Origin: Cyanobium sp. M30B3
GTDB lineage: Bacteria > Cyanobacteriota > Cyanobacteriia > PCC-6307 > Cyanobiaceae
Assembly (NCBI GenBank): GCA_018399015.1
Contig: CP073761.1
Span: forward strand, 1-64,000
Direction: 5' to 3'
DNA: 64,000 nt
Part shown: in pieces, positions 1 to 64,000 of the stretch
How the letters are laid out: every line of letters starts with the position of its first letter
Numbering within the stretch: the stretch's first letter is position 1
Translations under genes and position numbers: made by a program
Notes under the pieces: generated by a model
What the model was told of the DNA's origin: nothing
The model's database searches: none
The model's input: the letters and a program-made list of their open reading frames with translations, nothing else

Positions 1-1077
1 GGCCGCATGGTGCCCTTCGCCGGCTGGGAGATGGCCGTGCAGTACAGCGGCCTGGTGGCTGAGCACGAGGCGGTGCGCAGCCACTGCGGGGTGTTCGACA
101 TCTCCCACATGGGGGTGCTGGAGCTGCGCGGCGACGGCGTGAAAGATTTCCTCCAGGCACTCGTGCCGAGCGATCTGTTCCGGATCGGCCCGGGCGAGGC
201 CTGCTACACGGTGCTGCTCAACGATGCCGGCGGCATCCGCGACGACCTGATCGTCTACGACCGTGGCCGGGTCGTGGCGGATGGGGGCGAGAGCGACGAG
301 CTGCTGGTGGTGATCAACGCCGCCTGCGCCGAGGCCGACACCGCCTGGTTGCGCCAGAACCTGGAGCCCAGGGGTGTCGCCATCCGCGACATCAAGGGCG
401 ACGGTGTGCTGCTGGCCCTGCAGGGGCCCGACGCCCCGCGACGGCTGGAGGGCCTGGCGGGGGTGGATCTGGCAGGCCTGCCCCGCTTCGGCCACCGGGA
501 GCTCACCCTTGCCCACGCCGAGGGCGCCGCAGCGGGGGCCCGGGTGTTCGTGGGCCGCACCGGCTACACCGGCGAAGACGGCTTTGAACTGCTGCTGGAC
601 AAGGAGGCGGGCCTGGCCCTGTGGCGCCAGCTGCTGGCGGCGGGCGTCACCCCCTGCGGCCTCGGTGCCCGCGACACCCTGCGCCTGGAGGCCGCCATGC
701 ACCTCTACGGGCAGGACATGGATGCCGGCACCTCGCCCCTGGAAGTGGGCCTGGCCTGGCTCGTGCATCTCGAAATGCCTAAACCGTTCATCGGCCGCGG
801 GGTGCTGGAGCGCCAGAGCGCCGAGGGGGTGAAGCGCCGGCTGGTGGGGCTGGAGCTGCAGGGCCGGGCGATCGCGCGCCACGGCTACCCGGTGCTGCAC
901 AACGGCGCGGTGGTGGGTGAGGTGACCAGTGGCAGCTGGGCCCCCAGCCTGGGCAAGGCGATCGCCCTGGCGCTGGTGCCTAGCGAACTGGCCCGGCTGG
1001 GCAGTGAGCTGGTGGTGGAGATCCGCGGCAGAACCGAGCCGGCCACCGTGGTGAAGCGCCCCTTCTACCGCCGCTGA
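1..1077 (+). CDS. gcvT: Glycine cleavage system T protein (aminomethyltransferase), 5' end outside window
   Basis: Tetrahydrofolate-dependent aminomethyltransferase of the glycine cleavage complex, which takes the aminomethyl group from lipoylated H protein, releases ammonia and forms methylene-THF. The frame is open from the window edge. The first in-window ATG (7) lies inside the conserved [12 protein letters not shown] block that normally follows about 15-25 residues, so the true start is probably upstream. Visible family blocks are [11 protein letters not shown], the ALQGP stretch, [34 protein letters not shown] and KRPFYRR near the C terminus. The stop codon lies inside a 21-base tandem repeat. 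aspS follows about 100 bases downstream on the same strand. Confidence 0.95.
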
Positions 1078-1135
1078 CGCGGAACAGCCCGCCGCTGACG
1101 CGGAACAGCCCGTCGCTGACGCGGAACAGCCCGTC
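1072..1135. repeat. 21-base tandem repeat, three copies, over the gcvT stop codon
   Basis: Three near-identical 21-base units begin at 1072, 1093 and 1114. They differ only in the last base (C or T). The first unit contains the gcvT stop codon, so the last codon and stop are copied twice more downstream in the same frame. No hairpin is evident. This is the clearest example of a pattern that recurs at several gene ends in the window. Confidence 0.95.
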
Positions 1136-1175
1136 GGCCCGGGTGGGACAATCGCCCTTCCTCTCGGGATCTCAG

Positions 1176-2999
1176 ATGCGCAGCCACGGATGCGGCGACC
1201 TGCGCCAGGACGCCAGCGGCCCGGCCGTGCAACTGTGCGGCTGGGTGGATCGGCGCCGCGACCACGGCGGCGTGATCTTCATCGACCTGCGCGACCGCAG
1301 CGGCACGGTGCAGATCACGGTGGACCCCGACCTCGGCGCCGCGGCCTTCGCGGTGGCTGAGCACCTGCGCCACGAAACTGTGATCCAGGTGGCGGGCACG
1401 GTGCGCCAGCGCCCCGCCGCATCCATCAACGACAAGCTCGCCACCGGGCGCGTGGAGGTGCTGGCCAGCACCATCACGGTGCTCAACGCGGTGAAGGGCA
1501 ACCTGCCCTTCCCGGTGTCGGTGCACGACGAGGAGAACACCCGCGAGGAGCTGCGGCTGCGGCACCGCTATCTCGACCTGCGCCGCGAGCGCATGAACCG
1601 CAACCTGCGCCTGCGCCACCGGGCCGTGCAGGCGATGCGCCGCCACCTGGAGGACGCCGGCTTCATTGAAGTGGAAACGCCGGTGCTCACCCGCTCCACC
1701 CCCGAGGGCGCCCGCGACTACCTGGTGCCCAGCCGCGTGTGCGGCGGCGAGTGGTTCGCCCTGCCCCAGTCGCCCCAGCTGTTCAAGCAGCTGTTGATGG
1801 TGGGCGGTCTGGAGCGCTATTACCAGCTGGCCCGCTGCTTCCGCGACGAAGACCTCAGGGCCGACCGCCAGCCGGAATTCACCCAGCTGGACCTGGAGAT
1901 GAGCTTCATGGACCAGGAGCAGATCCTGGCGCTCAACGAGGGCCTGATCGCCGCCATCTGGAAGGCCGTGAAAGGCATCGAGCTGCCCCGGCCCTTCCCG
2001 CGCCTCACCTGGCACGAGGCGATGGCCCGCTACGGCACCGACCGGCCCGACACCCGCTACGGCCTGGAGCTCACCGATGTGTCCGACCTCGTCAAGACCA
2101 TGGGTTTCAAGGTGTTCAGTGGCGCCGTGGCGGCTGGCGGCAGCGTGAAGTGCATCGCCGTGCCCGGCGGCAACGACGCCATCTCCAACGTGCGCATCAA
2201 GCCCGGTGGCGATGTGTTCAGCGAGGCCCAGAAGGCCGGCGCCGGCGGCCTGGCCTTCATCCGCGTGCGCGAGGGCGGCGAGATCGACACGATCGGCGCC
2301 ATCAAGGACAACCTCTCCGCCGAGAAGAAGGCCGAACTGCTGGCGCGCAGCGGCGCCGAGCCCGGCACCCTGCTGCTGTTCGGCGCCGGCGACACCGCCA
2401 CGGTGAACAAGGCCCTCGATCGGGTGCGCCAGTTTCTGGCCCGTGAACTGGGCCTGGTGCAGCCCGACCGCGACAACGACAGCTGGAACTTCCTCTGGGT
2501 GGTGGATTTCCCGATGTTCGAGTTCAACAAAGACGAGAACCGCCTCGAGGCCCTGCACCACCCCTTCTGCGCGCCCAACAGCGCAGACCTCGGCGACGAT
2601 CCAGCCGCCTGGGCCACCACGTTGCCCACGGCCCGCGCCCAGGCCTACGACCTGGTGCTCAACGGCCTGGAGCTGGGAGGCGGCTCCCTGCGCATCCACG
2701 ATTCGGCCCTGCAGCGCCAGGTGCTGCAGACCATCGGCCTGCCGCTGGATGAAGCCGAGCGCCAGTTCGGCTTCCTGATGGAGGCCCTCGACATGGGCGC
2801 CCCGCCCCACGGCGGCCTGGCCTACGGCGTGGACCGGATCGTGATGCTGCTGGCCGGCGAAGAGTCGATCCGCGACACGATCGCCTTCCCAAAAACCCAG
2901 CAGGCCCGCTGTCTGATGACCCAGGCCCCCGCCGATGTGAGCAATCGCCAGCTGGAGGAGCTGCACGTGGCCAGCACCTGGGTGGAGGAGGAGAGCTGA
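1176..2999 (+). CDS. aspS: Aspartyl-tRNA synthetase
   Basis: Class II aminoacyl-tRNA synthetase charging tRNA-Asp in the cytoplasm. The ATG at 1176 gives about 607 residues starting MRSHGCGDL, which fits cyanobacterial AspS. An in-frame GTG at 1143 would add only 11 atypical residues. The N-terminal OB-fold anticodon-binding domain includes [20 protein letters not shown]. Class II motif 2 appears around [20 protein letters not shown], a bacterial GAD-type insertion lies in the middle, and motif 3 is [15 protein letters not shown] near the C terminus. The stop is three bases before the next gene, suggesting cotranscription. Confidence 0.97.
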
Positions 3000-3002
3000 C
3001 CG

Positions 3003-4121
3003 GTGCGAGGCCGACGTGGGCTGGCTCTCCTCTCCCTGGGCCTGCTTTCGCTCTGCGCAGCGAGCGCTCCGCTCAGGGCTGTCGAAGCCCAGCCCTTGCG
3101 GGTGGGCGTGGTGCAGCACGCCATGCCCTGCTCCGACCTGACCAACGGGCAACCCACAGGATCGGCGGTGGACCTGTGGTCGGCCATTGCCCAGCAGCAG
3201 GGCTGGCGCTACAGCCTTCAACCCATTGCCACGCCGAACGCAGCCATTGAGGCCGCCGCCGCAGGCCAGCTGGACATTGCGATCTGCTGTCTGAACATCA
3301 TTGCCGAGCGCCTGGAGAAGGCAGACTTTTCAGTGCCCTATCAGGAGGACAGCCTCGCCTTTCTCTCCCGCAAGACCAACGAAGGCATCCTGCCCCTGCT
3401 GAGGAGAATCGGCAAGGAACAGATTCTGCGCGACTCGATCCTGCTGCTGTTTGCGATCACCGTGATCGCCGCGATCCCCCTCTGGCTGATCAGCAATGGC
3501 TTCAATCATAAGGATATCGACAGCGGCCGCAGGCGCAACACCTTCTTCAAGGGCTGGATGATGCTGGTGATGGGCACAGGCATCTACAAGATGGGGCCCG
3601 ATCCACCCACAATTGCGATCATCACGCTGGTCAACATCTGCAGGCTTGTCGTCACGTCTGTGTTTGTGGGCACCACCGCAACCGTGGTTTTCAAGACCAA
3701 TACCCCCAGTGACATCTCTCAACAGGACAGCCTGATTGCCGCTTTGCGTGATGGCATCGGCGTGGATTCAGGAACCATCAGTGAACTCTGGCTCACCGAC
3801 CAGGTACGCAAGCTCGATCGACCCGACCTGCTGACGAAGATCCGGCCGATCAGTGGCGACAAAGCTCTGATCGAATCCCTGGAACGGGGAACGGTGGGCA
3901 ACATCATGGCCGATTCGGGACGGGTGCAGACCCTCAGCAGAAAGCTGCAGAACCCGGATCAGTTTCAGATCTCAGCCAAGACCTATAACCAGACCCCTCA
4001 GAGCTTCGTTTTTGGGGCCACGCTGAACAAAGCCAAACGCGATCAGATCAACAAGCAGATCTCCCGTATGCGTTTCGAGGGCATCATTGAAACCATCATC
4101 AAACGCTGGGAAACCTCCTGA
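3003..4121 (+). CDS. Putative ligand-gated ion channel, prokaryotic glutamate receptor (GluR0-like) type
   Basis: 372 residues from a GTG three bases after aspS. The order matches GluR0: a signal peptide (about 1-29), first lobe of a family 3 solute-binding domain (S1, about 30-130) ending RLEKADFSVPYQED, a first membrane helix (about 140-160), a pore-loop-like segment, a second helix (about 200-225), then the second binding lobe (S2). The Arg before DFSxPY matches the amino-acid-binding Arg of this fold. The pore segment reads GTGIYKMGPDPP, not the TVGYGD filter of GluR0, so ion selectivity cannot be assigned. Amino-acid ligand binding is inferred. The stop codon lies in a tandem repeat. Confidence 0.8.
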   Translation: MRGRRGLALLSLGLLSLCAASAPLRAVEAQPLRVGVVQHAMPCSDLTNGQPTGSAVDLWSAIAQQQGWRYSLQPIATPNAAIEAAAAGQLDIAICCLNIIAERLEKADFSVPYQEDSLAFLSRKTNEGILPLLRRIGKEQILRDSILLLFAITVIAAIPLWLISNGFNHKDIDSGRRRNTFFKGWMMLVMGTGIYKMGPDPPTIAIITLVNICRLVVTSVFVGTTATVVFKTNTPSDISQQDSLIAALRDGIGVDSGTISELWLTDQVRKLDRPDLLTKIRPISGDKALIESLERGTVGNIMADSGRVQTLSRKLQNPDQFQISAKTYNQTPQSFVFGATLNKAKRDQINKQISRMRFEGIIETIIKRWETS

Positions 4122-4172
4122 TCCCCGCACCCCCTCCTGATCCCCGCACCCCCTCCTGATCCCCGCACCCGT
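4116..4172. repeat. 19-base tandem repeat, three copies, over the channel gene stop codon
   Basis: Units begin at 4116, 4135 and 4154, each opening TCCTGATCCCCGCAC. The TGA of the first unit is the stop of the channel gene. The third copy degenerates in its last two bases, where it runs into the possible GTG start of the sigma factor gene (4171). The period is not a multiple of three, so the copied TGA codons fall in different frames. Confidence 0.95.
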
Positions 4173-5271
4173 GGTTTCGCCAAGGAAATCCAGGGGTGGG
4201 CCTCAGCCGCTGCAGGACAACCAGAAACCGAAGGAAACAGGACAGAAATCGCCTGTCACCTGTCTGCACTGGCAAAGCTGGAGATACCCGGCTGGCCGTT
4301 GTTTGCCCAGAGCTCCCTCCACCACCGACCTGGTGCGCCTCTACCTCCAGGACATCGGCCGGGTGAACCTGCTGAGCCAGGAGGAGGAACTCACCCTGGC
4401 GCGGCTGGTGCAGGAGCGGGAACGGCTGCTGAAACTTCAGCCGCCGGAAAGCGGCGATCCGGAGGCGACGCAGGCGGCATGGGCGGAGCGGTCCGGCCTC
4501 AGCCCCACCCAGCTGCGGCAGGCGCTGCACCGGGGCAAGCGAGCGCGGGAGCGGATGATCCAGGCCAATCTGAGGCTGGTGGTGGCCGTCGCCAAGAAAT
4601 ACCAACGCCGCGGCCTGGAACTGCTGGATCTGGTGCAGGAGGGCAGCCTGGGACTGGAGCGGGCGGTGGAGCGCTTCGACCCCACCCGGGGGTTCCGCTT
4701 CAGCACCTATGCCTACTGGTGGATCCGCCAGGGCATCACCCGCGCCCTGGCCAGCCAGAGCCGCACCATCCGCCTGCCGGTGCACATCACCGAAAAGCTC
4801 AACCGGCTCAAGCGGACCCAGCGGGAGCTGGCCATGCGGCTGGGGCGTCTTCCCACCCTGGCCGAACTGGCAGGCGAACTCGACCTGAGTGAACAGGCCG
4901 TGCGCCAGATCCTGATCCAGGTGCCGCGCCCCGTCTCCCTGGAAGGCCGGGTGGGACGCGACCAGGACAGCGAGCTGGGGGACCTGCTGCAGGACGAGCA
5001 CGCCACGCCGGAGCAGGTGCTCACCCGCGAGCAGCTGCACGACGACCTGGAGAGCCTGCTGGCCGAGCTGAACGGGCGGGAAGCCCAGGTGATCCGCGAG
5101 CGCTTTGGCCTCGACGACAACACCCCTCGCACCCTGAGCGAGATCGGCGAAGGCATGGATCTGTCGCGGGAGCGAGTGCGGCAGATCGAATCGCGGGCCC
5201 TGCTGAAGCTGCGCCAACCCCAGAACCGCTGCCGCGTGCGCGACTACCTGGGCAGCCTGGATGAGCGCTGA
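4171..5271 (+). CDS. Group 2 RpoD-like sigma-70 factor
   Basis: Alternative primary-like sigma factor directing RNA polymerase to promoters. Region 1.2 begins about TDLVRLYLQDIGRV. Region 2 includes NLRLVVAVAKKYQRRGLELLDLVQEG and the melting motif FSTYAYWWIRQGI. Region 4 carries the helix-turn-helix LSEIGEGMDLSRERVRQIES. The long acidic region 1.1 of housekeeping sigma is missing, so it is group 2. The start is uncertain. GTG 4171 gives 366 residues with an N terminus of low family likeness that overlaps the end of the preceding repeat. A TTG just before the PRAPSTTDLV segment is another option. The exact Sig subgroup cannot be told from sequence alone. Confidence 0.92.
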   Translation: MVSPRKSRGGPQPLQDNQKPKETGQKSPVTCLHWQSWRYPAGRCLPRAPSTTDLVRLYLQDIGRVNLLSQEEELTLARLVQERERLLKLQPPESGDPEATQAAWAERSGLSPTQLRQALHRGKRARERMIQANLRLVVAVAKKYQRRGLELLDLVQEGSLGLERAVERFDPTRGFRFSTYAYWWIRQGITRALASQSRTIRLPVHITEKLNRLKRTQRELAMRLGRLPTLAELAGELDLSEQAVRQILIQVPRPVSLEGRVGRDQDSELGDLLQDEHATPEQVLTREQLHDDLESLLAELNGREAQVIRERFGLDDNTPRTLSEIGEGMDLSRERVRQIESRALLKLRQPQNRCRVRDYLGSLDER

Positions 5272-5347
5272 AGCGGGCGGCCTGCAAGGCGCCTACCCCA
5301 GCCAAAAACAACGATCTCCAACAGCAGCGCGGACCGCGCCCCCTGCA

Positions 5348-5378
5348 GGACTAAAACGGAATTAGTCCGCTTTAGTCC
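5348..5378. promoter_or_regulatory. Operator-like inverted repeat directly before the dps start
   Basis: GGACTAAA (5348-5355) is the exact reverse complement of TTTAGTCC (5371-5378), which ends one base before the dps ATG (5380). A third copy, TTAGTCC, lies between them at 5362-5368. The element occupies the place of a ribosome binding site, and no clear Shine-Dalgarno sequence is seen. It could bind a repressor (a Fur/PerR-type regulator is one guess, from the neighbouring gene) or fold in the mRNA to limit translation. Confidence 0.55.
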
Positions 5379-5379
5379 C

Positions 5380-5910
5380 ATGGCTGCCAAAGCCACAGCC
5401 AGCGCCACCGCCAGCGCCACCGCCGCCCCGCCGGCCGCCCCGCCGATTGACATCGGCATCCCCTCAGAACAGCGGGCCGCCATCGCCGAAGGCCTGGGTC
5501 GCGTGCTGGCCGACAGCACCGTGCTCTATGCCAAGACCCACGGCTTCCACTGGAACGTGACCGGGCCGATGTTCAACACGCTGCACCTGATGTTCATGGA
5601 GCAGTACACCGAGCTCTGGACCGCCCTCGACGAGATCGCCGAACGCATCCGCGCCCTGGGCCACATCGCCCCCTTCGGCGGCGCCACCTACAGCGGTCTC
5701 TGCTCCATCCCCGAAAGCGAGGGCGTGCCCGCCGCCCTGGCCATGGTGCGCGAACTGGTGGAGGGCCATGAGGCCGTGGCCCGCACCATCCGCAGCGTGT
5801 TCGCCGTGGCCGATGCAGCCGGCGACCAGCCCACCGCCGACCTGCTCACCCAGCGGCTGCAGATCCACGAGAAGACCGCCTGGATGCTGCGCAGCTTGCT
5901 GGAGGGCTGA
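5380..5910 (+). CDS. dps: Dps-family ferritin-like protein (DNA protection in starvation/oxidative stress)
   Basis: Dps proteins form 12-subunit shells that oxidise and store iron using peroxide; some bind DNA. The diagnostic blocks are [45 protein letters not shown] and the C-terminal [13 protein letters not shown]. The His in HWNVTG and the acidic residues of the next helix match the inter-subunit ferroxidase site. The first 27 or so residues are a low-complexity Ala/Thr/Ser/Pro tail built from short repeated codon blocks ([15 protein letters not shown]), which may be a flexible tail. The ATG at 5380 directly follows an operator-like inverted repeat. Confidence 0.95.
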
Positions 5911-5917
5911 GCTGCTG

Positions 5918-6121
5918 CCGTTGGCGGCTGGCTCTGGCGTCGGCCGGGCGAAGCCGCTGCGCGGCTAACGCCGGCCTCTCACCAGAGCCAGCCGCCAACG
6001 GGGCCAGGGGCTCAGGCAAGTGCGGGGGGTTGCCTGCACGCCTGCCCCCCGCCCTGGCGCGGCTGCGGCCGGCCGGCATTGCCCGCAACGCGGGCGTGGC
6101 CGGCCGACCGCAGCCGCGCCA
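5918..6121. repeat. Three consecutive hairpins between dps and pyrG
   Basis: Hairpin 1 has perfect 20-base arms, 5918-5937 and 5982-6001, with smaller nested stems in its 44-base loop. Hairpin 2 pairs GCGGGGGG (6022-6029) with CCCCCCGC (6045-6052). Hairpin 3 pairs 6055-6068 with 6108-6121 (14 bases), then 6070-6076 with 6100-6106, then 6081-6085 with 6091-6095, giving about 26 paired bases. There is no T-run typical of an intrinsic terminator. The set could be an extragenic palindromic repeat element, a decayed miniature mobile element, or a strong mRNA 3' end structure for dps. Confidence 0.85.
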
Positions 6122-6148
6122 AGGGCCTGGGGCCACTCGGTACATTGA

Positions 6149-7774
<1,626 letters not shown>

Positions 7775-7806
7775 GCGCCCGCGCCTGCTGTCCTGACAAC
7801 CACCGC

Positions 7807-7895
7807 CCGCACGCTTAAGCTCCGCACGCTTAACCAACCAGCTCCGCATCAGCTCCGTTTGGGCATCAGATGCTCCTGAGCATCAGATCCGCTTG
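7807..7895. repeat. Two short tandem repeats in the pyrG/hlyD convergent gap, one over the hlyD stop
   Basis: CCGCACGCTTAA occurs at 7807-7818 and again at 7822-7833 (period 15). A second, looser set has GCATCAG at 7846, 7863 and 7880 (period 17) in similar flanks. The last copy contains the hlyD stop codon (TCA on this strand at 7883-7885). This resembles the stop-overlapping repeats seen at other gene ends. Confidence 0.75.
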
Positions 7896-9076
7896 AGCGA
7901 ATCGGTCTTGCTCTTGAACTCGCCCAGCAGCAACTGCAGGTAGGTGACCTTGCGCAGCTTGATGTTGGCCGTCAGCGACATGCCCACCTGGAGGGGCAGG
8001 ATCTGGCCACCCTTGAGGCGGAACTGCTGGGAATTCAACGCAACCCTGGCGGGAAAGCGATAGGTGGGATGGCGCTCATCGGGTGGCAGGGCATCGGAGC
8101 CGATCGACTCCAGTGTGCCTTCGAGAACACCGAAATCGGTGGCGGGGAAGGAGTCGATGCTGATCTCCACAGGCTTGCCCACCTGTACAAAGCCGATGTC
8201 GCTGCTTTCAATCTCCACCCGGGCCTGCAGATCACGGAACGGCACGATCTTCATCACCGGCTCACTGCCCTGGGCCACAAAACCGGGGCCGGTGGGTTTG
8301 AGATCAAACACCAGGCCATCCACCGGTGAGCGCACATCCTGGTAGCGGATGTTGATGCTCAGTTCGGTGAGTTTGCTGCGCAGATCAGCCAGCTCACCAT
8401 CGAGCTGGGCCTTGGACTGGCGCAGGATGGCCTCCTGCCGCTTGCGATCCTGGGCCAGCTTTTCCAGCTCCCCCCTCACCTCCTGCACCTTGTTGCGCTG
8501 CTGCAGATACTGCAGCTCCTGCACGGCGCCTTCCTTCTGCAGTTGTTCGAGGCGATCCAGGATGTTCAGCTCCAGTTCGAGGTTGCGCCGGAGAGTCCTC
8601 TGTTCGGTGTCGTTGAGATTGAAATAGCGCTGCATCTCCAGCTGCTTGAGTTGCAGCTGCTCCTCCTTGGAGCGGATCGTATCGAGCGTGGCCTTGCGGC
8701 GATCGAGGGTGGCCTCGTTATCGAGCCGCAGCAACACCTCGCCCTGGCTCACCCGCTGGCCTTCCTTCACCAGCATCTCCTCCAGCACTCCGCCAACGGG
8801 CATCTGCACCGTCTTGACATCGCCGATCGGCTGCAGCTTGCCGGGGGCCACCACCACCTCATCGGTGCGGGCCAGCGCCAGCCAGGCCACGCCAGCCGCT
8901 GCGGTACCCACCAGCACCCAGGTGATCGTGCGGGCCAGAACGCGGGACTGCTGCAACGCCATCCCCCCCTGGCTGCTGGTGACCCGGCGCTCGATCGCGT
9001 TCTGGGCAGCGCGGAGCAGGGAACTGGAGGAGGGGCCCTTGGCCTTCGGGCCGGGGGGGGGAGTGATCCTGGTCAT
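7883..9076 (-). CDS. HlyD-family membrane fusion protein (type I secretion adaptor)
   Basis: Periplasmic adaptor linking an inner-membrane ABC exporter to a TolC-like outer membrane channel. The 397 residues have a Pro/Lys/Ser-rich cytosolic start, one membrane helix (about 50-70, ITWVLVGTAAAGVAWLALA) and a first half of the lipoyl/barrel-sandwich domain. A long coiled coil (about 125-230, rich in Leu/Glu/Gln/Lys) follows, then the second half with DVRSPVDGLVFDLKPTGPG, and a beta-barrel region. Its ATG overlaps the stop of the ABC transporter gene (TGATG), so the two are translationally coupled. No TolC gene or obvious exported substrate is in the window. Confidence 0.92.
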   Translation of the reverse strand: MTRITPPPGPKAKGPSSSSLLRAAQNAIERRVTSSQGGMALQQSRVLARTITWVLVGTAAAGVAWLALARTDEVVVAPGKLQPIGDVKTVQMPVGGVLEEMLVKEGQRVSQGEVLLRLDNEATLDRRKATLDTIRSKEEQLQLKQLEMQRYFNLNDTEQRTLRRNLELELNILDRLEQLQKEGAVQELQYLQQRNKVQEVRGELEKLAQDRKRQEAILRQSKAQLDGELADLRSKLTELSINIRYQDVRSPVDGLVFDLKPTGPGFVAQGSEPVMKIVPFRDLQARVEIESSDIGFVQVGKPVEISIDSFPATDFGVLEGTLESIGSDALPPDERHPTYRFPARVALNSQQFRLKGGQILPLQVGMSLTANIKLRKVTYLQLLLGEFKSKTDSLKRI

Positions 9077-12018
9077 CAGCCTGCCTCCTGCTGGCGGTAC
9101 AGCGCGTAATAACGGCCCCGACGCTCCATCAGGGCGTCATGGGTGCCCACCTCGGCGATCGCTCCCTCATGCAGCATCACGATCAGGTCAGCGCGCCGGA
9201 TTGTCGAGAGCCGGTGGGTGATGAAGAACACCGTGCAGTGGTGAAGCCCCTGGAGCAGGTTGTCGCAGACGCGGCGTTCGGTGTCGTAGTCGAGGGCGCT
9301 GGTGGCCTCATCGAGCACCAGCAGTTTGGGATTGGACAGCAGGGTGCGGGCCAGAGCCAGACGTTGCCGCTGGCCTCCGGAGAGACCGGCACCCCGCTCG
9401 CCCACCTGGGCGCTGTAGCCACCTGGCAGGTCCATGATGAAGTCGTGGGCACAGGCCATGCGCGCAGCCGTCACGATCGATTCACTGCTGGCATCCGGAT
9501 CGGTGAGGGCGATGTTCTCGGCAATGGTGCCGGTGAACAGGAGCGGCTCCTGGGGCACGATGCCGATCTGGCGGCGCAGGGAGTACAGCTCCACCTTGTC
9601 GATGTCGTAGTGATCGATCAGGATCCGGCCGGACGAGGGGGCATAGAGGCGGGTGAGCAGCTTCATCAACGTGCTCTTGCCGCTGCCGCTCTGGCCCACC
9701 ACGCCCACAAATGTGCCGGCTGGGATCTGCAGATCCACGTGGGACAGCACCGGTGGCGCACCACTGGTGAACGAGAAGGTCACGTCCTGAAACACCACCT
9801 CGCCATCGATCGGCGGCAGGGGGATCTTCTGTTTGTCGGCTTCATCTGACTCTTCCGGTGTGTCAACCACATCCGCGAGACGCTCAAACGACACCTTCAG
9901 CTCCTGGATGTTCTGCCAGATCGAGGAGAGCCGCAGCAGGGGCTGGGTGACGTAACCGGAGATGATCCGGAAGGCGATCAGCTGGCCGAGGGTCATCTCG
10001 CCCTTGAGCACCAGGGTTGCGCCCACCCAGAGCACCAGCAGCTGGGAGAGCTTCTGCAGCACCTGGGAGGTCTCCACAAGCGCTGTACCGGTGATCGTCT
10101 TCTCGAAACTGCGGGAGATGTAGCGGTTGTAGAGGTCCTGCCATTTCCAACGGCTGATCATCTCCACGTTCTGGGCCTTCACCGTCTGGATGCCGGTGAG
10201 CACCTCCACCAGATGGCTCTGGGTGCGGGCGTTCTCCTGGGCCGCATCGCGGTACTGACGGCGGAACAGGGGCGCGCCCAGCACGGTGAGCCCCACCTGG
10301 ATCGGCAGCACGCAGAGGGCGATCAGCGTGAGCAGCCAGCTGTAGAACACCATCACCACGATGTAGATCACCGAGAAGGCGGTATCGAGCAGCGTGGTGA
10401 GGGCCTGGCCAGTGAGGAATTCGCGGATCTTCTCCAGCTCCGCCACCCGGGTGCCCAGCTCCCCCACCGGCCTGCGATCGAAATAGGAGAGGGGCAGCCG
10501 CAGCAGGTGATCGATCACCTCGGCGCCGAGGCGCAGATCGAGCCGGTTGGTGGTCTCGGTGAACAGGAAGGTGCGCAGGGCGCCGATCAGCCCTTCCAGC
10601 ACCGTCACCACCACCAGGGCGATGCCCAGCACCTGCAGGGTGTCGAGGCTGCGCTGGCTGATCACCTTGTCGATGATCACCTGGATCAGCAGGGGGTTGG
10701 CCAGGCTGAACAGCTGCACCACGAAGGAGGCCACCAGCACCTGCAGCAGGATGCCGCGGTGGCGCTGCAACGCCGGCCAGAACCAGGCGAAGCTGAAGCG
10801 CTGCTCCGGGGTGCTGCTGCTGCGCTCCACCAGCAGCACCTCGATCCCCTCGGGGTAGGTGGCCTCGATCTGGGCTGGGGAGAGTTCCACCCAGCCATCG
10901 CGGGGTGAGGCCAGCACCATGCCCCGGGCATCGGCGGCCCGCACCACCGCGAAGCCCTCCTTCCAGGGCACCATCGCCGGCACCTGCAGGCGGTTGCCCT
11001 GGCTGGCGGGCACCTGCACGCCGGTGACGTGCAGGCCCATCATCGCGGCGATGTTGCCACAGAGCTGCAGATCGGGCGTCTGCCCGCGGCGCAGCACATC
11101 GCGCAGGATCTTCTCGATCGCATCGCGGCGGAAGGGAAGTTTCAGCTGGGCCGCCAGCATCTGGAAACAGGCCAGGGTCTCCTCCAGGGGGCCCTGGCCG
11201 CGCAGCAGCAACAGCTCCGGCCGGTCGCGCTGGCCGAGATCGAGGCCGCTGGCCAGGGGAGCCGGGGCCGGAGGCTGTTCAGCGGATACCAGTTCCAAAG
11301 GGGCTGGGGCCGACTCACCCGGCGGCGTGAGCAGCGCCATGGCCGCTGCCTGTGGCAGGGCGATCAAGCGGGGAGGCAGCGGCCCCCGACTGGCGGGAAC
11401 CCCGGCGGCGGGATCCAGCTGGGCGCCCAGGGGATGATCCACGAGGTTGTTGCTGGCCGCCAGCAGGAGCATCTCGTCCGGCCAGTTGCTCAGGGCCGCC
11501 TGGCCGGGAGGCACCAGCCGAGCCTGCCCGTGCAACTCACGCCAGGCTTCCAGCACCGGCACGCCGGCCTGGGCCCGGTGCCCAAGCAACGACGCCACCA
11601 GGGCCAGGGTCTCGACACTAAACAGCTGGGAAGCCGCCCAGGCGGCAAAGGAGTGCTCCTGCTTCAGCAGCTCCAGCACCAGCTGGTCCGGGATCGCCAG
11701 CGCCTCCAGCTCCGATGCCGCAGCCACTTCCTCACAGGCCCGGGCCCGCAGCAACGAGGCCAGACCCACGAAACTGCCCGGCCCAAGCTTCTCCGCCGTG
11801 TTGAGCACCCCACCGTCCTGCCAGAGCAGCCGGGCCGTGCCGGAGCGAATCAGCAGCACCTCCGCCGGGATGAGCGTGTCGTGGCAAAGGGGCTGGCCCA
11901 GCCGGAAGCGCCGTGACTCAGCCTGGCGCTCCAGCCGCTCGGCGGCCCGATTGCCGATCCCAGCAAAGGCGGGATGGTCCCGAAGGAGCGACGGAGTGGA
12001 CAGATCGGCTGGGGTCAT
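9076..12018 (-). CDS. Type I secretion ABC transporter with N-terminal CRP-like domain and degenerate C39 peptidase domain
   Basis: A 980-residue fused exporter. The first 150 or so residues resemble a cyclic-nucleotide-binding (CRP-like) fold (GPGSFVGLASLLRA). A linker is followed by a C39 peptidase-like domain (about 270-410) that lacks the catalytic QxECGxA cysteine motif, so it probably docks substrate, as in HlyB. Five or six membrane helices follow (about 430-720). The ATPase has Walker A GQSGSGKST (about 770), signature LSGGQRQRLALART and Walker B LLVLDEATSALD. Partners are the downstream HlyD protein and probably the upstream parvulin-like protein. The substrate is unknown. Confidence 0.93.
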   Translation of the reverse strand: MTPADLSTPSLLRDHPAFAGIGNRAAERLERQAESRRFRLGQPLCHDTLIPAEVLLIRSGTARLLWQDGGVLNTAEKLGPGSFVGLASLLRARACEEVAAASELEALAIPDQLVLELLKQEHSFAAWAASQLFSVETLALVASLLGHRAQAGVPVLEAWRELHGQARLVPPGQAALSNWPDEMLLLAASNNLVDHPLGAQLDPAAGVPASRGPLPPRLIALPQAAAMALLTPPGESAPAPLELVSAEQPPAPAPLASGLDLGQRDRPELLLLRGQGPLEETLACFQMLAAQLKLPFRRDAIEKILRDVLRRGQTPDLQLCGNIAAMMGLHVTGVQVPASQGNRLQVPAMVPWKEGFAVVRAADARGMVLASPRDGWVELSPAQIEATYPEGIEVLLVERSSSTPEQRFSFAWFWPALQRHRGILLQVLVASFVVQLFSLANPLLIQVIIDKVISQRSLDTLQVLGIALVVVTVLEGLIGALRTFLFTETTNRLDLRLGAEVIDHLLRLPLSYFDRRPVGELGTRVAELEKIREFLTGQALTTLLDTAFSVIYIVVMVFYSWLLTLIALCVLPIQVGLTVLGAPLFRRQYRDAAQENARTQSHLVEVLTGIQTVKAQNVEMISRWKWQDLYNRYISRSFEKTITGTALVETSQVLQKLSQLLVLWVGATLVLKGEMTLGQLIAFRIISGYVTQPLLRLSSIWQNIQELKVSFERLADVVDTPEESDEADKQKIPLPPIDGEVVFQDVTFSFTSGAPPVLSHVDLQIPAGTFVGVVGQSGSGKSTLMKLLTRLYAPSSGRILIDHYDIDKVELYSLRRQIGIVPQEPLLFTGTIAENIALTDPDASSESIVTAARMACAHDFIMDLPGGYSAQVGERGAGLSGGQRQRLALARTLLSNPKLLVLDEATSALDYDTERRVCDNLLQGLHHCTVFFITHRLSTIRRADLIVMLHEGAIAEVGTHDALMERRGRYYALYRQQEAG

Positions 12019-12048
12019 CGACGGGGGCGTTGTTCAACTGAAACAAGA

Positions 12049-12083
12049 GCCTGGAACTGAAGCCTTGCTGGAACTGAAGCGCT
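12049..12083. repeat. 17-base direct repeat upstream of the ABC transporter gene
   Basis: CTGGAACTGAAGC occurs at 12051-12063 and again at 12068-12080, in the 143-base gap between the parvulin-like gene and the ABC transporter gene. It could be a tandem duplication without function or a paired binding site. No convincing -10/-35 pair was identified nearby. Confidence 0.6.
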
Positions 12084-12161
12084 GATCAACCGCCAATCAA
12101 GGCAGTCGAACGATAGGGACGAACGAGCAAAAAGGAGAAAAGAACCGTCCACTGTGAGGCA

Positions 12162-12869
12162 TCAGGCCAATGGTGGCCGATCGGGCTGGGCTCGCAAGCG
12201 CTGATCCACCTGCTCCTCAAGCCATTCTTCCAGCATCTCCTGGGTCATGGCCTGGGCCGCTTCGGGCCCAAAAACAGCCGGCACGAAACTCTCCAGTCGC
12301 ACCAGGATCCACCATGATTCTATAGCAAACGGATCCAGTACAACCCCTGGCTCAGCTGTGCGCAGGCGGTTCACGAGATCGGGATGGGCCTGATCCAGGG
12401 GCACGGGCCCCACGATGCCGCGGGTGGCACGCTCCGGGCCCTGCGCGTGCTCGGCAGCAAGGTCAGCAAAACTGGCCTCCCCTTCCCTGATCTGGAGGCA
12501 CAACTCGCGGGCCAGGCCGCCATCCGCCGTGCGCAGCAGGCTGTAGACCACCTGGTCCAGACCGGGCTTGCGCTTCAGAAAGCGGGACTCCGCCTGGGCG
12601 CTGAACTGACGATCGGCAAAGGCACGCAGACGCAGCGGATAGGTGATCTGATACTCCAGATCCGCAGCAGAGAGCTGGTGAGCACGGCAGAAGGCCTCCA
12701 GCCCTTCCTGATCCGCAATTCCGTTCTCCTGGACAAAGCGGCGTTGCGCCACGGCCATGTCCCCATCACCCAGGGCGATCCCCTCCAGCGCTTCCTCCAG
12801 CAACACCTGCCGCAGGTAGGGGCGCAGCAGGCGGTAACGCGCCAGCCGTGAGAGTTCCACCTGGTCCAT
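12162..12869 (-). CDS. Parvulin-type peptidyl-prolyl isomerase-like protein of the secretion operon
   Basis: About 235 residues. The N-terminal half is a helical SurA/PpiC-like chaperone region (VLLEEALEGIALGD, FVQENGIADQEGLEAFCRAHQL). The C-terminal half resembles a parvulin domain (REGEASFADLAAEHAQGPERATRGIVGPVPLDQAHPDLVNRL). No signal peptide is seen, so it may act in the cytoplasm on an export substrate. That role is inferred from its place directly upstream of the ABC exporter and HlyD genes. I chose ATG 12869 because it has an AGGG about eight bases upstream; ATG 12893 is an alternative. Longer in-frame extensions run into queE on the other strand and look non-coding. Confidence 0.75.
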   Translation of the reverse strand: MDQVELSRLARYRLLRPYLRQVLLEEALEGIALGDGDMAVAQRRFVQENGIADQEGLEAFCRAHQLSAADLEYQITYPLRLRAFADRQFSAQAESRFLKRKPGLDQVVYSLLRTADGGLARELCLQIREGEASFADLAAEHAQGPERATRGIVGPVPLDQAHPDLVNRLRTAEPGVVLDPFAIESWWILVRLESFVPAVFGPEAAQAMTQEMLEEWLEEQVDQRLRAQPDRPPLA

Positions 12870-12977
12870 CAGCACCCTGCTCGATCCGCGCATCCTGCCA
12901 ACTTGGCGATGCGGCGGCCGGTGCCGGAGAACGCCTCGCCACCTGGCCTCCCTATGGTGTGATGGGCAGCGATCCCG

Positions 12978-13634
12978 ATGGAAGGATTCCCCACGGCGAA
13001 CAAGCCCACCGGCAGCGACTCCCCCACCCTGCCGGTGGTGGAGACCTTCCACTCCCTGCAGGGAGAGGGGCTGCACGCCGGCCGCAGCGCCTTCTTCATC
13101 CGCCTCGCGGGCTGCACGGTGGGCTGCAGCTGGTGTGACACCAAGCACTCCTGGCCCCAGGGGGTCCATGCCCGGCGGCCACTCCCCGAGCTGGCGGCCG
13201 AAACCAGCGCCGCCGCCAGCGCCGGCGCGGCCTTCGTGGTGATCACAGGCGGCGAGCCGCTACACCACAACCTGGCGCCCCTCTGCGACGCCCTGGCCGG
13301 GGCGGGCCTGCCCCTCCACCTGGAGACCAGCGGCGTGGATCCGCTCTCGGGCCGGTTCGCCTGGATCACCCTGTCACCGAAGCGCCACCGGCCGCCGCTT
13401 GCAGCCCTGCTGGCCTGCTGCCAGGAGCTGAAGGTGATCGTGCATGAACCGGCCGACCTCGCTTTTGCCGAGGCCATGGCGGCCGCCGCCTGCGCCGCCG
13501 GCAACCGGCCAGCCCTGCTGCTGCAGCCAGGCTGGCAGAGCGATGGCGGCCGGGAGCTGGCCCTGGAGCACGTGCGCCGCTCTGCCGGCTGGCGGCTCAG
13601 CCTGCAGAGCCACAAGCTGCTGGGCGTGCGCTGA
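12978..13634 (+). CDS. queE: 7-carboxy-7-deazaguanine synthase (radical SAM)
   Basis: Radical SAM enzyme converting 6-carboxy-tetrahydropterin to 7-carboxy-7-deazaguanine in queuosine/preQ0 synthesis. The cluster motif is CTVGCSWCDT (CxxxCxxC) at about residues 51-58, preceded by the typical VETFHSLQGEGLHAGRSAFFIRLAGC. ITGGEPL follows. At 218 residues it is normal for the family. The pathway partner queC lies 0.7 kb downstream on the same strand, with the ecotin gene between them on the other strand. Confidence 0.95.
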   Translation: MEGFPTANKPTGSDSPTLPVVETFHSLQGEGLHAGRSAFFIRLAGCTVGCSWCDTKHSWPQGVHARRPLPELAAETSAAASAGAAFVVITGGEPLHHNLAPLCDALAGAGLPLHLETSGVDPLSGRFAWITLSPKRHRPPLAALLACCQELKVIVHEPADLAFAEAMAAAACAAGNRPALLLQPGWQSDGGRELALEHVRRSAGWRLSLQSHKLLGVR

Positions 13635-13645
13635 GGCGGAGCTGC

Positions 13646-14179
13646 TCAGAGCTGCTGGGCCTTCTGCTGGCTGGTTTCCGCCTTCCACAACCGCCAGCGC
13701 ACCTGCAGGTCGCGGGGGGCATAGACCACGATCGGCAGGCTGGCGTTGTAGCGCACCACCGTGGGTTCACCGCCCAGGGCCACGAACTGGCGCCGGGGCG
13801 GCTGGTCCGGCGGACAGGCCATGCGGGTGGAGGCCACCGCGTCGCCACCACTCACCCGGAAGATGCGGTAGCCCCAGCCGGGGATCGTCTCGGACTCAAT
13901 CCGGCCTCGCAACAGCTGGCGGTTGCAGTCCACCTCCAGCTCCCGGCCCACGATCAGCTCCACCCGCCAGTCAGCCGGGTTGGCGGAGATGGCCGGATCA
14001 CTGCTGGGCTTCAACACCCCCGGCAGCTGGATCACCCAGCGCCGCTGGTCGGCCGCCGCCGCCGGGTAGGGCTTGAGGTCGAGCCGGGGAATGGCCGGGG
14101 CGGCGGCCGGCGCCCCCAGGCCGGTGAGCAGGGCGAGCGCCACCGCCAGGCGGCCCCATCCAGCAGTAGCCCAGATCAC
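13646..14179 (-). CDS. eco: Ecotin-type serine protease inhibitor with Arg at the reactive site
   Basis: Ecotin is a periplasmic dimeric inhibitor of trypsin-fold serine proteases. This 177-residue protein (GTG start) has a signal peptide of about 26 residues (LAVALALLTGLGAPAAA). It aligns along the full ecotin fold: VELIVGRELEVDCN, GWGYRIFRV, STRMACPP, RYNASLPIVVYAPRDLQVRWRLWKAE. The two cysteines of the family's disulfide are kept (VDCN, MACP). E. coli ecotin has STMMACP with Met at P1; here the motif is STRMACP, so Arg falls at P1, which suggests a trypsin-like target. It is convergent with queE, about 11 bases from its stop. Confidence 0.9.
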   Translation of the reverse strand: MIWATAGWGRLAVALALLTGLGAPAAAPAIPRLDLKPYPAAAADQRRWVIQLPGVLKPSSDPAISANPADWRVELIVGRELEVDCNRQLLRGRIESETIPGWGYRIFRVSGGDAVASTRMACPPDQPPRRQFVALGGEPTVVRYNASLPIVVYAPRDLQVRWRLWKAETSQQKAQQL

Positions 14180-14359
14180 GGTTGTTCGGCGTCACTGGCG
14201 CCATGGTGACCCCGGCTGCTGCCGCCGTCCAGCGCGGACGTCGGAGAGGATGGAGAGCGCAACAACGCCTTGTTCGTCCAGCTCGGACGGGCGCCTCCAT
14301 TCCCCAGACGGGTGCGCCTTCAGCCGGACCAGGTTCCGCAGTGCACCGCGCGACCACCC

Positions 14360-15058
14360 ATGCCGCCCCCAGCAACGCCCCAGCCCAGCGCCATCGCCCT
14401 GCTCTCCGGCGGCCTGGATTCGGCCACCGCCGCGGCCCTGGCCCAGGAGGCCGGCTACCGGGTGATCGGCCTCTCCTTTGATTACGGCCAGCGCCATCGC
14501 CGCGAGCTGGAGGCGGCCCGGCAGGTGGCCACCAGCCTGGGGTTGGCGGAGCACCACACCATCAGCGTCAACCTGGCGGCCTGGGGGGGCTCGGCCCTCA
14601 CCGACACGGCGATCGCCGTGCCCACCGCGGGCGTGCAGGAGGGGGTGATCCCCAGCACCTACGTGCCGGGCCGCAACACCGTGTTCATCGCCCTCGGCCT
14701 GAGCCTGGCGGAGGCCCGCGGCGCCGAGCGCCTGGTGCTGGGGGTGAATGCGGTGGACTACTCCGGCTACCCCGACTGTCGGCCCGACTACCTGGCCGCC
14801 TTTCAGGGCCTGGCCGACCTGGCCAGCAAGGCGGGCCGGGAGGGCCACGGGGCCCAGCTGTGGGCCCCCCTGGTGCAGTGGAGCAAAACGGAGATCGTGC
14901 GCCAGGCCCAGCGGCTGGGGGTGCCGATCGCCAGCACCTGGAGCTGCTACAGCGGCGGGCCCGAGCCCTGCGGGCTGTGCGACAGCTGCCGCATCCGCGA
15001 CGACGCCCTGGTCGCCGCCGGCCTGGCCGCCCTGGCCAGTAGTGGCCCCCGGCCATGA
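14360..15058 (+). CDS. queC: 7-cyano-7-deazaguanine synthase
   Basis: ATP-dependent enzyme turning 7-carboxy-7-deazaguanine into preQ0. The ATG at 14360 starts [21 protein letters not shown] and places the PP-loop SGGLDS near the N terminus, as in the family. An upstream in-frame extension to 14270 lacks family likeness. The zinc-binding cysteines are in [18 protein letters not shown] near the C terminus. Length is about 232 residues. The stop overlaps the pabB start (ATGA), so queC and the folate genes probably form one transcript. Confidence 0.96.
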
Positions 15059-16443
15059 GCGCCAGCCATCGCCGGGCCCTGCCCTGGTGCACCCCCGAGC
15101 GGCTGCTCGACGCCCTGCTGCCCCAGCTGGAGCGGCCGGGGCTGGTGTGGCTGGACGGCGACGGCTCCCGGCTGGGCGGCCGGAGTTTTCTGGCCATCGA
15201 CCCCCAGGCCGAGGTGGTGTGCCGGGGCCTGCCGGGCGAGGAGAGCTCCGGCGACCCCTTCAGCGTCCTCACCGAGCTGCAGGCCGATGGCGGCCACTGG
15301 CTGGGCTGGCTGGGCTACGAGGCGGCGGCCTGGCTGGAGCCCGGCAGCCACTGGCGGCCGCCGGAGATGGCGCTGCTCTGGGCGATGCGGGTGGATCCGC
15401 TGCTGGTGTTTGACCATGGGGCCCGGCAGCTGTGGCTGGACGGGGAGGATCGTCAGCGCCTGGAGAGCCTGGGCCAGCGGCTGGTGGGGCTGATCCAGGC
15501 CCTGGGTGATCCCCGGGATCCCCAGCCCACCGGCCCGGGATGTCCTGCCCCTGCCCCCCACCTGCCCCTGGACGGCTGGCACTGGCACGGCAATGCCGAC
15601 GGCTTTGCCCGGGGCGTGCGCCAGCTCCAGGAGCTGATCGCCGCCGGCGACCTGTTCCAGGCCAACCTCACCAGCTGCTGCGAACAGCTGCTGGCGGAGC
15701 CTCTGGACCCGCCGGCACTGCTGGCCCTGTACCACCGGCTGCGCCGGCACTGCCCGGCCCCCTTCGCCGGCCTGGCCATCGGCGGAGCGGCGGCGGCCGG
15801 GGAGGCGATCCTCTCGGCGTCCCCGGAGCGCTTCCTGCGGCTGGCGGAGGGTGGGCTGGTGGAAACCCGGCCGATCAAGGGCACCCGGCCCCGCCACGGC
15901 GACCCCCTGGCCGACGCCGAGGCGGCGGCCGAGCTGGTGAGCAGCCCCAAGGACCGGGCGGAGAACGTGATGATCGTGGACCTGCTGCGCAACGACCTGG
16001 GCCGGGTGTGCCGGCCGGGCTCGCTGCGGGTGCCCCAGCTGGTGGGTCTGGAGAGCTACAGCCAGGTGCATCACCTCACCTCGGTGGTGGAGGGCCAGCT
16101 GCGTGAGGGCCTGGGCGCCGCCGAGCTGCTGCGGGCCTGCTGGCCCGGGGGCTCGATCACCGGCGCCCCCAAGATCCGCGCCTGCCAGCGGCTCAATGCC
16201 CTGGAGCCCCTGGCCAGGGGCCCCTACTGCGGCAGCCTGTTCCGGCTGCGAGGCGGCCACAGCCTGGACAGCAACATCCTGATCCGCTCGCTCTTTGTGC
16301 AGAACCGCAGCCTGCGGGTGCATGCCGGCTGCGGCATCGTGGCCGACTCCGATCCACAGGCGGAGGCTGAGGAACTGGGCTGGAAACTGCAGCCGCTGCT
16401 GCAGGCCCTGGGCGGCGGCGATCCGCACGGCGATCTGTCCTGA
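15055..16443 (+). CDS. pabB: Aminodeoxychorismate synthase component I (anthranilate synthase I family)
   Basis: Makes 4-amino-4-deoxychorismate from chorismate for p-aminobenzoate and folate synthesis. At 462 residues it has the chorismate-binding domain in the C-terminal half: [62 protein letters not shown] and [15 protein letters not shown]. The PIKGT Lys-containing motif is typical of PabB rather than TrpE. The neighbour is pabC, which supports this assignment. The start overlaps the queC stop. Confidence 0.93.
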
Positions 16444-16453
16444 GGCCCGGCCG

Positions 16454-17362
16454 ATGTCCCCATCCGCCCCCCGCAGCTCCACCTCCACCAGCGAGGCCTG
16501 CACCGCCATCGCCTGGATCGGCAGCCCGGGGGCGGCCGGTCTCTGGGGTGCCCCGCGGCAGCTGGCCCTGCCCCTCGACGACCGCGGGCTGCTGCTGGCC
16601 GATGGGTTGTTTGAAACGCTGCTGGTGCAGGGCGGCCGGCCGCGGCTGCTGGCGGAGCACCTGGCGCGCTGGCACCAGGGGGCGGCCCTGCTGGGGATGG
16701 AGGCGCCACCGGCGGCCGGGCTGCTCGAGCCGCTGATCCGCGAGGCGCTGGTGCGCAGCGCCATCCACCAGGGAGCCCTGCGCCTGAACTGGAGCCGCGG
16801 GTCGTCCCCCCCGGAGGCCAGGGGCATCGGCCTCGCCGCTCCCAGTCGCCATCGCTTCTGGCTGCAGCTCACGGCCGCTGCCCCCTGCTTCACGCCGCTG
16901 CGGGTGATCGTCAGCCCCACGGAGCAGCGCAGTGCCTCAAGCCTGCTGAGTCGCTGCAAGACCTTCGCCTACGGCCCGGCCATCCAGGCCCGCCGTCAGG
17001 CCGAGGCCGCCGGCGCCGACGACGCCCTGCTGGCCAGCAGTGCCGGCGGCCTGTGCTGCGGCACCACGGCCAACCTGCTGGTGCGGCTGGGCAGCCGATG
17101 GCTCACCCCTCCCCTGGCGAGCGGCTGCCTGCCCGGGGTGATGCGGGGCCGGGCCCTGGAACTGGAACTGGCTGAGGAGGCGGGCCAGGGCGAGCTGGAC
17201 GAGAGCGCTCTGCACCGCTGCAGCGGTGCCCTGCTGCTGAACAGCCTCAGCTGCCGGCCGATTCAGCGCCTGGGGGCTCAGCCGATCGGCTGGCCGGAGC
17301 CGAACCGGGATCCAGCGGCCCTGAGCGCCCTGGCCGCCGCCATCTGGCACACCCTGCTGTGA
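16454..17362 (+). CDS. pabC: Aminodeoxychorismate lyase-like class IV aminotransferase
   Basis: PLP enzyme expected to split aminodeoxychorismate to p-aminobenzoate and pyruvate. About 302 residues from the ATG at 16454, 10 bases after the pabB stop. Fold type IV features are LDDRGLLLADGLFETLLVQGGRPRLLAEHLARW, the PLP-lysine region SRCKTFAYGPAIQARRQAEAAGADDALL, and GGLCCGTTANL followed by LASGCLPGVMRG. Branched-chain or D-amino-acid aminotransferase activity cannot be excluded by motif alone, but the context favours PabC. It is convergent with urtE. Confidence 0.88.
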   Translation: MSPSAPRSSTSTSEACTAIAWIGSPGAAGLWGAPRQLALPLDDRGLLLADGLFETLLVQGGRPRLLAEHLARWHQGAALLGMEAPPAAGLLEPLIREALVRSAIHQGALRLNWSRGSSPPEARGIGLAAPSRHRFWLQLTAAAPCFTPLRVIVSPTEQRSASSLLSRCKTFAYGPAIQARRQAEAAGADDALLASSAGGLCCGTTANLLVRLGSRWLTPPLASGCLPGVMRGRALELELAEEAGQGELDESALHRCSGALLLNSLSCRPIQRLGAQPIGWPEPNRDPAALSALAAAIWHTLL

Positions 17363-17382
17363 TCAGGATGGGCTGGCCCTGA

Positions 17383-17427
17383 TTCAGACACTCCTCCTTC
17401 AGACACTTCTCCTTCAGACACTGAGGA
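17383..17427. repeat. 15-base tandem repeat, three copies, over the urtE stop codon
   Basis: TTCAGACACTCCTCC (17383-17397), TTCAGACACTTCTCC (17398-17412) and TTCAGACACTGAGGA (17413-17427). The third unit encodes the last residues and stop of urtE (minus strand), so the other two are copies of the gene end placed in the 3' flank. Confidence 0.93.
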
Positions 17428-18121
17428 AGCGATCCACCACGTCCTGGCTGAGCTCGGAGGTGGGGCCACTGGCCACGATGCCGCCCCGCTGCATGGCGTA
17501 GTAGCGGTCGGCCTGGCGCACGAAGTGAAGGTGCTGCTCCACCAGCAGCACACCGATGCCGGTTTCCGCGATGATCCGCCGCACCGCCCGCTCGATGTCC
17601 TGCACGATGTTGGGCTGAATGCCCTCCGTGGGTTCATCCAGCAACAGCAGCGAGGGTTGGCCGAGCAGGGCCCGGGCAATCGCCAGTTGCTGCTGTTGAC
17701 CGCCGCTGAGATCGCCCCCCTTGCGCGGCAGGAAGTCGCGCAACACCGGGAACAGTTCGTAGACGATCGGATCAATGCGGCGATGGCGGGCCATGCCCCC
17801 GGGGCGGGCTTCCAGCCCGAGCAGCAGGTTCTCCTCCACCGTGAGCTGGGGAATGATTTCCCTGCCCTGGGGCACATAGCCGATGCCGGCGCGCGCCCGT
17901 TGATGGGGAGCGAGTCGATCAATGGCCTCCCCCTCCAGCAACACGCTGCCGCTGCGGGGACGCAACAGACCGATCAGGGATTTGAGCAGGGTGGTCTTGC
18001 CCACCCCATTGCGCCCGATCAGGCACACCATTTCCCCGGAGTTCACCGTGAGATCCACATCCCTGAGGATGTGACTCTCGCCATAGAAGGTATTCACCTC
18101 CCGAATCTCAAGCAAGGTCAT
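17414..18121 (-). CDS. urtE: Urea ABC transporter ATP-binding protein UrtE
   Basis: LivF-type ATPase of the high-affinity urea importer, 235 residues. Walker A is GRNGVGKTTLL, signature LSGGQQQQLAIARALL, and Walker B LLLLDEPTEGIQPNIVQDIE. It energises import together with UrtD at the cytoplasmic face of UrtBC. It is last in the urtABCDE order and abuts urtD by one base. The stop lies within a three-copy repeat. Confidence 0.96.
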   Translation of the reverse strand: MTLLEIREVNTFYGESHILRDVDLTVNSGEMVCLIGRNGVGKTTLLKSLIGLLRPRSGSVLLEGEAIDRLAPHQRARAGIGYVPQGREIIPQLTVEENLLLGLEARPGGMARHRRIDPIVYELFPVLRDFLPRKGGDLSGGQQQQLAIARALLGQPSLLLLDEPTEGIQPNIVQDIERAVRRIIAETGIGVLLVEQHLHFVRQADRYYAMQRGGIVASGPTSELSQDVVDRFLSV

Positions 18122-18873
18122 TAGTGCTGATCCTCCGAACCACCCAGATACACATCAATCACCTGCGGATCGCGCTGAATCTCATCCATGGTTCCTTCAC
18201 AGAGCACGTGGCCCTGATGCAGAACCGTGACGGGGCTGTCAAGACGCCGGATGAATTCCATGTCGTGTTCAATCACCACCACGGTGTGATCTCCCGCCAG
18301 TGATTTGAGCAGATCGGCAGTGAGATCCGTCTCCTCATCGGTGAGGCCTGCCACTGGCTCGTCCACCAGCAGCAGGTCGGGATCCTGGCCCACCAGCATG
18401 GCAATCTCCAGCCACTGCTTCTGACCGTGGGAAAGCGAACCGGCGGGTCGATCGGCACGGGATTGCAGGGCCACGATCTCCATGAGCCTGGAGATACGAT
18501 CCCGCTGTTCGGCCGACGGCCGGCCGCCCAGCAGACTCCAGGGGGTTTTGGGTCGGCTCACCGCCAGGGCCAGATTCTGGCGAACGCTGAGCTTTTCGAA
18601 CACCCTGGGGCTCTGAAACTTGCGGCCGATGCCCAGGCGGGCAATGCTGAATTCCTGATCACCCAGCAGGGAGCGTCCCTTGAACACCACATCACCTGAT
18701 GTGGGTTTCACCTTACCCGTGATCACATCGAGAAAGGTGGTTTTCCCTGCTCCATTGGGGCCGATCACGGCCCGAAGCTCTCCGGGTTGCAGGCTGAGAT
18801 TGAGATCACGCAGGGCCAGAAAGCCATCAAAGCTCATGGTGATCTGGCGCAGCTCCAGCAGCGGTTGCGTCAC
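18121..18873 (-). CDS. urtD: Urea ABC transporter ATP-binding protein UrtD
   Basis: LivG-type ATPase, 250 residues. It has Walker A GPNGAGKTTFLDVITGKVKP, signature LSHGQKQWLEIAMLVGQDP and Walker B LLLVDEPVAGLTDEE. The LSHGQKQWLEI signature is typical of UrtD rather than branched-chain amino acid LivG. Its start overlaps the urtC stop by four bases. Confidence 0.96.
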   Translation of the reverse strand: MTQPLLELRQITMSFDGFLALRDLNLSLQPGELRAVIGPNGAGKTTFLDVITGKVKPTSGDVVFKGRSLLGDQEFSIARLGIGRKFQSPRVFEKLSVRQNLALAVSRPKTPWSLLGGRPSAEQRDRISRLMEIVALQSRADRPAGSLSHGQKQWLEIAMLVGQDPDLLLVDEPVAGLTDEETDLTADLLKSLAGDHTVVVIEHDMEFIRRLDSPVTVLHQGHVLCEGTMDEIQRDPQVIDVYLGGSEDQH

Positions 18874-20009
18874 AGCTGAACCTCCTCGTTGGCGTTCTGC
18901 TCCAGGCTCGGATACGTGGCCAAGGGCTGGGACAGGCCCATTCGCACCAGCAGATTGCGGGCACCGCCCTGGAACAGCCAGCCCAGCACCCCTTCAGGCA
19001 GAGCTGTAACCACCAGAATGAACAGACCACCCTGAATGAACAACCAACCCTCCGGCATCGCTTCACTCACCAGACTCTTGGCATAGTTGATGAACACGGC
19101 CCCGAGGATCGCGCCAAGCAATGTTCCTCGGCCACCGAGAGCAACCCAGATCACCATCTCGATCGAAAACGGCACAGACATGTACTGGGGGGTGACGATG
19201 CCTGATTGAACGGTGAACAGCGCGCCGGACAGTCCAGCCAGGCCGCCGGCGATGGCAAAGACAATCGTTTTGAAGGCCACCGGATTGAAGCCGGCAAAGC
19301 GAATCCTGGGCTCATCATCACGGATCGCGATCAGCACATGGCCAAAGCGGTCCCTCACCAGCCAGCGCACCAACAACCAGGCGACGATCACCAGAACGCC
19401 CGTGAGCCAGAAGAACAGGCGCTGCATCTGCTCTGACCCCACCAACTGGCCGAACAACACGGTGGTGTCGGTGGGCAGGCCATTGGTGCCATTGATCAAC
19501 TTCTGCTGGCCATTGAAGAAGTTGTAAAACACCAACAGGGCCGCCTGGGTGAGGATCGAGAAATACACCCCCTTGATGCGGTTACGGAACACCAGGAAAC
19601 CAAGCACGGCCGCCACCAGGGCAGGCACCAGCCAGAGGGCGATCAGGGTGAACAGGGGCGAGCGAAAGGGCTCCCAGAAGAACGGCAGGGCATTGACGCC
19701 ATAGAGACGAAAGAACTCAGGCAGGCCGCCACTGGCAGCTGAGGTGTTGAGCTGGAGGAACATGGCCACGGCATAGCCGCCAAGGGCAAAGAACACCCCC
19801 TGGCCAAGGCTGAGAATGCCGGTGAAACCCCAGATGAGATCGATCCCCAACGCCGCGATGGCCAGCGAGAGATAGCGACCCAACAAGTTCAGGCGGAACA
19901 CCGGAAGAACCGCGGGTGCTGCCACCAGAGCGGCCAGGAGCAGCACCCAGATGCCAACCCGCAACCAGCGGGACGAGGACTTCAGCGATGGGTTGAGCAC
20001 AGTCATCAA
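18870..20009 (-). CDS. urtC: Urea ABC transporter permease UrtC
   Basis: LivM-type membrane permease of 379 residues with about nine or ten hydrophobic helices. It begins with a helix WVLLLAALVAAPAVLPVF and contains IAALGIDLIWGFTGILSLGQGVFFALGGYAVAMFLQL, the conserved LivM block. The C-terminal tail is hydrophilic. It forms the urea channel with UrtB. The gene starts directly after the urtB stop. Confidence 0.95.
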   Translation of the reverse strand: MMTVLNPSLKSSSRWLRVGIWVLLLAALVAAPAVLPVFRLNLLGRYLSLAIAALGIDLIWGFTGILSLGQGVFFALGGYAVAMFLQLNTSAASGGLPEFFRLYGVNALPFFWEPFRSPLFTLIALWLVPALVAAVLGFLVFRNRIKGVYFSILTQAALLVFYNFFNGQQKLINGTNGLPTDTTVLFGQLVGSEQMQRLFFWLTGVLVIVAWLLVRWLVRDRFGHVLIAIRDDEPRIRFAGFNPVAFKTIVFAIAGGLAGLSGALFTVQSGIVTPQYMSVPFSIEMVIWVALGGRGTLLGAILGAVFINYAKSLVSEAMPEGWLFIQGGLFILVVTALPEGVLGWLFQGGARNLLVRMGLSQPLATYPSLEQNANEEVQL

Positions 20010-21164
20010 TCAGGCCTCCACCAGGCGTCCCTTCTGGGGGAACAACCCCGCAGGCCGGAACTGGAGAAACACCACGATCAGGGCAAAGACCAACACCCGG
20101 GCCATGCTGGTGGTGGCGAAGAAATCCACAACGCCCGCCAGGGGCGAGGGCATGCCAGGCCAGAGCTCGAGCAAGCGGCCAGCACCGATCAGGTCGGTCA
20201 TCACGCCGATGGCCAGGGAAGCGATCACGGTGCCGAGCAGATTGCCCACACCACCCAGCACCACCACCATGAAACAGCCCACGATGTAGGAGGCGCCCAC
20301 GTTGGGGCCCACCGAACCCAGCAGGGAGACGGCCACGCCGGCGACGCCGGCCAGACCTGAGCCAACGCCAAAGGTGAGCACATCCACGGTGTCGGTGGGG
20401 ATGCCCAGGCAATCGCTCATCGAGCGGTTCTGGGTCACGGCCCGAATCCGCATGCCCCAGACACTGCGGGCCAGAAACCAGCTGATGCCCAGTACGGCCA
20501 GCAGGGTGATCGCCATGATCACCAGCCGGGGCACGGGCATGGTGAGCCCGGCGATGTCCAGGCTGCCGCGCATCCAGGCCGGAGCGGTGACGTCCACGTT
20601 GCGGGGATTGGCCCGCGACAGGGAGCTGATCTGGGATCCGAGCGCTGCGGCTACGAGCACCCCCACCAGGGCTGAACCAGCCCAGCTGGCAAAGCGGGTG
20701 AGCCGTCCGCGGGGGCCCTGCAGAAGGCGCTCGGGCATCAAAACAGGAGCGAGCATGGCCAGCAGCAGCGCCAGCACCAGGCCGGCCGCGGAAGCCAGGG
20801 GCACACTGCGAACAAACTGCTGCAGAATCAGGCTCACCCCCCAGGTGGCCAGCAGGGTTTCCAGCGGACTGCCATAGAGGCGGCGGATCACGGTGCGTTC
20901 CAGAAGGATGCCCACCACCCCACTCACCACGAAGGCGGCCACCAGGGCCACCAGCACGTAGGCGTCGTAGAAGGGCTGCAGAAACGGCAGCCGGAAGATC
21001 AGCTGCACCACGTAGGTGGTGTAAGCACCCAGCATGATCAATTCGCCATGGGCAAGATTGATCACACCCATCAGGCCAAACACGATGGCCAGACCAAGGG
21101 CTGCAATCAACAGAACCGCGCCGATCGCGACACCATTAAAGAGACTTTCAACAAGGAGCTGCAC
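20010..21164 (-). CDS. urtB: Urea ABC transporter permease UrtB
   Basis: LivH-type permease, about 384 residues from the GTG at 21164 (VQLLVESLFNGVAIGAVLLIAALGLAIVFGLMGVINLAHGELIMLGAY). A TTG at 21200 would add 12 polar residues and is less likely. There are several membrane helices and a middle region that differs from LivH. Partner of UrtC. A 115-base gap separates it from urtA; no promoter could be assigned there. Confidence 0.93.
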   Translation of the reverse strand: MQLLVESLFNGVAIGAVLLIAALGLAIVFGLMGVINLAHGELIMLGAYTTYVVQLIFRLPFLQPFYDAYVLVALVAAFVVSGVVGILLERTVIRRLYGSPLETLLATWGVSLILQQFVRSVPLASAAGLVLALLLAMLAPVLMPERLLQGPRGRLTRFASWAGSALVGVLVAAALGSQISSLSRANPRNVDVTAPAWMRGSLDIAGLTMPVPRLVIMAITLLAVLGISWFLARSVWGMRIRAVTQNRSMSDCLGIPTDTVDVLTFGVGSGLAGVAGVAVSLLGSVGPNVGASYIVGCFMVVVLGGVGNLLGTVIASLAIGVMTDLIGAGRLLELWPGMPSPLAGVVDFFATTSMARVLVFALIVVFLQFRPAGLFPQKGRLVEA

Positions 21165-21279
21165 TGCAAACCAAGCAGAACGTTGACAGGGGCATTTCAA
21201 ATCAAAAATGGGGAGGAATCCTCAACGGATGCCCCCCCGGCAAAGCATGACAACCAGGGCTCAGACCCTGAAGTCGAAC

Positions 21280-22569
21280 TCAGAGCTTGTAGCGCTCGCC
21301 CTTGCTGGGATCGCTCCAATCGCAGGCAAAGCCCTTTGAGGAAGGCTCAAACTGGTTCCACGCCTGGGGATCAATTGGAGAATCGCTTTCTTCAATGATC
21401 TTGAACTGGCCCTCAGGCGTGATCTGGCCGATCCGCACAGTCTGGGAGATGTGGTGATTGGGCCGCACCTCAATCGGGCCTTGAGGCGCATCGAACTGGA
21501 TGCCGATCAGGGCTTCGCGCACCTTGGCATTATCGAAAGTGCCAGCCTTCTCAACGGCCATCTTCCACAGATAAACCATGTTGTAAGCCGATTCCTGGGG
21601 ATCAGCCACTACACGATCGGAACCATACTTCTGCTTGAAGTCTTCAGCAAACTTCTTGGAGGCAGGTGTATCGATCGACATCATGTAGTTCCAGGCACCA
21701 TAGTGACCCGCCAGGAACTCAGGACCGATCTGACCGATTTCTTCCTCAGCGATCGAGTAGCTCATCACGTAGTAGCCGTTTTCAGGCGTGATGCCAGCAT
21801 CCTGGATCTGCTTGAAGAAAGCGACGTTCTGGTCGCCGTTCAAAGTGTTGATGATCACGCCCCCATCGGGCAGGGCAGCCTTGATCTTGGCAATGATCGG
21901 GGCCACCTCGGTGTTGCCCAGGGGCAGATAGTCCTCACCCACAACCTCGCCGCCGAGCGACTTCAGCTGCTCTTTGGTGATGGTGTTGGAGGTGCGGGGG
22001 AATACGTAGTCTGAACCCACCAGGAAGAAGGGCTTACCGGCTGCCGGTGACTCCTTGAACATGAAGAAGGTGGCCGGCTCCGACTGCTGGTTCGGGGTGG
22101 CACCGGTATAGAAGATGTTGCGGGAGCACTCCTGGCCTTCGTACTGAATCGGATAGAACAGGAAGGCATCCTTGGATTCGAACACCGGCAGCATGGCCTT
22201 GCGGCTGGCCGAGGTCCAGCCACCGAACACCACGGGAACCTTGTCCTGGTCGATCAGCTTGGCTGCCTTCTCGGCAAAGGTGGGCCAATCGGATGCACCG
22301 TCTTCAACGATGTATTCAATCTTGTATCGCTTGCCATCCACCAGAACACCGCCGGCGGCGTTGATCTCGTCGATTGCCATCTTCTCGGTGTCCACCAGGG
22401 TGGACTCCGAAATCGCCATGGTGCCTGTGAGGGAATGCAGAATCCCTACCTTCACCGAATCGTCGAAGTCACCAGCTGCCTGTTCACCTGGACCGCAGGC
22501 AGCCAGGGAAAATGCGACAACAGAGAACGTGGCGCCGGCAGCAATGCGGCGAATCTGGATGGGGATCAT
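21280..22569 (-). CDS. urtA: Urea ABC transporter substrate-binding lipoprotein UrtA
   Basis: Periplasmic urea receptor, 429 residues from the ATG at 22569. It has a lipoprotein signal with lipobox SLAACG at about residues 21-26. The binding domain opens VKVGILHSLTGTMAISESTLVDTEKMAIDEINAAGG, with VVFGGWTSASRKAMLPVFE and FLFYPIQYEGQECSRNIFYTGATPNQQ, all hallmarks of UrtA. An NtcA-like site lies 99 bases upstream. It lies downstream of ureG on the same strand, about 130 bases away. Confidence 0.97.
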   Translation of the reverse strand: MIPIQIRRIAAGATFSVVAFSLAACGPGEQAAGDFDDSVKVGILHSLTGTMAISESTLVDTEKMAIDEINAAGGVLVDGKRYKIEYIVEDGASDWPTFAEKAAKLIDQDKVPVVFGGWTSASRKAMLPVFESKDAFLFYPIQYEGQECSRNIFYTGATPNQQSEPATFFMFKESPAAGKPFFLVGSDYVFPRTSNTITKEQLKSLGGEVVGEDYLPLGNTEVAPIIAKIKAALPDGGVIINTLNGDQNVAFFKQIQDAGITPENGYYVMSYSIAEEEIGQIGPEFLAGHYGAWNYMMSIDTPASKKFAEDFKQKYGSDRVVADPQESAYNMVYLWKMAVEKAGTFDNAKVREALIGIQFDAPQGPIEVRPNHHISQTVRIGQITPEGQFKIIEESDSPIDPQAWNQFEPSSKGFACDWSDPSKGERYKL

Positions 22570-22636
22570 GCGGATCAAGCTCAAAGGGAGCCCAGGAAGA
22601 CAGCGGCAGGATTGAGCCCGTGGCGCTGACGGCAAT

Positions 22637-22660
22637 GGCAAGGTAAAGAAACACCTTGCC
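22637..22660. promoter_or_regulatory. Inverted repeat between ureG and urtA
   Basis: GGCAAGGT (22637-22644) and ACCTTGCC (22653-22660) are perfect 8-base arms with an 8-base A-rich loop. On the minus strand this is 40-100 bases after the ureG stop and lies across the expected urtA -10 region (TTACCT). It may be an operator or a weak terminator for ureG. No T-run follows it. Confidence 0.55.
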
Positions 22661-22667
22661 CGCACAT

Positions 22668-22681
22668 GTAACAAGCGCGAC
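22668..22681 (-). promoter_or_regulatory. NtcA-like binding site upstream of urtA
   Basis: The minus strand reads GTC-N8-TAC, one mismatch from the NtcA consensus GTAN8TAC; the plus strand reads GTAACAAGCGCGAC. A TTACCT that could serve as the -10 begins about 21 bases downstream in the urtA direction, a spacing usual for NtcA-activated promoters. The same GTAACAA core is found before nrtA and narB. Confidence 0.55.
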
Positions 22682-22701
22682 CGAATCAATCCGCGAGAGA
22701 T

Positions 22702-23301
<600 letters not shown>

Positions 23302-23308
23302 CGCCCGC

Positions 23309-24043
23309 TCAGCTCCTGAACAACCGGGAGTAGAGCTCAGCATGGCGCAGCTGGGCCAGGCCGGCGCCCACGCCGCCGCTCCAGAGGCTCTGGGGGTCGG
23401 CCGCCGCCAGCTCCGCCGCCCGCTCGGCGATCAGGGGGGCGAGCTGCAGCTGCAGCCGCTGCCCCTCGGTGGCGCCCAGGGGCACCAGGCGCACGGCCGC
23501 ACTGATCTGGTTGGCGGTCCAGCCGTAGAGGTAGGCCTCCTCCAGCTCGGGCGAGCCGATCTCCAGGCAGACCCCGGCCCAGGCGAAGGCCGCCGGCCAG
23601 GCGAGCTGGAGGCGAGAGAGAGGACCCGCTGCAGCCGCCACGCCCACCGGCAGCGGCCAGCCCAGGTCGGCCAGCAGCTGCAGCAGCGAAGCGCCCATCT
23701 GGCGCTGCTGGGCCCGCACCTCCGGCGCCTCGCGCAGGGCCAGCAGCCAGCCGTCGAGATCGACCACGGCCGCCAGCGGCTCAGGCCCCGAATCGGCATC
23801 GGCCTCCAGGGCCTGGCGCAGCGGCGCGAGGGCGGCCGCCTCCAGGGTGAGGGTGCCCCGATCCAGCTCGGCCTCCAGCCAGTGCTGCAGGCCGGCAGCG
23901 TCGTCCAGGCGCCCCGCCTGCACCAGCGCTTCCAAGCCTTCGGAATAGCTGAAGGCCCCCACCGGCAGCGCCGGACTCACCAGCTGCATCAGCCGCAGCC
24001 GGGCGCCGGCGGCCGCGCCACCCGGCTCAGTGGTGGTGGCCAT
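23309..24043 (-). CDS. ureF: Urease accessory protein UreF
   Basis: Helical urease chaperone component, forming a complex with UreD and UreG. About 244 residues from ATG 24043 (MATTTEPGG); an ATG at 24058 adds five residues. Family blocks include [31 protein letters not shown] near the N terminus and [22 protein letters not shown] in the C-terminal half. The gene start overlaps the end of ureE. Confidence 0.95.
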
Positions 24044-24529
24044 GGCCCGATCCCCCATAGGCACCCGGCTCCGGCAGGAAGGGGGCCTCCAGGCACTCCA
24101 CCTGCAGGCCCCGTTGCCGCAGCAGGTCGGCCAGCACGCTGTCCTGCAGCAGCAGCAACCGGTCGGGGTGGAGCTCCATGGCCACGTGGCGATTGCCGAG
24201 GTGATAGGCCGCCTGGAGCAGGGCCAGCGGGTCGGGGCTGCGCACCTGCAGCAGGGCTTCGGCGGCGGCCAGCACCTCCACCGCCACCCCGGGGGTTCCC
24301 CCGCCCCGATCGGCCGTGCCGGGAGCCGCCACAACCGCCGGCAGGAGCCACTCCCCGGCTGCAATGGCGCCTGGCGGGGCAGCTGGAGCAACACCGTCTG
24401 GCCGTCCTGGCAGTGGCGCCGGCCCCGCAGCTGGGCGCGCTCATCGGCCCGCAGGGCCAGGCGCCAGTGCTGGGCCAGCTGGGGGGGCCGGCTCCACTGG
24501 CGCCGGGTGAGCAGCAGCACCTCGGCCAT
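24027..24529 (-). pseudogene. ureE: Urease nickel chaperone UreE, interrupted by a one-base frameshift
   Basis: UreE delivers nickel to urease. The N-terminal part starts at ATG 24529 (MAEVLLLTRRQW) and reads to about 24357. The rest (from EWLLPAVVAAPGTADRGG, with PLALLQAAYHLGNRHVAMELH, ending in the His tail GHGHHH) is in another frame and stops at 24027. The total is 503 bases, two above a multiple of three. One added C on this strand in the C4 run at 24353-24356 would restore one frame of about 167 residues. Apart from this indel both halves look intact. A sequencing error, a recent inactivation and slippage-based expression are all possible. The start overlaps the hydrolase stop (TGATG). 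Confidence 0.85.
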
Positions 24530-26196
24530 CAGCCGTTCTCCTGGAGGGTGGGCGCCACCTCCAGCAACTGCTCGCGGCTCAGCCGGGGGCGCAGCAGCAG
24601 CGGCAGGGGGTCGAGGGGGAGTGCAACGCCCGTCTCCGCCTGGGCCGGTGTCACCAGGGCCGGCATCGGAACCGTGGGCCGCAGGCTGCGGTCGAAGAAC
24701 GCACGGGCCAGCCCCTGCAGTTCCGTGCGGGCAAGGGAGCGGTCGGGGCCGAGCAGGAAGGGCGGCAGGGGAGCATCGCCATTGAGAAAGGAGAGATGGG
24801 TGCCGTTCTGCTGCAGCACCAGCAGTGCCTCGGGCTGGCGCACGGCGGTGAACGGCACCAGTTGCTGGGGCAGGGGCGGGGCGAACAGGTCCTGGGTACC
24901 GGCCACCATCATCACGGGCACGGGCAGCTCCGCCATCGACGCCGCAGAGAAGATGGGGTTGGTGACCGGGTTGACCGCCACCGCCACCCGCACCCTGGGG
25001 TCGCGGAACGAGCGCGTCTCCACCACCTGGCCAGGGGCCTGGCACTGCCAGACCACCGCTGGATCCAGCACCACCTGGTTGGGATCGGCCAGGGCAGCGC
25101 AGGCCTGGCGGAGATGGTCCCAGTCCAGGGGGGCCCCGGCCAGGGCGATGGCGGTGTACCCCCCCAGCGACTGGCCGAGCACCCCCACCGCCGTGGTGTC
25201 CACCCGCTCACCCCAGCGCTCCCGCACCTGGTCGATCAGGTCGCTGACGCTGTGGGGTTGGCCAAACCAGGCGTTCGGATCGGGGATGGCGCCGCCGCCC
25301 TGCAGCACCGCCCCCACCGCCTGAGCACTGGTGAAGGGAAAGTCGAGTGCCGCCACCGCATAGCCGTGGGAGGCGAGGTGCCGCCCCAGATAGAGCAGGG
25401 CATTCATGTCGGTGTTCAGTCCCGGGGCCAGGACCACCAGGGGCACGGGCCCGGCAGCTGGGGGCCCAGGGGCCTGGCCCCCCGGCAGATAGGCCAGGGC
25501 CTGAATGGTGGCCCCATCCCGCCCCCTGAAGACAAAGCGCTCAGCGGCAACAGGCTGCTCGCCTGCCGCCGCCAGGGCCGCCAGGTCGGGCCCCGGCCCC
25601 GGGGCGCCTCCCCCCAGGGCCGCCAGGCGGGAATAGAGCTGGTTCTGCAGATTCAGCTGACCCGTGAGCTGATGCACCAGCGACAGCACCGCCGCGGCAT
25701 TGATGCGCAGGGCCTCCAGGGGATAGACCTCCAGCACATCCAGCAGGCGCAGCTCCCCCTGCCGGGCGGCGGCGAGCACCAGGGCGGACGTCAGGGCGGG
25801 CTCCAGCTCGGCCGGAGAGCCATCCAGCACCTTCACCAACTGCTGCAGGGTGTGCTGGCCGAGGTCGGTGGACAGCGCATTGGCGACCATCGCCGCCGAG
25901 ACCGGCACGCTCTGGTTGAGGGCGACGCGCAGGGCCTGGCGATCGGCGGGGCTGAGCCGGTTGAGATACCAGCGCAGCTCCGGCTCCACGCTGCCATCGC
26001 GGGCAAATCGGGCCAGGGCCGACACCGGCAGGGAGCGTTCCGCCTGCCAGAAGCTCACGGTGACCCGCTCAGCCGCCCGCAGGGGCTGCCACGCCAGTCC
26101 AGGCAAGGCGGCCGTGAGCGCCAGGCCGAGGGCTGCAGCGGCTCGCCCCAGCCGCGCATGCAGCCACACACGGCACTGCGGGCGGGGGCTGGTCAT
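24529..26196 (-). CDS. Secreted alpha/beta hydrolase with N-terminal DUF1400-like region
   Basis: 555 residues. A signal peptide (about 1-40) is followed by a cyanobacterial DUF1400-type helical region (ERVTVSFWQAERSLPVSALARFARDG, then DVLEVYPLEALRINAAAVL). After a linker comes an alpha/beta hydrolase domain with LVVLAPGLNTDMNALLYLGRHLASHGYAVAALDFP, a nucleophile elbow GQSLGGYTA and, late, a His within NGTHLSF. The substrate is unknown (lipase, esterase or dienelactone-hydrolase-like). It heads the ureEFG-urt gene string and its TGA overlaps the ureE ATG, so it is probably cotranscribed, although no role in urea use is known. Confidence 0.85.
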   Translation of the reverse strand: MTSPRPQCRVWLHARLGRAAAALGLALTAALPGLAWQPLRAAERVTVSFWQAERSLPVSALARFARDGSVEPELRWYLNRLSPADRQALRVALNQSVPVSAAMVANALSTDLGQHTLQQLVKVLDGSPAELEPALTSALVLAAARQGELRLLDVLEVYPLEALRINAAAVLSLVHQLTGQLNLQNQLYSRLAALGGGAPGPGPDLAALAAAGEQPVAAERFVFRGRDGATIQALAYLPGGQAPGPPAAGPVPLVVLAPGLNTDMNALLYLGRHLASHGYAVAALDFPFTSAQAVGAVLQGGGAIPDPNAWFGQPHSVSDLIDQVRERWGERVDTTAVGVLGQSLGGYTAIALAGAPLDWDHLRQACAALADPNQVVLDPAVVWQCQAPGQVVETRSFRDPRVRVAVAVNPVTNPIFSAASMAELPVPVMMVAGTQDLFAPPLPQQLVPFTAVRQPEALLVLQQNGTHLSFLNGDAPLPPFLLGPDRSLARTELQGLARAFFDRSLRPTVPMPALVTPAQAETGVALPLDPLPLLLRPRLSREQLLEVAPTLQENG

Positions 26197-26229
26197 GATG
26201 CAGGCACATCCCCGCTCACCCTACAAACG

Positions 26230-27192
26230 GTGCTGGCGAACGCAAGCGGCGACACCGACACTCCAGCGGGGACGCGGTGGCAGGCCGAAGCCTGGCTGGA
26301 GCTGGAGCGGCCCGCCCCCGGCGCACCCGTGCGCTTCCAGGCCGGTGCCCGCGCACCCCTGAAGTGGCAGCGGGGGCGCCACCACAGCGATGGCTCGCTG
26401 GAATTGCCCCTGCTCCACACCGCCGGTGGCCTGGTGGGGGGCGACCGGTTGCTGCTGCGGGTGCACGGCCGTGGCGATGCCCAGGCCCTGCTCACCAGCG
26501 TGGCGGCCCAGAAGGTGTACGGCTCGGTGGGGCGGTTCCGCCAGCAGGCCGGCAACCCCTGGAGCCGGCATGAGCTGCAGGTGACCCTGGACGCGGGCAG
26601 CTGGCTGGAGTGGATGCCCCAGGAGCTGGTGATGTACGCCGATGCCCTGCTGGAGCAGCGGCTGCGGGTGCGGCTGGCGGAGGGGGCCAGTTTCCTCTGC
26701 ACCGACGTGGTGCGCCTGGGCCGCAGTGCCGCCGGGGAAACCCTGAACCGGGGCTGCTGGCGCTCGCGGCTGGAGATCTGCCGCCAGGGTGGTGGCGGGC
26801 GCCGCTGGGAGCTGGTGGATGCCCTCAGCCTCGATGGCACCTGCCTGCAGGGGGAGCACGGCATGGCCGGCTGGCCGGTGTTCGGCAGCCTGGTGTGGGT
26901 GGCGCCCTGCCAGCTGGACGCCCCGACCCTGGGCCGGGTGCTGGAGCAGGCGCGGCGCAGCCGGGGGGATCTGCAGGGCGACATGGCCTGCGGTCTGCTG
27001 GGCACCGGTCTGCTGGGCACCGGTCTGGTGGCCCGCTACCGCGGCCCCTCCAGCCAGGCCGCCCGCCACTGGTTCACCCGCATCTGGGCGGCCGTGCGCC
27101 AGGCCTGCGGCCAACCGATTCCCGAGCTGCCGCGGGTGTGGCCCTTCCAGGAACAGCCCCTGGCCGGCTTCTCCCCGGCCGAGCCGGCCTGA
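26230..27192 (+). CDS. ureD: Urease accessory protein UreD
   Basis: Urease chaperone scaffold. About 320 residues from the GTG at 26230, divergent from the hydrolase gene by 33 bases. Family blocks are PLKWQRGRHHSDGSLELPLLHTAGGLVGGDRLLLRV, LTSVAAQKVYGSVGR, WLEWMPQELVMYADALLEQRL and LLGTGLVARYRGPS. The long open frame upstream of 26230 is the antisense shadow of the hydrolase gene. A 15-base in-frame tandem repeat near the 3' end (26992-27031) duplicates the LLGTG segment. Confidence 0.93.
   Translation: MLANASGDTDTPAGTRWQAEAWLELERPAPGAPVRFQAGARAPLKWQRGRHHSDGSLELPLLHTAGGLVGGDRLLLRVHGRGDAQALLTSVAAQKVYGSVGRFRQQAGNPWSRHELQVTLDAGSWLEWMPQELVMYADALLEQRLRVRLAEGASFLCTDVVRLGRSAAGETLNRGCWRSRLEICRQGGGGRRWELVDALSLDGTCLQGEHGMAGWPVFGSLVWVAPCQLDAPTLGRVLEQARRSRGDLQGDMACGLLGTGLLGTGLVARYRGPSSQAARHWFTRIWAAVRQACGQPIPELPRVWPFQEQPLAGFSPAEPA
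26992..27031. repeat. 15-base in-frame tandem repeat inside ureD
   Basis: GGTCTGCTGGGCACC occurs at 26992-27006 and 27007-27021, followed by a partial third copy. It encodes GLLGTGLLGTGL. In many UreD proteins a single LLG(S/T)GLV segment is found here, so this looks like a recent in-frame duplication. Confidence 0.85.
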
Positions 27193-27289
27193 TGGGAGCG
27201 ATGGGTGACGGGCATGGGCTGGCAGACGTTTGATCTGAACAGGCCAGAACCGCCCACGCCTGCCACAGTTGCGGTGTGTATCCCGATCC

Positions 27290-27592
27290 ATGCATCTCAC
27301 CCCCCAGGAAAAGGACAAGCTGCTGATCGTCACCGCCGCCCTGCTGGCGGAGCGGCGGCTCAACCGCGGCCTCAGGCTCAACCACCCCGAAGCCGTGGCC
27401 TGGCTGAGCTTCCAGGTGCTCGAGGGCGCCCGCGACGGCAAGAGCGTGGCGTCGCTGATGGCCGAGGGCAGCACCTGGCTCAGCCGCGACCAGGTGATGG
27501 AGGGGGTGCCGGAGCTGATCCACGACGTGCAGATCGAAGCGGTGTTTCCCGACGGCACCAAGCTCGTGACCCTGCACGACCCCATTCGCTGA
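27290..27592 (+). CDS. ureA: Urease gamma subunit
   Basis: Small structural subunit of nickel urease, 100 residues, from ATG 27290: [37 protein letters not shown]. The C-terminal block is [21 protein letters not shown]. Full length matches the family exactly. It precedes ureB by 23 bases. Confidence 0.98.
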
Positions 27593-27615
27593 GCCTGCGC
27601 TCCCCTCCCCCCGCC

Positions 27616-27933
27616 ATGTCCCCCCCCATTCCCGGCGAACTCCTGCCCGAACCCGGCGAGATCGAGCTCAACGCCGGCCGGCCCATCACCACGATCACGG
27701 TGGCCAACACGGGCGACCGGCCCGTGCAGGTGGGCTCCCACTTCCACTTCCACGAGGCCAACAGCGCCCTCAGGTTCGACCGCGACGCCGCCCGCGGCCA
27801 GCGGCTCGACATCCCCGCCGGCACGGCGATCCGTTTCGAACCGGGAGACAGCCGCGATGTGAACCTGGTGCCCTTCGCCGGCGAGCGCCGCGTGTTCGGC
27901 TTCAACGGCCTGATCAACGGCCCCCTGGACTAG
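27616..27933 (+). CDS. ureB: Urease beta subunit
   Basis: Structural subunit of urease, 105 residues. Typical segments are [46 protein letters not shown] and [13 protein letters not shown]. It is followed after 64 bases by ureC. Start ATG 27616. Confidence 0.98.
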
Positions 27934-27997
27934 CGCGGGGCGCCAAGCCAACCGCGCACCCACCTGCCCCCGCTCCGCCGCCAGCCGGCCTCACCCC

Positions 27998-29706
<1,709 letters not shown>

Positions 29707-29710
<4 letters not shown>

Positions 29711-30174
29711 AGCAATTCGGGCAACGCCGGCAGGGGAACATCAAAGCCCACCCCCATGGTGGTCACCGGTCCGGAGCGCACATACCAGCGCAGCCGCGCC
29801 TCAACCAGCCCCCCCGATTGCATGGCTGCGGGCAAGCGGTGGGCACTGAAATCCACGGTGACGGCCTGGCCGATCCTGAGCTCCTGGTTGTGGGTGATCA
29901 ACAGGCAGAGGCCGCCCAGGCTGATGTCGAGGATGTCCGCCGTGCAACAGCCGGCCGATGGCAGCAACACCGTGAGGGGACGGCAGAGGGGGGCCTGCTC
30001 CCGTGGATGGCGGCGGCCGTCCTGCCCACTCCCAGCGGCGTGAGCGCTGCGCTGATCAGGCGCGGCGAGAATGCTGGCCGCCTCAAACGGAGGTGGCGGG
30101 GGCAGGGGCGGAAGCTGGGCTGGGGTGTCGGGGCCGCCGGGGCCGGCGCCGGGATCGGAACCTGCTGGTGCCAT
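29707..30174 (-). CDS. PilZ-domain protein, predicted c-di-GMP receptor
   Basis: About 155 residues from ATG 30174. The first 60 residues are Pro/Gly/Ala-rich and look disordered. The PilZ domain follows with both ligand motifs intact: RRHPR (RxxxR) and, 30 or so residues later, DISLGG (DxSxxG). Single-domain PilZ proteins bind c-di-GMP and control partners; the partner here is not known. Two GGDEF proteins lie within 9 kb. It is divergent from the ATP-grasp gene (196-base gap) and its stop overlaps that of ureC. Confidence 0.88.
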
Positions 30175-30370
30175 GGATTCAACCGAGGGAGGCGGCAACA
30201 GCCAGTGGGAGTGGGGCCGCCCGGCAGAGACTGCGCTGCACCGACCGTAAGTCGATCGGGCTGCCATGGTCATACTTGCCGGGGGGCAATGGCGGCTTTC
30301 GTAGCAACCCATACCTGGAGGGCCGCTGGGGTTCCGGATGATTCGCCAGCCGCTCCAGCAGGCCAGAGGC

Positions 30371-31822
30371 ATGTTCACGGACTACACCCCCAACCGCGGC
30401 TACGACGAATACTTCAGCGCCAACGACCAGCCGCGCCTGGCCCTGCGCCCCCTGCTCTCGTCCCTTGGGCGGCTGGGACTGGACGAACTGAACCGCAACC
30501 ACGCGGCCGCGGGCGTGCTGCTGAAACGGCTGGGGGCCACCTTCCGGCTCAACGGTTCAGACCAGCGGGGCGTGGAGCGGATCCTGCCCTTCGACCCCCT
30601 GCCCCGGCTGATCAGCACCAGCGACTGGCTGCGGCTGGAGCGGGGTCTGATCCAGCGGCTGGAGGCGATCGACCAGTTCCTGGCCGACGTGTACGGCGAC
30701 CAGCGAATCCTCCACGACAACGTGATTCCCCGGGCCGATGTGGAGAGCTCCCAGGGCTGGCGGCCCCAGATGCAGGGCTTCAAGCCCCCGCTCAACCGCT
30801 GGTGTCACATCTCCGGCCTCGACCTGGTGCGGGATGGCGAGGGCACCTGGCGGGTGCTGGAGGACAACCTGCGCTGTCCCTCCGGGGTGGCCTATTTCCT
30901 CGAGAACCGGCGGGTGATGAAGCGCATGTTCCCCAGCCTGTTCACGGGGCGCACGGTGCAGCCGATCGACGACTACCCCTCCCATCTGCTGCAGACCCTG
31001 CGGGAGCTGGCGCCCTGGACGGAAACCCCCAAGGTGGTGCTGCTCACCCCCGGCGTGTACAACAGTGCCTACTTCGAGCACAGCTACCTGGCCCAGCAGA
31101 TGGGCATCCAGCTGGTAGAGGGCCGCGACCTGGTGTGCCAGGACGAGCGGGTGTGGATGCGCAGCACCGCCGGCCTGGAGCCGGTGGATGTGATCTACCG
31201 GCGCATCGACGACGACTTCCTCGATCCGGAGGTGTTCCGCAGCGACTCGATGCTGGGGGTGCCGGGCCTGATGCGGGCCTACAGGGCTGGCCGGGTGGCG
31301 ATCGCCAACGCCCCCGGCACCGGTGTGGCCGACGACAAGCTGATCTATGCCTATGTGCCGGAGATGATCCGCTACTACCTGGGCGAGGAGCCGATCATCG
31401 AAAATGTGCCCACCTACATCTGCTCCAGGCCGGACGACCAGGCCTATGTGCTGGCCCATCTCGGCGAGCTGGTGGTGAAATCCGTGGCCGAAGCGGGGGG
31501 CTACGGGATGCTGATCGGTCCCCATGCCCGCCCGGAGGAGATCAGCGATTTCGCCGAAAGGATTCAGGCCAACCCCCGCAATTACATCGCCCAGCCCACC
31601 CTGGAGCTGTCCACCGTCCCCTCCCTGAGCGAGGGTGAACTCTTCCCCTGCCACGTGGACCTGCGCCCCTACGTGCTGCGGGGTCAGGGGGCCTGGGTGA
31701 GCCCCGGTGGCCTCACCCGGGTCGCCCTTCGCCGTGGCTCCCTGGTGGTGAATTCCTCCCAGGGGGGTGGCTGCAAGGACACCTGGATCGTGACCGACAG
31801 TCAGGAGGCCTTGCCATGTTGA
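30371..31822 (+). CDS. Circularly permuted ATP-grasp protein (DUF404/DUF407 type)
   Basis: About 483 residues from ATG 30371 (MFTDYTPNRGYDEYF); ATG 30338 would add 11. Family marks include GYDEYFSANDQPR, LGATFRLNG, FDPLPRLIS, IPRADVESSQGWRPQMQGF, VLEDNLRCPSGVAYFLENR, VDVIYRRIDDDFLDPE and GVADDKLIYAYVPEMIRYYLGEEPI. ATP-grasp enzymes of this type are predicted amide-bond ligases. The gene overlaps the alpha-E gene by seven bases, which in turn overlaps a transglutaminase gene, a three-gene set that recurs in many bacteria. The product is unknown. Confidence 0.9.
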   Translation: MFTDYTPNRGYDEYFSANDQPRLALRPLLSSLGRLGLDELNRNHAAAGVLLKRLGATFRLNGSDQRGVERILPFDPLPRLISTSDWLRLERGLIQRLEAIDQFLADVYGDQRILHDNVIPRADVESSQGWRPQMQGFKPPLNRWCHISGLDLVRDGEGTWRVLEDNLRCPSGVAYFLENRRVMKRMFPSLFTGRTVQPIDDYPSHLLQTLRELAPWTETPKVVLLTPGVYNSAYFEHSYLAQQMGIQLVEGRDLVCQDERVWMRSTAGLEPVDVIYRRIDDDFLDPEVFRSDSMLGVPGLMRAYRAGRVAIANAPGTGVADDKLIYAYVPEMIRYYLGEEPIIENVPTYICSRPDDQAYVLAHLGELVVKSVAEAGGYGMLIGPHARPEEISDFAERIQANPRNYIAQPTLELSTVPSLSEGELFPCHVDLRPYVLRGQGAWVSPGGLTRVALRRGSLVVNSSQGGGCKDTWIVTDSQEALPC

Positions 31823-32799
31823 GCCGCGTTGCCGATTCGCTCTACTGGATCAATCGCTACGTGGAGCGGGCTGAAAACATCTCCCGCTTCGTGGAGGTGA
31901 GTGAGGCCATGGCTCTCGACTGCCCCCCCGGCAGTGCCGAGCCCTGGCTGCCGCTGATTGATGCCAGCGGCGACAGGGAGTTGTTCGACTCGCTCTATCC
32001 GCAGGGATCACCGGAAAACGTGATTGAGTTTCTGGTGCGCGCCGAAGCCAACCCCAGCAGCATCTTCAACTGCCTGAACATCGCGCGCGAGAATGCGCGC
32101 CAGATCCGTGAGGTGATCACCACCGAGATGTGGGAACATCTCAACGACATCTACTGGACCCTCGTTGAAGACGAAAACTTCTGGAGGCAACCGCCCCAGG
32201 AGCTGCTGCGCCACATCCGTGGCGCCTGCCAGCTGTTCTATGGCATCACCGACGCCACCCTCAGCCGCGACCTCTCCTGGCAGTTCAGCCGTCTCGGCCG
32301 GCTGCTGGAACGGGCCGACAAGACCACCCGCATCCTCGATGTGAAGTACTTCCTGCTGCTGCCCTCCCCCGATGAGGTGGGCGGCGTGCTGGATGAACTG
32401 CAATGGATCTCGTTGTTGCGCAGCGCAGGCGCCTATCAGATGTTCCGCCAGTCCCGCCAGCAGGCGATCGAACCCAAGGCGGTGGCGGCCTTTCTGCTGC
32501 TCGATCCGATCTTTCCCCGCTCGGTGCGCTACTGCCTGGGTCGAATTCAGGAGACCCTGCGCATCGTGAGCGGCAGCTCTTTGCCGGGCACCCCCGATGC
32601 CCTGGAGTGTCTCAGCGGCCTCACCCTGGCCCGCTGGAGTTACACCCACATCGAGGACCTGATCGCCGGCGGACTGCATGAAGCGATCGATGCCCTGCAG
32701 AGCGATCTCAACAGCATGCATGAACTGATTGAGCAGCGCTTCTTCACCGCCACCACCCACAACCCCACCAACGCCGATCCGGCATGCGTGCTCGCGTAA
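31816..32799 (+). CDS. Alpha-E domain protein (DUF403)
   Basis: 327 residues, all helical. It begins MLSRVADSLYWINRYVERAENISRFVEV, the standard opening of the alpha-E family. Later blocks include LARENARQIREVITTEMWEHLND-like text (INIARENARQIREVITTEMW region), GRLLERADKTTRILDVKYF and SVRYCLGRIQETLR. Biochemical role is unknown; it always travels with the ATP-grasp partner. It overlaps both flanking genes (7 and 16 bases), indicating translational coupling. Confidence 0.9.
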   Translation: MLSRVADSLYWINRYVERAENISRFVEVSEAMALDCPPGSAEPWLPLIDASGDRELFDSLYPQGSPENVIEFLVRAEANPSSIFNCLNIARENARQIREVITTEMWEHLNDIYWTLVEDENFWRQPPQELLRHIRGACQLFYGITDATLSRDLSWQFSRLGRLLERADKTTRILDVKYFLLLPSPDEVGGVLDELQWISLLRSAGAYQMFRQSRQQAIEPKAVAAFLLLDPIFPRSVRYCLGRIQETLRIVSGSSLPGTPDALECLSGLTLARWSYTHIEDLIAGGLHEAIDALQSDLNSMHELIEQRFFTATTHNPTNADPACVLA

Positions 32800-33656
32800 T
32801 TCACACCTTCCACTACACCTACGACGCCCCGGTGCTGCTCGGCCCCCATCGCTTCGGGCTCAAACCCCGCGGCCACGGCTTCCAGCGCCTGCTGGACTTC
32901 CGGCTGGAGATCAGCCCTGAACCCAGCCGGCTCTACCCGCTGGTGGCCGCCAGTGGCGATGAGATCCTGCGGGCCCGCTTCCAGGGCAGCAGCGACCACT
33001 TCCAGGTGCGGGCCGTGAGCGAGGTGGAAACCGAGACGGCCCCCCTGCTGCAGGCCTGCCTGGAGGAGAACGAACCCCAGCTGCCCTACCCGGTGGGGCA
33101 CCTCAACGGCGACCTGATGGGCTCGCTGGAGGGCTGGCTGCCCAACGGCCAGCACGACCCGGCGGCGGTGGATCTGGCCCAGGAGGCGCTGATGGGCAGC
33201 GACCAGCGGGCGCTGATGTTCCTGCAGCAGCTGGTGGAGATCATCCAGGACCGGGTGAAGTACACCCAGCGGCACGTGGGTCCGGCCTGGCCGGCGGGCC
33301 GCACCCTCAAGGAGCGGGTGGGCTCCTGCCGCGACCTGGCGATGCTGATGGTGGAATCCTGCCGCTGTGTGGGGCTGCCGGCCCGGTTCGTGAGCGGCTA
33401 CCACCTGGTGGAGCCCAAGCCCAAGCGCTACGACCTGCACGCCTGGGCCGAGGTGTATCTGCCCGGCGCCGGCTGGCGGGGCTTCGATCCCAGCGGCATC
33501 GGCGTGATCGACGACCGCTACATCACCCTGGCCACCTCCTCCAAGCCGGAGCTCACGGCGGCGATCACCGGCAGCTTCTCCGGTCCCCCGGGCGTGAGCA
33601 GCGAATTCAGCTGGGAGATCGCGGCCGAGCTGCTGGACGGAAGCAAGCAGGCGGTT

Positions 33657-33680
33657 GGGTTGGTCAGTGGGTTGGTCAGT
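33657..33680. repeat. 12-base in-frame tandem repeat at the end of the transglutaminase-like gene
   Basis: GGGTTGGTCAGT is present at 33657-33668 and 33669-33680, encoding GLVSGLVS about 18 codons before the stop. It is another repeat placed near a gene 3' end. Confidence 0.85.
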
Positions 33681-33695
33681 GCCGAGACGAGCACT

Positions 33696-34960
<1,265 letters not shown>

Positions 34961-34961
<1 letters not shown>

Positions 34962-35992
34962 CACGGCTGCACCAGAAAGGCCGTGGTGGGCCTGGGCAGC
35001 GGGGCTCCGGGTTGAATGCGCTGGGCATTCACCAGCAGAGCGGCCATGCGGGCAATGGCCTGGGCCACCGGGCCGTCCTCGGCCAGGAGCTGGCTCTGCT
35101 GCTCAGGGGGGGGGTAGCGCAGACCCTCCTCGGACTGCTCGAACGCCGCGGGGCTGACCTGCTGGCGCTGGGCCATCAGCGCCACGGCCTCGCTGCGGTG
35201 GCGCCTGGCATAGGCCTGGGCCGCCCACCAGCTGTGCACCAGAGCCTGCAGATCCCGCCGGCGCCGCTGGGCAAAGCCAGGATCCACGGCCAGCACATCC
35301 ACCACCTCCCCAGGGATCTGTTCGCTGCTGAACAGCTGGTGGAAGCGGGCGTCCTGGCGCAGGGGCAGGTCGTAGGGCGCATAGGTCACGATGGCGTCCA
35401 GCTGGGCGGAGCGCAGCCCCTCGACCAGGGCCGCGGGCCCGTCAAAGCGCAGCTGGAGATCTGCGATCCCCACCGACTGACCCTCCAGGCCGCGCAGCAG
35501 CAGGTATTCAGCCAGCACCGTGCGCTCCAGGCCCAGGCGCTGGCCAGCCAGGGCCCCGGGGCTGGCCAGCCCGACCCGGGCGATCAGCCGATCCGCACCC
35601 AGGGATTCATCCAGCACCAGCACCAGCTGGGGGCAGCGGGCCGGCGCCTCCTGGCAGAGGGCGATCGCCTCGGGGAGGGTGGTGGCGATCACATTCACGT
35701 CGCCACGCACGTAGGCCGACCGTTGATCCGCCAGGGAGCTGTACTGCTTCAGCCGCAGATCGAGGCCTCGTGGCCGGCCCAGCTGCTTCTGCTCGGCCAG
35801 GTAGAGGTATTCGTAGCCCGGCCAGCTGGTGATCGCCACAAACAGCCGACTGGCCTGGCGCGCCGGCAGCCACAGCGCTGCGCCCGCGGCTCCGGCCAGT
35901 GCCAGCAGCGCAGGCAGCACCAGCCAGCGCCGGATGCGCCGCGGCGGGCGCCTGGGGGACGGCGATGGGAGGGAATCGGGCGGCAACACCAT
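34961..35992 (-). CDS. Orphan periplasmic solute-binding protein (NMT1/SsuA-like), membrane-anchored
   Basis: About 343 residues. A positively charged N terminus (RRPPRRIRRW) precedes a membrane segment (LVLPALLALAGAAGAALWL) with no lipobox, so it may stay anchored. The type 2 binding fold starts VAITSWPGYEYLYLAEQKQLGRPRGLDLRLKQ. DRLIARVGLASPGALAGQRLG is a typical ligand-cleft stretch. No permease or ATPase gene is nearby; instead the gene is coupled to a diguanylate cyclase. That favours a sensing role over transport. A paralogue lies directly upstream. The ATG at 35992 is preferred to GTG 35995. Confidence 0.85.
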
Positions 35993-35999
35993 CACCTGT

Positions 36000-37090
36000 T
36001 CAATTCAATGCCGCCTGCACCAGGGCATCGCTCACCTGGGGAAGGGCGGAACCCGGCTTCAACAGCCTGAGCTGTTCCTGCACCCGCTGCACGGCCTGGA
36101 GATTGCGCTGCAGTGGCCCATTCGCCGCCAGCATGGCCTCCTGAGCCTGAAGGGGAAATACACCAGCCCCCGCTCGGCCCTCCGGAATTCCTCGGTGCTG
36201 AGGCCTTGGCGGCGGGCCATCACCGGCAAGGCCGTGGCCGGATTCGTGCGCGCCAGCTGGTGGGCTGCCTGCCAGGCCCGCAGCAACCGCACCAGCGTGG
36301 GTCTCTGCTCGGCATAGGTATCGGGACTCACCACCAGCACATCAAAGATCTCACCGGGAATGGCCCGGCTGTCGAACAGTTTCTGCACCCGGCCGCGGCG
36401 ATAGGCCACTTCGCTGTAGGGCGGGAAAAAGGCCACCGCATCCACCGATCCCTTTGCCAAGGCATCGGACATGGCGTCCAGCGGCATGTTGCGCACCTCC
36501 ACATCGGCCAGGGTGAGCCCCGCGCTGTCGAGGGCGCGGCTGAGCACATAGGGCCCGAGGGTGGAGAGGGTGAGGCCCACCCGCCGACCGCGCAACTGGC
36601 CGACGGAGCTGATACCGGCCCGGGCAGCAATCTGGTCTCCACCACGGGACTCGTTCAGCACCAGCACCACCACCGGGCAGCGATCCGGCGCCCGGGAGCA
36701 GATGTCCACGGCCTCCACCGTGGTGAGCTGGGCCATCTGCAGCTCGCCGCGCAGGTAGGCATGCACGATGGCCTGGGGATCGGGAAACTCGGCGATCCGC
36801 AGATCGAGCCCCTCGCGGCGGGCCAGCCCCTGCTCACGGGCGAGATAGAAATACTCGTAGCCCGGCCAGTGGGCGATCGGCATGGTGAGCTGCGGCGAGC
36901 GCCCGCGGCAGGACGCGCCGGCCAGCCCGGCTGCCACCAGCCCCAGCAGCGCCAGCCCAGGCCGGAGCCTGCCCAGAGCCGCCCGCGACCAGCCCCTTGA
37001 TCTCCCCTGCGTCAGCCTGGACTCCAGCCACTGGCACCAATCCCGCAACAAGCCACGGCATCCAGAAGGTTGAAGCGTAGGTGCCACCAA
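36000..37090 (-). pseudogene. Paralogous solute-binding protein with a 3' one-base frameshift
   Basis: Same family as the next gene: HWPGYEYFYLAREQGLARREGLDLRIAEF matches its paralogue's opening. A signal/lipoprotein region (LALLGLVAAGLAGASC) precedes it. The frame is intact to LVYFP, then breaks at a G4 run on this strand (36152-36155). In the present frame it ends at 36059 with an unrelated tail. Adding one base restores QAQEAMLAANGPLQRNLQ and VSDALVQAALN, matching the paralogue's end, with a stop at 36000-36002, only a few bases before the next gene. The start (TTG 37090 or GTG 37087) is uncertain. Confidence 0.8.
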
Positions 37091-37149
37091 TGGACTCGAC
37101 CCCTACCTTGTGGCAAAGAGCCATCAGGGATTGACAGGGGGCGAATGAC

Positions 37150-38835
37150 ATGTCCGTCTGTGCACCCATGGACTCAGCTGCAGGCCCTGCAGCGGCGATC
37201 CCCACCCGCGACCTGCCCTGGCTGGCCCTGCTCAGCGGCCTGGCGGTGCTGCTCAACACCCTGCCCGTGCCCTTCTTCTACGGCATCCAGGTGCTGCTGG
37301 GCCCGGTGTCGGCCATCCTTGCCCTGCTGCTGTGGCGGGGAGGCTGGGGGGTGGCCATCGGCGTCCTGGCCAGCCTGCAGACCTGGCCCCTCTGGGGCCA
37401 CCCCTGGGCCGTTGTGATCTTCACAGCGGAAATGGTGTGGCTGTGGCTGGGGCTGCGCCGTTTCCACGGCCAGCCCAACCGGGAGGGCAATGGCCGGGTG
37501 GTGATGCTGGCGATGGGCTACTGGCTGCTGCTGGGCACGCCCCTGGTGTTCACCTTCTATGGGCTGGTGATGCGCCTCGATCTGGCCAATGTGCTGGTGG
37601 TGGCCGTGAAGCAGAGCTTCAACGGCGTGCTCAACGCCGTGCTGGCCTTCAGTGTGCTGATCCTGATCCGTGCCGTTCAGGCCGGACGCGGCGAGGGACC
37701 AGGCCTGTCACTGCGGGGCGTGATCATGGCGTTGGCCCTGCTGGCGGTGACCCTGCCCACCCTGGTGATCAGCATCACCGCCGGCCACCAGCTGCAGAGC
37801 GCCGTGCAACAGGGAGCGCTCGAAGGCCTGAAGACCATCAGCCTGGCGGTGGAGCGGGTGGGTCCGGGCGACCGCAGCAATCGCCTGCTGATCGAGCAGA
37901 TGGGCAGTGATCTGGCCTATCGACGCATCGATGCCAACGGCCAGACGGCGAGCTCCGACCCCGCCCTGTTCCAGCGTCTCGACGGGCACTACGGCGACGG
38001 TGGCCGCAGCCAGGTGCGCATCCCGGATCTGGCCCTGCTGATTCCCAGGGGGAAGGCTCCGGTGCTGCACAAGTGGATCAAGGGCTACTGGAGCTACAGC
38101 CAGCAGTACGACGGCCGCGATGGCACCTCGCTGATCCAGGTGGTGGAGCCGGCACGGCCGGCGGTGGCACGCCTGCAGCTGCAGAGCAGCCAATTGCTGG
38201 GGGCCAGCATGGCCGTGCTCGTGCTGGGCGCCCTGATCAGCGCCTGGGTGGGTGAACGGGTGGAACGGGCCTTTGCCGCCGTGGTGCCGACCCGGCCCAG
38301 GGGCAGCGGTCCAGCGATCACCGATCCCGAGGACGGAGATCTGGAACAGCAGCTCCGGATGGCCTGGCAACGCTCCCGCCAGAGCGGCGAGCCGCTCGCC
38401 TGTCTCTGCCTGCAGATCGATGGCCTGGCCGCGATCCACCAGCATTTCGGCCAGCAGGTTGCCGATCACCTGCTCAACGATCTGAGCGGCGTGCTGCGCG
38501 GCAGGCTGCGCCGCAACGATCAGCTCTACCGCTCAGGCGATGGGGGGTTTGTGGTGTTGGCCAAGGGATGCCAGGGAGAAGCTGCCCTCAACCTGGCCGA
38601 GGGCCTGCAGCGGGCCGTGTCCGCTGTGCCATGGCCCACGAACCGGGCAGCGGCTCCTCGCCGGAGCGATCCAGCCGCCTTCAGCGTGAGTGTGGGGATC
38701 AGCAGCCTGGACCCCGACCGGGAGGCACCCGAACAGCTCAACGCCGACAGTCTGATGGTCCGGGCCAGGCGGGCCCTGGAGCTGGCCCGCCTGCAGGGCA
38801 ACGGTGAGTTGGTGTTGAACGCCGAGAGCGCCTGA
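37150..38835 (+). CDS. Membrane protein with degenerate GGDEF domain (GDGGF) and retained I-site
   Basis: 561 residues. Six or seven N-terminal membrane helices (about 20-190) form a MASE-like sensor. A periplasmic region (about 215-340) and another helix (LLGASMAVLVLGALISAWVGE) follow, then a GGDEF-type domain. Where an active cyclase has GGDEF this one has GDGGF (in YRSGDGGFVV), so cyclase activity is unlikely. The c-di-GMP inhibitory-site motif RRND lies the usual five residues before it, suggesting a c-di-GMP receptor. It is divergent from the solute-binding protein genes by about 60 bases. Confidence 0.85.
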   Translation: MSVCAPMDSAAGPAAAIPTRDLPWLALLSGLAVLLNTLPVPFFYGIQVLLGPVSAILALLLWRGGWGVAIGVLASLQTWPLWGHPWAVVIFTAEMVWLWLGLRRFHGQPNREGNGRVVMLAMGYWLLLGTPLVFTFYGLVMRLDLANVLVVAVKQSFNGVLNAVLAFSVLILIRAVQAGRGEGPGLSLRGVIMALALLAVTLPTLVISITAGHQLQSAVQQGALEGLKTISLAVERVGPGDRSNRLLIEQMGSDLAYRRIDANGQTASSDPALFQRLDGHYGDGGRSQVRIPDLALLIPRGKAPVLHKWIKGYWSYSQQYDGRDGTSLIQVVEPARPAVARLQLQSSQLLGASMAVLVLGALISAWVGERVERAFAAVVPTRPRGSGPAITDPEDGDLEQQLRMAWQRSRQSGEPLACLCLQIDGLAAIHQHFGQQVADHLLNDLSGVLRGRLRRNDQLYRSGDGGFVVLAKGCQGEAALNLAEGLQRAVSAVPWPTNRAAAPRRSDPAAFSVSVGISSLDPDREAPEQLNADSLMVRARRALELARLQGNGELVLNAESA

Positions 38836-38852
38836 AGCGACCCGGCACTGGG

Positions 38853-38893
38853 CTCACCAGTTGAGCTTCACCAGTTGAGACTTACCAGTTAAG
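38853..38893. repeat. 14-15-base tandem repeat, three copies, over the cupin gene stop
   Basis: CTCACCAGTTGAG (38853-38865), CTTCACCAGTTGAG (38866-38879) and CTTACCAGTTAAG (38881-38893). On the minus strand each copy reads AACTGG followed by TGA or TAA. The last one listed is the real Asn-Trp-stop of the cupin gene; the other two are copies in the 3' flank. Confidence 0.9.
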
Positions 38894-39388
38894 ACCGTGC
38901 AGCTTGGGCAGGGGGGCCGTCTTGAAGGTGATGGCAAACAGCCGGGGGATGCGGCGGCTGTTGTACACCCGGAACTCCCGCACCACGCTCGCGCCCTCCT
39001 CGCGAACGGCCTGATTCAGCACCACCGACCCATCGGGATCGGACACGGAGCGGTGAAAGGTGCCCGGCGGAATGCGCAGGATGTCGCCACCCGCCTCCAG
39101 ACGCACGATGTGATACGGGTAATTCCAGCCGAAATTCACCAGGTAGAAGGTGCGGCCTCCATGCAGGGCCAGCAGATTGTCCTCCTGGTGGGGATGGAGA
39201 TAGAACTGCCAGGCACCGGTCTTCTCTTCATCGGGCGGTGACACGGCTGGGCCGCTGTGGATCACCAGGTCGCGGGCATTCGAATCGGCAACCGTGATGT
39301 CGAAGAAGCGCACGGCAGGCGTATCCCGAAACTTCTCGTAGGGGATCAGCTCAAACATCGGCGCCGGCTTCGGCATGAAGGCAGTCAT
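38882..39388 (-). CDS. Cupin-fold protein of unknown function
   Basis: About 168 residues from ATG 39388; ATGs at 39376 and 39358 are alternatives. The cupin core is visible: GAWQFYLHPHQEDNLLALHGGRTFYLV (motif 1 region) and GGDILRIPPGTFHRSVSDPDGS (motif 2 with His). The substrate cannot be inferred; sugar-epimerase-like (RmlC-type) cupins show similar text. It is transcribed toward the degenerate GGDEF gene and is separated from cobA by 132 bases. Its stop lies in a tandem repeat. Confidence 0.75.
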   Translation of the reverse strand: MTAFMPKPAPMFELIPYEKFRDTPAVRFFDITVADSNARDLVIHSGPAVSPPDEEKTGAWQFYLHPHQEDNLLALHGGRTFYLVNFGWNYPYHIVRLEAGGDILRIPPGTFHRSVSDPDGSVVLNQAVREEGASVVREFRVYNSRRIPRLFAITFKTAPLPKLHGLNW

Positions 39389-39469
39389 CGGCCTGGGGTG
39401 TGGGGCTGGGGAGGTCCTCAGTGAAACGAACCAACGAACCCAACAACGGTGGCAACCACTACACAAACC

Positions 39470-39493
39470 AGCGAAGCACTGGCCAGTTTCGCT
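39470..39493. promoter_or_regulatory. Nested palindrome between cobA and the cupin gene
   Basis: AGCGAA (39470-39475) pairs with TTCGCT (39488-39493), enclosing the perfect 10-base palindrome ACTGGCCAGT (39478-39487). It lies about 28 bases after the cobA stop on the minus strand and about 80 bases before the cupin start. It could be the cobA transcription end or an operator of the cupin gene. No T-run follows. Confidence 0.5.
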
Positions 39494-39520
39494 AGTGACC
39501 CGATTCCCCTGCAGCGGGGG

Positions 39521-40312
39521 TCAGAACGGAATCGGCATCTCCACCGCCGCCGGGGCCGGACCGCAGGCCGCCACCCGCTGGGCCACCACCTGGCCCACCA
39601 GCACGATCGAGGGCGAGGCGAAGCCCTGCCCGGCGGCGCGGTTGGCCAGCTCCGCCAGGGGGCTGAGCAGCAGGCGCTGCCCCTCCACCGTGCCCTGCTG
39701 GATCACCGCCGCCGGGGTGTCGGCTGCCAGGCCGCCGGCCAGCAGCTCCTCGGCGATGCGGCGCAGGTTGTGCAGGCCCATGTAGATCACCAGGCCGTCA
39801 CTGCTGCGGGCCAGGCCGCGCCAGTCGACGCCGGGGCGCTGCTTGTCGATCTCCTCATGGCCGGTCACGAAGGTGACGCTGGAGCCGGCCTTGCGGTGGG
39901 TGACGGGGATGCCCGCATAGGCCGGCGCGGCGATGCCGGCGGTGACGCCGGGCACCACCTGCACCGGGATGCCCTGGCCCGCCAGGTGGGCGGCCTCCTC
40001 ACCGCCGCGGCCGAACAGGAAGGGGTCGCCCCCCTTGAGGCGCACGATCAGGCGGCAGCGGCCGGCCAGCTCCACCAGCACGGCGTTGGTGCTGGGCTGG
40101 GGCACGGAGTGGTGGCCGCGGCGCTTGCCCACGAAATGGCGCTCGCAGCCCTCCGGCACCAGGTCGAGCAGGGCCTTCGGCACCAGGGAGTCGTACACCA
40201 GGGCATCGCACTGCTGCAGCAGCCGATGGGCCTTGACGGTGAGCAGGTCGGGATCACCGGGACCGGCCCCCACCAGGTACACCGTGCCGAATGGGGCGGG
40301 CTGCTCACTCAC
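39521..40312 (-). CDS. cobA: Uroporphyrinogen-III C-methyltransferase
   Basis: SAM-dependent enzyme making precorrin-2 from uroporphyrinogen III, the first step to siroheme (NirA cofactor) and cobalamin. 263 residues from a GTG overlapping the previous stop (GTGA). Conserved motifs are VYLVGAGPGDPDLLTVKA, VRLKGGDPFLFGRGGEE, VVPGVTAGIAAPAYAGIPVTHR and VTGHE. There is no CysG-type dehydrogenase/ferrochelatase part. It is the third gene of the nirA-cbiX-cobA string. Confidence 0.96.
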   Translation of the reverse strand: MSEQPAPFGTVYLVGAGPGDPDLLTVKAHRLLQQCDALVYDSLVPKALLDLVPEGCERHFVGKRRGHHSVPQPSTNAVLVELAGRCRLIVRLKGGDPFLFGRGGEEAAHLAGQGIPVQVVPGVTAGIAAPAYAGIPVTHRKAGSSVTFVTGHEEIDKQRPGVDWRGLARSSDGLVIYMGLHNLRRIAEELLAGGLAADTPAAVIQQGTVEGQRLLLSPLAELANRAAGQGFASPSIVLVGQVVAQRVAACGPAPAAVEMPIPF

Positions 40313-41712
40313 GGCAGGGCCTCGAGGGCATCGAGCAACACCGCCCGCAGCGCCGGCCGCTGCAGCAGGGGCACGCCGATGGGACCTGGGAGCCGTTCGG
40401 TGAGGCGGTTGGCGGCGAGCACCAGGGGCAGGGCCGGGGCGGCGAAGCGCAGGGGCGGATCCTCGGGATCAGCGGCACTGTATGCAGTGGCCAGGGTGCG
40501 GCAACCGGTTGCCGTCTCCAGAAAGGCGAGGTAGCGCTCCGCCAGGGGATTGGCGAGCGGGTGATGCAGCAGCAGGGGCCGCCCCTGGTCCGCCCCGCTG
40601 GCCTGCTGCAGCTGTTGGATCTCCTGGCACAGGGCCTGCTGCCAGCAGGGCCAGGCGCCGAGAAAGGGCAGGCGCAGCACGCGGGTGTGGCGGCGCCAGT
40701 GGGCGGCGATGGCGGGCACGTCGTGGCGCACATGCCCCCCGGGCAACAGCAGCAGCGGCACCAGGGTGATCGGCAGGCCCGTCTCCAGCAGGGCAGCGGC
40801 GTCGGGGGGGGCACTGGCGGTGAGGGCCTGCAGGCGCACCGGCGCCCGGCGCCGCCGCTCGAGGTCGGCCGCCAGGCTCACCAGTTCGGCCGGCAGGGCG
40901 CCGCCGCTGCGGCCGTGCACCACCAGCAGCAGCGGTTGCACGGGCGTCGCCGCCAGGCGGCGCTGCAACCGCTGGCCCACGGCGGGATCGAGCACTCGGC
41001 GGCTGAGGGGCACCAGCTGGCGGCGGCAACCCGGCAGGCGGGCCAGCAGGTCCACGGCCGTGGCTGCCAGCTGGGGATCGAGGTCGACGGCCAGCCGCAG
41101 CAGGCCTTCCTGCAGGGCGGAGCGGGGCCAGGCCGGCAGCCCCACCGCCACCCCCTCCAGGGCGGCCCGCCGCAGCGGCGCGGGCACGGCAGCCTGCGCC
41201 CAGGCGCTCAGCAGGGGCCAGGCCCGGGGATCGCGCTGGTGGCCCAGCAGGGGAAGCAGGCCGGCCAGCAGCACGGCCGAACGGGAGGCGGCCAGAACCT
41301 CGGGACCCCCTCGCAACTGCTCGAGCAACCAGGCCGCCAGGGCTGGATTGCGCTGGATCCCCACCAGCAAGGGCAGCTGGGGATCGGGCTCGCTCTGGCA
41401 GGCCCACCAGCGCAGCAGGCGCAGCGGTGCCCCGTCTGCCCAGTGGCCGGCCAGGGCGGCGAGCAGATCGGCCTCGGGCGGCACGGCGCCGCTCTCGATC
41501 GCCTGCAACCAGGGCTCCACATCCAGCTGGGCCAGCCGCCTCAGGCGCTGCAGAAAGGCCCAGCGGCTGGAATCAAGGCTGCTGGGAAGGTCGGCGGGAC
41601 GGGGCTGAGCGTCGGCCAGGGGGATCACGCCAGGGAGACGGCAGAGGGAGGGAGGCGCAGCAGGGCGCTGGCGATGGGGAGCCAGCAGTTCGAAAACGCT
41701 AGAAGACGGCAA
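40309..41712 (-). CDS. CbiX/SirB-like chelatase domain with N-terminal HEAT-like region
   Basis: About 467 residues if it begins at TTG 41712; GTG 41628 is an alternative. Upstream in-frame sequence is the shadow of nirA. The C-terminal 230 or so residues have the chelatase fold start LLLVVHGRSGGALPAELV, with His in VVHGRS, and PITLVPLLLLPGGHVRHDVPAIAAHW. This suggests the step inserting iron into sirohydrochlorin, which fits between cobA and nirA. The N-terminal half is a Leu/Ala/Trp-rich helical array (LLRWWACQSEPDPQLPLLVG and similar) resembling HEAT repeats, an unusual addition. The sequence is divergent enough that the activity is inferred. Confidence 0.72.
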   Translation of the reverse strand: MPSSSVFELLAPHRQRPAAPPSLCRLPGVIPLADAQPRPADLPSSLDSSRWAFLQRLRRLAQLDVEPWLQAIESGAVPPEADLLAALAGHWADGAPLRLLRWWACQSEPDPQLPLLVGIQRNPALAAWLLEQLRGGPEVLAASRSAVLLAGLLPLLGHQRDPRAWPLLSAWAQAAVPAPLRRAALEGVAVGLPAWPRSALQEGLLRLAVDLDPQLAATAVDLLARLPGCRRQLVPLSRRVLDPAVGQRLQRRLAATPVQPLLLVVHGRSGGALPAELVSLAADLERRRRAPVRLQALTASAPPDAAALLETGLPITLVPLLLLPGGHVRHDVPAIAAHWRRHTRVLRLPFLGAWPCWQQALCQEIQQLQQASGADQGRPLLLHHPLANPLAERYLAFLETATGCRTLATAYSAADPEDPPLRFAAPALPLVLAANRLTERLPGPIGVPLLQRPALRAVLLDALEALP

Positions 41713-41725
41713 CCCAGGAGGGCGC

Positions 41726-43309
41726 TCACCGCTCCGCCCCCATGGCCGGATCGCGGCGGCGGGCCCCGAAGCGCTCCACCAGCAGCTGCTCGAGCACATC
41801 CGGCAGGTCGCTGAGGGGCACGCCCTTGTCGTGCAGCTCGGCGAGCCTGGGCTCGGCGTCCATCGAACCGCCGAGGAAGATCTTGGCGGCTTCCACCATC
41901 TGGCCATCCTTGCGGGCCTTGGCACCCATCAGGCCGATCTGGCCCATGTAGGGCTGGCCACAGGCGTTGGGGCAGCCGGTCCAGTGCATGCGCACGGCGT
42001 GGGGCAGCTCAACCCGTTGCTCCAGCTCCTCCAGCACCGCCTGGGCCGTGCCCTTGGTGAGGATGAGGGCGAAGCTGCAGTAGGCGTTACCGGTGCAGCT
42101 CACCGCCTCGGCCTGCAAGGGTGAGGGATCGGGGCGGAAGCGCTGCAGCAGGGGCTCGGCCAGCAGGGCCTCGATGCGCGCTGCGGGCACATTCACGATC
42201 AGGGCGTTCTGGGCCTCGGTGAGGCGCAGTTCGCCGGAGCCGTAGGTGCGGGCCAGCCCGGCCAGCTCCTGCATCACCGCCGCATCCAGGCGCCCCATCG
42301 GCACGTGCAGTCCCACCCAGTGCAGACCCGCCTGCTTCTGGGGCTGCACGCCCAGGCCGTCTCGGGGTGCCCGGGTCACCAGGTGGCTGCCGTCGTGAGC
42401 CACGGCAGTGGCCGGGTCACCGGCCTGGTCAGGCCCCAGCTCAGTGGCCACCGCTGCCCAGGTGCTGAGCACCGCCTGGCGGTAGCTCTGCAGACCGAGC
42501 TGGTCGATCAGATACATCAACCGGCTCTTGTTGCGCTGCTGGCGGTTGCCAGCAGCCTCGAAGTGGCGCAGCACCGCCAGGGTGAAGCCCGGGAGCTGAC
42601 CCGCCGGCAGCCACAGCCCCAGGGGGATCGCCAGTTCGTTGCGCTGGGCCGAGAAGAAACCGCCCACCATCACCGTGAAACCCAGCTCGCCGTCGCGCTC
42701 GGCGGGGAGAAAGGCCAGGTCGTTGTGCAGCAGAAAGCTGTCGGGGGCACCACCCACGGCCACGTTGAACTTGCGGGGCAGGTTGCGCGGCCCTTCAGGC
42801 CCCAGCAGCGCTGCCTGGATCGCCTCCACCAGCGGCCGGGTGTCGAGGAACTCCTCCGGGTCGATGCCGGCCAGGGGGTTGCCGGTGATGTTGCGCGGGT
42901 TGTCGTGGCCGGACTGACGGCTGGTGAGCCCCACCCGCTCCAGCTCCGCCAGCAGCGGCGCCATGTCCTCCAGCAGCAGGCCCCGCAGCTGGATGTTCTG
43001 GCGGGTGGTGATATCGGCACTGCCGTGCTCGCCGCAGCGGTCGATCGCCTCGGCCAGCACCGCCAGCTGCTCGGCGCGGATCACGCCGTTGGGCAGCCGC
43101 AACCGCACCATGAAGCGGCCAGGGGTGACCGGCCGGAAAAAAATACCCAGCCACTTCAACCGGATCGTGAGGGTGGCCTCATCGAGGGCCTCCCAGCCCT
43201 CACGGCCGAGTTGCTCGAGCCGGGGTGCCAGGTCGAGACCACACAGCTCAGCCTTGGCCTGTTCCACCTTGCTGAGGGTGAACGGGGAAGCAACAGAGGC
43301 ACGGGTCAT
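41726..43309 (-). CDS. nirA: Ferredoxin-nitrite reductase
   Basis: Reduces nitrite to ammonium with six electrons from ferredoxin. About 527 residues from ATG 43309 (MTRASVASPFTLSKVEQAKAELCGLDLAPRLEQLG). The siroheme/4Fe-4S cysteines are in CTGNAYCSFAL and CPNACGQPYMGQIGLMG. ITTRQNIQLRG and HDNPRNITGNPLAGID are typical of cyanobacterial NirA. It is divergent from the TrpD-like gene across a 198-base region holding a strong hairpin. Confidence 0.97.
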   Translation of the reverse strand: MTRASVASPFTLSKVEQAKAELCGLDLAPRLEQLGREGWEALDEATLTIRLKWLGIFFRPVTPGRFMVRLRLPNGVIRAEQLAVLAEAIDRCGEHGSADITTRQNIQLRGLLLEDMAPLLAELERVGLTSRQSGHDNPRNITGNPLAGIDPEEFLDTRPLVEAIQAALLGPEGPRNLPRKFNVAVGGAPDSFLLHNDLAFLPAERDGELGFTVMVGGFFSAQRNELAIPLGLWLPAGQLPGFTLAVLRHFEAAGNRQQRNKSRLMYLIDQLGLQSYRQAVLSTWAAVATELGPDQAGDPATAVAHDGSHLVTRAPRDGLGVQPQKQAGLHWVGLHVPMGRLDAAVMQELAGLARTYGSGELRLTEAQNALIVNVPAARIEALLAEPLLQRFRPDPSPLQAEAVSCTGNAYCSFALILTKGTAQAVLEELEQRVELPHAVRMHWTGCPNACGQPYMGQIGLMGAKARKDGQMVEAAKIFLGGSMDAEPRLAELHDKGVPLSDLPDVLEQLLVERFGARRRDPAMGAER

Positions 43310-43460
43310 CGGCGCAAGCCAGGGGCACAAGGGAACGTCGGATTCCCCAGCCAATCCGGTGCGGGATCGCTGGGTACCGAGCAAGCGCCGATGAGAGCTA
43401 CGCCGCCGGAACAAAAGCCAGAGAAGTGGCGCCCATGCCAGCGGCGCGAACTTCTGTGCT

Positions 43461-43486
43461 GGATGATCTCCCCAAGGAGATCATCC
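43461..43486. promoter_or_regulatory. Perfect 11-base-pair hairpin between nirA and the TrpD-like gene
   Basis: GGATGATCTCC (43461-43471), loop CCAA, GGAGATCATCC (43476-43486). It lies 21 bases before the ATG at 43508 and about 150 bases before nirA. It includes a GGAGA that could pair with rRNA. It could be an operator or an mRNA structure controlling translation. Confidence 0.65.
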
Positions 43487-43507
43487 AATTGTGCGCCGAG
43501 GCGCCCG

Positions 43508-44599
43508 ATGTCCGTGTCGCAACCGCTACCAACCATCGCCGTGAGACGGGACCAGCAGCTGCGGGCGCTGGGCGCTGAGCGGGCCCGTTTCCGCGAGCTG
43601 ATCGGCAAGGTGGGCAGTGGCGAGCACACCAGCACCGGCCTCAACCGCGAGGAGGCCCGCACCGCCATGGATCTGATGCTCCAGGGCCAGGTGAGCGAGG
43701 CGCAGCTCGGCGCCTTTCTGATTGCCCACCGCATTCGCCGCCCCCTGCCAATCGAACTGGCCGGCATGCTCGACAGCTACCGCCAGCACGGCCCAGTGCT
43801 ACGCACCCCGGGCAGACGGGCCCTGAGCTTTGGCGTGCCCTACGACGGCCGCAGCCGCACCGCCCCCCTGCTGCCCCTGCTGGCTCTGGTGCTGGCGAGC
43901 AGCGGTGTGCCCGTGGTGCTGCACGGCGGCGCGCCGATGCCCGTCAAGTACGGCGTCACCCTGGCGGAGCTGTTCGCCGCCCTGGGCATCGAGTGGCGCG
44001 GCCTGCCGCTGGCCGTCCTGCAGGAGCGCCTGGATCTCCATGGCCTGGCCCTCAGCCACCAGCCCGATCACTTCCCCGCCGCCCAGCGCCTGCTGCCGGC
44101 CCGCGATGAGATCGGCAAGCGACCGCCGGTGGCCAGCCTGGAACTGCTCTGGACTCCGCACCAAGGGGAGCACCTGCTGGTGAGCGGGTTTGTGCATCCG
44201 CCCACCGAAAAGCGCGCCTGGGAAGCCCTGGGCGCCGCCAACGAGAGCGAGGTGCTCACGGTGAAGGGCCTGGAGGGTTCCACCGACCTCCCCTCCAGCC
44301 GGGCCGGCATCACGGCCCGCCTGCGGCAGGGGTCGGTGGAACGGCTGTTGCTGCACCCCCGCGACCACGGCCTACACGGCGAGGAGGTGGCCTGGGAGGA
44401 CCTGGAGAGCTGGCAGCGGCAGGCCCTGGCCGCACTGCGGGGCGAGGGACCGCTGGCCAGGCCTCTGCTCTGGAACCTGGGGGCCTACCTGTGGCTGGCC
44501 GATCAGATCGACACGCTCGACGCAGCCCTCGACCAGGCCCGGGGGCTGCTGGCCGCCCGCAGCGGTGAGCGGCTGCGCCAGACATTGGTCAATCGGTAA
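43508..44599 (+). CDS. TrpD-like (anthranilate phosphoribosyltransferase family) protein
   Basis: About 363 residues from ATG 43508. It shows the nucleoside phosphorylase / TrpD fold: helical N-terminal domain (LNREEARTAMDLMLQGQVSEAQLGAFLIAHRIRRPLPIELAGML), then VPYDGRSRTAPLLPLLALVLASSGVPVVLHGG and GLEGSTDLPSSRAG. The canonical TrpD diphosphate loop GTGGD is absent (PYDGRSR sits there), so it is probably not the tryptophan enzyme. Family relatives are of the YbiB/TrpD2 type, some binding nucleic acid. Its role between nirA and the nrt genes is unknown. Confidence 0.8.
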   Translation: MSVSQPLPTIAVRRDQQLRALGAERARFRELIGKVGSGEHTSTGLNREEARTAMDLMLQGQVSEAQLGAFLIAHRIRRPLPIELAGMLDSYRQHGPVLRTPGRRALSFGVPYDGRSRTAPLLPLLALVLASSGVPVVLHGGAPMPVKYGVTLAELFAALGIEWRGLPLAVLQERLDLHGLALSHQPDHFPAAQRLLPARDEIGKRPPVASLELLWTPHQGEHLLVSGFVHPPTEKRAWEALGAANESEVLTVKGLEGSTDLPSSRAGITARLRQGSVERLLLHPRDHGLHGEEVAWEDLESWQRQALAALRGEGPLARPLLWNLGAYLWLADQIDTLDAALDQARGLLAARSGERLRQTLVNR

Positions 44600-44609
44600 C
44601 AACCGCCAC
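44596..44609 (+). promoter_or_regulatory. NtcA-like site before nrtA
   Basis: GTAACAACCGCCAC, one mismatch from GTAN8TAC. It overlaps the stop codon of the TrpD-like gene and is about 155 bases before the nrtA ATG. It differs at one base from the site before narB (GTAACAACTGCCAC on the minus strand). No convincing -10 was seen at the standard distance. Confidence 0.5.
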
Positions 44610-44661
44610 TCACAATCAACGGGGCGGCGTGGTGTTTTGGATGGGTCGGTCAGCTCGTGCG

Positions 44662-44735
44662 CCGGCAATCCGCCTTGCCGGTTCGGTGCGCTTCGTTGTG
44701 GAGCCCGACCGGAGTGCAGTTCTCCATCACTCCGG
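44662..44735. promoter_or_regulatory. Two tandem hairpins in the nrtA leader
   Basis: Hairpin A pairs CCGGCAA (44662-44668) with TTGCCGG (44675-44681) around a six-base loop. Hairpin B pairs CCGGAGTG (44709-44716) with CACTCCGG (44728-44735) around an 11-base loop. Hairpin B ends 27 bases before the nrtA ATG. They may shape translation or termination in the leader; neither is followed by a T-run. Confidence 0.55.
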
Positions 44736-44762
44736 CATCTTTCACGCCGCTCCACATCGCCC

Positions 44763-46082
44763 ATGTCCAATCTTTCGCGCCGCAAGTTTCTGCTCACCGC
44801 CGCCGGCTCCGCAGCGGGTGCCGTCTGGCTGGCTGCCTGTGGAGGCCCCAGCAAGAAACCCGAAATGCAAGCCAGCAGCGGTGCCAGCGGGGGGGCCGAC
44901 GCCCCCGAGGTTCCAGGTGCCACGTTGGGCTTCATTGCCCTCACCGATGCCTCGCCGCTGATCATCGCCAAGGAAAAGGGGTTCTTCGCCAAGTACGGGA
45001 TGCCCGATGTGAAGGTCGTGAAGCAGACCTCCTGGGCCGGAACCCGCGACAACCTGGAGCTGGGGGGCGAGCGTGGCGGCATCGATGGTGCCCACATTCT
45101 CACGCCGATGCCCTACCTGCTCACCACAGGTTCGATCACCAAGAGCCAGAAGCCACTGCCGATGTATATCCTGGCCCGGCTCAATGTGAATGGCCAGGGC
45201 CTGTCCCTCTCCAATGAATTCCTGGCCGAAAAGGTCACTATTAAGGATCCGAAGATCAAGGCTATTGCCGCCAGGAAAAAAGCCAGCGGCAAGCTGCTCA
45301 AGGCAGCCATGACCTTCCCAGGTGGCACCCACGACCTGTGGATGCGCTATTGGCTGGCAGCCAACGATGTGAATCCCGCCACCGACGCCGACCTGGTGGT
45401 GGTTCCCCCCGCCCAGATGGTGGCCAACATGCAGACCGGCACCATGGACACGTTCTGCGTGGGCGAGCCCTGGAACCAGCGCACCGTGAATCAGAAGCTT
45501 GGGTATACCGGCGCCATCACGGGCGAGCTGTGGAAAGACCATCCCGAAAAAGCCTTCTCCATGCGCTCCGACTGGGTGGACAAAAACCCCAAAGCCGCCA
45601 AAGCCATGCTGATGGCCGTGCAGGAAGCCCAGATCTGGTGCGAGGACCCGGCCAACCTTGATGAACTTTGCGACATCACATCAAAGGATCGTTATTTCAA
45701 GTGCAGTGTGGAGGACATCAAACCTCGTCTGGCCGGCAGTTTCGACTACGGCGACGGGCGCACGGTAACGGACACTCCGCTGAAGATGCACTTCTGGAGT
45801 GACCAGAACTCCCACTCCTTTCCCTACAAGAGCCACGACCTCTGGTTCCTCACCGAGGACATCCGCTGGGGTTATCTGCCACGGAGCACCGACACCCAGG
45901 CCTTGATCGACAAGGTGAACCGCTCCGATCTGTGGCGTGAGGCCGCTACTGCCATCGGCCAGGCTCAGGCCATCCCCGCCAGTGATTCCCGTGGCAAGGA
46001 AACCTTCTTCGACGGCGTGGTGTTTGATCCAGAAGATCCCAAGGGCTATCTGGCCAGCCTGAACTTCAAAACTCTCAAATAG
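44763..46082 (+). CDS. nrtA: Nitrate-type ABC transporter substrate-binding lipoprotein
   Basis: About 439 residues from ATG 44763. It has a Tat-like signal with SRRKFLL and a lipobox LAACG. The binding domain reads ATLGFIALTDASPLIIAKEKGFFAKYGMPDVKVVKQTSWAGTRDNLELG and GIDGAHILTPMPYLL, which matches the NrtA/CmpA family. Nitrate (and nitrite) is the likely substrate because nirA and narB flank the locus and no bicarbonate genes are present; cyanate is possible. It is the first of four genes encoding a full importer. Confidence 0.9.
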   Translation: MSNLSRRKFLLTAAGSAAGAVWLAACGGPSKKPEMQASSGASGGADAPEVPGATLGFIALTDASPLIIAKEKGFFAKYGMPDVKVVKQTSWAGTRDNLELGGERGGIDGAHILTPMPYLLTTGSITKSQKPLPMYILARLNVNGQGLSLSNEFLAEKVTIKDPKIKAIAARKKASGKLLKAAMTFPGGTHDLWMRYWLAANDVNPATDADLVVVPPAQMVANMQTGTMDTFCVGEPWNQRTVNQKLGYTGAITGELWKDHPEKAFSMRSDWVDKNPKAAKAMLMAVQEAQIWCEDPANLDELCDITSKDRYFKCSVEDIKPRLAGSFDYGDGRTVTDTPLKMHFWSDQNSHSFPYKSHDLWFLTEDIRWGYLPRSTDTQALIDKVNRSDLWREAATAIGQAQAIPASDSRGKETFFDGVVFDPEDPKGYLASLNFKTLK

Positions 46083-46148
46083 ATCGCAAGTCGCTCATTC
46101 GGGCCTCCTCGGTCAGCTCGTCAACCTCACCCGTTCCCATTCCAATCG

Positions 46149-46985
46149 ATGACCACGACGCTCGGTCCAGGGCGGCAGCGCAGTGGCAGGCGTCCAAGCC
46201 TGCCTGTGCTCAAGCAGGCCCTTCCTTACATCCTCTGCATCGGTGCCTTTCTGGTGTGCTGGCAGATCCTCTCAGCGCTCCTGGGTCAGGCCCGTCTACC
46301 CGGTCCGATCAACGTGCTGATCAACACCTGGGATCCCTACATCAGCCAGCCGTTCTTCGATGACGGCGGCACCAGCAAGGGGCTGGGTTGGCAGATCCTG
46401 ATCTCGCTGCAACGGGTGGCCGTGGGCTATTGCCTGGCCGCACTGGTTGGTATCAGCGTGGGGGGGTTTCTCGGCCTCAATCGTTTCGCCGGCAAGGGCT
46501 TTGATCCGGTGGTGCAGGTGTTGCGCACGGTGCCACCGCTGGCCTGGTTCCCGATCTCACTGATGGTGTTCCAGGACGCCAACACCTCGGCTGTCTTCGT
46601 GATCTTCATCACGGCGATCTGGCCGATCATCATCAATACCGCCGTGGGCATCCAGGAGATCCCCCAGGACTACACCAACGTGGCCCGGGTGCTGCGCCTG
46701 AGCAAGCGGGCCTACATCACCAACATCGTGATTCCGGCCACCGTGCCCTATGTGTTCACAGGCCTGCGGATTGCCGTGGGTCTGGCCTGGCTGGCGATCG
46801 TGGCCGCCGAGATGCTCAAGGCCGATGGCGGCATCGGCTACTTCATCTGGGACGCCTACAATGCTGGTGGTGACTCGAGTTCCAGCCAGATCATCCTGGC
46901 CATCCTCTACGTTGGGGTGGTGGGTCTGCTGCTCGATCGGCTGGTGGCCTGGGTGGGCCGCAAGGTGAGCAAGGGGGCCAGCTGA
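46149..46985 (+). CDS. nrtB: Nitrate-type ABC transporter permease
   Basis: 278 residues from ATG 46149, with about six membrane helices beginning ALPYILCIGAFLVCWQILSALLG. The permease EAA-type loop is in IPQDYTNVARVLRLSKRAYITNIVIPATVPYVFTGLRIAVGLAWLAIVAAEML. It forms the membrane channel for NrtA-delivered substrate. The next gene starts two bases after its stop. Confidence 0.92.
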   Translation: MTTTLGPGRQRSGRRPSLPVLKQALPYILCIGAFLVCWQILSALLGQARLPGPINVLINTWDPYISQPFFDDGGTSKGLGWQILISLQRVAVGYCLAALVGISVGGFLGLNRFAGKGFDPVVQVLRTVPPLAWFPISLMVFQDANTSAVFVIFITAIWPIIINTAVGIQEIPQDYTNVARVLRLSKRAYITNIVIPATVPYVFTGLRIAVGLAWLAIVAAEMLKADGGIGYFIWDAYNAGGDSSSSQIILAILYVGVVGLLLDRLVAWVGRKVSKGAS

Positions 46986-46986
46986 G

Positions 46987-47799
46987 ATGGCCACCGGACT
47001 GCTCACCGTTGATGCCGTCACCCAGACTTTCAACCTCGATGACGGCGGCCGTTACGTGGCTCTGGAGGGAGTGAACCTCGACATCCGCGCAGGCGAATTC
47101 GTCACGCTGATCGGTCACTCCGGCTGCGGCAAAAGCACCCTGCTCAACCTGATGGCCGGCCTCAGCCAGGCCACGGAGGGCGGCATCCTGATGAACGGCC
47201 GCCAGGTCACCGATCCAGGGCCGGATCGGATGGTGGTGTTCCAGAACTATTCGCTGCTGCCCTGGCTCACGGTGCGCCAGAACATCGCCCTGGCGGTGGA
47301 CACCGTGTTTCCCGAGCGCAGCCCAACGGAGCGGCGCGAGATCGTGGAGCGCAACATCCAGCTGGTGAATCTCAGCGGCGCTGCCCAGACATTCCCGGCG
47401 GAACTCTCCGGCGGCATGAAGCAGCGGGTGGCGATCGCCCGGGCCTTGGCGATCCGGCCCACCTTGCTGCTGCTGGATGAACCGTTCGGGGCCCTCGATG
47501 CCCTCACCCGCGGCAACCTGCAGCAGCAGCTGATGCAGATCTGCCAGGAGTCGCAGCTCACCACCGTGATGGTGACCCACGACGTGGATGAGGCCCTGCT
47601 GCTCTCCGACCGGGTGGTGTGCCTGCGCAACGGCCCTGCCGCCGGCATCGGCCGGATCGTGGACGTGCCCCTGCCCCGACCGCGGGAGCGGCTCAACGTG
47701 ATGAACCACCCCGACTACTACCACCTGCGCGCCGAGCTGATCCATTTCCTCCAGGAGCAGCGCCGCCTCAAACAACAAGCCTCCATCAGCCGCCGATGA
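46987..47799 (+). CDS. nrtC: Nitrate-type ABC transporter ATP-binding protein (NrtC-like, lacking the receptor-like domain)
   Basis: 270 residues with Walker A GHSGCGKSTLLNLMAG, signature LSGGMKQRVAIARAL and Walker B LLLDEPFGALDALTRG. Classical cyanobacterial NrtC is about 650 residues because it carries a C-terminal NrtA-like regulatory domain that senses substrate. This protein ends just after the ATPase, so the usual intracellular nitrate/nitrite control domain is absent here. Confidence 0.85.
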   Translation: MATGLLTVDAVTQTFNLDDGGRYVALEGVNLDIRAGEFVTLIGHSGCGKSTLLNLMAGLSQATEGGILMNGRQVTDPGPDRMVVFQNYSLLPWLTVRQNIALAVDTVFPERSPTERREIVERNIQLVNLSGAAQTFPAELSGGMKQRVAIARALAIRPTLLLLDEPFGALDALTRGNLQQQLMQICQESQLTTVMVTHDVDEALLLSDRVVCLRNGPAAGIGRIVDVPLPRPRERLNVMNHPDYYHLRAELIHFLQEQRRLKQQASISRR

Positions 47800-48629
47800 C
47801 CACCGCCACACCTGCCCCCGCCACCAGACCCACCAGCACCGCCCAGCCCTTCCTGGAATTCCGGGATGTGGGCCAGGTGTTCCACACCCGCCGCGGCCCG
47901 TTCGAGGCCCTGCGCAACATCAACCTGCAGGTGCGGCAGGGGGAATTCCTCTGCGTGATCGGACACTCCGGCTGCGGCAAGAGCACGTTGCTCAACATGG
48001 TGTCGGGCTTTCTCCAGCCCAGCAGCGGCGCCGTGACCCTGGAGGGCACGCCGATCGAACGGCCTGGGCCCGACCGGATGGTGGTGTTCCAGAACTACTC
48101 GCTGCTGCCCTGGCTCACGGTGTGGCAGAACGTGGAGATGGCCGTGAAAGCGGCCCGTGGCGAACTGGATACCGGCAGCCGACGCGAGGTGGTGGCCCAT
48201 CACCTGGAGATGGTGGGACTGATGGAGGCCCGCGCCAAACGGCCGGGCCAGCTCTCCGGCGGCATGCGCCAGCGGGTGGCGATCGCCCGGGCCCTGGCCG
48301 TGAGTCCGGCGGTGCTGGTGCTGGATGAACCGTTCGGCGCCCTCGATGCGATCACCAAGGAGGAGCTGCAGGAGGAGTTGCTGGCGATCTGGCGCGAGCA
48401 GAAGCCCACGGTGCTGATGATCACCCACGACATCGACGAGGCCCTGTTCCTTGCCGACCGGATCGTGATGATGACCAACGGCCCCTCGGCCACGATCGGC
48501 GAAATCCTCGAGGTGCCGTTCGGGCGGCCCAGGAGCTACGAGGCCATCCAGGACGACCCCCGCTATGGCCAGCTGCGCAACCACGCCCTCGACTTCCTCT
48601 ACCGCCGCTACGCCCATGACGTGGACTGA
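47796..48629 (+). CDS. nrtD: Nitrate-type ABC transporter ATP-binding protein (NrtD-like)
   Basis: 277 residues from ATG 47796, overlapping the previous stop (ATGA). Walker A is GHSGCGKSTLLNMVSG, signature LSGGMRQRVAIARAL, Walker B LVLDEPFGALDAITKE. An N-terminal tail of about 20 Pro/Ala/Thr residues precedes the domain. The two ATPases are similar and are likely to form a heterodimer on NrtB. Its 3' end overlaps the convergent amidotransferase gene by 22 bases. Confidence 0.9.
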   Translation: MTTATPAPATRPTSTAQPFLEFRDVGQVFHTRRGPFEALRNINLQVRQGEFLCVIGHSGCGKSTLLNMVSGFLQPSSGAVTLEGTPIERPGPDRMVVFQNYSLLPWLTVWQNVEMAVKAARGELDTGSRREVVAHHLEMVGLMEARAKRPGQLSGGMRQRVAIARALAVSPAVLVLDEPFGALDAITKEELQEELLAIWREQKPTVLMITHDIDEALFLADRIVMMTNGPSATIGEILEVPFGRPRSYEAIQDDPRYGQLRNHALDFLYRRYAHDVD

Positions 48630-49402
48630 ACTGCGTCGCCACGGGCGGGGCGCTGCTCGGTGGTGAGCTGATCGAGGAGATTGGCGATCAAGCGCTCCCC
48701 CTGGCGGGCCACCTGAGCTCCCCAGCGCTCAGCATCGGCGCGGATGGCCTGCACGCCGCCTGGCCCGAGAGCACCAACAACGAAATCGCGATCCTGCTCC
48801 AGCCAGAGCTCCAGCTGCTCGGGCTGAACCTCCACGTGGAACTGCAGCCCCACCGCCCGGGCGCCGATGCGGAAGGCCTGCTCGCGGCAGTGGAGGCTGC
48901 TGGCCAGCAGTTCTGCGGCGGGTGGCAGCACACAGCGATCGCCATGCCAGTGCAGCACCAGTTCGCTGGCAGCCAGCCCCCGCAGCAACTGGGCAGCAGC
49001 CGAATCCTGAACCCGATCCACACACCAGCTGATCGCCCCGAAACCCACCTCCCGCAGGGGGCGGGGCGGCTCGCCCACCTGCAGGGGAATGGCCGTGCCA
49101 CCGCCCGCCAGGGCCAGCAGCTGGGCCCCCAGGCACACGCCGATCAGCGGCTGCTGGCGGGCGAGGGCCTGGCGGAGCAGCTCCACTTCCCCCTCCAGCC
49201 AGGGGTAGGCAGGATCGCCCTGGTCGCCCACCCCCATCGGCCCGCCCAGCACCAGCAGCAGGTCGTGGGGCTTCAGCTGGGGCAGGGGCTGGCCCAGGTC
49301 GAGCCTCACCACCTGCACGGGCCAGCCGCGGCGTTCCGCCTCGATGGCAAACAGGCCCGGCCCCTCCCGCTCCAGATGCTGGAGCACCACCAGGCGGGTC
49401 AT
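48608..49402 (-). CDS. Class I glutamine amidotransferase-like protein, coupled to narB
   Basis: 264 residues. The nucleophile elbow GVCLGAQLLA and the late His-Glu pair in GLQFHVEVQPEQ are present, with oxyanion strand LLLVLGGPMGVGD. It is a stand-alone GATase1 protein like those annotated as GMP-synthase-type glutaminases. Its partner is unknown. Its ATG overlaps the narB stop (ATGA), so it is translated together with nitrate reductase, which suggests a nitrogen-related role (inferred). Confidence 0.85.
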   Translation of the reverse strand: MTRLVVLQHLEREGPGLFAIEAERRGWPVQVVRLDLGQPLPQLKPHDLLLVLGGPMGVGDQGDPAYPWLEGEVELLRQALARQQPLIGVCLGAQLLALAGGGTAIPLQVGEPPRPLREVGFGAISWCVDRVQDSAAAQLLRGLAASELVLHWHGDRCVLPPAAELLASSLHCREQAFRIGARAVGLQFHVEVQPEQLELWLEQDRDFVVGALGPGGVQAIRADAERWGAQVARQGERLIANLLDQLTTEQRPARGDAVQSTSWA

Positions 49403-51612
49403 GGCACCGCGCCCTCCTCCACGGGCTCCAGCACCACCGCCGCCCCCTTCAATTCCGGCTGCTGGGAGATCGGACAGCCCAGCTCGTGCATCAGCCGGTT
49501 GGCCTCGCAGGCCAGCTCCCCCTGGGAGGCGCCCCAGTGCATCGGCAGGAACACGGTGCCAGGGCGGATGCGCTCGGTGAGCTGCAGCTTCACCCTGAGG
49601 GCGCCGCGGCGGGAGCGCACCTGGGCCTCACCGCCCTCCCCCAGGCCGGCGCGGGCGGCATCGTGGGGATGCACCTCCAGCAAGGGTTCAGGGTGGGCCT
49701 TGGCCACCCGGGCCACATGGGCGGTGCGGGTCATGGTGTGCCAGTGGCCGAGCAGCCGGCCCACGGTGAGCACCAGCGGGTAGGCGGCATCAGGGGGCTC
49801 GGCCAGGCCCAGGGGCGGGTCGGCCCAGAGGCGGGCCTTGCCTGAGGGGGTGGGGAAGCGGTGGCCCGCAGCAGCTCCGGGAAAGGCCGCGTCCGTTGCC
49901 AAGGGTGGGCCATAGAGCCGCGCCTGGCCGCCACCGGGTTCGGTGCCGGCGGGAAAGGGCCACTGCTGGGGGCCGTGCCCGGCCAGGAGCTGGTGGCTGA
50001 GGCCGCTGCTGTCGCACAGCCGGCCGGCGGTGAGCGCCACGAACTCGGCGTACACCGCAGCGGCGTCACGCCAGCCGAATTGCTGCCCAAACCCCAGGCG
50101 CCGGCCCAGTTCCGCGAAGATCGCCCAGTCGGGCCGGGCCTCACCGGGGAGCTCGCGAAAGGCGCGGCAGAGGGTGACGCGGCGCTCGGAGTTCACCATC
50201 ACCCCCTCCTTTTCGCTCCACTGGGCCGCCGGCAGCACCAGGTGGGCCACCGCCTCGGTTTCGGTGCCGGCATAGGCCTCGCTCAGCACCACCAGAGGAC
50301 AGTTCGCCACCGCCGCACGCACGCGATCGAGGCTGGGCATGCTCACCAGCGGGTTGGTGGCCGCCACCCACCAGAGATCGAGCGCACCCCGCTCCATCGC
50401 CTCGATCTGCTGCCACACCGCCAGGCCGGGCTCGGCGGCAATCGATCCGGTTTCAAATCCCCAGTGGCTCTCCACTTCAGCCCGATGGCCCGGATCGCTC
50501 ACCGTGCGGTAGCCGGGCAGCAGCTGGGCCAGGCCGCCCACTTCGCGGCCGCCCATGGCGTTGGGCTGGCCGGTGAGCGAGAAAGGCCCGGCGCCCGGCC
50601 GGCCGATCTGGCCGCTCACCAGGTGCAGGTTGCAGATCCCGGCCACGGTGGCGGTGCCCTCGCGGCTCTGGTTCACCCCCATCGACCAGAGGCTCAACGC
50701 CGCGGCGGCCTCACACCACCAGTCAGCCAGCTGGCGCAGGTCGGCCTCAGCGATGCCGCACACCGCCGCGGCCCGCGCCGGATCCCAGGCCCGCCAGAGC
50801 ACCTCCAGCGCGGCGAAGCCCTCGGTGTGGGAGGCCACGAAGGCCCGATCCACACCACCACGCCGCAGCGAACCGTGCTGCAGCAACAGATGACCCAGGC
50901 CACAGAGCAGGGCCAGATCGCTGCCTGGGGCGATCGCCAGATGGAGATCGGCAGCATCGCTGGTGGCGGTGGCGCGGGGATCCACCACCACCAGCCGCGG
51001 CCCTTCCCCCTTGCGCCGGCGCTTGAGCAGCCGCTGAAACAGCACCGGGTGGCACTCGGCGGTGTTGGTGCCGATCAGCAGCACCAGGTCGGCCAGGTCG
51101 AGGTCGTCGTAGCAGCAGGGCGGGCCGTCGGAGCCGAGGCTGCGGGCGTAGCCCGCCACCGCCGAACTCATGCACAGGCGCGAGTTGGCATCGAAGTTGT
51201 TGCTGCCCAGGGCCCCCTTGAGCAGCTTGTTGGCCGCGTAGTAATCCTCCGTGAGGAACTGGCCGGAGCCGTAGATCGCCAGGGCCTGGGGGCCCTTGCT
51301 AGCGAGGGTTGCCTGGATGCGCTCCACCAGGATCGAGAAGGCTCGCTCCCAGCTGATCGGCCCGAAGGGTTGATCGGTGCGTTCTCGCCACAGGGGCGTG
51401 GTGAGGCGGTTGTGGTGCAGGGTCTCGCCCACGGTGGCCCCCTTCACGCACACCTGGCCGAGCGAGGAGGGGTGGTGGCGGTCGCCGCGGGCGGTCCAGC
51501 CACCGTCGAGCCCGCCCGCCGGCGGATCGGCGGGGGGTTTCATCTCCAGGCCGCAGCCCACTCCGCAGTAGGGACACTGGGCCAGGGCGGAACTGTTGAG
51601 GTCATGGGCCAT
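49399..51612 (-). CDS. narB: Assimilatory ferredoxin-nitrate reductase
   Basis: Molybdopterin enzyme reducing nitrate to nitrite in the cytoplasm. 737 residues from ATG 51612. The 4Fe-4S cysteines are CPYCGVGC plus the Cys in VCVKGATVGE. Other marks are DANSRLCMSSAVAGYARSLGSDGPP, VVDPRATATSDAADLHLAIAPGSD, SMGVNQSREGTATV and LTGQPNAMGGREVGGL. Molybdenum cofactor genes follow in the adjacent region. Divergent from the nitrate reductase-associated gene. Confidence 0.97.
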   Translation of the reverse strand: MAHDLNSSALAQCPYCGVGCGLEMKPPADPPAGGLDGGWTARGDRHHPSSLGQVCVKGATVGETLHHNRLTTPLWRERTDQPFGPISWERAFSILVERIQATLASKGPQALAIYGSGQFLTEDYYAANKLLKGALGSNNFDANSRLCMSSAVAGYARSLGSDGPPCCYDDLDLADLVLLIGTNTAECHPVLFQRLLKRRRKGEGPRLVVVDPRATATSDAADLHLAIAPGSDLALLCGLGHLLLQHGSLRRGGVDRAFVASHTEGFAALEVLWRAWDPARAAAVCGIAEADLRQLADWWCEAAAALSLWSMGVNQSREGTATVAGICNLHLVSGQIGRPGAGPFSLTGQPNAMGGREVGGLAQLLPGYRTVSDPGHRAEVESHWGFETGSIAAEPGLAVWQQIEAMERGALDLWWVAATNPLVSMPSLDRVRAAVANCPLVVLSEAYAGTETEAVAHLVLPAAQWSEKEGVMVNSERRVTLCRAFRELPGEARPDWAIFAELGRRLGFGQQFGWRDAAAVYAEFVALTAGRLCDSSGLSHQLLAGHGPQQWPFPAGTEPGGGQARLYGPPLATDAAFPGAAAGHRFPTPSGKARLWADPPLGLAEPPDAAYPLVLTVGRLLGHWHTMTRTAHVARVAKAHPEPLLEVHPHDAARAGLGEGGEAQVRSRRGALRVKLQLTERIRPGTVFLPMHWGASQGELACEANRLMHELGCPISQQPELKGAAVVLEPVEEGAVP

Positions 51613-51647
51613 GGCGCCATTCGACCAAGCCGGGAATGCCCGTCATG

Positions 51648-51661
51648 GTGGCAGTTGTTAC
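51648..51661. promoter_or_regulatory. NtcA-like site in the narB / nitrate reductase-associated gene divergent region
   Basis: Plus strand GTG-N8-TAC, minus strand GTAACAACTGCCAC, one mismatch from GTAN8TAC. It lies 36 bases before the narB start and 58 bases before the GTG of the divergent gene, so it could serve either. No clear -10 hexamer was found at the standard distance. Confidence 0.5.
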
Positions 51662-51718
51662 CGGCACGCTCCTGGTCGGCGCAGAGCAGAGCTGACCACG
51701 GAAAATAGCGGGGTTGCG

Positions 51719-52213
51719 GTGGCCTTTCCCCTGATTTCCTCCCTTGCCAGCACCTGCTTCGGCTTCGAGGCCGACTTCACCGCCAACCTGCGCTGCATCC
51801 CGATGGCGGTGCGGCGCAAGCTCGATCTGGCCGGCGTGAAGCTCAAGCTGCATCACTGGAGCGAGCTGACCGAAGCCGAGCGCAACGAGCTGCTGGCCTG
51901 GGGTGACGATGCCGCCGCCATCGAAGCCATGCGTGCGCACCTGCTGAAGCGCACCTCCAGCCTCAGCGCCGGAGTGGCCAGGGAGCTGCCGCGGCCCGAT
52001 GGGGAGCCCTGGCAGCAAGTCCACAAGCTGCCGGAGGTGTTGGCCGCCTCCTGCGCCCAGCTGGGCCTGCACCTCCGCGACGAAGGCTGGGAGCAGCTCA
52101 ACGAGCTGCAGCGCTTCGCGCTGGTGAAGCTCAGCCACCCCGGCCACGAACACCGCAACCTGCCGCGGGCCCTGGCGGAGTTCGAACTGCTCGCGGCGGA
52201 GCCAGCGCCATGA
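51719..52213 (+). CDS. Nitrate reductase-associated protein
   Basis: About 164 residues from GTG 51719. The conserved family text is CFGFEADFTANLRCIPMAVRRKLDLAGVKLKLHHWSELTEAERNEL, found only in cyanobacteria, next to narB. It is thought to help nitrate reductase, but the mechanism is unknown. A Leu-rich helical C terminus follows. It overlaps mobA by four bases, consistent with a molybdopterin-related role. In-frame sequence upstream to 51596 includes no better start. Confidence 0.85.
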   Translation: MAFPLISSLASTCFGFEADFTANLRCIPMAVRRKLDLAGVKLKLHHWSELTEAERNELLAWGDDAAAIEAMRAHLLKRTSSLSAGVARELPRPDGEPWQQVHKLPEVLAASCAQLGLHLRDEGWEQLNELQRFALVKLSHPGHEHRNLPRALAEFELLAAEPAP

Positions 52214-52908
52214 GGCCCCTGCGCGCCTGCCTGCTGAGCGGTGGAGAGAGCCGGCGCATGGGGCGCGACAAGGCGCTGCTTCCCCACCCCAAGGGCGGCA
52301 CCTGGCTGGAGCGCACGCTGCTGCTTCTGGGCCAACTTGGAGCACCGGTGACCTTGCTGAGCCGCCACCCTGCCCACCTGGCGCTGGCGCAGCGACTGGG
52401 CCCCCTGCTGCCACCGATCTCCCCCCTCATCGAACCGCCGCCCTGCCAGGGCCCGCTTCTGGCCCTGCACCGGCTGATGCGGCAGCACCCCGAGGAGCGC
52501 CTGCTGCTCTGCCCGGTGGACATGCCGGAGCTCACGCTTGCCGCCCTGCGCTCCCTGCTGGCGGCGGCAGACCATCCAGCTGCCGCCGGTAGCCCCACCC
52601 AGCTCCACCTGGCCCACGACGGTGAGCGCCTACAACCGCTGCTGGGGGTCTACCCGAGTAGCGCCCCGTTGTGCAGTCATCTCGCAGCGGCGGTGCAGCG
52701 CGGCGAACGTCGCTTGCAGGGCTGGCTGGCCACACAGACAATCCACACGGTGTTCCTGGATCCCCGCGCCATCCGCAACGTGAACCGGCCGGAGGCGGAT
52801 CATCCGACCGTATCCCCTGCCAACGATCCCTGCTCCTCCACCCTGCTCTCACAGCGGCCCAGCCCCCCCTCCAGAAGCGCCCCGCCAACGCATGGCTGGG
52901 AGCCATAG
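52210..52908 (+). CDS. mobA: Molybdenum cofactor guanylyltransferase-like protein
   Basis: Nucleotidyltransferase expected to add GMP to molybdopterin. 232 residues. The N-terminal loop is LLSGGESRRMGRDKALL (GG..RR.G.DK). PPPCQGPLLALHRLM and CPVDMPEL provide the metal site. The C-terminal 35 residues are Pro/Ser-rich and overlap the moaA start. Cyanobacterial NarB is generally thought to carry bis-MGD, consistent with a need for MobA. Confidence 0.9.
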   Translation: MRPLRACLLSGGESRRMGRDKALLPHPKGGTWLERTLLLLGQLGAPVTLLSRHPAHLALAQRLGPLLPPISPLIEPPPCQGPLLALHRLMRQHPEERLLLCPVDMPELTLAALRSLLAAADHPAAAGSPTQLHLAHDGERLQPLLGVYPSSAPLCSHLAAAVQRGERRLQGWLATQTIHTVFLDPRAIRNVNRPEADHPTVSPANDPCSSTLLSQRPSPPSRSAPPTHGWEP

Positions 52909-54025
52909 CGTGGCCGCAATGGCCCGTGGCACCGACAAGCTCAACCGACCCCTGGGGGTGCTGCGGCTCTCGCTCACAGCCCGCTGCAACCTGGCCTGCC
53001 CTTACTGCCTGCCCGATGGGGTGGACCCGCCGGGCCTGCTGACGCTGGCGCAGCGACTTCGCGTGATCGAGGCAGCAGTGACGCTGGGGGCCCGCAACCT
53101 GCGCCTTACCGGCGGCGAGCCGCTGCTGCACGGCGGCCTCGAGGAGCTGATCGCCGCCGTGCAACCTCTGCGCGCTCTGGCACCCGAAAGCCACGGCCTG
53201 CGCGAGATCGCGCTCACCAGCAATGGCGTTCTGCTCAGCGCCGAGCGGGCCCGGGCTTTACGCGCCGCCGGTCTGGATCGGATCACCCTCAGCCTTGATG
53301 GCACCACGGGCGCGTCGGTGGCCCGCATGACCGGGGTGGGCGGCGGCAATCCCCAGGAGCGGGAACGGCGCGGCGCGGCACTGCTGACGAAAGTGCTGGC
53401 AGCGATCGAGCACGCCCGCAGCGCCGGCTTTGAACCCGCCCGCGGGGCGCTCAAGCTCAATGCCGTGATCCAACGCGGCACCAACGACGACCAGCTGCTG
53501 CCCCTGGCGGCCCTGGCCCGCGAGCGGGATGTGGAGTTGCGCCTGATCGAATTCATGGACGTGGGCAACCGCAACGGCTGGCGACCCGAGGCGGTGTTAA
53601 GCGCTGCAGAAATGGTGGAGCGGATTGGAGCCCGCTGGCCGCTGGAGCCCCAGGGGCGCGCCGCCCACGGCACCGCCAGCCGTTGGCGCTACAGGGATCG
53701 CGACCCCAAAGCCGGCGGGGCCCACCTCGCCGTGGTGGCCTCGGTAAGTGCCCCTTTCTGCGGCGACTGCAACCGCCTGCGCGTCACCGCCGACGGCATC
53801 GCCTACACCTGCCTGTTCGCGGCCCCCGGCAGCGGCCTCGACCTGCGGCCCTGGCTGCAGCCAGATTGCCCAGACGAAGCCCTGGGCGAGGCGATCGCCG
53901 TTCATTGGGGTAGACGAGCCGATCGCTGGAGTGAGGAACGCCAAGAGGCCTGGGAGCGCAACAGCCCAGACGACGGCGGCTCCGCCCTGATGGCCCACGC
54001 GGAGATGGCCTATCTGGGCGGCTGA
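52892..54025 (+). CDS. moaA: GTP 3',8-cyclase
   Basis: Radical SAM enzyme that starts molybdenum cofactor synthesis from GTP. 377 residues. The N-terminal cluster is CNLACPYC and the second cluster includes CGDCNRLRVTADGIAYTCLF. LTGGEPLL is the SAM-binding motif and the protein ends in the family's double-Gly tail (AYLGG). The insert around GVGGGNPQERERRGAAL lengthens it slightly. Overlaps mobA by 17 bases. Confidence 0.97.
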   Translation: MAGSHSVAAMARGTDKLNRPLGVLRLSLTARCNLACPYCLPDGVDPPGLLTLAQRLRVIEAAVTLGARNLRLTGGEPLLHGGLEELIAAVQPLRALAPESHGLREIALTSNGVLLSAERARALRAAGLDRITLSLDGTTGASVARMTGVGGGNPQERERRGAALLTKVLAAIEHARSAGFEPARGALKLNAVIQRGTNDDQLLPLAALARERDVELRLIEFMDVGNRNGWRPEAVLSAAEMVERIGARWPLEPQGRAAHGTASRWRYRDRDPKAGGAHLAVVASVSAPFCGDCNRLRVTADGIAYTCLFAAPGSGLDLRPWLQPDCPDEALGEAIAVHWGRRADRWSEERQEAWERNSPDDGGSALMAHAEMAYLGG

Positions 54026-54051
54026 ATCAGCCCATCTGAGCAATCCATCCA

Positions 54052-54249
54052 TCAACTCGCCAGCCCCAGCAGCGCCCCCAGCCAGGTCTCCGACATCTGG
54101 AGGTGCCGGAAGCTGGGCTGGTCGGACCGCCCACGGCGCCGCTGCTCCACCAGCCAGCTGTGAAGCGTCACCACCCCAGCCACCCCGAGCCGTTTGCGTT
54201 CCACCAGAACCAGTGTTCCCGGCGGGCCGGCCGACTCCGGTGGCGATCG
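54052..54249 (-). other. Short open stretch of coding-like sequence, possible gene remnant
   Basis: A 66-codon open frame between moaA and mog. It ends with FRHLQMSETWLGALLGLAS before its stop at 54052-54054. Codon usage resembles neighbours (GC-rich third positions, Leu/Arg/Ser). The only plausible start is GTG 54204 (VERKRLGVAGVV), giving about 50 residues. It could be a small protein or the 3' end of a decayed gene; I see no known family. Confidence 0.3.
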
Positions 54250-54254
54250 TTACC

Positions 54255-54779
54255 TCAGGCCCGTCCCGCCGGCTGATCCGCAGATTCCCGCAGCCGGGGA
54301 AGCAGTTGCACGAGGTTGCAGGGGCGGGTACTGGCGTCGAGCTGGGCACGGATCAGCCGGTCCCAGGCGGTCTGCACCGCATCGAGCGAGCCGGGCAGCA
54401 CAAAGACCAGGGTGCCGTTGGCCACGCCCGCCAGGCAGCGGCTCTGCAGGCTGCTGGTGCCGATCGTCTCGAAGGAGAGCACGCGGAACAGCTCCCCGAA
54501 GCCGTCGATGGTCTTGTCGAGCAAGGGCGCCACCGCCTCAGGGGTGCCATCGCGGCCGGCCAGGCCGGTGCCGCCGCTGCTGATCACCACCTGCACGGCC
54601 GGATCGGCGATCCAGTGGCTGATGGCCGCCCGGATGCGGTAGCGGTCGTCGGGCACGATCGCCCGCCCCTGCAGCCGATGGCCAGCGGCCTCCAGCCGCG
54701 CCTGCAGGGCGTCGCCGCTGGCGTCGTCGGCCGTTGTGCGCGTGTCCGACACCGTGAGCAGGGCAATGGCGAGGCTCAC
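54255..54779 (-). CDS. Molybdopterin adenylyltransferase (Mog/MoaB family)
   Basis: About 174 residues from GTG 54779. The fold marks are VSLAIALLTVSDTRTTADDASGDALQARL, IVPDDRYRIRAAI, VVISSGGTGLAGRDGTPEAV and FVLPGSLDAVQTAWDRLI. The enzyme adenylates molybdopterin before metal insertion; MoaB and Mog cannot be told apart here. Its start is divergent from moaD. Confidence 0.92.
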   Translation of the reverse strand: MSLAIALLTVSDTRTTADDASGDALQARLEAAGHRLQGRAIVPDDRYRIRAAISHWIADPAVQVVISSGGTGLAGRDGTPEAVAPLLDKTIDGFGELFRVLSFETIGTSSLQSRCLAGVANGTLVFVLPGSLDAVQTAWDRLIRAQLDASTRPCNLVQLLPRLRESADQPAGRA

Positions 54780-54854
54780 GCGGGGGCGAACGCAGGCATG
54801 GCGACCATTGTGGCGGCGCGGGGGCTGCAGACTGGGGCACAACCGCAGCTGCCG

Positions 54855-55187
54855 ATGTCTGCGTCCCAGCCCGGGCCCGCCGATCCGCCGGCCGCCGCCC
54901 CAACCGTGCGGGTGCGGCTGTTCGCTGCCCTGCGCGAGGCGATGGGGTGGAGCGAGCAGCAGGTGGCCGCCGCCGCCAACCCCGCCACGCCGCTGGAGCT
55001 GTGGCGGCAACTGGATCTGGCCGGCGCCTGGCTGGCCGCCACCGGCGCCCCGGCCGGGGCCACGCCAGCCGGCGAAGAACTCCCTGCGGGCATCCGGGTG
55101 GCGATCAACCAACAGTTCGCCGAGGCCCATACACCCCTGGCGGAAGGCGACGAGCTGGCTTTCCTACCGCCGATCAGCGGCGGCTGA
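54855..55187 (+). CDS. moaD: Molybdopterin synthase sulfur carrier subunit
   Basis: Ubiquitin-like sulfur carrier, 110 residues from ATG 54855. An N-terminal Pro/Ala tail precedes VRVRLFAALREAMGWSEQQV. The C terminus is FLPPISGG with the essential terminal Gly-Gly. It is longer than the typical 80 residues because of the tail and an Ala/Pro/Gly-rich central loop. moaE follows 40 bases downstream. Confidence 0.92.
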   Translation: MSASQPGPADPPAAAPTVRVRLFAALREAMGWSEQQVAAAANPATPLELWRQLDLAGAWLAATGAPAGATPAGEELPAGIRVAINQQFAEAHTPLAEGDELAFLPPISGG

Positions 55188-55227
55188 ATCCGCTGCCAGC
55201 CCCCAGTCCACGCCGCCTGCCCCCGCC

Positions 55228-55722
55228 ATGCCCTCCAGCAACAGCAGCCCAGCCGGGATCGTGAGCGTGAGCCTGCACCCCGACCCGATCGATCCGTGCC
55301 AGCAGCTCGAGCAGTGGCAGGCCCAGCTGCAGGCCGGCGGCGCCGAGGGGCCGGCCGCCACCAGCCTGTTCATCGGCCGGGTGCGGGGCCGCACCGCCAG
55401 CGGCGCACCGCTCGACGCCCTGGAGCTGGAGCACTACCCGGGGATGACCGAGGGCCAGCTGCAGCGCCTGGCCGCCGCCTGCGCCCGCCGCCATCCGGTG
55501 GCGGCGGTGATGGTGCGCCACCGCACGGGTCTGGTGCTCTGCGGCGACGCGATCGTGGTGGTGGCGGTGCTGGCCGACCGACGCGGCCCGGCCCAGAGCT
55601 GCTGCCAGGAGCTGCTGGAAGCCCTGAAGCAGGACGCCCCCTTCTGGAAGCGGGAATGGAGCAGCGGCGTGGGCGAGTGGGTGCTGGGCAACACGCCGTT
55701 GGCCAACGCAACAGCAACCTGA
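55228..55722 (+). CDS. moaE: Molybdopterin synthase catalytic subunit
   Basis: 164 residues from ATG 55228. It pairs with MoaD to convert precursor Z to molybdopterin. TSLFIGRVRGRT, LELEHYPGM, VMVRHRTGLVLCGDAIVVVAVLADRR and the catalytic lysine segment PFWKREWSSGVGEWV are visible. Convergent with moeA, ending eight bases before its stop. Confidence 0.94.
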   Translation: MPSSNSSPAGIVSVSLHPDPIDPCQQLEQWQAQLQAGGAEGPAATSLFIGRVRGRTASGAPLDALELEHYPGMTEGQLQRLAAACARRHPVAAVMVRHRTGLVLCGDAIVVVAVLADRRGPAQSCCQELLEALKQDAPFWKREWSSGVGEWVLGNTPLANATAT

Positions 55723-55729
55723 GCAGCCG

Positions 55730-56983
55730 TTAAAACACCGGTAAACGCAGCAGCTGCGCCCACAGCCGCGTACCCGCCTCAAGGCTGCCCAGCTCGGCCG
55801 GGATCTCCAGCAGCAGGTCGGCCCCCTGCAGCGATCCGATGCGCGAGGAGGCCTGGCTGCCCTCCACCACGGCCAGCAGCTCGCCGTCCGCGCCCACCCG
55901 CAGCCGGGCCCGGGACAGCTCGGGCCGGCCGGCGCCGCGCTTCAGGGGGGCCGCCAGGCGCACCGGCAACCGCGGCAGCAGCTCCGGTTCGGACCCCTCC
56001 AGCAGTTGCAGCGCCGGCCAGAGCAGCTGCAGCGCCGTGATTGCCGCCGCCACCGGATTGCCCGGCAGGGCGAAGAACGGCCGCCCGCCCAGCTGGCCGA
56101 AGGCGAATGGCCGGCCGGGCTTGAGGAACAGCTTCCAGAAGTCCACCGTGCCGCGCTCGGCAAGAAGAGGCCGGATCCAGTCGGCATCGCCGGCCGACAC
56201 ACCGCCGGTGCTCACCACCACATCGCAACCGGCCGCCAGCAGCTCCAGGGCCACCGCCAGCGCCCCGGGCTCGTCGGCCACCACCCGCCGCTCGGCCACG
56301 CCGTAGCCCAGCCGCGCCAGCAGGGCCGTGAGCAGGGTGCCGTTGCTCTCCCAGATGGCACCGGCGCCACGGGGTTCGCCTGCCGCCACCAGTTCGTCGC
56401 CGCTGATCAGCAGGCCGATCCGCGGCCGCGGCCGCACCGCCAGCGCCGCCACGCCGCAGCCCGCCAGCCGGCCCAGGTCGGCCGGTCCCAGACGCACCCC
56501 GGCCGCCAGCAGCTCCTGGCCCGGCGCCGCCTCCTCATCGGCGGCCCGGATCCAGGGGTTGGCGCCGGCCTCGCCCGCCAGCCGCAGCCCCTCGCCACCG
56601 TGCTGCCCCTCGCCCTCCACCTGCACCAGTTCCTGGGGCAGCACCCGCGCCGCCCCCTCGGGCAGGGGCGCACCGGTGAGAATGCGGATTGCCTCGTCGC
56701 CGGCCAGCTCCCCGGAGAAGGGGGCACCGGGGGCCGAGCGGCCCACCAGCCGCCAGGCCGTGCCCGCGGCCGGGGGCTTGGCATCGGCAATGGCGTAGCC
56801 ATCCATGATCGAGGCCCGGAAGCCCGGCACCGCCTCGCAGGCGATGCAGGCCTCGGCGCTCACCCGCCCCGGGCAGGCCGCCAGGGGCAGCCGCTCACTG
56901 CCGGCCAAGGGCGTGAGCGCGGCCAGCACCCGGCGGCGCGCCTCCTCCAGGGGCAGACCCTCGCGAGGGAAGGGTTCAGTCAT
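55730..56983 (-). CDS. moeA: Molybdopterin molybdenumtransferase
   Basis: Inserts molybdate into molybdopterin-AMP. 417 residues. [13 protein letters not shown] is the N-terminal signature; [68 protein letters not shown] and [19 protein letters not shown] match MoeA. Its start overlaps the moaC stop by eight bases, so the two form an operon. Confidence 0.96.
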
Positions 56984-57575
56984 TGGCCAGGCCTGCGGAG
57001 TCCTCGCCCCCGGCCAGGGATGGCGTCGCGGGATGGCGCCAGTCGCCGCCGCGGCCGCCGCGCTTCTCCAGCAGCCGCACCGGCCCGATCGTCATCGCCC
57101 GATCGGCGCTCTTGAGCATGTCGTAGAGGGTGAGCAGGCCCACCTGCACGGCGGTGAGCGCCTCCATCTCCACCCCCGTGGGGCCGGTGGTGCGCACCGT
57201 GGCCTCACAACGCAGGCCCGGGCCCGAACCATCGGGCAGCGGCGCCTCGGCGATCACCACCGCGAGCCCGCTGAGCGGCAGCGGATGGCAGAGGGGAATC
57301 AGCTCGGCAGTGCGCTTGGCCGCCTGGATCGCCGCCACCCGTGCCACCGCCAGCACATCGCCCTTGCCGGCCCGCCCGTCGCGCACCAGGGCCAGGGCCC
57401 CGGTGCTCAGGGCCAGGTAGCCCTCGGCCACCGCCTCGCGCAGCGTGGCCGCCTTGCCCGCCACATCCACCATGTGCACCTCGCCACGGCTGTTGAGGTG
57501 GCTCAAACTGAGGTGACTGAGGTTGAGATCCCCTTGACTGGGCTGGTGGCTGGGCGGCTCCAGACCTGGCTCCAT
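56976..57575 (-). CDS. moaC: Cyclic pyranopterin monophosphate synthase
   Basis: Acts after MoaA to form precursor Z. 199 residues. [19 protein letters not shown] starts the core, then [13 protein letters not shown] (catalytic His) and [46 protein letters not shown]. The first 30 residues are an extension with a repeated SHLSLSHL segment encoded by a nine-base imperfect tandem repeat (about 57490-57530). A start nearer the core is possible. Confidence 0.95.
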
Positions 57576-57616
57576 GGCGTGGCGCTCCCCATCACGACCC
57601 CGGATTGAAAACCTAA

Positions 57617-58963
57617 GTGCTGCCCCCGCCGCCGCACCGCCGTTTGCTGGACTGGCAGCACCCCCGGGCAGCTGCCGTGCGCCTGTCGCGCCCTACCTCT
57701 GGTCCAGCCTCTGGTCCACCCGTCTACCTCTGCGCCTTCCTCACCCTGCTCAATGATCGGCTGAGCGAGACGCTGATCTTCCCGCTGCTGCCCTTCCTGC
57801 TGGCCGGCTTCACCAACGACGGCCGCACCCTGGGACTGCTCACCGGCAGTTACGCCGTGGCCCAGTTCCTGGCCACGCCGCTGATCGGCGCCCTCAGCGA
57901 CCGCTACGGCCGCCGGCCGGTGATGGCCGTGTGCGTGGCCGGCACGGTGCTGGGCCTGGCGGTGTTCGCCGCCACGATCGCCACCGACTGGAGTGCCATC
58001 CCCTGGGCCGCCGGTAGCGGCCTGCCCCTGGCCCTGCTGTTCGCCGGCCGGCTGCTGGATGGGGCCAGCGGCGGCACCGCCGCCACCGCGGCCGCCGTGC
58101 TGGCCGACGTGTCGCCACCGGAGAAGCGGGCCAAGGCCTTCGGCCTGATCGGTGTGGCCTTCGGGCTGGGCTTCATCCTCGGCCCGGCGCTCGGGGGCCT
58201 GCTGGGCCGCCTGAACGTGAATCTGCCGTTGCTGATCGCGGTGCTGATCGCCGTGATGAACCTGGTGCTGGTGCTGGTGGCGCTGCCGGAAACCCACCCC
58301 ATCTCCGCCCGGATCCCCCTGCCGCGCAAACGCGAACTACAGCCCTTCACCCAGCTGTCGCGGGTGTTCAGCAACCCGCGGGTGCGCCGCCTGTGCAGCG
58401 CCTTCTTTCTGTTTTTTCTGGCCTTCAGCGGTTTCACCGGTGTGCTGGTGCTGTATTTCAAGCAGCGCTTCGGCTGGGGGCCCGGGCTGGCCGGCGCCGC
58501 CTTCCTGGTGGTGGGCGTGGTGGCCACGGTGGTGCAGGGCGGCCTGATCGGACCGCTGGTGAAGCGCTTCGGCGAATGGCGCCTCACCATGGCGGGCCTC
58601 GGTTTCGTGATCGCCGGCTGCGCCCTGGTGCCCCTGGCCCGCCCCGGCCAGGCCGGGGCGCTGGTGTTCCCGGCCGTGGCCTGCCTGGCCCTGGGCACCG
58701 GCCTGGTCACCCCCTGCCTGCGGGCCCTGGTGTCCCAGAGGCTGGGCGACAGCGGCCAGGGAGCGGCTCTGGGCAGCCTGCAGGGTCTGCAGAGCCTGGG
58801 CAGCTTCATCGGTCCACCCTTGGCCGGACTGGCCTACGAAACTGTTGGCCGTACCAGTCCCTTCTGGATGGCAACCGCGCTGTTGGTGGCAGTAGGGGCA
58901 CTGGTGGCAGGAGGCAGGCGAAACCTCGAGCGCCGAAGCCGTCAAGCAGCCCCAACACAGTAG
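57617..58963 (+). CDS. Major facilitator superfamily transporter (TetA-like)
   Basis: 448 residues from GTG 57617, with about 12 membrane helices. The loop-2/3 MFS signature is [13 protein letters not shown]; a second copy-like motif lies in [26 protein letters not shown] and [14 protein letters not shown] resemble the tetracycline-resistance subfamily of drug/H+ antiporters, but the substrate is unknown. Divergent from moaC by 41 bases; the first 33 residues are Pro/Arg-rich and of uncertain start. Confidence 0.85.
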
Positions 58964-59081
58964 GCCGGCCGCATGATTGCTACGGTCAATCCATTGGCGG
59001 TCCTGCAGCCCCTGGCAAGCGGGCAGCGAAGCAGTCATCACCGAAACATCCTTCACCAAGACGGCAGTCACCACAACAGCC

Positions 59082-61253
59082 ATGGACGAACATTTTTGCG
59101 CCGATGTTCTAAGTGGCGAGAAATCCCTTCAAGTTTCGCCAGAACTCTATATAAACCGCGAACTCAGCTGGATCGAATTCAACTATCGCGTGCTGGCCCA
59201 GGCGCTCAACGAGCACACACCGCTGCTGGAGCAGGCCAAATTCAGCGCCATCTTCAGCAACAACCTCGATGAGTTCTTCATGGTGAGGGTCGCCTCCCTG
59301 AAGAGCCAGCAGGAAGCGGGTGTGGCCACCCTCAGCGACGACGGACGCACGGCCCAGGAACAACTGGAGGCCATCCAGGCCAAGCTCAGACCGCTGCTCG
59401 ATCTGCAGCAACAGCACTACCGCCATTCCCTCAAGAACCAGCTGGCAGAATATGGCGCGCTGCTGATCGATTACGCCAATCTCAACTCCCAGCAGCGGCA
59501 GTGGGTGGATGACACCTTCCGCACGGCCATCTTCCCGGTGCTGACGCCCCTGGCGGTGGATCCCTCCCACCCCTTCCCGTTCATCAGCAACCTCAGCCTG
59601 AATGTGGCCGTACTGGTGCGCGATCCCAGCACCGGTCAGCAACAGTTCGCAAGGGTGAAGGTGCCCCAGAAGATCCTGCCCCGGTTCGTGGAAGTGCCAC
59701 CCAACCTCAGCGGCAAGGAGCCCAGTCCCATGTTCACCGCCGTGCCGCTGGAGCAGGTGGTGGCCTTCAACCTCGGCCTGCTGTTCCCGGGCATGGTGGT
59801 GGAGGGCCACTACTTCTTCCGCATCACCCGCGACGCCGACCTGGAGCTGCGTGACCTGGAAGCCGACGACCTGATGGAGGCCATCGAGGAAGGGCTGCGC
59901 AAGCGGCGGCGGGGCGGCGAGGTGGTGCGCCTGGAGGTCACCGATGAGATGCCCGAATCGGTGGTGCAGCTGTTGATGGATGGCATGGCGGTGGAACCCG
60001 AGGACGTCTACCGGATCAACGGCCCCCTCGGCCTGGATGACCTGATGGGTCTGCTGGCCATCCCCCTGCCCCAGCTCAAGGACAAACCGTTCAAGGGGCG
60101 CACGGCCCCCGCCCTGGTGCGGGCCCAGAAAACCAACCTGGAGGACGGCTCCCTCAAGGCCGAGGAGTTCGAGAGCATCTTCTCGGTACTGCGTCGCGGG
60201 GACGTGCTGCTGCATCACCCCTTCGACCTGTTCTCCACCTCCGTGGAGGAATTCCTCAACCAGGCGGCCGACGACCCCGCCGTGCTGGCCATCAAGATGA
60301 CCCTCTACCGCACCTCCAGGGACTCGGCTGTGGTGGCGGCCCTGATCCGTGCCGCCGAGAACGGCAAGCAGGTGATGGCTTTGGTGGAGCTCAAGGCCCG
60401 CTTCGATGAGGACAACAACATCCAGTGGGCCCGCCAGCTCGAGCGCTCAGGCGTGCACGTGGTGTACGGGGTGATCGGCCTCAAGACCCACACCAAGATC
60501 ACCCTGGTGGTGCGGCGGGAGAAGCAGCTGCTGCGCAGCTATGTGCACGTGGGCACCGGCAACTACAACTCCAAGACCTCCAGCCTCTACACCGACCTGG
60601 GCCTGCTCACCGCCAGACCGGAGTACGGGGCCGACCTGGTGGAACTGTTCAATTATCTCACTGGCTTCTCCAAACAGCAGAGCTTCCGCCGCCTGCTGGT
60701 GGCGCCCGTCACCCTGCGCCGGGGAATGGAGGAGCTGATCTGCCGGGAAATCAGCCATTCCCTGGCCGGCCGCGGCGGCCACATCCGCGCGAAGATGAAT
60801 TCCCTGGTGGACCCACCGATCATCGCCCTGCTCTACCAGGCCTCCCAGGCCGGCGTGCGGATCGAGCTGGTGGTGCGCGGCATGTGCAGCCTCAGGCCCG
60901 GGCTTCCAGGGATCAGCGATCAGATCACCGTGGTGAGTGTGATCGGCCGGTTCCTGGAACATTCCCGCCTGTTCTGGTTTGCCAATGCCGGCGAACCGGA
61001 GGCCTTCATTGGCAGTGCCGACTGGATGCCCCGCAACCTCAATCGCCGCGTCGAGGCGGTGGCCCCGGTGGAGGACCCCCAGGCCCGCGGCCAAGTGGAG
61101 CAACTGCTGGCTCTCTACCTCAACGACCCCGGCGCCTGGCATATGGACAGCGAAGGCCAGTTCCAGCAGCGCCAGCAGGAGGGCGAGGGGCAGCTGGCCC
61201 AGGATGCGTTGATGAAGCGCTGGCGCGGCGGACTGGTGGCAGCCAACAGCTGA
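59082..61253 (+). CDS. ppk: Polyphosphate kinase 1
   Basis: Reversibly moves the terminal phosphate of ATP onto polyphosphate. About 723 residues from ATG 59082 (MDEHFCADVL); the frame runs open upstream to TTG 58977 but that portion looks non-coding. Typical blocks are YINRELSWIEFNYRVLAQAL, FSNNLDEFFMVRVA, HHPFDLFSTSVEEFLNQAADDPAVLAIKMTLYRT, the autophosphorylated His region VIGLKTHTKITLVVRRE, YVHVGTGNYNSKT and GSADWMPRNLNRRVE. Confidence 0.96.
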   Translation: MDEHFCADVLSGEKSLQVSPELYINRELSWIEFNYRVLAQALNEHTPLLEQAKFSAIFSNNLDEFFMVRVASLKSQQEAGVATLSDDGRTAQEQLEAIQAKLRPLLDLQQQHYRHSLKNQLAEYGALLIDYANLNSQQRQWVDDTFRTAIFPVLTPLAVDPSHPFPFISNLSLNVAVLVRDPSTGQQQFARVKVPQKILPRFVEVPPNLSGKEPSPMFTAVPLEQVVAFNLGLLFPGMVVEGHYFFRITRDADLELRDLEADDLMEAIEEGLRKRRRGGEVVRLEVTDEMPESVVQLLMDGMAVEPEDVYRINGPLGLDDLMGLLAIPLPQLKDKPFKGRTAPALVRAQKTNLEDGSLKAEEFESIFSVLRRGDVLLHHPFDLFSTSVEEFLNQAADDPAVLAIKMTLYRTSRDSAVVAALIRAAENGKQVMALVELKARFDEDNNIQWARQLERSGVHVVYGVIGLKTHTKITLVVRREKQLLRSYVHVGTGNYNSKTSSLYTDLGLLTARPEYGADLVELFNYLTGFSKQQSFRRLLVAPVTLRRGMEELICREISHSLAGRGGHIRAKMNSLVDPPIIALLYQASQAGVRIELVVRGMCSLRPGLPGISDQITVVSVIGRFLEHSRLFWFANAGEPEAFIGSADWMPRNLNRRVEAVAPVEDPQARGQVEQLLALYLNDPGAWHMDSEGQFQQRQQEGEGQLAQDALMKRWRGGLVAANS

Positions 61254-61403
61254 TCTGCCGCCCTTACAGCGCAACAGCATCAACGATCACAAAACTCGGT
61301 ATACCGGTGCCATTCGCGATTTGGCGAACTCAGCAGTTGTGCGCAAACCAGAAAATCTTCGCCATGACACACACCCAAAACCCACAGCGGTGCTATGTTC
61401 CGC

Positions 61404-61418
61404 CCAAATCTAATTTGG
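61404..61418. promoter_or_regulatory. Small palindrome upstream of the second sigma factor gene
   Basis: CCAAAT-CTA-ATTTGG (61404-61418) lies between a possible extended -10 (TGCTATGTT, 61391-61399) and the GTG start at 61429. Its last two bases are part of GGAGG (61417-61421), the likely ribosome binding site, so pairing or protein binding could mask it. Confidence 0.45.
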
Positions 61419-61428
61419 AGGCCTGGGT

Positions 61429-62424
61429 GTGGGGACGCCTGAGCAATCCGCTGACGGCGTCGATCGCATCGATCGCCGTGGGCGTTTCAACCAGAGCGCT
61501 TCAACGGCGCGCACGGCCGCGGCCAACCGGGGCTCCACGCGGCTGAGCAGCGACTCCATCGGCTGGTACCTCAGCACGATCGGCCGGGTGCCCCTGCTCA
61601 CTCCCGCCGAGGAGATCGAGCTGGCGCATCACGTTCAGGCTGGCAAGAAACTGCACGAACTGCCGGCCGACAGCCTCACCCCCCAGCAACGGCGCAAGCT
61701 GCGCATGGCCCAGCGCGCCCGTGACCGGATGATGGCCGCGAACCTGCGCCTCGTGGTGAGCGTGGCGAAGAAATACCAGAACCAGGGCCTGGAGCTGCTG
61801 GATCTGGTGCAGGAGGGGGCGATCGGCCTCGAGCGCGCCGTCGACAAGTTCGATCCGGCCATGGGCTACAAGTTCTCCACCTACGCCTACTGGTGGATCC
61901 GCCAGGGCATGACCCGGGCCATCGACAACAGCGCCCGCACCATCCGCCTGCCGATCCACGTGAGCGAGAAGCTCTCCAAGATCCGGCGCGTCACCCGCGA
62001 GCTCTCGCACCGCCTCGGCCGCCAGCCCAACCGGCTGGAGCTGGCCCATGCCCTGGACATGCGGCCCGAGGAGCTGGAGGAGCTGATGACCCAGAGCGCC
62101 CCCTGCGCCTCCCTCGATGCCCATGCCCGCGGCGACGAGGACCGCAGCACCCTTGGGGAACTGATCGCCGACCCCGCCAGCGGTGAGCACTTCGACAGCA
62201 TGGACCGGCTGCTGCAGAAGGAACACCTCGGCTCCTGGCTCTCCCAGCTGAACGAGCGGGAACAGACGATCCTCAAGCTGCGCTTCGGGCTGGAGGGTCA
62301 CGAGCCGCTCACCCTGGCGGAGATCGGCCGGCTGATCCATGTGTCCCGCGAGCGGGTGCGCCAGCTCGAGGCCAAGGCGATCATGCGCCTGCGCCTGCTC
62401 AGTAACCTGCATCAAGCCGCCTGA
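61429..62424 (+). CDS. Group 2 RpoD-like sigma-70 factor
   Basis: 331 residues from GTG 61429, preceded by GGAGG. Region 1.2 starts DSIGWYLSTIGRVPLLTPAEEIELA. Region 2 includes ANLRLVVSVAKKYQNQGLELLDLVQEGAIGL and FSTYAYWWIRQGM; region 3 HVSEKLSKIRRVTRELSHRLGRQP; region 4 LAEIGRLIHVSRERVRQLEAKAIMRLR. Region 1.1 is missing. It is distinct from the factor at 4.2 kb: both are group 2, but the non-core parts differ. Confidence 0.95.
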   Translation: MGTPEQSADGVDRIDRRGRFNQSASTARTAAANRGSTRLSSDSIGWYLSTIGRVPLLTPAEEIELAHHVQAGKKLHELPADSLTPQQRRKLRMAQRARDRMMAANLRLVVSVAKKYQNQGLELLDLVQEGAIGLERAVDKFDPAMGYKFSTYAYWWIRQGMTRAIDNSARTIRLPIHVSEKLSKIRRVTRELSHRLGRQPNRLELAHALDMRPEELEELMTQSAPCASLDAHARGDEDRSTLGELIADPASGEHFDSMDRLLQKEHLGSWLSQLNEREQTILKLRFGLEGHEPLTLAEIGRLIHVSRERVRQLEAKAIMRLRLLSNLHQAA

Positions 62425-62493
62425 GCCGGGCCCCTGACCCCAGCTCCGACAACAGCTTTCGACTGGCCCGGGCAACTCATCGGCGTCGCCGCC

Positions 62494-63135
62494 GTGGCTG
62501 CCTGGCTTGCCCTGCTGGCCGCTGCCGCCATGGCGGTGCGGCGACGCTGGAACGGCGAGGGAAGTGAGGGCCAGCGGGAATGGAGCCGCAAGCTGGTGCA
62601 CATCGGCAGCGGTGCCGTGGTGCTGATCGCCTGGATCTTTGCCATCGACCGCCGGATCGCCATCCCGGCGGCGGCCACCATCACCCTGCTGGCGGCCCTG
62701 AACCACCGGCTGCGGGTGCTGCCGGCCGTGGAGGACGTGGGCCGCGCCAGCTACGGCACCGTGGCCTATGGCGCCTCGATCACCCTGCTGCTCTGGCAGT
62801 TCTGGCCCGGCCAGCCGGCCACGGTGGCCGCCGGGGTACTGGTGATGGCGCTGGGTGATGGCCTGGCCGGCCTGGTGGGGCCGCTGTGGCCGTCGGCCAG
62901 CTGGCAGGTGCTGGGCCAGAGGCGCTCCCTCCTGGGCACCGCCACCATGGCCGCTGCCAGCCTGCTCGTGCTGGCGGGCCTGAGCCTGGCGGTGGGAGGG
63001 CCCACCTGGCCCCAGCTGCTGGCAATCGCCGCGGCGGCCACCCTGCTGGAGCAGCTGGCCGTGGGCGGCATCGACAACCTCAGCGTGCCGCTGGGGGTGG
63101 CCTGGCTCTGGCAGCAGTGCAGCGGGATCGGCTGA
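62494..63135 (+). CDS. Phytol kinase / dolichol kinase family membrane protein
   Basis: 213 residues from GTG 62494 with six or seven membrane helices. The family signature RKLVHIGSGAVV occurs near residue 30, and ALGDGLAGLVGPLWP is the CTP/NTP-binding-like motif. Homologues of the plant VTE5 type recycle phytol from chlorophyll breakdown, but other lipid alcohols cannot be excluded. The start is uncertain because the frame remains open upstream. It is convergent with the next gene. Confidence 0.8.
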   Translation: MAAWLALLAAAAMAVRRRWNGEGSEGQREWSRKLVHIGSGAVVLIAWIFAIDRRIAIPAAATITLLAALNHRLRVLPAVEDVGRASYGTVAYGASITLLLWQFWPGQPATVAAGVLVMALGDGLAGLVGPLWPSASWQVLGQRRSLLGTATMAAASLLVLAGLSLAVGGPTWPQLLAIAAAATLLEQLAVGGIDNLSVPLGVAWLWQQCSGIG

Positions 63136-63148
63136 ACCCCGGCGCGAT

Positions 63149-63487
63149 TCAGGCCCTCAGCAGGATTTCGCAGCGCTGCCCCCAGTCGTGGGTGGTGCCC
63201 AGTCCAGCCACGAGCAGGCGATCGGCGGGCTCCTCCTTCAAGCGCAGCTGCCACTGGCGGATCAGATCCGCCCGTTCCATCCAGGTCTGCACCACGGCCT
63301 GGTGAATGGCCTCCAGATCCCAGTGGCGCTGATGGCCGATGCGCTGGCCCCAACCGAGCAGGTCATCGAGCTGAAAGGGCCGGAAGCCAGCGAAGGCGGG
63401 GCCGTTGCCCGGATCGGGATGACACTGCTCCAGATGGAACAATTCCAACGGATCCGAGAGCCCACAGAACTGCAGCAGATAGGTCAT
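63149..63487 (-). CDS. Small protein of unknown function
   Basis: 112 residues from ATG 63487 (MTYLLQFCGLSDPLELFHLEQCHP). It is Trp/Gln/His/Leu-rich, with no signal peptide or membrane helix. FAGFRPFQLDDLLGWGQRIGH and HQAVVQTWMERADLIRQWQLRLKEEP look like a compact helical protein. I do not recognise a family. It is separated by 170 bases from the next gene on the same strand. The region upstream of its ATG remains open, but no good start exists there. Confidence 0.6.
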   Translation of the reverse strand: MTYLLQFCGLSDPLELFHLEQCHPDPGNGPAFAGFRPFQLDDLLGWGQRIGHQRHWDLEAIHQAVVQTWMERADLIRQWQLRLKEEPADRLLVAGLGTTHDWGQRCEILLRA

Positions 63488-63657
63488 TACAGACCTCCAA
63501 CTGAACTGAATCAAACCTATGGAGACAGGCCCAGGATGCTGTTCAGCAGGAACAGTTTGTTGCCAACAGCAGCAAATCGCCACCTGATTAAGCCCTTTGA
63601 ATGATTAGCACTCGAGTGATTGGAGTGCCAATTCCGGCTTCAACGAGCTCCGCTAAA

Positions 63658-64000
63658 TCAGGCCATCACCGCAGCGGCCGTGCTGCTGCGCACCGCCGCC
63701 GCCAGGCCCTCGAGCACCTCGGCCGTGGTGGCCGTGTCGATGCAGGCATCGGTGACGCTCTGGCCATAGGTGAGTTGGTTGAGGTCGGCGCTGATCTTCT
63801 GGTTGCCGGCCACCAGGTGGCTCTCCAGCATCACCCCCATCACGTGGCGGGAGCCGGCTGCCACCTGCTGCGCCACCTGTTCGGCCACGTCGGCCTGGCG
63901 CCGGTAGTCCTTGTTGGAGTTGCCGTGGCTGCAGTCCACCATCAGCCGGCAGGGCAGCCCCGCCGCCGCCAGGTCGCTGGCCGCCTGTTCGATCGCCTCG
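63658..64000 (-). CDS. 3-deoxy-7-phosphoheptulonate (DAHP) synthase, C-terminal part
   Basis: Class I AroF/G/H-type enzyme that makes DAHP at the entry of the shikimate pathway. The gene runs off the window at 64000. Visible are the metal/active-site block MVDCSHGNSNKDYRRQ, then GVMLESHLVAGNQ and LTYGQSVTDACID, all near the C terminus of the family. Whether it is the Phe-, Tyr- or Trp-sensitive type cannot be told from this part. The 170 bases between this stop and the next gene hold no clear feature. Confidence 0.93.
   Translation of the reverse strand, partial: EAIEQAASDLAAAGLPCRLMVDCSHGNSNKDYRRQADVAEQVAQQVAAGSRHVMGVMLESHLVAGNQKISADLNQLTYGQSVTDACIDTATTAEVLEGLAAAVRSSTAAAVMA

What the first reader, a model, noticed from the sequence alone, without database searches (positions are those of the whole stretch)
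13646..14179. Ecotin with Arg at P1 inserted between queE and queC
Ecotin normally has Met at P1 (STMMACP). This one has STRMACP, a change expected to favour trypsin-like enzymes. Its presence between two deazaguanine synthesis genes on the opposite strand suggests separate acquisition. A periplasmic defence against grazers' or predators' proteases is possible (inference).
Basis: partly seen in the sequence, partly recalled or inferred. Interest (0 to 1): 0.55.

Follow-up and report, generated by a model that had tools for sequence, protein, structure and literature searches.

The report
Arginine-P1 ecotin of picocyanobacteria
A tiny water-dwelling cyanobacterium carries a gene for ecotin, a protein that blocks digestive enzymes such as trypsin; its blocking tip carries arginine rather than E. 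coli's methionine, which turns out to be the usual form in its family rather than an oddity.

Summary
Confirmed: window 13646-14179 (-) encodes an ecotin (PF03974, E 3.5e-41). Arg119 (codon CGC, 13823-13825) aligns with the E. coli P1 residue Met84; the best-scoring PDB sequence is an E. coli ecotin with Arg there. The gene lies antisense between queE and queC.

First, Arg at P1 is not unusual here: in 115 Cyanobiaceae orthologues P1 is Arg 83, Leu 17, Lys 14, Ala 1, never Met, and a review already reports natural Arg or Lys P1 in Rhizobium, Tatumella and B. glumae. Second, the place is old and shared: ecotin is antisense beside queC in 111 of 120 fetched loci, and its divergence tracks that of QueC (r 0.77). 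Relatives without it have queE beside queC (6 of 6 congeners with a queC hit; 27 of 30 sampled QueC loci). So it probably entered a queE-queC tandem long ago and was lost repeatedly.

Most likely a secreted inhibitor of outside trypsin-like proteases. The target (grazer, predator, own protease) is untested. The family-wide Arg/Lys-or-Leu P1 is the part worth following.

The parts
13646..14179 (-). ecotin gene, 177-aa precursor, GTG start, TGA stop
   Evidence: ORF; PF03974 E 3.5e-41; PDB ecotins; AlphaFold2 model and fold searches
13823..13825 (-). P1 codon CGC, Arg119 of the precursor (E. coli mature position 84)
   Evidence: alignments; codon
14099..14179 (-). N-terminal stretch (residues 1-27) read as a Sec signal peptide; cleavage site by eye near residues 27-29
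   Evidence: sequence; read by eye, no signal-peptide program was run
12978..13634 (+). queE, 7-carboxy-7-deazaguanine synthase; 11 bases lie between its stop codon and that of ecotin (convergent)
   Evidence: (TIGR04322 E 2.4e-34, 118.7 bits, below its cut-off of 200)
14360..15058 (+). queC, 7-cyano-7-deazaguanine synthase; divergent from ecotin (ORF listed from TTG 14270; ATG 14360 read by eye as the likely start)
   Evidence: PF06508 E 2e-70; TIGR00364 above its cut-off
14180..14359 (.). 180 bases between the divergent ecotin and queC starts, which would hold both promoters if the two are separately transcribed; a simple sigma-70 scan found no site
   Evidence: inference
15055..16443 (+). 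pabB-like chorismate-binding enzyme, next member of the recurring block queE-(ecotin)-queC-pabB-pabC
   Evidence: PF00425 (best model TIGR01824, below its cut-off)

Best explanation
The gene makes a secreted, envelope-located ecotin whose reactive-site loop presents Arg (P1) to the S1 pocket of trypsin-like (family S1) serine proteases from outside the cell, and blocks them by the standard ecotin mechanism: a substrate-like 80s loop plus a second contact site, working as a dimer. Ecotin entered a queE-queC tandem early in the history of the Cyanobiaceae or of the part of it that carries the gene, was passed down with that block, and has been lost several times. In this family P1 has moved repeatedly among Arg, Lys and Leu, which should shift the inhibitor between trypsin-like and chymotrypsin- or elastase-like targets. 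Shown here: identity, P1 residue, predicted fold, recurring place, P1 distribution. Inferred: history of gain and loss, secretion, dimer, inhibition, trypsin preference, and that the proteases are those of grazers or predators.
For: PF03974 E 3.5e-41. Model with mean pLDDT 92.3; all 29 PDB chains at E <= 0.001 are ecotins, best Z 16.9 over 137 residues. Cys50 and Cys87 (E. coli numbers) in 115 of 115 orthologues, P2 Thr in 114 of 115. The window protein keeps Arg108 and Asn110, the site-2 residues whose double mutation weakens E. coli ecotin. P1 Arg 83, Leu 17, Lys 14, Ala 1 of 115. M84R raises affinity for trypsin-like MASPs. Ecotin antisense beside queC in 111 of 120 loci; distance correlation with QueC 0.77, highest of 999 permutations 0.08, though this does not exclude transfer of the whole block; closed queE-queC sites. 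Of four trypsin-family hits in the genome, three are HtrA/Deg-like and the fourth has Ser, not Asp, at the hand-read position 189, so a basic P1 does not point to it.
Against: No activity was measured. P1 may matter less than assumed: a reference title seen (Seong et al. 1994) says the P1 Met of E. coli ecotin is not crucial for specificity, and a passage of PMC7773321 says some P1 exchanges leave trypsin inhibition unchanged. Tatumella citrea ecotin with P1 Arg inhibits thrombin only weakly. P1 is not unusually changeable (15 changes, rank 61 of 150 columns), so there is no sign of diversifying selection; its few residues (4) are matched by its direct neighbours in the loop (2 to 4). In Daphnia magna chymotrypsin activity is ten times that of trypsin (PMC2873468, passage), so Arg is not the obvious choice against that grazer. 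Most sampled genomes of the family lack the gene (281 of 400; 163 of 251 among the good-quality ones), so it is dispensable. Most orthologues have Pro, not Arg, at site-2 position 108 (108 of 115).
Confidence: 0.6

Rival explanations
1. The inhibitor restrains an own protease: it keeps an S1-type protease of the cell in check in the periplasm.
For: The genome has one S1-like protease outside the HtrA/Deg-like group, secreted by the look of it (L193:949-2331 -, PF00089 E 2.2e-09), and three HtrA/Deg-like proteases with PDZ domains.
Against: Hand-read position 189 of that protease is Ser, which does not suit Arg P1. The review states that E. coli ecotin does not target endogenous proteases (PMC9904509, Introduction).
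Confidence: 0.1
2. Protection against bacterial predators or lytic bacteria that secrete trypsin-like proteases, rather than against protist or animal grazers.
For: Same biochemistry as the best explanation; P1 basic in 97 of 115 orthologues. That predatory bacteria secrete trypsin-like proteases is recalled, from no call.
Against: Nothing tested here separates this from grazer defence.
Confidence: 0.25
3. P1 is nearly neutral in this family: ecotin works mainly through its other contacts, and Arg, Leu and Lys reflect drift by small codon changes.
For: P1 changes (15) are close to the column median of 13, and its direct neighbours show as few residues as P1 does. Arg codons are CGN in 82 of 83 and Leu codons CTG or CTC in 17 of 17, so Arg and Leu are one base apart. 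Passages and a title say P1 exchange can leave E. coli ecotin active on trypsin.
Against: Only four residues occur at P1 in 115 sequences, and Met never. M84R and M84A strongly change affinity for MASPs.
Confidence: 0.25

Closest known systems
E. coli ecotin (PF03974; inhibitor family I11 per PMC9904509)
   Same: Fold, two Cys, STxMACP reactive loop, Arg108/Asn110 and Trp67-Gly68-Tyr69
   Different: P1 Arg for Met; about 10 extra residues after E. coli position 29; Asp70 replaced by Arg; 134.4 bits against the NCBIfam cut-off of 162
Engineered E. coli ecotin M84R (PDB 7pqo; 1p0s and 1xx9 by their titles)
   Same: Same P1 residue in the same STRMACP loop
   Different: Natural rather than designed; cyanobacterial insertion; other loops differ
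Natural basic-P1 ecotins of Rhizobium and Tatumella (Arg) and Burkholderia glumae (Lys), PMC9904509
   Same: Basic P1 in nature; a Rhizobium sp. T1473 ecotin fetched here reads ASTRMACP (L217)
   Different: Proteobacterial; the Rhizobium sequence lacks the insertion
Cyanopeptolins of other cyanobacteria (PMC6070996)
   Same: One residue decides the target: Arg or Lys for trypsin, hydrophobic residues such as Leu or Tyr for chymotrypsin; the ecotin P1 set here is mostly Arg, Lys, Leu. A likeness of working only
   Different: Small peptides, unrelated to ecotin in origin and structure

Membership tests
Ecotin (Pfam PF03974) | Match to the family profile above its curated cut-off over the whole domain | tested here: met
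   140.4 bits against 22.2, profile 2-122 of 122
Ecotin (Pfam PF03974) | Ecotin fold | tested here: met
   predicted model, pLDDT 92.3; Z 16.9 to 7pqn_C, 137 aligned, rmsd 2.2
Ecotin (Pfam PF03974) | Two conserved Cys (E. coli 50 and 87; that they form a disulfide is recalled) | tested here: met
   both present in the window protein and in 115 of 115 orthologues
Ecotin (Pfam PF03974) | Site-2 residues Arg108 and Asn110 | tested here: met
   present in the window protein; in the family Arg108 is kept by only 6 of 115 (Pro in 108) and Asn110 by 88 of 115
Ecotin (Pfam PF03974) | Secretion to the periplasm by a signal peptide | tested here: inconclusive
   typical N-terminus by eye; no predictor run
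Ecotin (Pfam PF03974) | Homodimer that binds two proteases | not testable with these tools
   only single-chain prediction on hand
Ecotin (Pfam PF03974) | Inhibits S1 serine proteases | not testable with these tools
   needs an assay
E. coli-type ecotin equivalog (NCBIfam NF002987) | Score above the curated equivalog cut-off | tested here: not met
   134.4 bits against 162; so not filed as this equivalog
E. coli-type ecotin equivalog (NCBIfam NF002987) | P1 Met, the 'one-size-fits-all' residue of E. coli ecotin (that it defines this model is my reading) | tested here: not met
   Arg; Met in 0 of 115 family orthologues

The most novel reading that the evidence does not exclude
Picocyanobacterial ecotins are a gene-encoded counterpart of the cyanopeptolins: an anti-digestion protein of small aquatic phototrophs that lacks the broad Met P1 and switches between trypsin-type (Arg/Lys) and chymotrypsin-type (Leu) specificity, Arg to Leu by a single base, following the digestive proteases of local grazers.
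Probability: 0.2. Interest if true: 0.65.

Novelty: new member of a known kind. Interest (0 to 1): 0.35.

Why it matters
[quoted passage not shown] A conserved ecotin lineage without Met at P1 in picocyanobacteria would give a simple genetic handle on whether surviving digestion is a selected trait in these cells. The term 'cyanobacteri' does not occur in that review's held text. Searches for ecotin with cyanobacteria (6 papers) and with Synechococcus (2 papers) listed none that, by title and abstract opening, is about such an ecotin; those papers were not opened, and the library lacks most subscription journals.

Tried and rejected
Recent phage or plasmid origin: no relative in the IMG/VR viral contigs at this tool's close-relative sensitivity; no DNA match of 13400-14500 in phage records; one Salmonella phage record at 38% protein identity; 22 plasmid records, all under 60% identity. 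Nothing supports it. Plasmid records were not searched with DNA.

Known RNA element between ecotin and queC: no Rfam match at gathering threshold in 12000-16000. Promoter and terminator scan of 12800-14800: none found.

Another protease inhibitor in the genome: one family tried, Inhibitor_I42, no match.

P1 as a fast-changing hot spot: rejected, rank 61 of 150 columns.

By genus code, g34 has Arg 17, Lys 12, Ala 1 and no Leu; g6 Arg 26, Leu 8; the window's genus g1 Leu 4, Arg 3.

Ecotin in the phylum of a Desulfomicrobium locus: 3 of 297 genomes; no donor found.

Papers: a Cyanobium/Synechococcus bioactivity paper and a review on toxic picocyanobacteria gave no protease-inhibition data in the passages found. 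Searches (11 papers; 38, 15 listed; 3,491 holding two of five terms, 5 listed, none with 'ecotin') gave listings only, apart from those two papers.

Full report
What is there. The minus-strand ORF 13646-14179 (177 aa, GTG start) is an ecotin: PF03974, E 3.5e-41, 140.4 bits against a cut-off of 22.2. It is the only match in the genome. It does not reach the NCBIfam cut-off of the ecotin equivalog (134.4 against 162 bits). The AlphaFold2 model (150 residues, from residue 28 on, 53-row alignment) has mean pLDDT 92.3 and pTM 0.84. All 29 PDB chains with E <= 0.001 are ecotins; the best Z is 16.9 over 137 residues, rmsd 2.2.

P1. The loop STRMACP aligns without gaps with E. coli STMMACP, so Arg119 of the precursor sits at mature position 84, P1; its codon is CGC at 13823-13825. 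Of the three PDB alignments printed, the first (7pqo, 101.6 bits) and third (1id5, with 1p0s and 1xx9) carry Arg at that place and the second (7cbk, 98.8 bits) Met. 7pqo is M84R ecotin with MASP-1; [quoted passage not shown] Against a strong role of P1: a passage of PMC7773321 says some P1 exchanges leave trypsin inhibition unchanged, and cites a 1994 paper titled that P1 Met is not crucial. [quoted passage not shown]

Is Arg unusual? Not in this family. Of 400 Cyanobiaceae genomes 119 have an ecotin (17 of 59 genera; 88 of 251 good-quality genomes); of 13 genomes of the window's genus 6 do. I fetched 120 places, leaving out five weak or fragmentary ones. P1 was Arg in 83, Leu in 21, Lys in 14, Ala in 1 and absent in 1 degraded copy (that tally prints 84 Arg because the window gene was entered twice, and its one Met is E. 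coli). Without four distant paralogues and the degraded copy, 115 orthologues give Arg 83, Leu 17, Lys 14, Ala 1, Met 0. In the genus, 7 loci give Leu 4 and Arg 3; two of the 7 come from G002, which is 6% contaminated. The review by De Meyer and Carlier (PMC9904509; sections 3, 4 and 6 read) reports Arg in all Rhizobium and several Tatumella, Lys in Burkholderia glumae, and commonly Met or Leu in animal pathogens. So natural basic P1 is in print.

How P1 changes. On a quick tree of 134 rows, made without the P1 column, the Arg, Lys and Leu groups need at least 18 changes together, against 40.9 on average when shuffled. The rows include other bacteria and the distant paralogues; 55 of 129 inner branches are open and outgroup branches are long, so neither the root nor the direction of change is known. 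Restricted to the 115 orthologues, P1 needs 15 changes, close to the column median of 13 (rank 61 of 150): not a hot spot. Its four residues are few against 6-12 in the flanks of the loop, but the direct neighbours (82, 83, 85, 86) have as few, 2 to 4. Arg is CGN in 82 of 83 (62 CGC), Leu is CTG or CTC (17 of 17), one base apart.

Other anatomy. Cys50 and Cys87 are in 115 of 115 and P2 Thr in 114 of 115. The window protein keeps Trp67-Gly68-Tyr69 and Arg108/Asn110 of the second site, while most orthologues have Pro at 108 (108 of 115). Nearly all orthologues carry about 10 extra residues after E. coli position 29 (for example 114 of 115 rows filled at one such column), missing from the ten readable outside sequences shown, E. 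coli included. What they do is unknown.

Place. queE ends 11 bases from the ecotin stop codon (convergent) and queC most likely starts 180 bases from the ecotin start (divergent; read by eye). In 111 of 120 loci ecotin is antisense and next to queC among the genes tested; in 85 of 120 queE lies on the other side, and in 17 a PpiC-like and a type I secretion gene are found there instead (tblastn with eight window proteins at E 1e-8; other genes between them were not looked for, and some contigs are short). Of the 7 congeners without ecotin, 6 have a queC hit and all 6 have queE directly beside it; the seventh (G007, 77% complete) has no queC hit. In G008 queE-queC is closed while ecotin lies elsewhere. 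Of 30 QueC loci, the best scores from 151 genomes, 27 show queE beside queC without ecotin, 1 has ecotin, 1 is cut and 1 shows no queE; this sample leans to small genomes. Ecotin distances correlate with QueC distances (r 0.77, 106 loci) and QueE distances (0.66, 83), as QueC does with QueE (0.67, 80). The G041 copy matches only the first half of the profile and holds a stop codon, yet still lies beside queC. My reading: an old insertion into a queE-queC tandem, mostly inherited and several times lost; gain and loss were not modelled on a species tree, and transfer of the whole block is not excluded. In a class-wide sample 25 of 388 genomes had an ecotin, all in the window's family, so it probably came from outside the cyanobacteria; the donor is not known.

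What it does. By family knowledge ecotin blocks S1 proteases from outside. The genome's own trypsin-family hits are three HtrA/Deg-like proteins and one S1-like protein; in the last, position 189 read by hand is Ser, which does not call for an Arg P1. Trypsins and chymotrypsins are the main gut proteases of Daphnia magna, with chymotrypsin activity ten times that of trypsin (PMC2873468, passages), which does not favour Arg against that grazer. In cyanopeptolins one residue, Arg/Lys or a hydrophobic one such as Leu or Tyr, selects trypsin or chymotrypsin (PMC6070996, passages). The ecotin P1 set Arg/Lys/Leu parallels this. The parallel is suggestive only; no assay, habitat test or grazing test was possible.

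Verdict. Real, correctly described, ordinary for its family. New member of a known kind, with a family-wide pattern that deserves a follow-up.

Noticed in passing
L166, L167, L168, L170: A distant second ecotin-like protein in some Cyanobiaceae (P1 Leu, 27-42 bits to PF03974), with none of the tested neighbours beside it; G222 has both kinds.
   Followed up: partly
L193:949-2331 (-): S1-like protease of the same genome, secreted by the look of it, with a C-terminal tail that resembles PEP-CTERM anchors (recalled); Ser at hand-read position 189.
   Followed up: partly
window 9076-12018 (-) and 12162-13169 (-): Type I secretion ABC transporter with a cNMP-binding domain beside a PpiC-like protein that matches, below its cut-off, a peptide-maturation family (TIGR04500), next to queE; in 17 of 120 loci this pair lies beside ecotin in the flipped direction.
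   Followed up: no
L169 (G041) and G129:C7: Degraded ecotin copies with stop codons; L169 still lies beside queC, G129 was not fetched.
   Followed up: no
L051, L056, L063, L074: Ecotin without queE or queC within the fetched flanks in four loci; three of the four have P1 Leu.
   Followed up: no
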